From Acidobacteriota bacterium (GTDB lineage: Bacteria > Acidobacteriota > Terriglobia > Bryobacterales > UBA6623): a DNA stretch of 38,741 nt. Of the stretch, positions 1-38,741 are shown one piece after another; position 1 is the first letter of the stretch; each line of letters opens with the position of its first letter. A program made the translations under genes and the position numbers. The stretch is from assembly GCA_016125275.1 (NCBI GenBank), contig WGMB01000002.1, positions 214,490-253,230 of the forward strand, written 5' to 3'. The notes beneath the pieces are model-generated. The model had not been told where the DNA came from, searched no databases, and saw only the letters and a list, made by a program, of their open reading frames with translations.

Positions 1-990
1 GCTCTTCAGCGGATTGTCGCCGTGGCGTCCGCCGGCGGCGTAGTGCTCGATCGCCTGTTCGAGCGTGGCGACGCTGCCGTCGTGCATGTAGGGCGCGGTG
101 ACCGCGATGTTGCGCAAGGTGGGCGTGCGGAACTTGCCTACGTCCTCCGGGCGGCCCGTGTGAGCATGGATGCCGGTGTTCGGCGGGGGGTACGACAGGG
201 TTCCCGGGAGGTTGTACAGCCCCGTGTTGTGAAACAGTCGGGGCGGATCGGGCTGGGCGGCGGTGCGGACCGGGCCGCTGAAGTTGAAGCCGCCGTGGCA
301 CTGAAAGCAGCCCGCCTTCTCGCCGCTGAAGAACAGGATCTCGCCGCGCTGGGCCGCTGGAGAGATGGCTGAGGCGTCGCTGCCGAAGTGGTAGCGGTCG
401 TAGGGCGAGCGGCCGGAAAGGATCGTGCGTTCAAAGCAGGCCAGGGCGTCCAGGATGCGCTCGACCGAAAAAGGGCCGGCGTCGGACGGAAACGCCACGC
501 CTAACAGCTCCGGGTACGGCTCGCTGCGGCGCAGAATCTCCAGCAGCGCCTCCTCGCGGCCGGCCTGCCCCAGCTCGACCGGATCGACGCCGAACAGCGG
601 CACGCGGGCCTGCAGCTCGAGCGAATCGAGCGTCGGGTGGGCCCAGGTGAGCGTCGGCGCATAGGCGACGTTGGCTAGGCTCATGCTCCCGCGCGGATGC
701 TCCTCGCCCGTGGAGCCGAGGCCGCGAGCGCGTCCGTCGGTGAAGGCCAGCTCCTGGCGATGGCAGGAGCCGCAGGACTGCGTCCGGTTGGCCGACAGGC
801 GGGGGTCGTAGAACAGGCGCCGCCCCAGCTCGACCTTGGCCGCGGTCATGGGATTGTCGGCGGGGACCCAGGGCTCGGGGAAGCCGGGCGGCAGGTCCCA
901 GACGAAGGGCTCCTGCGCGGTCCCGGCGACCAGCGCGACGCCGAGCATGGCGCAAGCCGCGATCCGGCAGAGCTGCGGCAGACGTGGCAT
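1..990 (-). CDS. MbnH/MauG-type di-heme cytochrome c peroxidase (3' end cut by window)
   Basis: Periplasmic di-heme c-type enzyme of the bacterial cytochrome c peroxidase/MauG superfamily; relatives reduce peroxide or, as MbnH, oxidise a tryptophan on a partner protein. The 330 residues present begin with a signal peptide (MPRLPQLCRIAACAMLG) and carry two CxxCH heme motifs, CGSCH at residues 73-77 and CFQCH at 228-232. The end of the frame reads GRHGDNPLK, close to the usual C-terminus, so only a short piece is missing. The ATG lies 2 nt after the stop of the 993-1505 gene, with a GGAG Shine-Dalgarno inside that gene's last codons, so the two are probably translationally coupled. The family is clear. 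The MbnH assignment rather than general CcpA/MauG is inferred from size, the CFQCH spacing and the neighbouring TonB receptor; no MbnP-like partner is visible here. Confidence 0.88.
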   Translation of the reverse strand, partial: MPRLPQLCRIAACAMLGVALVAGTAQEPFVWDLPPGFPEPWVPADNPMTAAKVELGRRLFYDPRLSANRTQSCGSCHRQELAFTDGRARGLGSTGEEHPRGSMSLANVAYAPTLTWAHPTLDSLELQARVPLFGVDPVELGQAGREEALLEILRRSEPYPELLGVAFPSDAGPFSVERILDALACFERTILSGRSPYDRYHFGSDASAISPAAQRGEILFFSGEKAGCFQCHGGFNFSGPVRTAAQPDPPRLFHNTGLYNLPGTLSYPPPNTGIHAHTGRPEDVGKFRTPTLRNIAVTAPYMHDGSVATLEQAIEHYAAGGRHGDNPLKS

Positions 991-992
991 CG

Positions 993-1505
993 TCACTCCG
1001 CCCGCAAGCGCACGACCTCGAGCCGTTCGAGCATGCGGATCGAGCGAGCGCCCCGCTTATCGCCCGCTACGACCAAGCGTAAGGGACCTTGGTAGGGAAA
1101 CAGCGGCCGGCCGTCGACCTGATCGGCCAAGAGCACGCCGGGCTCCCGGAAAACCGGGTCGATCTCAGCCAAGCCGAAGACGACCTGGTAGCCGTCGCGG
1201 GCCACGGCCAAGACGTAGCCGGCCAGCGCCTTGCCGCGGAGCTCGTCGCCCATCGGAGCCCCGGCCGCGGCCAGCGCTTCGTGCAGCCAGACGCCTTCGT
1301 AGCGCTTCGCCACGCCGTCCTCCGTGGTCTCCACCGAGGCCCGAGGCATCGCCCGCAATTGCTCCAGCGTGAACGTGCGCTCGGACGGGAGATCGCCCCT
1401 CACCGTCAGGATGGGCTTTTCGGGGGCCTGCTGGGCGGCCAGAAGGGGCGCGACCGCCAGCAGGAGGAGAAAGCCGCGGCGAGCAATGTTGTTCACACAC
1501 GACAT
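993..1505 (-). CDS. Secreted SUOX-fold (molybdopterin-binding-like) protein without the Mo cysteine
   Basis: A 170-residue exported protein: signal peptide (RRGFLLLLAVAPLLAAQQ), then a single domain of the sulfite-oxidase molybdopterin-binding fold (PF00174 type). The typical pattern is seen in FTLEQLRAMPR, KRYEGVWLHEALAAAG, GYVLAVARDGYQVVF and GPLRLVVAGDK. The only cysteine is residue 3, in the signal region, so the cysteine that ligates molybdenum in true sulfite oxidase/YedY enzymes is missing and cofactor binding is doubtful. It is first in an apparent two-gene unit with the di-heme peroxidase and divergent from the TonB receptor, which suggests a shared job in metal or redox handling in the periplasm; this is inference. 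The start could also be the GTG at 1496. The contrast with the cysteine-containing enzyme at 29570-30781 is useful. Confidence 0.75.
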   Translation of the reverse strand: MSCVNNIARRGFLLLLAVAPLLAAQQAPEKPILTVRGDLPSERTFTLEQLRAMPRASVETTEDGVAKRYEGVWLHEALAAAGAPMGDELRGKALAGYVLAVARDGYQVVFGLAEIDPVFREPGVLLADQVDGRPLFPYQGPLRLVVAGDKRGARSIRMLERLEVVRLRAE

Positions 1506-1518
1506 TGTCTGCTATACC
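1489..1518 (+). promoter_or_regulatory. Candidate promoter for the TonB receptor (possibly leaderless)
   Basis: TTGTTC (1489-1494) and TATACC (1513-1518) are separated by 18 nt, and the ATG at 1526 is 7 nt after the -10 box, so transcription would start at or next to the start codon. There is no Shine-Dalgarno before 1526. Read on the opposite strand the same bases give TATAGC (1516-1511) just before the 1505 start, so the two divergent genes may share a -10 core. Sequence-only prediction. Confidence 0.4.
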
Positions 1519-1525
1519 GGACGTC

Positions 1526-3748
1526 ATGCACAAGACGCCCTTCCTCTTGGCCGCGTTGGCCACGCTTCTCCTCTGCGCCTGGCCGCTTTCGGCGCAGAGC
1601 GACTCCTGGTTGGACTGGATGGCCGAGTTAGAGCTGCTGCAATCTGAGGCGGAGCGGCAGGAGCGTTCCGGCGCGCCGCTCGACGCCGTCCGCAGCCGGG
1701 CCTCGGCCGTGGCCGACGAGATGCGGACCTGGACGGCGGCGCATCCCGACGTGGAAGCTTCCGTGCCCGTCCTCAGCGGCGACGACGTGAGCGGGTGGAT
1801 CGGGTCCTTGCTGGAGGCGGCCCGCGGGATCGCCCGGAGCGGCGGCAACAGTCCGTTCAACCTGGGCCGCGTCGAGGTGAACGTGAGCGCAGCGGTCCCG
1901 CAGACGCCTACGGCGGTGAGCGTGGGCCAGGAGGAGATGCGGGCGCGCAACATCCTGACGGTTCCGCAGGCGCTCACGCTGACGCCCGGAGTGACTCTTC
2001 AGCGCATCGGGCCGCGCAACGAGACCGGGGTGTTCGTGCGAGGCTTCGATGTGCGCCAGGTCCCGTTCTATATCGACGGCATCCCGGTCTACGTGCCCTA
2101 TGACGGCTACGTCGACCTGGACCGCTTCACCACCTTCGATGTGGCGGAAGTTCAGGTGAGCAAGGGCTTTACGTCGCCGCTCTACGGGCCGAATGCGATC
2201 GGCGGGGCGATCAACTTGGTGACCAAGGCCCCGACCGAGCCGCTGCACCTAGACCTGGGCGCCGGCTGGACCTCCGGGCGGACCTGGAACGGGTATGCCA
2301 ATGTGGGCTCACGCTTCGAACGCTTCTGGCTGCAAGGGGGCTTGAACGCCATGGACAGCGACTACACGCCGCTGTCGGGCGACTTCCAGACGAACGCGCT
2401 ACAGCCCACGCAGGAGCGGCTGAACTCCTACCGGCACGACGTGAAGGGCAGCTTCAAGGTCGCCTGGACCCCGCACGGCTCGGACCAGTACGTGTTTTCG
2501 TACCTCAATCAGCAGGGCGAGAAGGGCAACCCGCCCTACGCCGGCGCCGACCCCAACGTGCGCGTGCGTTACTGGCAGTGGCCCCAGTGGGACAAGGAAG
2601 GCTTCTATTTCTCGGCGAACAAAGGGCTCGGCGAGACGTCCTACCTGAGGGCGCGGCTCTACTACGACAAGTTCGACAACTACCTCCAGTCATTCGACGA
2701 CGGCACCTACACCACGCAGACTCGCCCGTACGCCTTCAACAGCCCTTACAACGACGACACCTACGGCTCGATCCTCGAGCTGGGGACAGGCGCCCTGGCC
2801 CGGCAGACCGTGAAGGGCTCGTTCTACTTCAAGGACGACACGCACCGCGAAGGCAACGTGGGCGAGCCGGAGCGGTCGTTTCGGGACCAGTCGTTCTCGT
2901 GGGGCGGCGAGGACACGATTCAGCTCAGCCGCCGGTCGTCGGCGGTGGTGGGCTTCAGCGCGGACTATCTGACGGTGCGGCAGGCGCAGGATTTTCAGGA
3001 CGGACGGATTCTGGCGTTCCCGACCAGCTCGGTGTGGGCGTTCAATCCGCAGGCGGCGATCTTCTACGGGGTTTCCGGCGCGGGGCGGGCGCGGCTGTCG
3101 TTCGCGCGCAAGACGCGGCTGCCGACCATCAAGGACCGCTACTCCTACCGGCTGGGGCAAGCGATTCCGAACCCTGATCTCGACCGCGAAGTATCGAACA
3201 ACTTCGAGGTCGGCTACAGCCACACGCTGTGGCGCACGACCACGGTGGACGCGGCGGGCTTCTGGAACGAGATCGAGGATTCGGTGCAGGCCGTGTACAT
3301 CGAGACGAACCTGTTCCAGTTGCGCAACGTCGGGGCGGCCCGCAATCGGGGCGCGGAATTCTCCGTGCGGAGCCAACTGCGCCCGAACTTGCAGGTCTGG
3401 ATGAACTACACCTATCTGGACCGCAAGTACAAGTCCGCGCCGACGCTGACGCCGGTGGACACGCCGCGCCATCAGACCTACGGGGCGGTGACCTGGAGGC
3501 CGTTGGGGCGGCTCTCGCTGCTGGCCGACTTGAGGTATGAGGCCGGGCGCTACGGCAACAACCCCGCCGGTGCGCTATTCCTGGCTCCGCAGTTCGCCAA
3601 TGTCGGCTTCAACGGAACCGTGACGCTGGGGCGCGGCTTGGAACTCCAGGCGGGCCTGACGAACCTGCTCGACCGCAACTACTTCTTGGTCGAGGGGTAT
3701 CCGGAGCCGGGGCGGTCGGGGTTCGCAAACCTGCGCTACCGCTTCTGA
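1526..3748 (+). CDS. TonB-dependent outer-membrane receptor
   Basis: A 740-residue outer-membrane receptor that would import a metal chelate or other small ligand using TonB energy. It has a signal peptide (MHKTPFLLAALATLLL...LSA), an acidic helical stretch of roughly 85 residues in place of an STN or carboxypeptidase-like domain, a possible TonB box (RVEVNVSA), a plug domain (RNILTVPQALTLTPGV, VFVRGFD, YIDGIPVY, LYGPNAIGGAINLVTK) and a 22-strand-type barrel ending in an aromatic residue (NLRYRF). In-frame TTG at 1505 would add seven residues ahead of the signal peptide, so the ATG at 1526 is preferred. Divergent from the SUOX-fold/di-heme peroxidase pair with only 20 bp between start codons. 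Sequestered metals such as copper are attractive substrates by analogy with MbnT-MbnH loci, but the ligand cannot be read from sequence. Confidence 0.93.
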   Translation: MHKTPFLLAALATLLLCAWPLSAQSDSWLDWMAELELLQSEAERQERSGAPLDAVRSRASAVADEMRTWTAAHPDVEASVPVLSGDDVSGWIGSLLEAARGIARSGGNSPFNLGRVEVNVSAAVPQTPTAVSVGQEEMRARNILTVPQALTLTPGVTLQRIGPRNETGVFVRGFDVRQVPFYIDGIPVYVPYDGYVDLDRFTTFDVAEVQVSKGFTSPLYGPNAIGGAINLVTKAPTEPLHLDLGAGWTSGRTWNGYANVGSRFERFWLQGGLNAMDSDYTPLSGDFQTNALQPTQERLNSYRHDVKGSFKVAWTPHGSDQYVFSYLNQQGEKGNPPYAGADPNVRVRYWQWPQWDKEGFYFSANKGLGETSYLRARLYYDKFDNYLQSFDDGTYTTQTRPYAFNSPYNDDTYGSILELGTGALARQTVKGSFYFKDDTHREGNVGEPERSFRDQSFSWGGEDTIQLSRRSSAVVGFSADYLTVRQAQDFQDGRILAFPTSSVWAFNPQAAIFYGVSGAGRARLSFARKTRLPTIKDRYSYRLGQAIPNPDLDREVSNNFEVGYSHTLWRTTTVDAAGFWNEIEDSVQAVYIETNLFQLRNVGAARNRGAEFSVRSQLRPNLQVWMNYTYLDRKYKSAPTLTPVDTPRHQTYGAVTWRPLGRLSLLADLRYEAGRYGNNPAGALFLAPQFANVGFNGTVTLGRGLELQAGLTNLLDRNYFLVEGYPEPGRSGFANLRYRF

Positions 3749-3771
3749 AGGGTTCGGAGAGGCGAGAAGGC

Positions 3772-3803
3772 GCGGGCCCCGGTCAAAGAAACCTGGGGCC
3801 CGC
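3772..3803. terminator. Hairpin between convergent genes (bidirectional terminator candidate)
   Basis: Perfect 9-bp arms GCGGGCCCC (3772-3780) and GGGGCCCGC (3795-3803), extended inward by GGT/ACC with one bulged T, lie between the TonB receptor stop (3748) and the RidA stop (3810). Neither side has a strong T tract, so termination may be partly factor-dependent. Confidence 0.65.
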
Positions 3804-3809
3804 CGCCGT

Positions 3810-4190
3810 TTAGGGCTTGTAGGCTACGCAGTCGATCTCGACCTTGATGCCCTTGCCGGGCAGCACGGCGTTGACGGTGGTGCGCGCCGGCTTGGCCGCG
3901 CCGAAGTACTCGTTGTAGACCTCGTTCATCTCGGCGAAGTCGCGAATGTCGGACAGGAAGACCGAGCACTTGATGACGTCGCCGAGGTCGGCGCCGGCGC
4001 CGGCCAGGATCGACTTGATGTTCTCGATCGTGCGACGGGTTTCCTCGGCGACGGTTCCGATGACGAACTTGTTCGTTTGGGGATCCAGGGCAGCCTGCCC
4101 GGAGACGTAGATGAAGCCGCCGGCCTTCACGGCGTGCGAATAGGGACCTTGCGGCGCGGGGGCGCCGGGGGCTGTGATGCGATCGATCAT
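3810..4190 (-). CDS. ridA: RidA family enamine/imine deaminase
   Basis: A 126-residue cytosolic Rid/YjgF/UK114 protein, full length for the family. RidA trimers hydrolyse 2-aminoacrylate and related enamines or imines released by PLP dehydratases. Conserved features are PQGPYSHAVK near the N-terminus, YVSGQ at 28-32, and the active-site arginine and glutamate, here R103 (KPARTTV) and E118 (KVEIDCVAY), equivalent to R105 and E120 of E. coli RidA. It lies 26 nt after the stop of the PLP enzyme gene at 4217-5311 in the same direction, so the pair is probably an operon in which RidA clears the reactive product of the first enzyme. That coupling is an inference from family chemistry and position. 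Confidence 0.95.
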   Translation of the reverse strand: MIDRITAPGAPAPQGPYSHAVKAGGFIYVSGQAALDPQTNKFVIGTVAEETRRTIENIKSILAGAGADLGDVIKCSVFLSDIRDFAEMNEVYNEYFGAAKPARTTVNAVLPGKGIKVEIDCVAYKP

Positions 4191-4216
4191 GGTTGGTTGC
4201 GTCCTTCCTAGGAGAG

Positions 4217-5311
4217 TTACTGCAGTTTGCCGCGGGCTGCGACGGTGAAAACCTGCTCGACGGCGTCGCCGCGAATCCCGTACATCTTCTCATGCAGGTT
4301 CACGGTCACGCAGATGTGATTGGGGATGATGCGCAGGCGGTCGCCGATCTTGACGTCGAGCGAGGCCTCGCGGAGGTCGAGATAGCCGTGCTCCTCGTTC
4401 TTCATGTAGAACTTGACGGCGGGGTCTTCGACGATGCGTCCCCAGCTCGTGCCGGCGGCGTCGGGGACGGTTTCTGACGAGAACGTCTTGGTGCCGCCGT
4501 CGACGATGGCAAAGCCGGGCCGCGGGGTGGAGACAACCGTCACCAGGACTGCCGCGGCGCAGTGCTCCCAGCCGCAGAAGCCGGAGGCGACCATGTCGCA
4601 GTCGTTGAAGACGTAGGTGCCCGGCCGGAGCTCGTTGAGGTCCTTCATCTCGTGGGACCGGAACAGAGTGGGCGTGGAGCCGCCGCTGACGATCTCGAGC
4701 GGCAGGCCGGCCTTGCGAAAGTCGTCGCACGCTTGGGCCAGCAGCGCGCCGGAGCGGGCGAACTGGGCGTCGTAGTCGGCGTGCGGCGGCCAGATGTGGC
4801 CGGGGTAGAAATGCAAACCGAGCAGGTTGAGCCCGGGCAACCCCTGCACCTGCCGCGCCAGCGAGACCAAGGAGGCGCCGGGGGCCAGGCCGGTGCGGTC
4901 CATGCCGACGTTCTCCTCGACGAGCACGCCGATGGTCAAGCCGGCCTGGCGGGCGGCGTCAGAGAGCGCCTGCGCGACCTCCAAGCTGTCGAGCGAAACC
5001 GTCACTTGCGTCTGCCGCGCGACGGCCATCAGGCGCTCCAGCTTGCGCTGCCCCCAGACCGGATAAGCCAGCAGCAGGTCGGGCGACTGGGCCGGGGCCA
5101 TCGCCTCGGCCTCGCCGACCTTGGCCACGGTCAGGCCCACGGCTCCGGCGTCGAGCTGCATGCGCCCGATCTCCGGAGTCTTGTGCGTCTTGGTATGCGG
5201 CCGCAGCCGGAAACCGTGCTCCTTGGCGTAGGAAGCGACGCGCGACAGGTTGCCGGCGAGCGCGTCCAGATCAACGAGAAGGGCGGGAGTATCGAGCTCT
5301 GCGATGCGCAT
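4217..5311 (-). CDS. D-serine dehydratase / D-threonine aldolase-type PLP enzyme
   Basis: A 364-residue fold-III PLP enzyme (alanine-racemase-like barrel plus C-terminal D-serine-dehydratase-like domain). The N-terminus LDTPALLVDLDAL is typical, the PLP lysine lies in RPHTKTHK (residues 37-44), and the C-terminal metal site H-x-C appears as PNHICVT (H332, C334), the pair that binds zinc in eukaryotic-type D-serine dehydratase. Known members either dehydrate D-serine to pyruvate and ammonia or cleave D-threonine to glycine and acetaldehyde; sequence alone does not settle which. The following ridA gene favours the dehydratase reaction, since it releases 2-aminoacrylate. No strong Shine-Dalgarno is visible before the ATG. 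Confidence 0.85.
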   Translation of the reverse strand: MRIAELDTPALLVDLDALAGNLSRVASYAKEHGFRLRPHTKTHKTPEIGRMQLDAGAVGLTVAKVGEAEAMAPAQSPDLLLAYPVWGQRKLERLMAVARQTQVTVSLDSLEVAQALSDAARQAGLTIGVLVEENVGMDRTGLAPGASLVSLARQVQGLPGLNLLGLHFYPGHIWPPHADYDAQFARSGALLAQACDDFRKAGLPLEIVSGGSTPTLFRSHEMKDLNELRPGTYVFNDCDMVASGFCGWEHCAAAVLVTVVSTPRPGFAIVDGGTKTFSSETVPDAAGTSWGRIVEDPAVKFYMKNEEHGYLDLREASLDVKIGDRLRIIPNHICVTVNLHEKMYGIRGDAVEQVFTVAARGKLQ

Positions 5312-5464
5312 GCCTGGAAGGGCGAGCGTATCGAAGACGGGGAAGGGATGGCAAGCGCCGAGCCCGGACCTTAGCTGGTACGTAGATACACCGAAGGAAA
5401 TAGGCCGTTTTGCCGATCACAGTGAACAGGGCCGCCCGGCTAGCCTGAACGCGTCGTGGCAGCG

Positions 5465-5488
5465 CTCCCCGACCCATGAGGCGGGGAG
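5465..5488 (+). promoter_or_regulatory. Hairpin in the leader of the GGDEF-EAL gene
   Basis: Perfect 7-bp arms CTCCCCG (5465-5471) and CGGGGAG (5482-5488) around a 10-nt loop lie 40 nt before the ATG at 5529, in the 217-bp gap between divergent genes. No T tract follows, so it is not an obvious terminator. I looked for the c-di-GMP-I aptamer core and did not find it. Function unknown. Confidence 0.4.
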
Positions 5489-5528
5489 TCTCCGCGGGCG
5501 GCTGTCTTATCGTCCTGTTTGCGCGGCA

Positions 5529-8500
5529 ATGCGTTTGTTTCGCTGGCAAAGCATAAAAAGGAGGCTGGCAACCCTCCGACGCCCGGGTCTACCGGAGCTC
5601 GCCTTCGTCGGCGTAGCTTTGTCCTGCCTGCTGCTGCCCCAATGGTGGGCGCTTTCCCGCAACGAAGAGCAACGGCGTCAGGAACTGCGGGTGGCGCTGC
5701 GCACGACCGCGGACACCACCGAGTTGGCGATCCAGTCGTGGGAGTCCGAGGCGCTGCGCCAAGCGCAGGCGGTGGTGCAGTCACCGGAAGTGGCCGATGC
5801 GTTCGTGCGCCTGCAACTCGGCTCCCAGGGGCCGATCGAGGCCGACGGACCGTTGCTTCGGGGAGCCCAGGCGGCCGGGTTCAGCGCCGTCGCCCTGCTC
5901 GACGCCGACGGCCGCGTCGCGGCTTCGAGCGACAGTGACTGGGAGGGACGGACCGTACCGCCTGAGCAGCTCGAGAATCTGGGCCAGGGTCCGGGTAAGT
6001 TCATCCGCTGGGAAGGGAGCGGCCCCTGGACTCCGGCCGTGGCGGCGCCCGCGCCCAAGCGAGCGGGAACCGCGGCGGGGTTCGTCGTACTCACGATGGA
6101 GCCCTTGCCGGAGCTCTCCAATCTAGTTCGCGAGCGAGCCCTGGGGCGCAGCGGCAGAACGAGCCTGTTCGCCGTCGGCGGTCCCTGGCTGGTGGATTCG
6201 ACCGGCACCACCCCGCCGGACTGCAGCCGGCCGCCGGAGGCGGTGCTGGACGAGGCCGCCGGAAGCGGTCGCCGAGGCCTGCCCGGGTCGCCGTCGTTTA
6301 ACCTGGACGGCTATCGGGACTGCCGCGGCGGCGAAGCGGTGGGCGTCTGGACGATCTCGGGCGACGCCGGCCTCGGGTTGATCACCGAGATTTCCTACCG
6401 CGAAGCCTACGGTTCGCTGTCGACCTCGCGGGTGACGTTCGTGGGCTTCGGCGTGATGCTGGCCGGTCTGCTGCTGATGCTGGTTTTGATCCAGACATCG
6501 GGCGACCCGACTCCGATCGAGTCGGCTCCCCGGCCTCCGCGCAGCAACGCCGCCTGGGGCATTCTGGGCGTGGCGCTGCTGGCGACGGTCATCGCCTGGG
6601 TGACGGCGCGCTCGCGCTACCTCGAGCACCAGCGGGACCGCTTTACCACCTCGTCGCAGCGCGTGGAAGCGGACTTTCGCGAACGGCTGGAGAGCCACGC
6701 CGCCGCGCTGGACGCAGCCCGCGGCGCCCTGGAAGCCTTCCCCGCCATGGACGTCGCCGAATGGCGCCGGTTCCTGGCCGGACTCAACTTGCGCGAGAAC
6801 TTCCCGGCCATCTCGTGCGTGACCGCCATCTCAGTGGAACAGCGGCGCGTGGAGCCACGGTTCTGCTACCCCGACGCCGCCGCCGACTCCTGCGCCCTGT
6901 GCCGCACGGTGCGCGGCGACGAAGCGCTCGCTGATGCTGTCGGCGAGGCGCTCGATAGCCATGAGCCCGTGGCGACGATTTTGGCTTCGGGCAGCCCCGA
7001 CGCGCGGCGTCTGCTCGCCGTGGTCACCGCTCCGCCCCAGCGAAACGGCGCGAAGCTGCTGCCGGTGGGCGTGCTGGACCTGGAGCAGTTGGCCCGCAAC
7101 ATGACGCGCGAGCGGAGCTTCGCCATCGAGATGGAGCTCTATGAGGGCGCCGAGCCGACGCCGGAGGCGCTGCTGTACGAGTCCGGCGGCGACCTCGACC
7201 CGGCGCAGGCCTCCGAGGACATCCCGCCGCGCAAGTCTACGTTCGTCTTCGGCGGCCGGCAGTGGACGCTGGCCCTGGCGCCTGCCGAGTCGCTGGCGAC
7301 GCCGATCACTCAGAACTATCCGGCGCAGGTGCTGCTGGCCGGTCTGGCGATTTCGGTGCTGCTGTTCGATATCGCGCTGGTGTTGTCTTCGACGCGCTCG
7401 CGGGCGCTGGCGATCGCCGAGCTGATGACGCGGCGCTTCCGCGACGGAGAAGTCCGTATCCGTGCCGTGCTCGATAGCGCTCCGGACGGCATCGTCACCT
7501 TTGACGCCCACGGCGTGATCCAAACCTTCAACCCCGGCGCCGAGAAGCTCTTCGGCTACAGCGCCGAGGAGGCGCGTGAGATCCGCATCGTGGATTTGCT
7601 GCCGGATCTGGACCTCTCCCGCGTCCAGCCGGCCGAGGGCATGGCCTTCGACGGCGTTCGCAAGGACGGCGGCCACTTTCCCAGCGAGATTGCGCTCAAC
7701 CGCACGCAGATTGGCGAGAGCCTGCTCTACACGGCGATCGTGCGAGACGTGTCGGCGCGGCGCGAAGCGCAGGAGAAGCTGGAGGAGAGCGAGCAACGCT
7801 ATGCGCTGGCCGCACGCGGCGCCAATGACGGTCTGTGGGACTGGAACCTGAAGACCAACAGCGTGTACTTCTCCGCGCGCTGGCGCAGCATGATCGGCAT
7901 CGAGGACGGCCCCTTCAGCGTGAGCCCCGACGAGTGGCTGGGGCGCGTGCACTCCGAGGACGTGGTGACCCTGCGCAAGCGGCTGGCCGATCACCTCGAG
8001 GGGCGCGTGCCGCACTTCGAGTGCGAGTATCGCATTCGTCACGCCAACGGCGGGTATCGCTGGATGCTCTGCCGCGGCATCGCCGTTCGCGACGAGGACT
8101 CTGCCGCCACGCGCATCGCCGGTTCCCAGACGGACATCACCGAGCGCAAGCGGGCCGAGCGGCAGCTGCTCTACGACGCCCTGCATGATCCGCTCACCGG
8201 TCTTCCCAACCGCACCTACTTCATGGGACGCGTGGACCAGGCGCGGCTGGAGGCCTCGCGCAGCTCGAACCGCATGTTCGGCCTGCTGTTCCTGGACATC
8301 GACCGCTTCAAGGTGGTCAACGACAGCCTGGGGCACTTCGTGGGCGATCAGTTGCTGGTGGCCGTATCCGAGCGGTTGAAGGGCTGCCTGCGTCCGGGCG
8401 ACACCATCTGCCGGCTGGGCGGCGACGAGTTCGCCATCCTGGTGGAGCACCTCGACGGCGTGAGCGACGCAACCCGCATCGCCGAGCGCATCCAGCACGA

Positions 8501-9530
8501 GCTCGAGCGGCCGCTGCGGGTGGGCGAACGCGAGATCTTCGCCGCCGTGAGCATCGGCATCGCGCTGAGCTCCACCGGCAAGCAGACGGCCGACGAGCTG
8601 CTGCGCGACGCCGACCTGGCCATGTACCGCGCCAAGTCGCGCGGCAAGGCGCGCTACGAGCTGTTTACGCAGCGGCTGCACACCCGAGCCGTGGAGTTGC
8701 TACAGCTGGAAACCGACCTCCGCCACGCGGTGGAACGCAACGAGTTGGTGCTGCACTACCAACCGATTGTGGACTTGGCCACCGGACGCATCGGCAGTTG
8801 CGAGGCGCTGATTCGTTGGAATCATCCGCCGAAGGGCCTGGTGCCGCCCTCGGACTTCATTGGGGTCGCCGAGGAAAGCGGCGCCATTGTCCAGATCACC
8901 CGCTGGCTGATGGAAGCCGCCTGCCGGCAGCGCAAGGCGTGGATCGAACAAGGCTTGCCGCCGGTGCGCGTCTCGGTGAACATCTCCCCGCGCCAACTGC
9001 TCCAGCAGGACATCTTCAACCTGGTGACGGACACGCTGGCCGCCACCGAACAGCCGCCGGAAGCGCTCCAGCTCGAGCTCACCGAGAGCGCCTTGATGGA
9101 GAGCTCCGAGTCGACCGTCACCCCGCTCAAGGAGCTCTACGCCAAGGGCGTGCGGATCTCCCTGGACGACTTCGGCACCGGATACTCGTCGCTGATCTAC
9201 CTGCGGCGATTCCCGATCCACAACATCAAGATCGACCAGTCGTTCGTTCGCAGCATTCCCCACGACGAAGGCAACGCCGCCATCGCCTCCGGCCTGATCG
9301 CGCTCGCCCACAGCCTCAATCTCCAGGTCGTAGCCGAGGGAGTGGAGACCATGGAGCAGTTGCGATTCCTGCAGGAAAGGGGCTGCGACGAGGTGCAGGG
9401 CTACGTGGTCAGCCAGCCGGTGCCCGCGGAAGCCTTCGGGCGCCTGCTTCTGCGCCGCGTGGACGTGGCCGCCTCGGACGCCGCCTCACTGCTCCATCCG
9501 CTGGCGCAGCAAGTCCACCCCACCGTCTGA
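5529..9530 (+). CDS. Membrane CHASE-PAS-PAS-GGDEF-EAL protein (c-di-GMP synthesis/hydrolysis)
   Basis: A 1333-residue inner-membrane signalling protein. From the N-terminus: TM1 (about 22-42), an extracytoplasmic sensor, TM2 (about 302-322), TM3 (about 340-360), a second extracytoplasmic CHASE-like sensor, TM4 (about 599-619), PAS (about 645-740, LDSAPDGIVTFDAHG), PAS_3 type (about 757-880, ANDGLWDWNLKTNSVYFS), GGDEF (about 886-1045) and EAL (about 1058-1305). The GGDEF signature is intact at 964-968, with an inhibitory-site RxxD (RPGD, 955-958) exactly five residues before it. The EAL motif is intact at 1092-1094 (EALIRW) and the metal pair DDFGTG begins at 1213, so both activities are possible. 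The frame is open for 93 codons upstream of the chosen ATG, but that part is not protein-like and runs into the opposite gene. No Shine-Dalgarno is evident. Confidence 0.93.
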   Translation: MRLFRWQSIKRRLATLRRPGLPELAFVGVALSCLLLPQWWALSRNEEQRRQELRVALRTTADTTELAIQSWESEALRQAQAVVQSPEVADAFVRLQLGSQGPIEADGPLLRGAQAAGFSAVALLDADGRVAASSDSDWEGRTVPPEQLENLGQGPGKFIRWEGSGPWTPAVAAPAPKRAGTAAGFVVLTMEPLPELSNLVRERALGRSGRTSLFAVGGPWLVDSTGTTPPDCSRPPEAVLDEAAGSGRRGLPGSPSFNLDGYRDCRGGEAVGVWTISGDAGLGLITEISYREAYGSLSTSRVTFVGFGVMLAGLLLMLVLIQTSGDPTPIESAPRPPRSNAAWGILGVALLATVIAWVTARSRYLEHQRDRFTTSSQRVEADFRERLESHAAALDAARGALEAFPAMDVAEWRRFLAGLNLRENFPAISCVTAISVEQRRVEPRFCYPDAAADSCALCRTVRGDEALADAVGEALDSHEPVATILASGSPDARRLLAVVTAPPQRNGAKLLPVGVLDLEQLARNMTRERSFAIEMELYEGAEPTPEALLYESGGDLDPAQASEDIPPRKSTFVFGGRQWTLALAPAESLATPITQNYPAQVLLAGLAISVLLFDIALVLSSTRSRALAIAELMTRRFRDGEVRIRAVLDSAPDGIVTFDAHGVIQTFNPGAEKLFGYSAEEAREIRIVDLLPDLDLSRVQPAEGMAFDGVRKDGGHFPSEIALNRTQIGESLLYTAIVRDVSARREAQEKLEESEQRYALAARGANDGLWDWNLKTNSVYFSARWRSMIGIEDGPFSVSPDEWLGRVHSEDVVTLRKRLADHLEGRVPHFECEYRIRHANGGYRWMLCRGIAVRDEDSAATRIAGSQTDITERKRAERQLLYDALHDPLTGLPNRTYFMGRVDQARLEASRSSNRMFGLLFLDIDRFKVVNDSLGHFVGDQLLVAVSERLKGCLRPGDTICRLGGDEFAILVEHLDGVSDATRIAERIQHELERPLRVGEREIFAAVSIGIALSSTGKQTADELLRDADLAMYRAKSRGKARYELFTQRLHTRAVELLQLETDLRHAVERNELVLHYQPIVDLATGRIGSCEALIRWNHPPKGLVPPSDFIGVAEESGAIVQITRWLMEAACRQRKAWIEQGLPPVRVSVNISPRQLLQQDIFNLVTDTLAATEQPPEALQLELTESALMESSESTVTPLKELYAKGVRISLDDFGTGYSSLIYLRRFPIHNIKIDQSFVRSIPHDEGNAAIASGLIALAHSLNLQVVAEGVETMEQLRFLQERGCDEVQGYVVSQPVPAEAFGRLLLRRVDVAASDAASLLHPLAQQVHPTV

Positions 9531-9596
9531 ACGGCTGACGAGCCGCCCTCGTTCGTGCGAAACCATACATCCCGCTAACGGCCCCCAAAGAGCCGC

Positions 9597-9622
9597 CAAA
9601 CGGGGCGTTTGCCCTTCTTTCT
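9597..9622 (+). terminator. Intrinsic terminator candidate after the GGDEF-EAL gene
   Basis: Arms CAAACG (9597-9602) and CGTTTG (9606-9611) around GGG are followed by the pyrimidine-rich CCCTTCTTTCT, 67 nt after the stop codon. The stem is short and the tail imperfect. Confidence 0.5.
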
Positions 9623-9686
9623 GCGCCTCGCGGCGAGCCGAGCCGCACCCGGATTCAGCCCGCGGGCCCCGGACCTTCCGCCCATG

Positions 9687-9724
9687 CGTACCGGAGCCCC
9701 CCTCTTGGCTCCCGCGGCGGTACG
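9687..9724. repeat. Long two-part hairpin
   Basis: Outer arms CGTACC (9687-9692) and GGTACG (9719-9724) and inner arms GGAGCC (9693-9698) and GGCTCC (9707-9712) give a 12-bp interrupted stem with an 8-nt loop and a 6-nt bulge. It could be a second terminator or a structured RNA element; no T tract beyond TTT follows. Confidence 0.45.
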
Positions 9725-9800
9725 TTTCGGGACCTCGATCTCCCGCTTCCCCCACCCTGGGACATACCCTTGTTGCTGTAGGATAAATATGTCTTATGCC

Positions 9801-9849
9801 ATATCGACAGAGCTCTGTAGTACTGGTACTTTAGTGATATCGGTACTGG
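9801..9849. repeat. Cluster of short palindromes and GGTACT-type repeats
   Basis: A perfect 12-bp palindrome ACAGAGCTCTGT (9807-9818) is followed by AGTACT, then two GGTACT copies within about 30 bp, and the whole is bracketed by two direct copies of ATATCG (9801-9806, 9837-9842). GGTAC also forms the outer arms of the palindrome at 10356-10389. This could be a cluster of regulator sites; no regulator gene is nearby. Confidence 0.35.
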
Positions 9850-10001
9850 AGAGGCCAACGAAACGAAAAGCGTACGACCTTGCGGGGCACAGCGCGCCAC
9901 CGAGCGAGTGAGACCAGGAGTTCCACCCGAGGCGCCGCCCGGCGAAGGCCTGATTCCCTGGCTCCCATTTCCAGGAAAAAGGTCACCGTCGTAGGAACAT
10001 T

Positions 10002-10014
10002 CGCCAAAATGGCG
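10002..10014. promoter_or_regulatory. Operator-like palindrome upstream of the peptide promoter
   Basis: CGCCA (10002-10006), AAA, TGGCG (10010-10014) is a perfect 13-bp inverted repeat ending 8 bp before the -35 box at 10023. The position suits an activator or repressor site, but no binding protein is known. Confidence 0.35.
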
Positions 10015-10022
10015 TACCTCTA

Positions 10023-10051
10023 TTGACGTAGTTGCTTAAGTCTCATACAGT
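10023..10051 (+). promoter_or_regulatory. Sigma-70-type promoter of the 40-codon peptide gene
   Basis: TTGACG (10023-10028) matches the -35 consensus at five of six positions and TACAGT (10046-10051) the -10 at four of six, with the optimal 17-nt spacer. Predicted transcription start is near 10058, giving a leader of about 80 nt. The leader contains a hairpin GCTCC/GGAGC (10099-10112) ending 14 nt before the Shine-Dalgarno. Confidence 0.6.
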
Positions 10052-10139
10052 AAGACCAGAGGCGTATGACTTCCCTCGGGAAATGCGTATGCCGGACCGC
10101 TCCAGACGGAGCACAGTTAGATTTTCGGAGGCTCACACC

Positions 10140-10262
10140 ATGATTCGCTTTGCCACTGTTGTTGGTTCGCTCGTCAGCAGCGCTTTGGAGATGATCCACT
10201 CGACCGACAAGAAGGACGACGTCCGCTACATGCCGTTCCCGTGGGAACACGACGAGTGCTAG
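10140..10262 (+). CDS. 40-residue peptide of unknown function in its own transcription unit
   Basis: Not a family I recognise. The ATG is preceded by a strong Shine-Dalgarno GGAGG (10127-10131) at 8 nt, and the unit is framed by a promoter at 10023-10051 and a textbook intrinsic terminator at 10287-10319, so it has every part of a real gene. The first 19 residues (MIRFATVVGSLVSSALEMI) are hydrophobic/amphipathic. The middle is strongly charged (TDKKDDVRY) and the end is MPFPWEHDEC, aromatic, proline-containing and acidic, finishing on cysteine. It could be a signalling peptide, a modified-peptide precursor, a small membrane-associated protein or a leader-type product. The next gene, 138 nt downstream, encodes a 7-TM protein, which makes a peptide-sensor pairing conceivable but unproven. 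An in-frame start at 10032 would add 36 residues, but lies upstream of the predicted transcription start. Confidence 0.7.
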   Translation: MIRFATVVGSLVSSALEMIHSTDKKDDVRYMPFPWEHDEC

Positions 10263-10286
10263 TGGCCTGACGCAGCAGTTCCCGAG

Positions 10287-10319
10287 GAGCCGGCCCGTCG
10301 AGGCCGGCTCTTTCTCTCA
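10287..10319 (+). terminator. Intrinsic terminator of the peptide gene
   Basis: Perfect 9-bp GC-rich arms GAGCCGGCC (10287-10295) and GGCCGGCTC (10302-10310) with a 6-nt loop, followed by TTTCTCTCA. It lies 24 nt after the peptide stop and separates that unit from the genes at 10401-11722. Confidence 0.85.
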
Positions 10320-10355
10320 TCCCTGAAATCCCTCTTCCCCTTTGGGGCGCCTGGT

Positions 10356-10389
10356 GGTACTATCAGTACTGACTACTGATAGCTGTACC
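10356..10389. promoter_or_regulatory. 34-bp palindrome just upstream of the 7-TM gene
   Basis: Perfect 8-bp arms TATCAGTA (10361-10368) and TACTGATA (10374-10381) flank CTGAC, with outer arms GGTAC (10356-10360) and GTACC (10385-10389). It ends 11 bp before the ATG at 10401 and overlaps a possible -10 (TACTAT, 10358-10363), so it is well placed as a repressor operator or an RNA hairpin covering the start region. No Shine-Dalgarno precedes 10401. Confidence 0.6.
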
Positions 10390-10400
10390 CGGGCTGCTCC

Positions 10401-11207
10401 ATGCTCCAAGAGATCCGAGACTTCTGCTGGCCGCTATCCATAGCCCTTTTGGGGCTGTGGGCCGTGCAGATCATTCGCTTTCGGCTCGCCAAGCGATACT
10501 CGGCTCTGCTCGCCTATTTGGTCACGGCGTTCCTGCTCGGAGGCGGCGGCTACATTGCCGAACGCTTCCTCGACGCCAGGTGGCTGGGTCACTCCTTCTA
10601 CTTTTGGTATTGGGCTGCCTCGCAGCCGGTGCTCTGGCTGCTCCTGTTCGCCGTCGTGTTCGAATGCTTCAGCCGCATGACCGAGTCCTACCAAGGGCTA
10701 CGGCGGTTGGGTCGGCTGGTGGTGCTTGGTTTGGCCGGCGGAGTCGTCACGGTCATCGGGCTGGTTGTCATCCTCGATCCATTCGAAAATCCGAATCCGC
10801 GCTTCTGGAATAGCGTGCTGTTAATCCAGCAACAAAGCGTCTATTTCGCGACGGCCGGCAGCGTGATGCTGTTGCTCGCCATTCGGCGGTTCTTCAACAT
10901 TCCGGTGGCGCGCAACCTCAGAACGACCATGGGCGTGCTGGGGGTCTACTTCATCAGCGTCGCGGCCATGACGGCGATTCGGAGCTATGTGGGGTATGTG
11001 AGCCGCGAGCTCGACATCGCTGTGGATGTCGCCGGCTTGGTCATCTACTGTGCGTGTGTGCTCTTCGGCGCGGCGGTCTTCTCCCGTGGCGGAGAGGATG
11101 TCGCCAGCGATCCGCGGATCAGCGCGGATTCGGCCGACGCTCTACGGAGCGCTTCGGGGCGGCTCCAGGAAGTTAATGCTCATCTCTTGAAGGCGGTTGC
11201 GAAATGA
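10401..11207 (+). CDS. Unrecognised seven-TM membrane protein
   Basis: A 268-residue polytopic inner-membrane protein with seven predicted hydrophobic segments at about 8-26, 33-55, 66-89, 104-125, 136-161, 175-197 and 206-228. A soluble, mildly charged tail of about 40 residues follows (SADSADALRSASGRLQ). There is no kinase, cyclase or transport signature that I can name. The architecture resembles 7-TM sensor proteins that lack an output domain, and similar unnamed proteins are, to my recollection, common in Acidobacteria. The stop overlaps the next ATG by 4 nt (ATGA), so the two products are made together and probably interact. A strong palindrome overlaps the promoter region, and the unit is isolated from the upstream peptide gene by a terminator. 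Confidence 0.8.
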   Translation: MLQEIRDFCWPLSIALLGLWAVQIIRFRLAKRYSALLAYLVTAFLLGGGGYIAERFLDARWLGHSFYFWYWAASQPVLWLLLFAVVFECFSRMTESYQGLRRLGRLVVLGLAGGVVTVIGLVVILDPFENPNPRFWNSVLLIQQQSVYFATAGSVMLLLAIRRFFNIPVARNLRTTMGVLGVYFISVAAMTAIRSYVGYVSRELDIAVDVAGLVIYCACVLFGAAVFSRGGEDVASDPRISADSADALRSASGRLQEVNAHLLKAVAK

Positions 11208-11722
11208 CGTTCATCGTTCTTGTTCTGCTATTTACTCTTGCTTTCGGGGTTCTGCTGGCGGCCGAGTTGCTGCGGGCGAGCGCCGATAGCCGCGGTCACT
11301 CCACCGCCGAAGCGGTGGCGGGCGATCGCTCGATCTCGCTCGAGCAGCTCCAACGGCTGCTCGACGATGCGGATGGCCAATACTTGCAAGGCCACCCAAG
11401 TCTGGCGCGGAAGCACCGCCAGGAACGCCGCAAGGTCCTGCGGGTCTACCTGCAGGCGTTGCGCGCTGAGTTTCTGCGCGTGTTCGGCGTCTGTCGGCTG
11501 CTGGCTCCGGTCAGCCGCGATCCGGAGTTCGTCTCCCAACTGGCGCGATCCTACGCTGTGTTCCACTCGGCTTACTTCCTGCTCTGGATGAGCAGTTGGA
11601 CCGGCGTTTCGTTCTCGCCCGCCAAGCTGGCCGGCCTGTCGCAGGCTGTCCGGCAGATTCGCGCGCAGGCCGACGGCCTACTGCACAGCGACTCGGCGCT
11701 GGCGACGAGCTCTTCGCACTAA
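11204..11722 (+). CDS. Membrane-anchored hypothetical partner of the 7-TM protein
   Basis: A 172-residue protein with one N-terminal membrane segment (TFIVLVLLFTLAFGVLLAAELL) and an otherwise helical, arginine-rich soluble part (LARKHRQERRKVLRVYLQALRAEFLRVF), followed by a hydrophobic patch (YAVFHSAYFLLWMSSW). I do not recognise a family. The 4-nt overlap with the 7-TM gene indicates translational coupling. The anchored basic helical region could dock on the membrane or on the 7-TM tail. The stop codon is followed at once by a tandem palindrome and then a strong hairpin. Confidence 0.75.
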   Translation: MTFIVLVLLFTLAFGVLLAAELLRASADSRGHSTAEAVAGDRSISLEQLQRLLDDADGQYLQGHPSLARKHRQERRKVLRVYLQALRAEFLRVFGVCRLLAPVSRDPEFVSQLARSYAVFHSAYFLLWMSSWTGVSFSPAKLAGLSQAVRQIRAQADGLLHSDSALATSSSH

Positions 11723-11750
11723 ATCGAAGCTTCGCATACGAAGCTTCGAT
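11723..11750. repeat. Tandem perfect palindromes upstream of cbiM
   Basis: Two copies of the 10-bp palindrome CGAAGCTTCG (11725-11734 and 11739-11748) separated by CATA, the pair itself being a perfect 12-bp inverted repeat (11723-11734 with 11739-11750). It starts directly after the 11722 stop. It could be a double operator for a metal-responsive regulator of the cbi genes, or an RNA hairpin; no T tract follows. Confidence 0.55.
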
Positions 11751-11766
11751 TCGTGCTAAACTACCG

Positions 11767-11813
11767 AAATCCGGCCGGCGGCTCCAGCCCGCCGATGCCG
11801 GATTTTCGCTTTT
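11767..11813 (+). terminator. Terminator-like hairpin abutting the cbiM start codon
   Basis: Arms AAATCCGGC (11767-11775) with GCCGGATTT (11797-11805) and inner arms CGGCGG (11776-11781) with CCGCCG (11789-11794) form a strong stem followed by a T-rich tail TTTTCGCTTTT (11803-11813). The cbiM ATG is at 11815, with no Shine-Dalgarno. It is either the end of the 10401-11722 unit or an attenuator controlling cbiM; there is almost no room for a separate cbiM promoter after it. Confidence 0.7.
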
Positions 11814-11814
11814 C

Positions 11815-12402
11815 ATGCACATCGCCGACGGCGTCCTCCCGGCTGAGCTCTGCGTTGCCGCGCATGCGGTGGCCTGGACGGGGGTCTACGCCCTAGGCCG
11901 ACGCCTGCGGCCCGAAGAGATCTCGCGCATGGGGCTTTTGGCCGCGGCGTCGTTCGTAGCGTCGCTGGCGCACTTCCCGCTGGGCGGCGTGACCGTGCAT
12001 TTGGGACTCTACGGCCTGATCGGCGTCATCCTCGGGCGCCGGGGCTTTCCGGTGGTCTTTGCCACGCTCCTATTCCAGGCGCTGCTGTTCCAGCACGGAG
12101 GCCTGCTGAGCCTGGGCGTCAACGCCGTGAACATGGGCGCCGGAGCGCTGGCCGCCTGGGGCCTATGGAGCCTTCCGGGGCTGGGCGCGGGTCTGCGAGC
12201 GTTCGCGGCGGGGTTTGTCGGTACGATGTTGCCGGCAGTGCTGATGGCGACTGAGTTCGCGCTCACCGGCTACGGACGAGGCTTCGCGGTGCTGGCGACG
12301 GCCTATCTGGCCGCAGCGGCGATCGAGGGCTTGGTCACGGCCGGCGCGGTGAGCTTCTTCCAAAAGACCAAACCGGAGATCTTGCAGCAGGCGACGGCAT
12401 GA
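11815..12402 (+). CDS. cbiM: ECF-type cobalt/nickel transporter substrate-binding subunit CbiM
   Basis: A 195-residue integral membrane S-component of a Co/Ni energy-coupling-factor transporter. The start MHIADGVLP fits the family hallmark, where the N-terminal Met-His chelates the metal, so the ATG at 11815 is certain even though the frame is open upstream. Six to seven hydrophobic segments follow, with the conserved GVTVHLGLYGLIGVILG and NAVNMGAGALAAWG stretches. It overlaps the next gene by 4 nt (ATGA) and heads cbiM-cbiL-like-cbiQ. No Shine-Dalgarno is seen; a terminator-like hairpin ends next to the start, suggesting metal- or translation-dependent control. Cobalt for B12 versus nickel for hydrogenase/urease cannot be separated from sequence. 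Confidence 0.93.
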   Translation: MHIADGVLPAELCVAAHAVAWTGVYALGRRLRPEEISRMGLLAAASFVASLAHFPLGGVTVHLGLYGLIGVILGRRGFPVVFATLLFQALLFQHGGLLSLGVNAVNMGAGALAAWGLWSLPGLGAGLRAFAAGFVGTMLPAVLMATEFALTGYGRGFAVLATAYLAAAAIEGLVTAGAVSFFQKTKPEILQQATA

Positions 12403-12830
12403 GAACGCTGATCCTCCTTCTGCTGGCGGCTTCGGCCGCCGTAGCGCACGACCTGGAGTTGCGGGTGCAGGCCGCGCGGCCGGCCGTGGTGGTCTACGCC
12501 ACCTACGGAACCACGGAGCCCACCACGGACGCCGACGTCTCGGTGTTCGCGCCCGGCGCTCCGAGCAGCCCTTACCAGACCGGCTTTACGGACCTGCACG
12601 GCGCCTTCGCCTTCGTGCCGGCCGAAGCCGGCGCTTGGCGCGTGGTGATCGACGACGGCTACGGGCACCGGGCGGAGCAAGAGATCGCCGTCGACTGGGA
12701 CAAAGCCGACGAGCCTTCGGCCGGCGGCGGCCGTTCGCCGCTGGACAAGGCCATTCTGGGCGTCTCGGTGATCTTCGGCATCACGGGTCTGCTGCTTTGG
12801 CGCAGCCGGTCCGGCGGCGGCGCGTCGTGA
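12399..12830 (+). CDS. CbiL/NikL-like extracytoplasmic component of the Co/Ni ECF transporter
   Basis: A 143-residue membrane-anchored protein with a signal peptide (MRTLILLLLAASAAVA) followed directly by His-Asp (HDLELRV). Next comes a beta-sandwich-like domain with carboxypeptidase-regulatory-type features (TDADVSVFAPG, YQTGFTDLHGAFAFVP, EAGAWRVVIDDGYGH), and a C-terminal membrane segment (AILGVSVIFGITGLLLW). In nickel/cobalt ECF operons this position is filled by NikL/CbiL or CbiN, auxiliary parts that replace one another. Translational overlaps on both sides (ATGA with cbiM, GTGA with cbiQ) support membership in the complex. The family assignment rests on architecture and context more than on motif identity. 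Confidence 0.8.
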   Translation: MRTLILLLLAASAAVAHDLELRVQAARPAVVVYATYGTTEPTTDADVSVFAPGAPSSPYQTGFTDLHGAFAFVPAEAGAWRVVIDDGYGHRAEQEIAVDWDKADEPSAGGGRSPLDKAILGVSVIFGITGLLLWRSRSGGGAS

Positions 12831-13561
12831 AGTACGGCTTCCTCGACCGGACGGTCGTCGAGGACTCTCCCCTGGCCCGGACCGACCCGCGCGCCAAGCT
12901 GCTGCTGACTCTGGCAGCCGTGACGGCGGTGGCTTCGGAGCCCAATGGCGAGTTGGGCGCGTATCCCTACTATTTCGCTCTGCTCGCTCTGCTGGCCCTG
13001 GCCGGCCGCGTAGGCCCGCTGCGGCTGCTGCGGCGCTGTCTGCCCGCCGCCCCTTTCATCGGAATGGCCGCCGCGCTGCCGCTGGTCTCGATTTGGCTGG
13101 ACGCCGGCGACGCCGCCGCGGCCCAGCTCTTCGCCCTGAGCGTGCTGCTGCGATCCGGGCTGGCCATCGCGCTGCTGACGCTACTCACCGAGACGACGGC
13201 CTTCGCGGACCTACTGCAGGCGATGCGCGCCCTACGGGCGCCCGAGGCGCTCTCCGCCATCACCACGCTGATGTACCGCTACATCTTCGTACTCTTCGAC
13301 GAGTGGCGACGGGTGAGCCAAGCCCGCGCCTGCCGCACGGCCGGCAAACTGCGGCTGCCCGCGCTGCCGTTCTACGGGCAGCAGGTGGGCCTGGCGTTCG
13401 TCCGCAGTTGGGAACGGTCGGAGAGGGTCCATGCGGCGATGAACCTGCGCGGCTTCACCGGGGCCCTGCCCGTGGCAGCCCGCCTGCAACTGACGGCAGC
13501 CGATGTCGTTCCGGCCACTCTGGCCGCGCTGGCGTTCTGGGCCGTTCGCATCTTGCTGTGA
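12827..13561 (+). CDS. cbiQ: ECF transporter transmembrane (T) component CbiQ
   Basis: A 244-residue T-component that couples ATPase and CbiM. The GTG start at 12827 overlaps the previous stop (GTGA) and gives the typical opening KYGFLDRT. Several hydrophobic helices and the two cytoplasmic coupling-helix signatures are present: SQARACRT and, near the C-terminus, HAAMNLRGFTG (the A-R-x type motif). The cognate ATPase CbiO/NikO, normally the next gene, is absent: what follows at 13613 is an unrelated small protein. The ATPase may be elsewhere in the genome. Confidence 0.92.
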   Translation: MKYGFLDRTVVEDSPLARTDPRAKLLLTLAAVTAVASEPNGELGAYPYYFALLALLALAGRVGPLRLLRRCLPAAPFIGMAAALPLVSIWLDAGDAAAAQLFALSVLLRSGLAIALLTLLTETTAFADLLQAMRALRAPEALSAITTLMYRYIFVLFDEWRRVSQARACRTAGKLRLPALPFYGQQVGLAFVRSWERSERVHAAMNLRGFTGALPVAARLQLTAADVVPATLAALAFWAVRILL

Positions 13562-13612
13562 GCCGCTCGTCGTCCTAAGAGTCGGTCGCGATTTGGCCGA
13601 TAAAAGGACTGG

Positions 13613-13993
13613 ATGGTCGAAACAGCGGCGTTGCAAGTCGTCGACGGAGGAACCCGCAGTTTGGGGCCGGCCGGCCGCGAGGCTCTGGCGGACATGGCCA
13701 AGACTCTGCGGGGTCTGCCCGACGCCCAGGCCGCCGCCGTCGCGCGACTGCTCAGGGAGTTCGCGGAAGACGGCTATCTCTCCCGCCTGCGGGCCTTCGA
13801 AGCGCCCGTGCTGAAAGTGCTCGCCGAGGTCATCAACGGCTGGGACGAGGACGGCGTGCGCGAGTTCGCCGGGGCTTGGGTGAGCACACTGGTCGCGCGC
13901 GAGGACGGCTTCGACTGGGAGCGCGGCACCCTGGAGCAAAGGCAGCGGCATCGCGAGCGCGTGGCGCGCGAGATGGCCCGCCGCGGGCTCTGA
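13613..13993 (+). CDS. Hypothetical cytosolic protein, 126 residues
   Basis: Not recognised. The ATG has an AAGGA Shine-Dalgarno (13604-13608) and codon use in keeping with its neighbours. The product is soluble, helical and charged, without a signal peptide or membrane segment; the C-terminus is strongly basic/acidic (WERGTLEQRQRHRERVAREM). It lies 51 nt after cbiQ in the position where cbiO is expected, but shows no Walker motifs. It converges on lysC with 7 nt between stop codons. Confidence 0.7.
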   Translation: MVETAALQVVDGGTRSLGPAGREALADMAKTLRGLPDAQAAAVARLLREFAEDGYLSRLRAFEAPVLKVLAEVINGWDEDGVREFAGAWVSTLVAREDGFDWERGTLEQRQRHRERVAREMARRGL

Positions 13994-14000
13994 GGCCTTC

Positions 14001-15425
14001 CTAGGCGACGTCGACCGCGGATCCCAAACCGCACTCGCTGTGAATCGCGCGGACAGCTTCTTCGAGCTGATCCTGCCGCACCACCACCGCAATCGTCAGC
14101 TCGCTGGACCCCTGAGCGATCGCGATGATGTTGATGGAATGCTGTGAGATGGCCGTGAACAGCCGCCCGGCCAAACCCGGCGTGCCGCGCATGCCCTCGC
14201 CGACGGCCGCCACCAGACCCACGCTGTGGTCGATCTCGATTGGATGCACGTAGCCGTGATCGAGCTCGAGGGCCAGCTCGTCGCGCAAGCTTTCGAGCAC
14301 CGCCTCGACCTCGGCCGTGCGGACCAGCATGCAGAAGTTCTGCCGGAAGCTGGAGCGGCTGAGCATCAGCACGTCCACCTTAGCGCGGACGGCCGCCGCC
14401 AGCGCCCGTGACATCAACTGCGCCCCGGACTGCGTGAAGCTCACCGCTTCAATAGAGATCAACGACACCTTGGGCAACGACGTAATCGCACGCACGCCCA
14501 TGCGCTCGCCGGCGTGCGGGCCGATCCGGGTGCCGGGCCGCTCCGGGCGAAAGGTGTTCTTGATCCAGACCGGAATTTCCTTGTCGATCAGCGGCGCGAG
14601 GGTGCGTTGGTGCAGAACCTTGGCGCCGGCGTAGGCCAGCTCGGCGGCTTCGTTGTAGGTGACCTCGGGCAGCACGCGCGCGTCGGAGATGACGCGCGGG
14701 TCGCCGGTGAGGATGCCGTCGACGTCGGTCCAGATCCAGAGCTGATCGGCGTCGAGCGCGGCGGCCAGAATGGCGGCCGAGAAGTCCGAGCCGCCGCGGC
14801 CGAGAGTGGTCGGCACGCCCTTTGCCGTAGCGCCGTTGAAGCCGGTCGCCACCGGCAGCACGCCGTCGGCCAGCAGCGGTCCCAACCGAGCGGAAGCCTT
14901 GGCCCGCGTCTCCTCCATCAGCGGCGAGGCCGAGCCGAACAGGTCGTCGGTCACGATCAGCTCGGCGCTGTCCACGGCTTGGGCCGGCACACCGGCGGCC
15001 TCGAGCGTCTCGGCGAGCAGCACGGTGGAGAGCTTTTCGCCCGTGGAGACGGCCTCGTCGACCGAGCGCGGGGGCCGCTCGCGCAGCAGCAGCATGCCGC
15101 GGGCGATGCGTCCGTAGCGGTCCAGCAGCTCCCGCAGGCGGGCCTCGACGGCGGGACGCCGCTCGCTGGGCACGAGCTCGGCGCTGGCGGCCATGTGCTT
15201 GTCGAGCAGGGCCTGCAGGTTGGCTTCCACGGCGGTTTCGTCCCCGCGCTCGCCCTGCTCGAGCGTGTCGAGCAGCAGGTCGGTGACCTTGGACATGGCC
15301 GAGGCGACCACCACCACGCGAAAGTCGGCGGCGGCATGAGCGGCGAGCTCAGCGGCGCGACGGACGGCCTCGGGAGAACCTACGCTGGTTCCCCCAAACT
15401 TCATGACGAGCAGGGGTTTGGGCAT
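14001..15425 (-). CDS. lysC: Aspartokinase
   Basis: A 474-residue monofunctional aspartate kinase, the first step to lysine, threonine, methionine and diaminopimelate. The ATP/aspartate signature KFGGTSVGS is at residues 9-17, with further kinase-domain motifs ATGFNGATAKGVPTTLGRGG and IWTDVDGILTGDPRV. The C-terminal third holds tandem ACT regulatory domains (SLISIEAVSF, VDVLMLSRSS, GLVAAVGEGM, INIIAIAQGSSELTIAVVV) that should bind the feedback inhibitor. Length and layout fit the single-chain class III-like enzymes. It is monocistronic as far as the window shows. Confidence 0.96.
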   Translation of the reverse strand: MPKPLLVMKFGGTSVGSPEAVRRAAELAAHAAADFRVVVVASAMSKVTDLLLDTLEQGERGDETAVEANLQALLDKHMAASAELVPSERRPAVEARLRELLDRYGRIARGMLLLRERPPRSVDEAVSTGEKLSTVLLAETLEAAGVPAQAVDSAELIVTDDLFGSASPLMEETRAKASARLGPLLADGVLPVATGFNGATAKGVPTTLGRGGSDFSAAILAAALDADQLWIWTDVDGILTGDPRVISDARVLPEVTYNEAAELAYAGAKVLHQRTLAPLIDKEIPVWIKNTFRPERPGTRIGPHAGERMGVRAITSLPKVSLISIEAVSFTQSGAQLMSRALAAAVRAKVDVLMLSRSSFRQNFCMLVRTAEVEAVLESLRDELALELDHGYVHPIEIDHSVGLVAAVGEGMRGTPGLAGRLFTAISQHSINIIAIAQGSSELTIAVVVRQDQLEEAVRAIHSECGLGSAVDVA

Positions 15426-15530
15426 GGAAACGGACTGCGGCTGGAAAGGAAGGTCTAAGTCCGATTATAGGCCGAAGAGCGCGGAGGGGCGGGCAGAGCC
15501 GGGAGGCCGGACGCTCCGGCTCCACCACGC

Positions 15531-15556
15531 AAAAGGGGAGCGCCGCGGCGCTCCCC
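15531..15556 (-). terminator. Intrinsic terminator of the 69-residue protein gene
   Basis: A perfect palindrome with 11-bp arms (GGGGAGCGCCG and its complement, 15535-15556) followed, in the leftward direction, by TTTT (complement of AAAA at 15531-15534). It lies 29 nt beyond the stop of the gene at 15586-15795. Confidence 0.75.
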
Positions 15557-15585
15557 CCTTCGCTTCGCCCGAACGACCGAGTACC

Positions 15586-15795
15586 CTATTCGTTGGCGTC
15601 AAAAGTGACGCCGACCTTCAGCGGGCCCTTGCGGCCGATCTTGCGCGGCTCGTGCTCGTCCTCGTGGAGGGCCGGAACCTTGCGCGCCTCTTCGGCGCGG
15701 GCCTTCCGGACCAGATTCGGGTCAGGATGCACGTCCTTGGGGTCGGGCGTCACCATGCGGTTGTCCGGTTTTTCGTTCTGTTTCTTATCCGCCAT
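15586..15795 (-). CDS. Small hydrophilic protein, 69 residues, unknown
   Basis: Not recognised. The ATG at 15795 has a good AAGGAG Shine-Dalgarno, which decides it over an in-frame start 45 nt upstream. The product is very charged and proline-rich with no membrane segment (MADKKQNEKPDNRMVTPDP, KARAEEARKVPALHEDEHEP) and probably is largely disordered. A GNRA-type mini-hairpin (AGGCC/GGCCT, 15812-15825) sits before the Shine-Dalgarno and an intrinsic terminator follows the gene, so it is a complete single-gene unit. Confidence 0.7.
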   Translation of the reverse strand: MADKKQNEKPDNRMVTPDPKDVHPDPNLVRKARAEEARKVPALHEDEHEPRKIGRKGPLKVGVTFDANE

Positions 15796-15894
15796 TTCGT
15801 TTTCTCCTTCCAGGCCTTGCGGCCTTCTTTTGGGAGACACGCCGGAGCGGAGAGCGTTACCGAGGGCGGTCCGCCGGGGCGGCTGGGAAAGCGC

Positions 15895-15900
15895 GATAAT
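15895..15900 (+). promoter_or_regulatory. -10 box for the metallo-beta-lactamase gene (leaderless candidate)
   Basis: GATAAT at 15895-15900 is 6 nt before the GTG at 15907, so transcription would start at the start codon. No convincing -35 and no Shine-Dalgarno. Confidence 0.35.
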
Positions 15901-15906
15901 GGGCCC

Positions 15907-16761
15907 GTGCGTCAGCCGATCTTCGCCACCTTCGTCGCTCTGTTCGCTCTAGGAGCAGCTCTGCCCGCGCAGAATCCGGATTGGACGCGGCCGTTCCCCG
16001 GCCATCGCGTAATCGGCAACCTCTACTCGGTCGGCACCTACGACCTGGGCTGTTATCTGGTCACGTCGAACCAGGGGCATTTCCTCATCAACACCGGCGT
16101 CGAGGGCTCGATGGAGCAGATTCGCAAGAATATGAAGGCTCTGGGCTTCAAGCTCGAGGACGTGAAGGTGCTGCTGACGATGCAGGCGCACTGGGACCAC
16201 ACGGCGGAGTTGGCCGCCATCCAGAAGGCCACCGGCGCGAAGATGTACGCCACCGCCGGCGACAAGCCTCTGCTCGAGGATGGCGGCTTTTCCGACCCTC
16301 GCTTCGGCGGCAAGGTGAGCTTTCCGCCCATCCACGTGGACCGTGTGATCCGCGATGGCGAGGTCCTGGAGCTGGGCGACGCCAAGCTGACCGTTATGGA
16401 AGCGCCCGGCCATACGCAGGGCAGCGTGAGCTACCTGATGAAAGTCCACGAGGGCGGCAAGGACTACAACGTGGCGATCGCCAACATGGGCTCCATCAAC
16501 CCGGGCGTGCGGCTGGCGGTAAACCCCACCTACCCCGGCATCGCCGAGGACTACGCCAAGACGTTCCGCACGCAGAAGGCTCTGCCGGTGGACATCTGGG
16601 TCGCCGGTCATGCCTCGCAGTACGAGTTGCACAAGAAGCACAAGCCGGGCCAGGCCTACGATCCCGCCACGTTCGTGGACCCGGAAGGCTACAAGGCGTC
16701 CGTGGCGCACTACGAGAAGCTCTACCTGGACCAGATCGCGGCCGAGAAGAGCGCCAAGTAG
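15907..16761 (+). CDS. Secreted subclass-B3-like metallo-beta-lactamase, Gln116 type
   Basis: A 284-residue exported metallohydrolase with a signal peptide (RQPIFATFVALFALGAALPA). The zinc ligands follow the B3 layout: MQAHWDH gives Gln93, His95, Asp97 and His98, then His169 (APGHTQGS) and His235 (VAGHASQYELHKK), equivalent to BBL positions 116, 118, 120, 121, 196 and 263. Position 116 is glutamine rather than histidine, as in GOB enzymes. The NMGSINPG segment also fits B3 enzymes. Length matches B3 lactamases (about 290), so beta-lactam hydrolysis is likely, though B3-like proteins also act as lactonases. GTG at 15907 is the only start that keeps a clean signal peptide. It is a single gene, convergent with 16784-17500, with no regulator next to it. 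Confidence 0.88.
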   Translation: MRQPIFATFVALFALGAALPAQNPDWTRPFPGHRVIGNLYSVGTYDLGCYLVTSNQGHFLINTGVEGSMEQIRKNMKALGFKLEDVKVLLTMQAHWDHTAELAAIQKATGAKMYATAGDKPLLEDGGFSDPRFGGKVSFPPIHVDRVIRDGEVLELGDAKLTVMEAPGHTQGSVSYLMKVHEGGKDYNVAIANMGSINPGVRLAVNPTYPGIAEDYAKTFRTQKALPVDIWVAGHASQYELHKKHKPGQAYDPATFVDPEGYKASVAHYEKLYLDQIAAEKSAK

Positions 16762-16783
16762 GACCTACGGACGCGACCGGCGC

Positions 16784-17500
16784 TCAGCGCTTCGACCACT
16801 CGATCCGCAGCCCCAGCCGCCCCCCGAAGAACGCCTGAAAGTCCGAGCGGGCGTGCTGGAGAAAGGGCTCCAGGGGGAGTCTTGGTATCGGCCCAGGCGC
16901 CGTGTGGATCAGGATCGAGCCTCCCGGCTCGAGCTCGGGGCTGAAGGCGACCGGACGGACGCCCACCCGATGGGCGAACGCCAACAACTTGTCTTGCGCC
17001 TCGATGCGTCCGGTGGCGAGCCCTTCCGCCCGAGAGGCCGTTTCGAGCATGGCGAAGACCGCCCCGCCCTGACGCAGCAGTTTGCGCGCCTGCAACAGCA
17101 CCGTCGGAGAGCGGTGCAGCCGCTGAACCTGCGGCAGCGGCCGAACCTGGCTCGCCGCAATCAGCGCCGGCGGCCAGCCACGCAGGCGGGCCGCCGACAG
17201 CGCCGCCCAGATCAAGCCGCCGTGCATGCCGAACAGCAGCAGGCAAGCGTTCTCGCGATGGATGCGCGCCAGCCTCTCCTCGTCGTCGAAGCGCGCCGGG
17301 ATGGGCCCGTCGAACTCGCCCACCCGCAGGCGCTGCAGCAGCTCCCGGAAGACGACCGTCTGGCTGGAGGGGTCCAGCGACGAGTGGGGCTCCTTGCCCA
17401 GCGCCCGGGCGGCCAGCGCGAGCGGGCCCGACGCCCGGGCGGTCCAGCGGAAGATCCGCGGGGCGCCGAGCGCGCGCCAACAGTACGCCGAGAGCGACAT
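16784..17500 (-). CDS. Hypothetical protein, distant LpxL-like acyltransferase fold (tentative)
   Basis: A 238-residue protein. The order of segments resembles the lauroyl/lysophospholipid acyltransferase family: LLLFGMHGGLIWAAL (placed like the catalytic His motif), ARKLLRQGGAVFAMLET (like the Lk-x-GG-x-v segment) and KLLAFAHRVGVRPVAFSPE (like the late a-x-x-tgapvvp segment). The acidic residue of HX4D/E is not in place, so it may be inactive, remodelled or wrongly assigned. It starts 9 nt after the stop of the di-iron enzyme gene and is surely cotranscribed with it. No signal peptide. An alternative frame over the same bases is open but not protein-like. Confidence 0.6.
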   Translation of the reverse strand: MSLSAYCWRALGAPRIFRWTARASGPLALAARALGKEPHSSLDPSSQTVVFRELLQRLRVGEFDGPIPARFDDEERLARIHRENACLLLFGMHGGLIWAALSAARLRGWPPALIAASQVRPLPQVQRLHRSPTVLLQARKLLRQGGAVFAMLETASRAEGLATGRIEAQDKLLAFAHRVGVRPVAFSPELEPGGSILIHTAPGPIPRLPLEPFLQHARSDFQAFFGGRLGLRIEWSKR

Positions 17501-17509
17501 GGACGGCGG

Positions 17510-18199
17510 TCAGGCCGCCGTCGCCAGCCGGGCGGCGTAGCGAGCCCCGTCCAAAGCGCAGCGCCGGTGAAAGGCCGCCCACTGCACAGCGCCTTGGCGG
17601 ACGCCTTCCAGCAGCTCGCGACGGGCCTCCTCAGTGCCGGCATGCGACGCCAACAGAGCGGCGCCCTCGGCGCTATGGCGGGCGTCGGCCTCGATGTGGA
17701 CCGTGACGAAGCGCGCTTGGGCGGGAGTGAGGCCGTAAAGGCGCTGGAGAGGCTCGGCAATGGCCGCGCAGGTGAGGGTGGAGTTGTGCTCCCCGCCGAT
17801 CATGATGGAGGCGGCAGGCCCGAGCCAGCGGCCCTTGGCGACCTCCGCGTCGAACCAAGACATCGAGAGGCGATAGTCGTCGAGCTCGTCCAGCAGGCGC
17901 TGTTCGGCTGGAAAAGCCTCGGCCATTTGCTGGGCCAGGTCGGTGTGCGACTCCGTCCCCGCGTTGGCGCCCGCCTCTTCGGCTAGATTCATCGTCAGAG
18001 ACGACCACAGGGAGCGGGGCCCGACGGCAATCAGCTTGCCCAGGCTGCGCGGTTGGCCGTCGGCCAAGTGCACGAAGCGCCGGGCGTACAGCGCTACCGT
18101 CAAGCGCGGCAGCGACCCATCCAGGATCCGCCGAACGATCGGGAGCGTCCGAATCGGCTGGCGCTTGGCCGCAGCGAGCAGCTCTCCAGGAAATGACAT
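17510..18199 (-). CDS. Heme-oxygenase-like di-iron oxidase (TenA/PqqC/CADD superfamily)
   Basis: A 229-residue all-helical cytosolic protein of the iron-containing redox enzyme (HDO) family. The six metal ligands of the family can be read: an early glutamate (E74 or E75, NLAEEAG), H85 (ESHTDL), E137 (IGGEHNS), and H168, D172 and H175. H168, D172 and H175 have the H-x3-D-x2-H spacing of CADD, the Chlamydia p-aminobenzoate synthase. Known members oxidise fatty acids (UndA), amino acids (BesC) or make p-aminobenzoate from their own tyrosine (CADD). Which applies here cannot be read. The next gene, possibly acyltransferase-like, would favour a lipid substrate, but weakly. The frame begins MSFPGELLAAAKR with no strong Shine-Dalgarno. 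Confidence 0.78.
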   Translation of the reverse strand: MSFPGELLAAAKRQPIRTLPIVRRILDGSLPRLTVALYARRFVHLADGQPRSLGKLIAVGPRSLWSSLTMNLAEEAGANAGTESHTDLAQQMAEAFPAEQRLLDELDDYRLSMSWFDAEVAKGRWLGPAASIMIGGEHNSTLTCAAIAEPLQRLYGLTPAQARFVTVHIEADARHSAEGAALLASHAGTEEARRELLEGVRQGAVQWAAFHRRCALDGARYAARLATAA

Positions 18200-18435
18200 C
18201 AGCGATTACCCTCCCCCGTCGAACGTTTCGCGCCCCGGACGAATCGATCCGTTCTGGACCGTCGACTCGCAGCGGGCCTTGACAAGACATCGGCGCGAGA
18301 GCGCGGAGGCGTTAGACGTAGCGTGCGGTGAGGCGCCGCACTCCGCACGAGGAGACTCGGGGATTCACCCGGTTTCCTTCCGGAACTTCAGGGCGTAACA
18401 TACGGTCACATCCGCACCCCGGGAGGGGTGGATCG

Positions 18436-19797
18436 ATGCAACGCAGGCATTTCGTGAAAGGCGTCGCAGGGACGGCTCTGGCCGCTCCCGCCTTCGCGAC
18501 CAAGTCGTCCATTCTCGGCGCCAACGACAGAATTCGAGTCGCCGTTCTCGGCGTGAACGGCCGCGGCCAGAACCACTTCGAGGGTCTCCAGCCGCTGGAG
18601 AACGTCGAGGTCACCCACTTCGTCGACCCCGACCTGGAGATCGCCCGGCGGCGGGCCGGCGAGTTCGAGAGCAAGTTCGGACGCAAGCCGACCGTGGTGC
18701 AGGATCTGCGCCGGGCGCTCGACGACAAGGACATCGACGTCGTCACCATCGCCACGCCCAATCACTGGCACACGCTGGCGGCCATCTGGGCCTGCCAGGC
18801 CGGTAAGGATGTTTACGTCGAAAAGCCCGCCACGCACGTCTTCAACGAAGGGCTGAGCCTGATCGCGGCTGCCAAGAAGTACAACCGTATCGTGCAGCAC
18901 GGCGTGCAACTGCGCTCTTCCGAGGCGATTCGCGAAGCCGTGCAGAAGATGCGCGACGGGCTGATCGGCGAGGTCTACATGGCGCGGGCGACTATCTTCA
19001 AATGGCGGCCCCAGCTCCAGAACTTTCCAGACGAGACCCCGCCGGAGACCTTCGACTACGACCTGTGGGTGGGCCCGGGAAAGTATCGCCCGTATTCCAA
19101 GCGGCACGTGCCCTATAACTGGCACTGGACCTGGGACTACGGCAACGGCGAGATCGGCAACCAGGGCATCCACGAGACGGACATGCTGCAGTGGGGTCTG
19201 GGCGTGGGGCTGCCCACCAAGATCAGCGCCATGGGCGGCAACTACCTGTGGCGCGACCACCGCGAGACGCCCGAAGCCCTGGGCATGCAGATGGAGTTCG
19301 ACGGGGGCAAGAAGTATGCCGAGGTGGCCGTGCGGTTCTGGTGCTCGAACAACGAGACCGAAGCGGCTGGCGGGAACTACCTCTACCGGGGGCTGCAAAG
19401 CGCCTACCAGCGCATCACCGGCAAATCGTCCGACAAGGCCAACGGCAACCTCTTCTTCGGCTCCGAGGGCTTCTTGGAGATCAACGAGTACGAGAGCTAC
19501 GCGTTCTTCTTCGGCCGCAACAACGAGCCCGGGCCCAGCGGCTCGGCGCCGACCCGCCACTACGAAAACTTCATCCAGGCAGTTCGCAGCCGCAAGACCG
19601 AGGACCAGCACGGCCCGGTCGAAACAGCCCACTCCTCCGCCGCCCTCGCCCACCTGGGCAACATCGCCTACCGGCGGGAACAGACGCTGCGCTTCGACCC
19701 TTCCGTGGCACGCTTCACCAACGACGACGAGGCCAACGCGATGCTCGGCAAGCCGTACCGCCCGGGCTTTGAAGTGCCGCCGCCGGACAGGGTCTGA
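18436..19797 (+). CDS. Tat-exported Gfo/Idh/MocA family oxidoreductase
   Basis: A 453-residue NAD(P)-dependent oxidoreductase, probably acting on a sugar or inositol in the periplasm. It opens with a Tat-type signal (MQRRHFVKGVAGTALAAPAFA), then a Rossmann domain (RIRVAVLGVNGRGQNH, GxGxxG type), the EKP motif (VYVEKPATH) and a C-terminal substrate domain with HWTWDYGNGEIGNQGIHE, typical of the secreted Acidobacteria/Planctomycetes group. GGGAGGGG (18421-18428) is a strong Shine-Dalgarno 7 nt before the ATG and decides this start over an in-frame one at 18328. The 236-bp gap upstream, between divergent genes, holds only a weak promoter match (TTTCCT at 18373, TAACAT at 18396). Confidence 0.93.
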   Translation: MQRRHFVKGVAGTALAAPAFATKSSILGANDRIRVAVLGVNGRGQNHFEGLQPLENVEVTHFVDPDLEIARRRAGEFESKFGRKPTVVQDLRRALDDKDIDVVTIATPNHWHTLAAIWACQAGKDVYVEKPATHVFNEGLSLIAAAKKYNRIVQHGVQLRSSEAIREAVQKMRDGLIGEVYMARATIFKWRPQLQNFPDETPPETFDYDLWVGPGKYRPYSKRHVPYNWHWTWDYGNGEIGNQGIHETDMLQWGLGVGLPTKISAMGGNYLWRDHRETPEALGMQMEFDGGKKYAEVAVRFWCSNNETEAAGGNYLYRGLQSAYQRITGKSSDKANGNLFFGSEGFLEINEYESYAFFFGRNNEPGPSGSAPTRHYENFIQAVRSRKTEDQHGPVETAHSSAALAHLGNIAYRREQTLRFDPSVARFTNDDEANAMLGKPYRPGFEVPPPDRV

Positions 19798-19814
19798 GGC
19801 GGCGGAACCCTGCG

Positions 19815-21452
19815 CTACTGGTAATCGACCACGGCCGTCTCGCCGGTGTAGAACGAGATGTTCGCGTTGTCGATCTTATCCACCGTGAAGTTCTTCGGCA
19901 GCATGTAGTTGTAGACGATGAGCTGACCGGTCGTCGCCAGCGGAGAATTGGCGATCACCTTGCTCGGCACCATCGACGCCAATACGTCGCGCGGCACGGT
20001 CAAGCGACCGGCTGAGGCCCGCGCGGAGCAACTGAAAGCCGTGAACACCGTGGCCAAGTCCGACGACGTGCCGGTGACCACCACGTACGAACTGGGATCG
20101 CCGCCCATCCAGGTGAGCTCCAGATCCTGGCTCCGGCTGATGTTGGTCATGCCTTCGAGGTTAGTGGTGGAGAAGGCGGGCGGCAGCGTTACCGACGCCG
20201 TGAATGGTCCGACCTTGTCGCTCCCTGTCCCCTGGAACGCAAAGGTCTCCCCGGGCTGCCCCACGAACAGCGGCAGCGAAGCGTCTGTGGTGGCGCCGCT
20301 GAGCACGTAGCTGGAGATCGAGGAGTTCTTGACGAGGGGCTTGACCGCGCCGCTCGGCAGGGTCAAGCTGACCTGACCCGCGTCGAGATACTCGAGCGTC
20401 GGCGCCACGAAGGGGTTGGTGAGCACGAACATCGAGACGACGCAGTTTCCGAACGAGGGCTGGCTGATGCCGCCGTAGTTGCCGTAGTTGAAGGGAGAGT
20501 AGCGCAGGAACTGCGCGTTGGCGGCGTCATTGAGCAGGTGCGTCGTACCGCCCCCGGGCAGGCGGGCGAAGTTGGTAAAGCGACCCAGATAGAGCCAACC
20601 GGCCGTCACGGACTCCTGCTGCGTGAAGGTCTGGAGCTCGGACGGGTCCACGAACGGCTCGGCGCAAACCTTGCCTTCGGCCGCGACCGGGATCGTGTTG
20701 AAGTTGCTGATGTAGTCGCCTGTCTTGACGTAGACCGACACGAAGCAGCCGGTGGAGCCGCGCGGAATGCGGGCGACGATCTGGTCCAGGCCCGGATACT
20801 GCGAGCGGCCGTGGTAGAGCGTTTCGGCCTTCTTGTTGCCGATGTAGAGCTCGAAGGGAAGGCTGTCGAGGCTTTGCGGATTCGAGATCAGCATGGTCTC
20901 GTCGCCCACGTAGCCGCCGAGGCCGGAGCCCCAGAAGATGACGACCTGGTCTTCCGCGGCCGCGTTGGTCGGTGTGAGCAGGTTGAAGCCGGCGTCCATC
21001 ATCACCGCCTGACCCAAACCGTTGCCGCTCATCGTCATCAGACCGAAGGCGCTGCGGACGACCTTGATGGGGAACGGCGGGCTGGTCTGTCCGCCGTAGG
21101 CGACGGTGATCGTGCCGTCGCCTACCGGCGTGGCCGAAGGCAGGATGGCGGAGATCTGCCCCGGCGAGACGTAATAGGGGATCGCCTGCGTGGTGGAGCC
21201 GTTGACGGTGACGGTGAGGGTCACGCCGCCCAGGTTCTTGTCGAGAACCGGGTTGAAGCCGCCTTGCAGCAGTCCGGCCGGGGCCATCTGCGAGCCGTAG
21301 AGCACGAAGATCGAGCCCTGCGCGATGCCGTAGTTCGGCGTACCACTGAGCAGGTAGCTGTAGTTGTTCTGCAAACCGCCGATGGACGGCGCGGCGAGCG
21401 CGACGGCGCTCCAGCCGATGCACAAGGCCAAACAGGAGATCCAACGGGCCAT
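19815..21452 (-). CDS. Secreted TIGR03437-type (Solibacter) domain protein
   Basis: A 545-residue exported protein of unknown role. After the signal peptide (MARWISCLALCIGWSAVALA) residues about 20-200 follow the Solibacter-type domain usually found at the C-terminus of large surface proteins: GIAQGSIFVLYGSQMAPAG, LGGVTLTVTVNGSTT, IPYYVSPGQISAILPSATP and VVIFWGSGLGGY. The rest is beta-rich with no motif I can name. This family is nearly confined to Bryobacterales, so it is the best lineage marker in the window. GGAGG lies 6 nt before the ATG at 21452; an in-frame TTG at 21473 is less likely. A -10 box TATACT (21511-21506) is upstream on the same strand. Confidence 0.85.
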   Translation of the reverse strand: MARWISCLALCIGWSAVALAAPSIGGLQNNYSYLLSGTPNYGIAQGSIFVLYGSQMAPAGLLQGGFNPVLDKNLGGVTLTVTVNGSTTQAIPYYVSPGQISAILPSATPVGDGTITVAYGGQTSPPFPIKVVRSAFGLMTMSGNGLGQAVMMDAGFNLLTPTNAAAEDQVVIFWGSGLGGYVGDETMLISNPQSLDSLPFELYIGNKKAETLYHGRSQYPGLDQIVARIPRGSTGCFVSVYVKTGDYISNFNTIPVAAEGKVCAEPFVDPSELQTFTQQESVTAGWLYLGRFTNFARLPGGGTTHLLNDAANAQFLRYSPFNYGNYGGISQPSFGNCVVSMFVLTNPFVAPTLEYLDAGQVSLTLPSGAVKPLVKNSSISSYVLSGATTDASLPLFVGQPGETFAFQGTGSDKVGPFTASVTLPPAFSTTNLEGMTNISRSQDLELTWMGGDPSSYVVVTGTSSDLATVFTAFSCSARASAGRLTVPRDVLASMVPSKVIANSPLATTGQLIVYNYMLPKNFTVDKIDNANISFYTGETAVVDYQ

Positions 21453-21597
21453 CGAAACCTCCGATCCGCGCAAACAGCGCCGAAACCGGCGTTGCGATGG
21501 GATGTAGTATAAGCTGCCAGGAGAGGCCCGGTGCGTCGCGCAGGACCCCGAGATCGCAGGGAAAGTCAGGCCAAAGTGGCGCTAAAGGGCGAATCCC

Positions 21598-21626
21598 TTG
21601 ACCGTTTGGCGGCCCTTGCGTATCGT
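21598..21626 (+). promoter_or_regulatory. Sigma-70-type promoter of the LolA-like gene
   Basis: TTGACC (21598-21603) and TATCGT (21621-21626) with a 17-nt spacer. Predicted start near 21633, giving a leader of about 90 nt to the ATG at 21723. Confidence 0.55.
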
Positions 21627-21674
21627 GGGTGCGAAACCTGACGCGGCCGGGTCGCGTCGATGGATTGTCCGGCG

Positions 21675-21716
21675 TCGCCATGTGAGGAGCCGGAATCTCC
21701 GTGCGAGGAGAAGGAT
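21675..21716 (+). repeat. 21-bp imperfect tandem duplication
   Basis: Units 21675-21695 and 21696-21716 match at 15 of 21 positions and each carries a GAGGAG purine block. Read in the frame of the downstream gene it encodes SPCEEPE then SPCEEKD. It may be a duplicated ribosome-binding region or part of a longer N-terminus starting at 21660. Confidence 0.4.
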
Positions 21717-21722
21717 ACGATC

Positions 21723-22553
21723 ATGCTGCTGCGCCTCTCGACCTCATTCATCTTGCTCGTGGGACTGACGCTGCCATCGGCTCGCGCCGCCGAGGCGCCG
21801 CGCAATGAGCAGCCCAAGATTCCGGTCGAGCAGATCATCGACTCGTTCGTGAAGAAAGAGACCGAGTTCGCCACGGCGCGCGAATCCTACACCTACCGCC
21901 AGACGGTGAAGATGACGGAATACAACGAGGCCAACCGCCCGGCGGGCAGTTGGGAGCTCGTGCAGGACGTCATCTTCGGCCCCAACCGGGAACGCAGCGA
22001 GCGCGTGGTGTACGCTCCCGTACCGAGCCTTCGGCTGATTCAGCTCACGCCCCAGGACGAACAGGATCTGCGGGACGTGCAGCCGTTCGTGATGACGACC
22101 CAGAACCGCGACGAGTACGACATCGCGTACATGGGTACGGAGACGATCGACGAGATCGCCTGCTACGTGTTCTCGGTGAAGCCGATCGCGCTCGAGAAGG
22201 GCGAGCGCTACTTCCAAGGCCAGATCTGGGTGGACCAGCGCGATCTGCAGATCGTGAAGACCTACGGCAAGGGCGTTGGACGGCTGAAGAAGAACGAGGA
22301 CAACCAGTTCCCGGCCTTCGAGACCTACCGGAACCAGATCGACGGCAAGTATTGGTTCCCGGTCTACACCCGGGCCGACGACGTGCTGCACTTCCGCAAC
22401 GGCGACATTCGCGTGAAGATGGTCATCAAATACGAGAAGTACAAGCGCTATGGGGCCGAGTCCCAGATCACCTTCGGCGAGGCCGTGGAAGACCCGAACC
22501 CGACGACCGAGCCGCCGACGGCGCCGCCCCCGGCCGTGCCCAATCCGAAGTAG
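21723..22553 (+). CDS. Secreted LolA/RseB-like outer-membrane lipoprotein-sorting type protein
   Basis: A 276-residue exported protein with signal peptide MLLRLSTSFILLVGLTLPSARA and a beta-rich body (FATARESYTYRQTVKMTEY, QIWVDQRDLQIVKTYGKG, YWFPVYTRADDVLHFRN). This is the half-barrel pattern of LolA/RseB-like proteins common in Acidobacteria. It ends in a proline-rich tail (TTEPPTAPPPAVPNPK). The function is not known; binding of lipid or lipoprotein in the periplasm is the usual guess. Shine-Dalgarno AAGGA is 8 nt before the ATG. An in-frame ATG at 21660 would put a cysteine-rich repeat ahead of the signal peptide and is disfavoured. Confidence 0.75.
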   Translation: MLLRLSTSFILLVGLTLPSARAAEAPRNEQPKIPVEQIIDSFVKKETEFATARESYTYRQTVKMTEYNEANRPAGSWELVQDVIFGPNRERSERVVYAPVPSLRLIQLTPQDEQDLRDVQPFVMTTQNRDEYDIAYMGTETIDEIACYVFSVKPIALEKGERYFQGQIWVDQRDLQIVKTYGKGVGRLKKNEDNQFPAFETYRNQIDGKYWFPVYTRADDVLHFRNGDIRVKMVIKYEKYKRYGAESQITFGEAVEDPNPTTEPPTAPPPAVPNPK

Positions 22554-22574
22554 GTCGGACATCCATTAGACCCT

Positions 22575-22604
22575 CGAGAGGCCGCCTCGCCGGGCGGCCT
22601 CTCG
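22575..22604 (+). terminator. Strong hairpin after the LolA-like gene
   Basis: Perfect 12-bp arms CGAGAGGCCGCC (22575-22586) and GGCGGCCTCTCG (22593-22604) with a 6-nt loop, 21 nt after the stop codon. The tail (TCGTTCC) is only weakly T-rich. Confidence 0.7.
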
Positions 22605-22644
22605 TCGTTCCGCCCCCCTCTCCGCCGCGGGCCGGGCTGTCCCA

Positions 22645-22650
22645 TATACT
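22645..22650 (+). promoter_or_regulatory. -10 box for the inositol oxygenase gene (near-leaderless)
   Basis: TATACT (five of six matches to TATAAT) ends 9 nt before the ATG at 22660; there is no Shine-Dalgarno and no clear -35. Confidence 0.4.
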
Positions 22651-22659
22651 GAAATCGTC

Positions 22660-23484
22660 ATGCGGCTCGAAGCCTGGGACGACTACGTTGCGCAACGCTA
22701 CCAGCCCGGCAAGGCCGAGACGGCCTTCCGCGCCTACTCGGAGGCTCCCGCGGGAGTCAAAGAGCTCTACCGGCTGAACCACGAGGGGCAGACGCTGGAC
22801 TTCGTGCGGTCCCGCCACGCCGAGTACCTGCCTCTACGCCGCGAGGCGACCACCATGTGGGAAGCCCTCGAACGGCTGAACGAGCTCGTCGACGACTCCG
22901 ATCCGGATACGGATCTTCCCCAGATCGCTCACGCCCTGCAAACCGCGGAAAAAGCCCGCGCCGACGGCAAGCCGGACTGGATGCAGTTGGTGGGGCTGAT
23001 CCACGACGCCGGCAAGATGCTGTGCTTCTGGGGCGAGCCGCAGTGGGCGGTCGTGGGAGACACGTTTCCGGTCGGCTGCGCGTTCTCTGACAAGATCGTC
23101 TATCCCGAGTACTTCGCCGGCAACCCGGACGTCGCCAATCCGCTGCTGTCGAGCGAAATGGGGATCTACGAGGCGGGCTGCGGACTCGACAACGTGCTGC
23201 TGGCCTGGGGTCACGACGAGTACATCTACCAAGTGCTGCGCGACTCCAAGATGCCCGCCGCCGGCTTGGCGATGTTGCGCTACCACTCCTTCTACCCCTG
23301 GCACCGCGAGGGCGCCTACGCGCGCTTCATGGATGCGAGCGACCGGGAGAAGTTGTTCTGGGTGCGCGAATTCAACCAGTACGACTTGTACTCCAAGGGC
23401 GATGCCGCCCCCGACGTGGCCGCATTGAAGCCGTATTACCAGCGATTGATCGACAAGTATCTCCCCGCCGCCATCCAGTGGTAG
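22660..23484 (+). CDS. myo-Inositol oxygenase (MIOX)
   Basis: A 274-residue non-heme di-iron oxygenase that converts myo-inositol and O2 to D-glucuronate. It is close to full length for the mostly eukaryotic family. All six iron ligands are present: His91 (QIAHALQTAE), His115 and Asp116 (LIHDAGKM), His185 (AWGHDEYIY), His209 (LRYHSFYPWH) and Asp242 (NQYDLYSK), matching mouse H98, H123, D124, H194, H220 and D253. The substrate-loop text SDPDTDLPQ is also conserved. It is a single gene, without a visible glucuronate pathway around it. The Gfo/Idh oxidoreductase 3 kb upstream might act on the same class of polyol. No Shine-Dalgarno. Confidence 0.96.
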   Translation: MRLEAWDDYVAQRYQPGKAETAFRAYSEAPAGVKELYRLNHEGQTLDFVRSRHAEYLPLRREATTMWEALERLNELVDDSDPDTDLPQIAHALQTAEKARADGKPDWMQLVGLIHDAGKMLCFWGEPQWAVVGDTFPVGCAFSDKIVYPEYFAGNPDVANPLLSSEMGIYEAGCGLDNVLLAWGHDEYIYQVLRDSKMPAAGLAMLRYHSFYPWHREGAYARFMDASDREKLFWVREFNQYDLYSKGDAAPDVAALKPYYQRLIDKYLPAAIQW

Positions 23485-23574
23485 GCGGTGGCGGAAATCA
23501 GCCGGCAACGAGGCCAGACAGGGTCGCGTCCATTGAGACGCGCCCGTTGGATCTGACCTAAGTTGGAGGCTGAG

Positions 23575-23829
23575 ATGCGGAAAATCCTACCGATCGCCCT
23601 GCTGGCCGCCGTCCTGGCCGGCCCGTTCGCGCCGCTGGTGAGCGCCGGAGACCAGGGTTCGTCGTTCAGCCTCTTCGACCACAAGACGAAGAAGCGGGCG
23701 GCCAAGAGCTGGAAGAAGACCCAGAAGGACCTGCGCAAGAACGCCAAGAGCTACAACAAGACGGGCCGCAAAGCCCTCAAGCGAGCCGATAAGAATCTGC
23801 GCAAGAAGATGAAGAGCTGGAGCCGCTGA
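23575..23829 (+). CDS. Lysine-rich secreted mini-protein, 84 residues
   Basis: Not recognised. A signal peptide (MRKILPIALLAAVLAGPFAPLVSAG) is followed by about 58 residues dominated by lysine and arginine in regularly spaced clusters (KTKKRAAKSWKKTQKDLRKN, KRADKNLRKKMKSW), predicted as one long basic amphipathic helix. A GGAGG Shine-Dalgarno (23565-23569) decides the ATG at 23575. The cationic, exported nature would suit binding to LPS, DNA, polyanionic exopolymer or membranes, or an antimicrobial role; none is shown. It follows the inositol oxygenase gene by 90 nt. Confidence 0.75.
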   Translation: MRKILPIALLAAVLAGPFAPLVSAGDQGSSFSLFDHKTKKRAAKSWKKTQKDLRKNAKSYNKTGRKALKRADKNLRKKMKSWSR

Positions 23830-23853
23830 TCCCGCCGGGTCTGCGGCTCGCGC

Positions 23854-24867
23854 CTACAGTGAGTCCCCTTCCACCGGCAGCCCGTGCATCTTGCGGTAGA
23901 TGGGGCCGTCGAACACCCGCGTGGACTTGAACAGCTCGTGGCGGCCGTCGCCGGCTTCCGGCCGAGCCAGCGTCAGGATGGCCGCTTCTTCCTCCGCCGA
24001 CAGCGGCTGAAAGTCTCGGGCGATCTTCAAGTCCGCCTGGAGTTGCTCCATCGTCAGCCAGCCGCGCGAGATGGCCGATACCGGGCGGCTCAGCGCGAAG
24101 CGTACGCACTGCTCGGCGGTTACCTGGGTATCGGTCACGATCTTCGATTCGCGGGGTCCTCCGCCGAGGGTCTTCATGCCGATCACGCCCACGTCCTTGG
24201 CCAAGCACAGGGGGACTGTGTCGCTCTGGAACGAGCGGTAGAAGCGATCCATCACGTTGATCGGCATCTGCGCAGTCGCCCAGTCGTAGGGCTTGTCGAG
24301 CATCTTGTTGTGGATGCGCGGGTCCTTGTGTCCGGTGAAGCCGATGTAGCGCACCTTGCCTTCCTGCTGCGCCTGCAATGCGTACTTCAGACCGCCCTTC
24401 TCGAACACCCAGTCGGGGTCGTTGTCGTAGTTGGTCTCGTGGAACTGCCACAGGTCGAGGTGATCGGTGCGCAGGCGGCGTAGGCTGTCCTCCAGGCACT
24501 GCTTGCTGAAGGTCTCGTCGCGGCCGGAGTTCTTCGTCATCAAGAAGACTTTCTTGCGCCAGCCGCCCTGCAAGCCTTCGCCCATGAACTCCTCGGCCGT
24601 GCCGTCGCCGTACATCCAGGCGTTGTCTAGAAAGTTCACGCCTTCGTCGATGGCCGTATGCAGCATGCGGAAAGCCGCGGCCTTGTCCTGCCCGGCGGCG
24701 CGCCCGAAGTGGGCTCCGCCGAGGGCGAGGATCGAGACCTGCTCGTTGGTGCGGCCCAGCCGGCGGGTGGGGATGCCTCCCGGGCGGTTCTTCTGGGCCA
24801 ACGCTTGCTGGGCAAGGGCCGCCAGACCGGCGGCGGCGCGAAGGAACTGTCGACGGTGGTTGTCCAT
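23854..24867 (-). CDS. Tat-exported aldo/keto reductase
   Basis: A 337-residue (alpha/beta)8 NADPH oxidoreductase with an N-terminal Tat signal (NHRRQFLRAAAGLAALAQQA). The catalytic tetrad is intact: Asp81 and Tyr86 (NFLDNAWMYGDG), Lys112 (FLMTKNSG) and His143 (LWQFHETN). The C-terminal NADP-binding segment is slightly degenerate (FALSRPVSAISRG). Substrate unknown. It begins 5 nt after the stop of the MaoC-like gene, so the two form an operon and may act in one pathway, although one is exported and the other cytosolic. Confidence 0.92.
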   Translation of the reverse strand: MDNHRRQFLRAAAGLAALAQQALAQKNRPGGIPTRRLGRTNEQVSILALGGAHFGRAAGQDKAAAFRMLHTAIDEGVNFLDNAWMYGDGTAEEFMGEGLQGGWRKKVFLMTKNSGRDETFSKQCLEDSLRRLRTDHLDLWQFHETNYDNDPDWVFEKGGLKYALQAQQEGKVRYIGFTGHKDPRIHNKMLDKPYDWATAQMPINVMDRFYRSFQSDTVPLCLAKDVGVIGMKTLGGGPRESKIVTDTQVTAEQCVRFALSRPVSAISRGWLTMEQLQADLKIARDFQPLSAEEEAAILTLARPEAGDGRHELFKSTRVFDGPIYRKMHGLPVEGDSL

Positions 24868-24872
24868 GACGG

Positions 24873-25328
24873 CTAGGTCTCCTCAACCGGCCTGCGGCGG
24901 ACCATCAGGCGGTTCTGCCCTTTTTGCACGACTTCTTGGCGCTGATTGCGCAGCTCGAGATCGAGCGTAACGACGCCCCGGTCCGGCTTCGAGCGCGAGG
25001 CGCGCTTTTCGGCGACGCGCAGGGTGGCCGTCACCGTGTCGCCGATGAAGATCGGACCGGTGAAGTCCCACGACCAGTGCAGCGAAGCCATGGCGTGAAT
25101 ATGGAACAGCGAGCGGTTCTTGAGCCCGTCAGTGATCGCCAGGCCCAGCAGGCCGTGCGCCACGCGGCGTCCGTACTCGGTCTTGGCGGCGAACTCGTCG
25201 TTGGTATGCAGCTCGAAGAAGTCCATCGACAGGCCGGAGAACTGCATCACATGCCAGTCGGTGACGGTGATGCCGGGCGTCTCAAAGACTTCGCCGATCT
25301 CGATCTCTTCGAAGTAGCGTTGCGCCAT
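24873..25328 (-). CDS. MaoC-like (R)-enoyl-CoA hydratase/dehydratase
   Basis: A 151-residue single hot-dog protein. It carries the MaoC signature with catalytic Asp36 and His41 (SMDFFELHTND) followed by EYGRRVAHG and then FIGDTVTATLRV. Members hydrate enoyl-CoA or dehydrate hydroxyacyl-CoA (for example mesaconyl-CoA). Size is normal for the family. No good Shine-Dalgarno is visible. It is first gene of a pair with the aldo/keto reductase; the substrate cannot be deduced. Confidence 0.9.
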   Translation of the reverse strand: MAQRYFEEIEIGEVFETPGITVTDWHVMQFSGLSMDFFELHTNDEFAAKTEYGRRVAHGLLGLAITDGLKNRSLFHIHAMASLHWSWDFTGPIFIGDTVTATLRVAEKRASRSKPDRGVVTLDLELRNQRQEVVQKGQNRLMVRRRPVEET

Positions 25329-25350
25329 GGAAGGTCCGCAAAAAGCGCGT

Positions 25351-27051
25351 TCATGGTACCACGGCCCCGGCGGGTTCCACGCCTTCCAGGGCTTCGCGCT
25401 GAGCGGCGCTGAAGCGGCAGCCGGGCGGGGCCTGGGCGAGCTTGTGCAACTGTTCGATCATTCCCACCGTGCGCATGGCGAGCATCAGGTTGTTGCGGGC
25501 GTCGAAGTTGCAGGGGTCGAGCGCGAGGGCCGTGCGGAAGGCCTCCACGGCTTCCACGCGGCGGCCCAGCAGCCACAGCGACGAGCCGATGTTGGCGCGG
25601 ATCTGGGAGTCCTCCGGACTGAGCTCCAGGGCCTGCTCAAAGGCCTTCAGAGCCTGGGCCGGGTCGTTGAGCTGCAGCTCGAAGACGCCGAGCTCGGCCA
25701 GCGGCAGGGGGTTCGTCGGTTCCAGCCGCCGGGCCTCGTCGATCAGGCTCCGGCGCTCGTCGAGTCGCACGGCGCCGCCGGATTCCAGAGCGCGGGCTAG
25801 CTGGAGCTTGGGCCGGACCTTGTTCGGTGACTTCGCCGCGGCGTCGCGCCACAGGGTCTCCTCGGTGCGCCAAACGTTGGTACGGCGGACCGTCAAGGCG
25901 CCGAGCGTCACGGCCAAGGCCAACACCGCCGCTGCAGTGGCCCGCCGGGGCAGGCGTTGCAGCAGCAGACCCACGCCCAGGCTGAAGCTCAGCATCGGCA
26001 AAAGCATGCGCCGCTCGGCGGTCAGGTCCGCCAACGGCAGCACGCTGGAGGTGGGCGTCAGCAACAACAGCCCGCCCAACCACCAATAGATCTCCGGCCA
26101 GCGCCGCACGAACCACAGGCCGAGACCGACCAGCGCCAGCAGCGCGGTCCAAGCTGTGGCCGTCGCAAGATCCAAGCTTGTCGAGGCCTGCCAGTCGCGG
26201 TCGAAGTTCTGCCCGTAGGGCGCGATCAGCAGCCGCAGATACAGCCACACGGCGCGGCCCTGGGTGAGCAGATAGCTCCAGGGCGTCAGATCGCCGGCCT
26301 CCGAGCCGGCGCCGGCCCCGGGCGTCTTCTCGATGGCGTAGAACAGGCGCGCTGCGAACAGCGCCACGGCGGCGACCATCGCCCCCAGCGGCGCCAGCAG
26401 GCCGCGCAGCGAGCGCTTCCGCCAGAAGACCTCATAGCCAGCGAGGAAGACCGGAAAGGCGGCTGCTTCTTCCTTGGCGAGCATGGCCAGCACAAAGCAA
26501 CCGACCGCTTGCCAACGCCTCTCGGCGGTCCATGCCAGCCAAGCCAGGGCGGTGAACAACGCCGCCAGCAGGCCGGACCGCGCAAACACGTAGGCCACGG
26601 CCTCGGTCTGCAATGGGTGCAACGCAAACACGACCAACGCCGCCACCGCTGCCACCGGCGGGAGCAGCCGGCGGTAGAGGAGGGCGGTCACGCCGAGCAG
26701 GAGGCCGAACACGAGCAGGTTCGTGGCGTGGAACGCCCAGGGATGGAAGCCCTGCAGCCGTTCGTTGATCCAGAAGGTCAGATACGTCAGCGGCCGCGTG
26801 CGGGCGGGATTGGCCAGGATGTCGACCCAGCCGTCGGCGCGGCCGATAGCCGGATCTCCGGGCAGCGAGTGATCGTCGAAGACGAACGGAGCGTTCAAGC
26901 TGCCGGAGTGGAGAAACAGCGCCAGCAGCACGATCAGCGCAGCGAGCGCCCAGGCCTTCCAGCCGTTGCGGGCGGAAGCGGGCGGAAGCTGCGTCACCGC
27001 CGAACGGACCTGCGCTCGGCGACGGCGGGAGCTGCCGGGCGAGCTAGCCAT
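25351..27051 (-). CDS. Polytopic PMT-like glycosyltransferase with C-terminal TPR repeats
   Basis: A 566-residue membrane protein. After a cytosolic basic N-terminus there are about ten hydrophobic helices. The first extracytoplasmic loop contains NAPFVFDDHSLPG (Asp59-Asp60), the acidic pair typical of GT-C/PMT_2 mannosyltransferase-like enzymes. The last 110 residues are tetratricopeptide repeats (AELGVFELQLNDPAQALKAF, NIGSSLWLLGRRVEAVEAF). TPR plus GT-C architecture recalls TMTC-type O-mannosyltransferases and is common in Acidobacteria, but donor and acceptor are unknown. It overlaps the upstream GT4 gene by 8 nt, so both are probably in one glycan-assembly operon. Confidence 0.82.
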   Translation of the reverse strand: MASSPGSSRRRRAQVRSAVTQLPPASARNGWKAWALAALIVLLALFLHSGSLNAPFVFDDHSLPGDPAIGRADGWVDILANPARTRPLTYLTFWINERLQGFHPWAFHATNLLVFGLLLGVTALLYRRLLPPVAAVAALVVFALHPLQTEAVAYVFARSGLLAALFTALAWLAWTAERRWQAVGCFVLAMLAKEEAAAFPVFLAGYEVFWRKRSLRGLLAPLGAMVAAVALFAARLFYAIEKTPGAGAGSEAGDLTPWSYLLTQGRAVWLYLRLLIAPYGQNFDRDWQASTSLDLATATAWTALLALVGLGLWFVRRWPEIYWWLGGLLLLTPTSSVLPLADLTAERRMLLPMLSFSLGVGLLLQRLPRRATAAAVLALAVTLGALTVRRTNVWRTEETLWRDAAAKSPNKVRPKLQLARALESGGAVRLDERRSLIDEARRLEPTNPLPLAELGVFELQLNDPAQALKAFEQALELSPEDSQIRANIGSSLWLLGRRVEAVEAFRTALALDPCNFDARNNLMLAMRTVGMIEQLHKLAQAPPGCRFSAAQREALEGVEPAGAVVP

Positions 27052-28195
27052 AGTAGTTGGCGTGCAGCAGGGCGGCCAGCGTTCGCTCGGCGGCGCGCCT
27101 CCAGGTGTAGGCTTTGGCGCGCTTGAGCCCCGCCTGTACGTTGCGTCCGCGCAGCGCCGGGTCGCGCAGAATGCGGGCCACGGCCGCGGCGATCTCGTCT
27201 TCCTTGGAGGGGTCGAACAGCTCGGCTGCGCCCTTTGCGATCTCCTGTAGCGGCCCGATGTCCGAACAAGCGACCGGCAGGCGGCAAGCCAGGGCCTCCA
27301 GCACCGGCATACCGAAGCCTTCGAAAATCGACGGAAACACCAGCGCCTCGGCGTACTTGAACAGCGCCAGCAGGGTCGGACGCGGTTGCCAGCCCAGCAC
27401 CTTCACGTGCTCGGTCAGACCGGCCGCAGCGATGGCGTCCGGCAGACCCTTGGCGCTCTTGCCGGGCAAGCCGCAGATGGCCAGCTCGAGCTCGGTTCCT
27501 TCGGCCCGCAGCAGCTTGTATGCCCCCAGCAGGCGTTCCCAGTTCTTGTGCGGGTGCGTGGTGGAGACCACCAGAAGATACTTGCGCTCCTCGAGCCCCA
27601 GCTCCGCCAGCGGCGCGGCCGTGTACTCCGGGTTCTCCTTCAGGCCGAAGAAGTCCTTCTCCACGCCGTGGGGAATCACGCGCACCCGGGCGGGGGGAAC
27701 CTCGTAGATCTCTTCCAGGTCCTTCCGCGTGTTTTCCGAGACGGCGATGAGCAGCTTCGAGCGGCGCACCGACTGACGCACGGAAGCCTCCCACGCTCTC
27801 AGCTCGAAATATCCAAAATTCTCCGGGTGCCGGCGATGCTGCAAGTCGTGGATCACGGTCACGCCGCGCCCGCGATGCCAGCGCGGCGAGGTGAACCCGG
27901 GCGAGAACAGCACGTCCAAGTCCTGGTGGAAGGCCCGCCAAGCCAAGCCGGTCTGCTCCCAGATCAACCGGCCCGGCCGGAACTTCGCGCGCACGCCCGT
28001 CTCCACCGGCGCGAAGTTGGCCGCCCGCGGACACAGGTCCGGGCCGGTTTCCCGGTTCACGTACACGAAGTACTGGTTGCGCCGATCAATCTCCGACAAG
28101 GCCTGCAAGAGGTTGCGCAGGTAGATCTCGGTGCCGCCCACGCCGCCCGGGATCAGGTACAGGGCGTTGACCCCGATGCGTAGACGGGAAGGCAT
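27044..28195 (-). CDS. Group 1 (GT4) glycosyltransferase
   Basis: A 383-residue GT-B fold glycosyltransferase. Seen are the N-terminal GGVGGTEIYLRNLL loop, VTVIHDLQH, LIAVSENTRKDL, RVIPHGV, STTHPHKNWERL and the nucleotide-sugar E-x7-E motif (PSIFEGFGMPVLEALA). It transfers a hexose to a lipid-linked or polysaccharide acceptor in the cytosol. It heads a two-gene unit with the PMT/TPR protein. A 13-bp palindrome overlaps its start codon. Confidence 0.95.
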   Translation of the reverse strand: MPSRLRIGVNALYLIPGGVGGTEIYLRNLLQALSEIDRRNQYFVYVNRETGPDLCPRAANFAPVETGVRAKFRPGRLIWEQTGLAWRAFHQDLDVLFSPGFTSPRWHRGRGVTVIHDLQHRRHPENFGYFELRAWEASVRQSVRRSKLLIAVSENTRKDLEEIYEVPPARVRVIPHGVEKDFFGLKENPEYTAAPLAELGLEERKYLLVVSTTHPHKNWERLLGAYKLLRAEGTELELAICGLPGKSAKGLPDAIAAAGLTEHVKVLGWQPRPTLLALFKYAEALVFPSIFEGFGMPVLEALACRLPVACSDIGPLQEIAKGAAELFDPSKEDEIAAAVARILRDPALRGRNVQAGLKRAKAYTWRRAAERTLAALLHANYYG

Positions 28196-28207
28196 TCCGT
28201 AACGGAA
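28195..28207. repeat. Palindrome overlapping the GT4 start codon
   Basis: TTCCGT (28195-28200), A, ACGGAA (28202-28207) is a perfect inverted repeat covering the first base of the start codon and the ribosome-binding region, so it could hide it or bind a regulator. Short enough to be chance. Confidence 0.3.
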
Positions 28208-28250
28208 GTTCCATCATAGCGTGAGAGTGCGACGCAATCAGACCGCGCCT

Positions 28251-29222
28251 TCAGCGGTTGTAGAAGGGAGTCGGCCCGCGCAGCTCCATCCAGATGCGGT
28301 CGCATTCCCGGCGGATGTCCTCGGATAGCGGCGCACTCGCCGCGGCCCGTAGGTTGGCTTGCAGGTGCTCCAATTTCGAGGCCCCCAGAATCACGGAATC
28401 GACATGGTCCTGGTCGAGCAGCCAGCGGAAGGCGATCTCGAGTAGGCTGCGGCCACTGTCGGCGGAGAGCTTCTTGAGATCCTCCACCGCCCGGAAGTAG
28501 GCCTCGTGCCAGTAGCGGCCGAGATACTGCTGGTTGCCGTCGAAGCGAGTGCCGGCGATCGGGCCGCTCTCCAACGACTGCTTGCCGGTCAGCAGCCCGC
28601 CCGCCAGGGGATTGTAGACCACCAGGCTCACGCCGTACCGGCGGGCGAACGGCACATACTCCTGCTCGATGCCGCGGGCCAGTAAGTTATACATCGGCTG
28701 AGAGATAGAGGGAGGTTGCCAGCCCTTTTTGTCACTCAGCGCAAACATCTCGGCGATTTGCCAAGAGGCGTAGTTCGAAACCGCTCCGTAGCGAATCTTT
28801 CCGGCGCGGCGAAACGCGTCGAGCGCCTCCAGGCTCTCTTCTGCGGGCGTCGCAGGATCGGGCTGGTGCAGGTAGTATACATCTAGATACTCTGTCTGGA
28901 GTCGGCGTAGACTGTCGTCCAGGGCACGTTCGAGGGCTTCGCGAGACAGTCCAGAATATTGGACAGGAACCCCCATCTTGCCAAAACCCTTGCTCGCGAG
29001 CACGACGTTCTGCCGCTTCCCGCGCAGGCAACGACCCAGGAGTTCCTCGGACAACCCCTGGTTATAGACGTTCGCCGTATCGACGAAATTGACGCCCGCG
29101 TCGAACGCCGCGCCCAGCAGGTGAGCCGTATCTGACTCGTTGACCTGGGAGCCCATGGTCATTGTTCCCACACACAGGCGGGAGACGGTCAGTTCAGTGT
29201 GCGAAAGTTGTCGTAGCTCCAT
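28251..29222 (-). CDS. Aldo/keto reductase (cytosolic)
   Basis: A 323-residue AKR without an export signal. The tetrad is intact: Asp48, Tyr53 (NFVDTANVYNQG), Lys78 (VLASKGFG) and His119 (YYLHQPD). The C-terminal cofactor segment is conserved (ILGASKLEHLQANL). Layout resembles the AKR11/AKR12-like YdhF/YajO group. It reduces aldehydes or ketones with NADPH; substrate unknown. It is divergent from the small AT-hook protein with 77 bp between starts and is probably monocistronic. Confidence 0.93.
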   Translation of the reverse strand: MELRQLSHTELTVSRLCVGTMTMGSQVNESDTAHLLGAAFDAGVNFVDTANVYNQGLSEELLGRCLRGKRQNVVLASKGFGKMGVPVQYSGLSREALERALDDSLRRLQTEYLDVYYLHQPDPATPAEESLEALDAFRRAGKIRYGAVSNYASWQIAEMFALSDKKGWQPPSISQPMYNLLARGIEQEYVPFARRYGVSLVVYNPLAGGLLTGKQSLESGPIAGTRFDGNQQYLGRYWHEAYFRAVEDLKKLSADSGRSLLEIAFRWLLDQDHVDSVILGASKLEHLQANLRAAASAPLSEDIRRECDRIWMELRGPTPFYNR

Positions 29223-29236
29223 GAATGCCTCGAGAC

Positions 29237-29265
29237 TTACAAACTATTTTCAGGTCAAGTATGGT
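29237..29265 (+). promoter_or_regulatory. Promoter candidate for the small AT-hook protein
   Basis: TTACAA (29237-29242) and TATGGT (29260-29265) with a 17-nt spacer in a locally AT-rich segment. Predicted start is near 29272, 10-28 nt before the candidate start codons at 29282 and 29300. Confidence 0.45.
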
Positions 29266-29299
29266 TCCGGAATCTGAGCCCATGCTAGCATCATCAAAT

Positions 29300-29542
29300 A
29301 TGACCGACGTTACCAACAGTGCAGTAAGTATGCTCATAGCCGAGCGCGACCGGATTGATCAAGCTATTCGCCTGCTGCAAGGCGGAGCTTCGGCCGCTCC
29401 GGCCCGCACTGCCCCCAAGCGCAAAGGCCGCCCTCCCTTGACGGAAGAAGCGCGCAAAGCGCAGTCGGAGAAGATGAAGGCCTACTGGGCCGACCGCAAG
29501 AAGAGCGAGAAAGACAAGGCCGCCAAGAAGGCGGCCAAGTAA
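29300..29542 (+). CDS. Small basic protein with AT-hook-like GRPP motif
   Basis: An 80-residue protein (start 29300; 29282 is also possible). An N-terminal helix (SMLIAERDRIDQAIRLLQG), an Ala/Pro linker (SAAPARTAP) and a basic segment with KRKGRPPLTEEARKAQSEK, then a lysine-rich C-terminus (KDKAAKKAAK). The GRPP core is AT-hook-like and the following E-A-R-x-A-x-x-x-x-M-K-x-Y-W pattern recurs in small Acidobacteria proteins. DNA binding, perhaps nucleoid-associated, is the likely role but not shown. No Shine-Dalgarno. Confidence 0.7.
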   Translation: MTDVTNSAVSMLIAERDRIDQAIRLLQGGASAAPARTAPKRKGRPPLTEEARKAQSEKMKAYWADRKKSEKDKAAKKAAK

Positions 29543-29569
29543 GCGCCGACGCAGTCCGGCGTTCCGTCC

Positions 29570-30781
29570 TTAGACAGAGGCTGGACCGACCGTCCCCCCA
29601 GACGTCACGGTCCAGGCCTTTTGCCCGTTATTGTGATACGCGGAACTCGTCCCCCTGGTGGCAATCAACTCTTCCACGGTGGGCTGGAGGTAGCCTGTGT
29701 CGTCCTGGCACCGGGAGAGCAACGTGGACTCTTGGCCAGTCCACTGCCAGGGAAAACGAAACCGCGTGAAGGCTTTCGGAAAGCGGGGCTCCTGGAGAAG
29801 AGCCTCGCTCCACGTAGAGCCGCCATCCGTCGAAACCTCAACCTTCTCAATCCGACCCCGTCCGGACCAAGCCAATCCCCGCACCTCGTAGAAGCCGGGA
29901 CCGGGCAACGTCTGCCCTCCGGACGGTTCGGTAATCACCGACTTGGCGTCCATGGCGAATGTGAATTGCCAAGCGCTGCCGTCGGGCATCAGCTCGGTGT
30001 ACTTTGACGTCTCGTCCTTGGTCATGAACGGCTGATCGCCCACCAGGATACGGTGGAGCCACTTTACGTTCGCGTTGCCTTCCCAACCCGGCAAGATCAA
30101 CCGCAGCGGATATCCCTGCGACGGACGGATCGCCTCTCCGTTCTGGCCGTAGGCCACCAAAGCGTCGTCGAGAGCCTTTTCCAGCGGCACGCTGCGCGAC
30201 ATGCGGCAGGCGTCGCCGCCTTCGGCCAGCAGCCACTTGGCTTCCGGCTGCAGGCCCACCTCTTCGAGCACTGTTTTGAGCGGAACGCCGGTCCACTCGC
30301 TGCAACTGGCAAGACCATGGCTGGCGTCCACCGTCGGCCCGCGGTTCGGGCCCCATTCGCCGCCGCTGTTGCCCGAGCATTCCACGAAATAGACCCGCGA
30401 AACCGAAGGCAGCCGGCGCAGGTCCGCCACGCTGAACAGCATCGGACGCTCGACGAGCCCGTGGATGACCAGCCGGTGCTTTTCGGGATCAATGTCGGGA
30501 ACGCCGGAGTGGTGCCGCTCGAAGTGCAGCGACGACGGCGTGATGACGCCGTGCGTCGACGCCAAGGGCGTGCGGGAGGAGGAAACCTCCGGGTTCTTGA
30601 CGGTTCGCATCGCGCGCGCGACCGTCTCGAAGCGGGAACGCTCGCCGTAGGCGCTCACGGGCGAGCCCAGCCGGCTCGGCGCCTCGCTGGATGGCGTCCC
30701 CTCGGGCGATTGGCAGGCCCCGAACAGGCCCAGCGTACCGGCAAGGCCGAGAAATCGGCGGCGATTGGCGATGTCAGACAT
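29570..30781 (-). CDS. SoxC-like sulfite dehydrogenase-type molybdoenzyme
   Basis: A 403-residue Tat-exported enzyme of the sulfite oxidase family. It starts MSDIANRRRFLGLAG, a Tat signal with GACQS that could also be a lipoprotein site. The molybdenum-ligating cysteine is present as Cys135 (VYFVECSGNSGG). Further family motifs are GVPLKTVLEEVG, GYPLRLILPGWEGNANVKWL and a C-terminal dimerisation domain (VEVSTDGGSTWSEALL, FRFPWQW). The start is set by the GGAAGGAG Shine-Dalgarno. SoxC oxidises sulfur compounds with a cytochrome SoxD partner; no cytochrome gene lies next to it. The preceding gene (30855-31478) is a secreted protein 73 nt away, so substrate and electron acceptor are open. Confidence 0.92.
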   Translation of the reverse strand: MSDIANRRRFLGLAGTLGLFGACQSPEGTPSSEAPSRLGSPVSAYGERSRFETVARAMRTVKNPEVSSSRTPLASTHGVITPSSLHFERHHSGVPDIDPEKHRLVIHGLVERPMLFSVADLRRLPSVSRVYFVECSGNSGGEWGPNRGPTVDASHGLASCSEWTGVPLKTVLEEVGLQPEAKWLLAEGGDACRMSRSVPLEKALDDALVAYGQNGEAIRPSQGYPLRLILPGWEGNANVKWLHRILVGDQPFMTKDETSKYTELMPDGSAWQFTFAMDAKSVITEPSGGQTLPGPGFYEVRGLAWSGRGRIEKVEVSTDGGSTWSEALLQEPRFPKAFTRFRFPWQWTGQESTLLSRCQDDTGYLQPTVEELIATRGTSSAYHNNGQKAWTVTSGGTVGPASV

Positions 30782-30854
30782 CAGAGCACTCCTTCCGAGA
30801 CGCTCTATCTTACCGCCCGACCCACAGACTCCCAAGCCCGGGATCGCACAGCCG

Positions 30855-31478
30855 CTACTGCGCGAACGGAATCTCGAAGTAGAACAACTCCTGGCCGGTG
30901 GACATATCGCGCAAACCGGAGATGTAGATCGAAGCGCCGGCCAGCGGGTCGCCCTTGTCTCCGACGTCGAAATAGAAGAAGCCGCCTTCGGTGGCGCCGG
31001 GCGGGACGATCGGCGCCGTGAGCTCGTGATTGACGACCTCGGGCTGCGCCAACGGGCCCTTCTTGACCTTCGGCCGGCTCAAGCCCGGCACGTTGGGAAT
31101 GTAGCGCGGCTTGGGCCGTGGTTGGTTGCCCTTGGGATTCCAGGTCTGCAAATCCCTGCCGGGGATCGACTCCAAGCCTTCGTTGCGCCCCTTCACGTAG
31201 CGCACTTGAAGATTCTCGATGTTGATCACGCCCTCGCCCTCATTGGTGATCACCACGAGCACCGGCAGAAAGCCATATTTGTAAGGATCCGCCTTGCCGA
31301 GCGCGGTCTCTCGCTGCGGGTCGTCGTGGTAGGACTTGATCGCCACGGTCACCGAGCCTTGCTTCTGCTTGGCCGGATAGGCGGAGGCTTCCTGCGGGCG
31401 AAATCGCGTCTCGGCCGCCGTGAGGATGGCGATTCCGGCCAACGCCGGGAGAGAATAGCGCGCCAAGCGCATTACCAT
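30855..31478 (-). CDS. Secreted hypothetical protein, 207 residues
   Basis: Not recognised. An N-terminal signal (MVMRLARYSLPALAGIAILTAAE) is followed by a beta-rich soluble domain (GSVTVAIKSYHDD, LPVLVVITNEGEGVINIENLQVRYV) and a C-terminal half with VNHELTAPIVPPGATEGGFF. It looks like a DUF4352/immunoglobulin-like extracytoplasmic protein, but no family is clear. It starts only 15 nt from the opposite-strand WaaA-LpxK start, so both promoters must lie inside the opposing genes. The alternative ATG two codons downstream (31472) is equally possible. Confidence 0.7.
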   Translation of the reverse strand: MVMRLARYSLPALAGIAILTAAETRFRPQEASAYPAKQKQGSVTVAIKSYHDDPQRETALGKADPYKYGFLPVLVVITNEGEGVINIENLQVRYVKGRNEGLESIPGRDLQTWNPKGNQPRPKPRYIPNVPGLSRPKVKKGPLAQPEVVNHELTAPIVPPGATEGGFFYFDVGDKGDPLAGASIYISGLRDMSTGQELFYFEIPFAQ

Positions 31479-31493
31479 CGGAAAAAGGCCGCT

Positions 31494-33899
31494 TTGCTGG
31501 GTCAGCTCTATCATCTGTTGTTGCTCGTGGGCGCGCCCGTCCTGGTCCCCTATTTGATCTGGCGAGCGCTGGCCAGGGGTCATGCTTGGGGACGGCTGGG
31601 CGAGAAGTTCGGTTACTTGCCGCCCTCGATCCGCCAAGCTGAGCCCGGCGCCATTTGGGTTCACGCAGTCTCTGTCGGGGAGGCTTTGTTGTGCGCGCAG
31701 CTCCTGCCGGCCCTGCGGCGGCAGTTCCCCGATCAGAAGATCCTGGTCTCCACCGGCACGCCCACCGGGCAGCAGCAAGCCGTGGAAAGACTGTCGCGCT
31801 GGGCGGACGGCTTCTTCTATGCGCCGCACGACTTCCCTTGGGCGGTCGCGAAGACCTTGCGTGCGATCCGCCCGCGTCTGCTGATCGTCATGGAGACCGA
31901 GATCTGGCCGAACCTGTTCCGCCAGGCAAAGGCCTGCGGCGCGGGCGTATTGCTGGTCAACGGGCGCATCTCGGACCGCTCGGCCCCACGCTACCAACGC
32001 CTGCGCGGCTTCTTCGGACCGGCGCTCGAGGCTTGCGACGAGATCCTGGCGCAGTCGGAGCTCGACGCCGAACGGGTCCGCGCCGCCGGAGCGCCGGCCG
32101 ACTCGGTGTCGGTCGGCGGCAATCTCAAGTACGACTTCGACGCCAAGGACGCCCAGACGCCGGCAGCGGTGCGGGACCTGCTGGCGGCATTGGCCCCGGA
32201 CGCCGTGATCCTGGCCGGCAGCACGCGCGAGGACGAGGAGGCGCCGGTCGCCCGCGCGTTCCTCGAAGTCGTCGCTCGCCATCCGCGATCTCTGCTCGTG
32301 GTGGCGCCGCGGCATCCGCAACGCTTCGACGAGGCGGCCGAGGCCCTGGCCGGAGCCGGCCTCGCTGTCGTACGGCGCTCGAGCTTGCCCCTGAGCGAGA
32401 TCCCAGCACTGCCGGCGGCCTTGCTGGTGGACAGCTTGGGAGAGCTCGCCTCGCTCTACCCGTTGGCGGACGCCGTCTTCGTCGGCGGCTCCCTGAACGG
32501 CTGGGGCGGCCACAACGCCTTGGAGCCGGCCTTGGCGGGCAAGCCCGTCGTCGTCGGCCCCACGATGCAGAACTTTCGCGAGATCACAGAACGCCTGCTG
32601 ACGGCTGGGGGGCTAGCGCAGATCGAGAAGCCTGACCAGCTCGGGCCTTTGTGGCTGGAGTGGCTGGCGGACCCGGCCGCCGCAGCCGCCCTGGGGGCCC
32701 GGGGTCGCGCGGTGGCCGAAGCCGCCCGCGGGGCGGCCGAGCGGGCCGCCGCAGCCGCTCGCGAAGCCTGGTCGGCGGCGGCCCCGACGACTCCGCCCAG
32801 CATATGGCGGCGGCTGGCGCTGGGACCGCCGGCCGCGCTGTGGAGCCTGGGCGCGAGGGCGCATCGCGGTCTGTATGCGAGCGGGCTGCTCGGCCGCAGC
32901 CGGTTGCCCCGCTTCACGCTGGCCGTGGGCAACCTCACAGCCGGCGGCGTCGGCAAGACGCCCACGGTGCTGCGGCTCGCCGAGCAGCTCGCGCTGCGCG
33001 GCCTCGAGCCGGCGATCCTCACTCGCGGCTACCGGCGCCGCTCGCAGGAGCCCGTCGTCGTCTCCCTGCCCCACCGGCCGCAAGACGCCGCCGCGATGGG
33101 CGACGAGGCCTGGCTGCTGCAGGAGCGGCTCGAGCAGGTCGGCCTCCCAGCGCCGATCGGGGTGTCCGGGGACCGCTGGAGGGCCGGCCTCCGCCTGCTC
33201 GAAGAGGTCCGGGTCGATCTGTTTCTGCTCGACGACGGCTTGCAGCACCACCGCCTCGAACGAGACTTCGACCTAGTGCTGCTCGACGTGGCGCGGCCCG
33301 TCTTCAGAGAGGCTTCCCTGCCCCTGGGCCGCCGCCGCGAGCCCTTCTCGGCGCTATCGCGCGCGCAAGCCTTTCTGCTCACCCGCACGGCGCCGGGCTG
33401 CCGTTACGACGACGTGCGCCGGAGGCTGGCGAGGCTCAACCCGAAGGCGCCGGTCTACTTGGCCCGCATGGTCCCGGTGGAGACCCGTCCGGCCGATCGT
33501 TTGCCGCGCCGCGCTCTGCGGCTCGAAGAGCTGGCCGGACGGGCCGTCTTCGCCTTCTGTGGCCTGGGCGCTCCGGAAGCCTTCTGGCGTACGCTGAAGG
33601 AGTTGGGCTGCAACGTCGTCGGTCGTCGAGCCTTCCCGGACCATCACCGCTACTCGCTGGACGACTGGTGGCGCATTGCCGCCGACGCGCGCGACTGCCA
33701 AGCCGAGATCGTCTTGACCAGCGAGAAGGATCTGGTGAACCTGGAGCCCGAGGTTCCCCCCGAAATGCGCACCGGCGCGCCGCCGCTGTATGCTTTGATC
33801 GCCGAACAGCGCATCGACGACGAACAGGCCCTGCTGGACCGGATCGAGGAGGCTGTCCAGGCCAGGCGGGCCCTCGATTCGAGGCGGACCGGGCCATGA
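31494..33899 (+). CDS. Fused Kdo transferase (WaaA) and tetraacyldisaccharide 4'-kinase (LpxK)
   Basis: One uninterrupted 801-codon frame carries two lipid A enzymes. Residues 1-420 are WaaA/KdtA: an N-terminal membrane anchor (LYHLLLLVGAPVLVPYLIW), catalytic Glu63 (VHAVSVGEALL), METEIWPNLFRQAK and GGSLNGWGGHNALEPAL. Residues about 430-801 are LpxK: a membrane-associated start (SIWRRLALGPP), Walker A G484-T489 (GNLTAGGVGKTPT), ILTRGYRRRS, DDGLQHHRLERD and SEKDLVNLEP. The junction is Ala/Arg-rich and in frame. LpxK normally acts just before WaaA, so consecutive steps are joined although the domain order is reversed. The start is the TTG at 31494 with AAAGG at 31484-31488; upstream reading is antisense to the 30855-31478 gene. 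The stop overlaps waaF (ATGA). Confidence 0.9.
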   Translation: MLGQLYHLLLLVGAPVLVPYLIWRALARGHAWGRLGEKFGYLPPSIRQAEPGAIWVHAVSVGEALLCAQLLPALRRQFPDQKILVSTGTPTGQQQAVERLSRWADGFFYAPHDFPWAVAKTLRAIRPRLLIVMETEIWPNLFRQAKACGAGVLLVNGRISDRSAPRYQRLRGFFGPALEACDEILAQSELDAERVRAAGAPADSVSVGGNLKYDFDAKDAQTPAAVRDLLAALAPDAVILAGSTREDEEAPVARAFLEVVARHPRSLLVVAPRHPQRFDEAAEALAGAGLAVVRRSSLPLSEIPALPAALLVDSLGELASLYPLADAVFVGGSLNGWGGHNALEPALAGKPVVVGPTMQNFREITERLLTAGGLAQIEKPDQLGPLWLEWLADPAAAAALGARGRAVAEAARGAAERAAAAAREAWSAAAPTTPPSIWRRLALGPPAALWSLGARAHRGLYASGLLGRSRLPRFTLAVGNLTAGGVGKTPTVLRLAEQLALRGLEPAILTRGYRRRSQEPVVVSLPHRPQDAAAMGDEAWLLQERLEQVGLPAPIGVSGDRWRAGLRLLEEVRVDLFLLDDGLQHHRLERDFDLVLLDVARPVFREASLPLGRRREPFSALSRAQAFLLTRTAPGCRYDDVRRRLARLNPKAPVYLARMVPVETRPADRLPRRALRLEELAGRAVFAFCGLGAPEAFWRTLKELGCNVVGRRAFPDHHRYSLDDWWRIAADARDCQAEIVLTSEKDLVNLEPEVPPEMRTGAPPLYALIAEQRIDDEQALLDRIEEAVQARRALDSRRTGP

Positions 33900-34954
33900 A
33901 GATCCTGCTGCGGGCCACCAACTGGCTGGGCGACGCCGTGATGTCGCTGCCAGCCTTGCGCGCCGTGCGGGAGGTCTATCCCGCCGCCGAGATCAGCGTG
34001 CTGGCTCGGCCTTGGGTCGCCGACCTGTACGCCCGGGAGAGCTTTGCCGACCGCATCCTGCCCTACGACCGGCAGGGCTCGCACCGCGGCTTTGGCGGGC
34101 GCTGGAGGCTCGCCAATCAGCTCCGCGCAGAGCGCTTCGACCTGGCCATTCTGTTCCAGAACGCCTTTGACGCCGCCCTGCTCGCGTGGCTCTCGCGGGC
34201 TTCCGAGCGCATCGGCTACGCCCGCGATGGCCGCAGCGCCCTGTTGACCCAGCCCATCGAGGTCCCCGCATCGGGCCAGATTCCGGCGCACGAGCGGTAT
34301 TACTACCTCGAGTTGCTGCACCGCGCCGGGCTGATCCCGTCGCTGCCCGACTGCCCTGACATCCGCCTGGACGGTCTGGAAGATGCGGCTCGAGCCGGGC
34401 GCGCCGGCTGGCGACAGCGGGGCCTGCCCGAAGGTCCTTGGATCGGCGTCAGCCCCGGCGCGGCCTACGGCGGGGCCAAGCGTTGGCTGCCGGAGCGCTT
34501 CGCTGCCGCGGCCTCGACCCTGGCCGACGAGTTGGGCGCCTCGGTCGCTCTGTTCGGGGCGGGCGGCGAGGCGGAGCTGTGCGAGACGATCGCCGCCGGC
34601 ATCGGTCCGCGCGCCTTCGTTCTGGCCGGCAAGACGTCGCTGCGCGAATACATCGAGCTGGCCTCCACTTGTTCGCTCTACCTGACCAACGATTCCGGCC
34701 CGATGCACGTGGCTTGCGCGCTGGGTGTACCGACGGTGGCGATCTTCGGCGCGACCAACCATGTGACCACGGGCCCCTCGGCCTCGTGGGCGCGCGTGGT
34801 GCGCGAACCGGTGGAGTGCAGCCCCTGCCTGCTGCGCGAGTGCCCCTTGCCGGAGCATCTGTGCATGCTGGGCGTGAGCGCGGAACGTGTGGTGGCCGCC
34901 GCCCATGAGCTGCTCGCCGGAGCCGCGGGGCCGAACACGCATGGACCCCGCTGA
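33896..34954 (+). CDS. waaF: Lipopolysaccharide heptosyltransferase II
   Basis: A 352-residue GT9 enzyme that adds L-glycero-D-manno-heptose to the inner core. Motifs: MKILLRATNWLGDAVMSLPA at the N-terminus, SPGAAYGGAKRW and NDSGPMHVACALGVP plus GATNHVTTGP at the C-terminus, in the order and spacing of WaaF. Its ATG overlaps the stop of the WaaA-LpxK gene by 4 nt, so lipid A phosphorylation, Kdo transfer and heptose transfer are made from one mRNA. ADP-heptose synthesis genes are not in the window. Confidence 0.94.
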   Translation: MKILLRATNWLGDAVMSLPALRAVREVYPAAEISVLARPWVADLYARESFADRILPYDRQGSHRGFGGRWRLANQLRAERFDLAILFQNAFDAALLAWLSRASERIGYARDGRSALLTQPIEVPASGQIPAHERYYYLELLHRAGLIPSLPDCPDIRLDGLEDAARAGRAGWRQRGLPEGPWIGVSPGAAYGGAKRWLPERFAAAASTLADELGASVALFGAGGEAELCETIAAGIGPRAFVLAGKTSLREYIELASTCSLYLTNDSGPMHVACALGVPTVAIFGATNHVTTGPSASWARVVREPVECSPCLLRECPLPEHLCMLGVSAERVVAAAHELLAGAAGPNTHGPR

Positions 34955-34973
34955 TCCGGGAGCCCGACAGGGG

Positions 34974-34979
34974 TAATCT
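34974..34979 (+). promoter_or_regulatory. -10 box candidate before the beta-propeller protein gene
   Basis: TAATCT at 34974-34979 ends 7 nt before the ATG at 34987; the following CTATAG could serve instead. There is no Shine-Dalgarno and no clear -35, again suggesting a leaderless mRNA, or dependence on read-through from waaF 32 nt upstream. Confidence 0.3.
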
Positions 34980-34986
34980 ATAGGCC

Positions 34987-36318
34987 ATGCCGGCCCTCTC
35001 GGACTCCATCGGATCGAACCTCGAGCTCTTCGTCGACAAGCACCGCATCGCCAAGCTCGACGGCGTTGAGCTGCGCCTGCACGCGCCGCGCGACGGCGGT
35101 GTGGCGCTCGAGTTCGATCGGCCCTGGGAAGGCGTCTACGCGGCCTACGTAACGGTGATGAAGGACGCCGACCGCTACCGCATGTACTACCGGGGCTGGG
35201 GCGGGCCGGACAAGCCCGAGCTGGTCTGCCTGGCCGAGAGCGACGACGCCTTGACGTGGCGCCGCCCCTCGCTGGGCCTGTTCGACTGGGAAGGCTCCAA
35301 GGCGAACAACATCGTTCGCGACGGCATCGGCCGGCACAACTTCACGCCTTTCGTGGACGCCAAGCCCGGCGTCCCGGCCACCGAGCGCTACAAGGCCGTC
35401 GGACGTGGCATCGACCCCAATAAGACGCTGTTCGCCTTCGCCTCGCCCGACGGCTTGCACTGGGAGCTGCTCTCCGACAAGCCCGTCTTCACCCAAGGAG
35501 CGTTCGACTCGCAGAATCTGGCTTTCTGGGACGAGACGGTCGGTCGCTACCGGCTCTACTTCCGCACCTTTCGCGACCGGGTCCGCGAGATCAGCGTGAC
35601 CGCCTCCGACGACCTGCTGCATTGGGACGAGCCGCAGCCAATCGCCCTCGACCCGCCGACGCCCGAAAACTTCTACACCAACGCCATCACGCCGTACTTC
35701 CGCAACCCACAGTACCGTTTCGGCTTCCCCAAGCGGTACATCCCCAAGCGCCGCAAGCTGGAAGGCCACGAGGCCGAGGGCATCTCCGAGGCGGTGTTTC
35801 TATCGAGCCGCGACGGCCTGCGTTTCGACCGGGTCTTCATGGAGGCCTGGATTCGGCCCGGCCTCGACCAAGAGAACTGGGGCGACCGCAGCCTGATGAC
35901 CGCCTGGGGCCTGCATCAGACCGGCCCCGAGGAGATGTCCGTCTGGTACAGCGAACACTACCGCTTCCCCAGCGCGCGGCTGCGGCGCGGCGTGTTGCGG
36001 CTCGACGGGCTGGCCTCGGCCCACGCAGGCTACGGCGGCGGGGAGGTGTGGACCAAGCCGGTGCGATTCACCGGCAAGCGGCTGGAGCTCAACTACTCCA
36101 CCGGCGCCGGCGGCTCGGTGCGGGTGGAGCTACGCAACCGCTTCGGCAAGCCGCTGCCGGGGCTCACCCTAGACGAGGCGCCGGAGCTCTACGGCGACAA
36201 GATCGCCGAGACCTACGCCTGGAAGCAAGGGACCGACGTCTCTTCGGCCGAAGGCGAGCCGGTCCAGCTCCGCTTCGTGCTCAAGGACGCTGACCTGTAC
36301 TCGTACCGCTTCGTCTAG
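34987..36318 (+). CDS. Beta-propeller glycosidase-like protein (GH32/GH43 superfamily type)
   Basis: A 443-residue protein with repeated WD/aromatic blades that match the five-bladed propeller of GH32/43/68-like proteins (YVTVMKDADRYRMYYRGWGG, SPDGLHWELLSDKPVF, DETVGRYRLYFRTFRD, TASDDLLHWDEPQPI), followed by a beta-sandwich C-terminus (RFTGKRLELNYSTG, VRVELRNRFGKPLPG). No export signal is obvious, so it may be cytosolic or use a non-classical route. The family is frequent and uncharacterised in Acidobacteria and Planctomycetes; the glycan substrate cannot be assigned. It converges on the amidohydrolase with 10 nt between stops. Confidence 0.78.
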   Translation: MPALSDSIGSNLELFVDKHRIAKLDGVELRLHAPRDGGVALEFDRPWEGVYAAYVTVMKDADRYRMYYRGWGGPDKPELVCLAESDDALTWRRPSLGLFDWEGSKANNIVRDGIGRHNFTPFVDAKPGVPATERYKAVGRGIDPNKTLFAFASPDGLHWELLSDKPVFTQGAFDSQNLAFWDETVGRYRLYFRTFRDRVREISVTASDDLLHWDEPQPIALDPPTPENFYTNAITPYFRNPQYRFGFPKRYIPKRRKLEGHEAEGISEAVFLSSRDGLRFDRVFMEAWIRPGLDQENWGDRSLMTAWGLHQTGPEEMSVWYSEHYRFPSARLRRGVLRLDGLASAHAGYGGGEVWTKPVRFTGKRLELNYSTGAGGSVRVELRNRFGKPLPGLTLDEAPELYGDKIAETYAWKQGTDVSSAEGEPVQLRFVLKDADLYSYRFV

Positions 36319-36328
36319 CGGCCGCGGA

Positions 36329-37534
36329 TCACACCGGAGCGATCAGCCGCTTGCCGCGGCAGATCGTCAGCCGGCTGCGCAGCGCCTGTTGCACGGTGAC
36401 GGCGTTGCGCTGCGAGTCGATCAGGTTGACTTCCGCGTCGGCCAGCTCGAGCAGCGCGATGTCGGCCGGACCGCCGACTTCCAGCGACCCCATCTGCGGC
36501 AGCCGGTCGACGATCTTGGCCGGGTTGGCCGTGGCGCGAACCAGCACATCCTCCAGGCTCATGCCGAGGCTGAGCATCTTGGTCAGCGTGGTCGGCATGT
36601 CGAACACGGGGCCGTCGACATTGGCCTCGTAGACGTCGGTGGAGATGGTGTCGGGCAGAAACCCCTGGTCGAGCGCCTTGCGGGCCACCTCGAAGTTGAA
36701 GCTGCCCGAACCGTGGCCCACGTCGAACAGCACCCCGCGCCGACGGGCGGCGAGGACGCTCGGCTTGATGCGACCGTCGCCATCGAGGATGCCCAGGGTG
36801 TGGGCGTTGTAGCAGTGCGTCACCACGTCGCCGGGCCGCATCAGCTCCATCACCTCGTCGGTCGTCGGCGGAGCGAAGCTGATATGGGCCATCAGGGGCA
36901 GCCTGTACTGGTCGCACAGCTCGCGGGCGATCTGCAGGAAGGCCAAGCTGTGCGGGCCGTTCATGTTCGAGCCGACTTGCAACTTCACGCCGAGTACGAT
37001 GTCTCGGTTGGCGACGGCGGCTTCGCCGGTGGGCTTCAGCACGCTGCGGCAGTACTTGACCGGGTCCTGCGAGGGGTCGCGGTTGCTGGGGTACAGGTAG
37101 ACGAAGCCGTAGATGCGGGCCTGGGCGGGCCGCGCGATGAACTTCCGGAACCCCTCCATCTCGGTGTAGGCGAACGTGCCGGCGTCCACCCAGGTGGTCA
37201 CGCCGGAACGAGCGGCGAGCGAGTCCGCCTCGATGCCGAGCTTCAGCCCATAGTGGATGTGGGTGTGCAGATCGACTAGGCCGGGCGTCACCAGCAGCCC
37301 CTTGGCCGGAATGACCTCCACGGCGCGCTCGCTCGGGATGCTCGGCTCGATGGCGGCGATCCGCCCGTCGAGCACGGCGACGTCGGCGGCCTGCCGAAAT
37401 CCTCGCCCGGGGTCCAAGACCTCTCCGCCCTGGACCATCAGGTCGTAGCGGCGATTGCGTTGGGCCGCAGCCGGGCTCCACAGGCCGGCGCCGGAAGCCG
37501 CCGCCAACGTCCGAACAAGCTCGCGTCGCGTCAT
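36329..37534 (-). CDS. Exported amidohydrolase/deacetylase-family metalloenzyme
   Basis: A 401-residue amidohydrolase-superfamily enzyme with an N-terminal Tat-like signal (MTRRELVRTLAAASGAGLW). Metal ligands of the dihydroorotase-like class are visible: His90-x-His92 (LVDLHTHIHYG), a lysine that may be carboxylated (VLGVKLQVG), a histidine in LMAHISF, His in THCYNAHT and an aspartate in ISTDVYEANV. The terminal composite domain (GGPADIALLE, NAVTVQQALRSRLTI) is typical. Relatives act on N-acyl amino acids or cyclic amides; the substrate is not known. It has no Shine-Dalgarno of note and appears monocistronic. Confidence 0.9.
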   Translation of the reverse strand: MTRRELVRTLAAASGAGLWSPAAAQRNRRYDLMVQGGEVLDPGRGFRQAADVAVLDGRIAAIEPSIPSERAVEVIPAKGLLVTPGLVDLHTHIHYGLKLGIEADSLAARSGVTTWVDAGTFAYTEMEGFRKFIARPAQARIYGFVYLYPSNRDPSQDPVKYCRSVLKPTGEAAVANRDIVLGVKLQVGSNMNGPHSLAFLQIARELCDQYRLPLMAHISFAPPTTDEVMELMRPGDVVTHCYNAHTLGILDGDGRIKPSVLAARRRGVLFDVGHGSGSFNFEVARKALDQGFLPDTISTDVYEANVDGPVFDMPTTLTKMLSLGMSLEDVLVRATANPAKIVDRLPQMGSLEVGGPADIALLELADAEVNLIDSQRNAVTVQQALRSRLTICRGKRLIAPV

Positions 37535-37713
37535 CGTGCAGTTCTCCCCGCCTTGGCCGCCACCGTCGGGCGGCGCAAGGCGATGCCCGAGATTCTACCG
37601 CCGACCGCCGGGTTGGCGGAACGTCCACGCGCCCGCGACGCTGTTGCGGCGGCGTTTCGGCGACTTCGAGACCACAACCCGTGCGGAGGTATTTGCCCGG
37701 GCCGGAGGCCTCT

Positions 37714-37726
37714 ATTGTGTGACAAT
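37714..37726. promoter_or_regulatory. Operator-like palindrome
   Basis: ATTGT (37714-37718), GTG, ACAAT (37722-37726) is a perfect inverted repeat ending 11 bp before the -35 box at 37738, a usual place for an activator site. Confidence 0.35.
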
Positions 37727-37737
37727 TCCGCTACCGG

Positions 37738-37767
37738 CTGACTTTCTTCGATTCCCCGTTGTATAGT
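37738..37767 (+). promoter_or_regulatory. Promoter of the DUF3857 protein gene
   Basis: CTGACT (37738-37743, four of six) and TATAGT (37762-37767, five of six) with an 18-nt spacer; predicted start near 37774, leader about 93 nt. Confidence 0.5.
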
Positions 37768-37866
37768 TGAAACACCCCCCCGCGGGATCATTCGATCCCA
37801 TTTCCGTCCATGGCCGAGACTTTCCCGGACTGACGGAACGTCCGTGCTGTTATTTGGAGGAAAGGA

Positions 37867-38741
37867 ATGCGCTCTATCGCGTCCGTCGGGTGCGTGGCAC
37901 TCTTTGTATTTTCGGGGCTCGCCTCCGCCGTTGATTGGGAACCCATCGATCCCGCGCTCCTTTCGCTGCAGAAACCCAAGATCGATCCCGACGCGGATGC
38001 TGAAGCCGTGTTCTGGAAAGTCTGGCTCGCCGACAAGATGCAAGGCGACATGCCCCAGACCTTCGAGCAGCACTACGTTCGCCTGAAGATCTTCACCGAC
38101 CGAGGGGTCGAGAACCACACCACCGTGGATCTGGCCTCGGTCCGCAAGACTCGCATCGACACCGTCCGCGGCCGCACCATCAAGCCCGACGGCCGCATCG
38201 TGGAGCTCGAGAAGGCGACGGTCTTCGAGCGCGACGTGGTCAAGGCCGGCGACGTGCGCGTCCGCATGCGGTCGTTTTCGATGCCGAACGTAGAGGTCGG
38301 CGACGTCATCGAGTACCAGTGGCGCGAGGTACGCGACAATTCCTTCGCCAACTACAAACGGCTGTACTTCCAACGCGATATTCCCAGTTGGCTGATCACG
38401 TACTACGTGATGCCGTCGCAGTTCGCCATCCAGTGGGGCTACACCATGCGGAGCCAGAGCTTCAACTGCGAGCATTCGGGATTCAACCGCGAGCCGAACG
38501 GATATTTCGAGACGCATGTAGAGAATGTGCCCGCATTTCGCGAGGAACCCTACATGCCCCCGGAGGACCAGGTGCGCTCGTGGTTGCTGCTGTACTATGC
38601 CGAGCGCGGCGACGAGAAGCCCGAGAAATTCTGGAATTCTCACGGCAAGGAGCTCTACAGCCAGTACCAAAAGGATATGAAACCGGACGGCGCCGTCAAG
38701 AAGGCCGCCGCCGAGATCATGGACGCCTCCGATTCCGCCGA
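37867..38741 (+). CDS. DUF3857/transglutaminase-like exported protein (5' part)
   Basis: The first 291 codons of an exported protein continuing past the window. The ATG follows GGAGGAAAGG and gives a signal peptide (MRSIASVGCVALFVFSGLASA). The body matches DUF3857, the N-terminal domain of large secreted transglutaminase-like proteins: LADKMQGDMPQTFEQHYVR, TVRGRTIKPDGRIVELE, MPNVEVGDVIEYQWREVRD and LYFQRDIPSWLITYYVMP. The transglutaminase core with its Cys-His-Asp triad would lie beyond the right edge. Role unknown; relatives may process or cross-link envelope peptides. Confidence 0.85.
   Translation, partial: MRSIASVGCVALFVFSGLASAVDWEPIDPALLSLQKPKIDPDADAEAVFWKVWLADKMQGDMPQTFEQHYVRLKIFTDRGVENHTTVDLASVRKTRIDTVRGRTIKPDGRIVELEKATVFERDVVKAGDVRVRMRSFSMPNVEVGDVIEYQWREVRDNSFANYKRLYFQRDIPSWLITYYVMPSQFAIQWGYTMRSQSFNCEHSGFNREPNGYFETHVENVPAFREEPYMPPEDQVRSWLLLYYAERGDEKPEKFWNSHGKELYSQYQKDMKPDGAVKKAAAEIMDASDSA

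Follow-up and report, generated by a model that had tools for sequence, protein, structure and literature searches.

Tiny predicted-export peptides encoded beside a seven-helix membrane protein in the Terriglobia, an apparently undescribed set

In Agr peptide signalling (AgrD, AgrB, and AgrC), a short Cys-containing peptide gene adjoins the gene for a polytopic membrane protein. In RRNPP and Rgg-SHP systems, an XRE-type regulator gene lies near a small exported-peptide gene. Precursors of such messages carry repeated units. Colicins are antimicrobials whose production is tied to stress. The Acidobacteriota abound in soil, and we know of no description of peptide signalling in this phylum. Text searches of open papers listed none, nor any description of the gene module reported here. 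Part of a review of soil Acidobacteria discusses quorum sensing as acyl-homoserine lactone genes (PMC7661733).

The module resembles Agr in that a short Cys-containing peptide gene adjoins the gene for a polytopic membrane protein. It differs in that its membrane protein is not placed in the AgrB protease family, Pfam AgrB being touched by one of 33 relatives (E 0.0081) and not at all by the protein studied here, and in that no histidine kinase gene was noticed in the module. Complete versions resemble RRNPP and Rgg-SHP systems in having an XRE-type regulator gene near a small exported-peptide gene. They differ in that the C-terminus of the regulator is LexA/CI-like in a moderate model rather than a repeat domain, and in the addition of a seven-helix protein and a partner protein. 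The 40-residue peptide at the center of this analysis looks like the product of a real gene. It belongs, as an atypical case, to a large group of tiny exported peptides, mostly with Cys, whose genes adjoin that of a seven-helix membrane protein in many Acidobacteriota. The group is apparently undescribed, and its members probably serve either for signalling or for attacking rivals.

The window, meaning the whole stretch of DNA analysed, is 38,741 nt long and contains the following features:

10023-10028 and 10046-10051, + strand: promoter-like -35 (TTGACG) and -10 (TACAGT) pair with a 17-nt spacer.
10127-10131, + strand: Shine-Dalgarno sequence GGAGG, 8 nt 5′ of the ATG at 10140.
10140-10262, + strand: 40-codon peptide gene, product MIRFATVVGSLVSSALEMIHSTDKKDDVRYMPFPWEHDEC, from the ATG at 10140 to the stop codon TAG at 10260-10262.
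10287-10310, + strand: terminator-like hairpin between the peptide gene and the seven-helix gene.
10360-10382, no strand assigned: perfect 9-bp palindrome CTATCAGTA-N5-TACTGATAG, directly before the seven-helix gene.
10401-11207, + strand: 268-aa seven-helix membrane protein (AlphaFold pLDDT 86.9, pTM 0.80).
11204-11722, + strand: 172-aa partner, its start overlapping the seven-helix stop, with a homologue in genome G004 and profile matches.

The promoter pair and its spacer, the GGAGG at 8 nt, the 40-codon open reading frame (ORF), and a perfect 9-bp terminator-like repeat had been described in the sequence-only reading, and all are present. TTGACG/TACAGT has 9 of 12 consensus matches and is the single promoter-like site in 9500-10450 (shuffles, mean 0.3). 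The hairpin pairs 10287-10295 with 10302-10310 around a 6-nt loop, is followed by the tail TTTCTCTC, and was missed by a strict terminator scan and listed by a looser one. The structured leader of about 80 nt in the same description was not borne out. Stability of the 82-nt leader is within chance (MFE z = -0.89; 32 of 200 shuffles equally or more stable), as is that of the whole transcript (z = -1.04; 31/200). No Rfam family reached its gathering score across the window. A small-RNA reading was rejected on the lack of an Rfam match, the ordinary leader stability, and the strongly coding frame.

The palindrome at 10360-10382 is the sole copy in the genome with up to 3 mismatches allowed and is a possible operator candidate. 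GTACT/AGTACT repeats cluster at 9816-9848, upstream of the peptide unit, and resemble part of the element at 10356-10382. A two-part GTACT motif, an early guess, had zero matches in the genome. A large PAS-GGDEF-EAL protein is encoded upstream of the peptide unit at 5250-9530. On the other side, the ORF of a CbiM-type cobalt uptake protein (11596-12402) overlaps the end of the partner frame.

Under a codon-usage model trained on six genes of the window, the peptide frame scored +11.5 bits. Shuffles of the same 120 bases scored -21.0 ± 8.3 bits, with 0 of 2,000 as good, and the five other frames scored -4.4 to -40.5. The peptide has a hydrophobic export-type start, a short charged stretch, and a terminal Cys; the start, previously called amphipathic, is better taken as a hydrophobic export signal. 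The sequence-only reading was staked on homologous ORFs with conserved residues, and none was found by sequence. Searches matched the peptide itself once in its own genome and in 1 of 18 genomes of the family, again itself. Among 299 genomes of the class, three matched: its own and two by chance, one antisense to a large receptor-like gene (locus L004) and one inside a dehydrogenase-like gene (L005), both genes named by eye.

The downstream gene was used as the search anchor because the peptide sequence gave no relatives. The 268-aa protein has no Pfam, NCBIfam, or PDB sequence matches, and the 172-aa partner has no Pfam matches. G004, from the same family, encodes a relative of the 268-aa protein, followed by a partner relative at 29% identity; upstream of its seven-helix gene lies an ORF of 59 codons that starts hydrophobic and is Cys-rich at its end. 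G163, from another family, has the same gene order and a 42-aa peptide ending SCPLTGCK. A first search of genome contigs with the window protein yielded zero relatives, and a two-row profile matched 2 of 396 phylum genomes, its own included. A three-row profile (window, G004, and G163) found relatives in 183 of 399 class genomes at E ≤ 0.01, and it was this profile, not the earlier searches, that opened up the family.

The AlphaFold model of the window protein has seven long helices and a C-terminal helix. Among the 50 PDB structures listed as matches, nearly all are GPCRs or GPCR-like; the list also has a rhodopsin-type pump and a designed helical repeat protein. The model shares the seven-helix order of GPCRs, with VIA-align Z up to 15.0 and, in the rows shown, rmsd 3.6-4.3 over about 220 residues and 7-16% identity. 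However, none of the Foldseek matches reached E 0.001, and the Z values are near the helical-bundle background, so no GPCR kinship is claimed. The model supports a seven-helix, receptor-like shape and nothing beyond it. In a tree of the family, the window copy, the G004 copy, and a second copy from the window's own genome (contig C3) group weakly, the C3 branch being very long. Rows from family f2 and from family f10 each form one supported group, and rows from family f6 do not. A longer subtype (268-310 aa) occurs without a partner or a peptide passing the rule given below (L012, L013, L021, L026-L029, and L034); most of those shown have a tail like SLIPMFEGMVDRALSR.

Peptide genes before seven-helix genes were sought with a rule that specifies a ribosome site, a basic residue (K or R) between positions 2 and 8, a hydrophobic segment, and a Cys beyond residue 20. 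The ORF had to be on the same strand and end no more than about 520 nt upstream of the seven-helix gene. The rule was applied to 90 loci, a selection from the matches made up of the window, 29 others fetched, and 60 picked down the match list. It fired at 58 of them, compared with 3/90 on the reverse strand and 3.2 per shuffled set. At 25 loci from named records (metagenome genomes, such as those of Bryobacterales), at least 7 of which repeat members of the 90-locus set, it fired at 20, compared with 0/25 on the opposite strand. In a control with real genes from the same stretches, 34 of 38 seven-helix genes had a rule hit in front of them, compared with 6 of 224 other ORFs. A partner of about 175 aa lies 3′ of the seven-helix gene at 53 of the 90 loci by profile, window and G004 counted. 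Both peptide and partner are present at 42 loci, the peptide alone at 16, the partner alone at 11, and neither at 21.

Of the 32 loci at which the rule failed, 7 are short of upstream sequence (under 520 nt), about a dozen have the longer seven-helix subtype, and 8 have both a partner and a full upstream region. Looser rules were applied to 20 of the 32. Two loci (L052 and L053) have likely peptides failing the ribosome-site test only, and 2 of 6 loci in f6 have exported-type proline-rich candidates, both Cys-less. In genus g14, all six loci (L046, L055, L065, L073, L075, and L089) have a seven-helix gene and no recognisable peptide even under looser rules. The peptide is present in most sampled lineages, not all, and Cys is not obligatory. 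Peptide, seven-helix, and partner genes recur across the class as a module, whose function we infer. The window locus has a rule-passing peptide (chance rate of the rule about 3%), a related seven-helix protein, and a partner directly downstream; it lacks the usual two or more Cys in the peptide. A terminator between the peptide and seven-helix genes was rejected as a trait of the whole set, being present in just 4 of 71 gaps (0.8 in shuffles; looser scan).

Peptides found by the rule are 32-69 aa long, and 70 of 71 contain at least two Cys. The window peptide is the sole single-Cys case; its Cys is terminal, and a Trp lies near the position of the first Cys of the others. Conservation of both PFPWE and the Cys had been proposed as a check. 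PFPWE is not conserved, and C40 aligns with the invariant Cys of 46 aligned peptides, an invariance that is partly built in because the rule demands Cys. In the class-wide alignment, Cys positions and a Pro-rich approach are the only persisting features. A Bryobacteraceae-type group has well-kept ends, for example PPPECNPCPWVR, DNPLPECDPCPFVR, and APLPECNPCPWVR. Two residues separate the last two Cys in 39 of the 70 multi-Cys peptides, a spacing that would suit an envelope redox or metal-binding peptide whose CxxC-type pair holds a disulfide or metal, with the seven-helix protein as its membrane partner. However, the spacing ranges from 2 to 8, the window peptide has a single Cys, and the seven-helix alignments contain no invariant Cys. 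The two Cys-less f6 candidates lower the standing of this idea further, and it is considered very unlikely.

Across pairs of related peptides, pN/pS is 0.38 over the final 14 codons and 0.43 over the remainder, a rough estimate from 33 non-independent pairs that exclude the window peptide, with pS near 0.6. Six loci (L031, L032, L056, L066, L069, and L080) have tandem peptide genes, two or three to a locus, that are nearly identical. Single precursors carry a unit twice: LIVGPPPCGDC in L056, AYIPPPPCITDPVNPCRL in L082, and the proline-rich DGVRPTPPAPPK in the Cys-less L060 precursor. These repeated proline-rich units point to the C-terminal unit as the product. Such repetition sits poorly with a small membrane protein that stays uncleaved and acts as a regulator of the seven-helix protein within the membrane. 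That possibility has the hydrophobic N-terminal stretch and the adjacency of the two genes in its favor. The conserved Pro/Cys part, however, lies outside the hydrophobic stretch, many starts, read by eye, resemble a cleavable signal ending ADG or similar, and the idea is quite unlikely. Matches of the 46 peptides in NCBIfam and Pfam, including PhrK in one (E 0.0005) and PtrA in five (best E 0.0026), were set aside as signal-sequence look-alikes.

Forty wide loci were taken, and 39 yielded a seven-helix gene. At least 30 of the 39 have an XRE-type regulator gene upstream or close by; in L133 and L136 it is downstream. It often faces a gene of about 140 aa on the other strand, which a motif picked out in 12 loci and inspection by eye in a further 10; the 140-aa family has zero Pfam or PDB matches. 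At E ≤ 1e-20, 228 of 399 genomes contain the regulator family, which shows a weak Pfam helix-turn-helix match. Its model, of moderate quality (pLDDT 62), matches LexA and CI, the best match being Thermotoga LexA (E 3.6e-5). It would resemble LexA and phage CI in its helix-turn-helix start and LexA-like C-terminal fold. It may differ from them at the putative nucleophile position, placed by eye in 15 regulators (Ser in 6, Thr in 8, and Phe in 1), and in its putative site, TTC-N8-GAA.

This dyad, the putative operator, is present in 44 of 67 peptide upstreams (shuffled, 7.7; other spacings, 3-16), counted anywhere within up to 330 nt. The 67 remain from 76 after removal of 5 duplicates and of short and N-rich sequences. 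In most cases the dyad is found 90-120 nt ahead of the peptide start, with the peptide-side consensus TGTTCCAATTTCGGAAAATTT; regulator-side sites are nearer to a full palindrome, for example TTTTGTTCCGAATTCGGAACAAAA. A 37-site matrix finds it before 17 of 27 XRE genes (30 minus 3 duplicates) and in none of 27 stretches taken from within them. We infer that the XRE protein binds the dyad.

The window's own genome contains two copies of the module. Contig C3 (L145, 3639-6963) carries a complete cassette of peptide, seven-helix, partner, XRE, and 140-aa genes in canonical order; dyads precede both the XRE gene and the peptide. Its peptide has 54 aa and ends PCWGEC. Its seven-helix and partner genes were identified at E 2.9e-12 and E 2e-16 in an HMM search over the ORFs of one 13-kb stretch. 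A profile of the peptides did not recognise the C3 peptide (E 1.4). The C3 cassette adjoins a UbiX-like gene, named by eye. The window copy, on contig C10, has the peptide, seven-helix, and partner genes only; XRE and 140-aa genes are absent beside its peptide and are found on C3 with their own peptide. A TTC-N8-GAA dyad in 9531-10400 was rejected, the best matrix score there being -0.6, compared with at least 14.8 for 36 of 37 training sites. The window copy reads as a rewired second copy of the module.

Queries with the XRE, 140-aa, and seven-helix proteins matched 2 of 18 family genomes, the same two each time (the window's own and G004), a co-occurrence that is not independent because the genes are linked. 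The divergent C3 seven-helix gene was missed by genome searches, so absence elsewhere may reflect missed detection. When up to 1 mismatch is allowed, the genome has the pattern TGTTCYGNWTTCNGAACA at just two places, C3 and contig C20; the pattern misses the weaker peptide-side sites of C3. The C20 sites (L151, 5741 and 5827) are near-perfect dyads, two in number, at a short protein that is predicted to be basic and has a GRGKRRGRPPAWM stretch. No module genes were found in the 12 kb around them, and they are a possible further target of the regulator.

The absence of a homologue, the single Cys, and the missing dyad would all suit a decaying or chance ORF within a real seven-helix/partner locus, and other lineages have a seven-helix gene without a recognisable peptide. 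The coding score, the promoter, the ribosome site, and the low chance rate of the rule argue against decay or chance, which appears unlikely. The proposal that the ORF encodes a real, undescribed product, perhaps a signalling peptide, is supported, mostly by evidence beyond that first offered for it: coding bias and the class-wide arrangement.

We lean towards the window ORF being a functional gene that encodes a small exported peptide, the first gene of a peptide/seven-helix/partner module. Judged by the hydrophobicity rule, the N-terminus would direct Sec export, and cleavage would leave about 20 residues. The lineage-variable peptide would be a message that the seven-helix protein, with its partner, handles or senses. 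In complete cassettes the XRE protein would control the synthesis of the peptide and of itself. The window copy, having no dyad, would escape that control, with its own promoter and terminator and a separate palindrome before the seven-helix gene. Export, maturation, and recognition are proposed on gene order, composition, and co-inheritance. Signalling is the first choice for three reasons: a putative operator is common to regulator and peptide; peptide ends differ from lineage to lineage while purifying selection acts on them within lineages; and there are tandem genes and repeated units. Against a signalling module stand a window peptide without a sequence homologue and with a single Cys, the lack of an XRE gene or dyad at its locus, the empty g14 loci, the mostly empty f6 loci, and the 8 loci with a partner and full upstream region and no rule-passing peptide. 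A signalling reading also gives no account of outer-membrane passage.

The main rival to signalling is a peptide weapon with membrane immunity, a possible reading and not a probable one. The peptide would attack rival cells, the seven-helix protein and partner would protect the producer, and the LexA-like regulator would tie production to stress. Consistent with this are lineage-variable exported peptides adjoining membrane proteins without a known family, the tandem peptide copies, and the LexA/CI-like fold predicted for the regulator. However, the putative nucleophile is Ser in just 6 of 15 regulators, and no bacteriocin-named family was found among the NCBIfam and Pfam matches of the 46 peptides. 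PADLOC returned nothing for 33 seven-helix and 15 XRE proteins. The f2 rows and f10 rows each form a supported tree group and related peptides are under purifying selection, which is less usual for weapons.

Through the module, a peptide without sequence relatives can be placed by way of its neighbor gene. The module also offers concrete genes, sites, and peptides to test, with loci available in named records and a putative operator. Under the signalling reading, a broader and doubtful extension is that the Terriglobia have their own, old, class-wide peptide communication, with lineage-variable exported peptides, a seven-helix receptor whose helices are arranged as in GPCRs, and a signal-sensing XRE repressor of LexA fold, the window carrying a second, rewired channel within one cell. 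If true, the XRE repressor would sense a peptide signal, not DNA damage, and some of the peptides would be made as precursor repeats.
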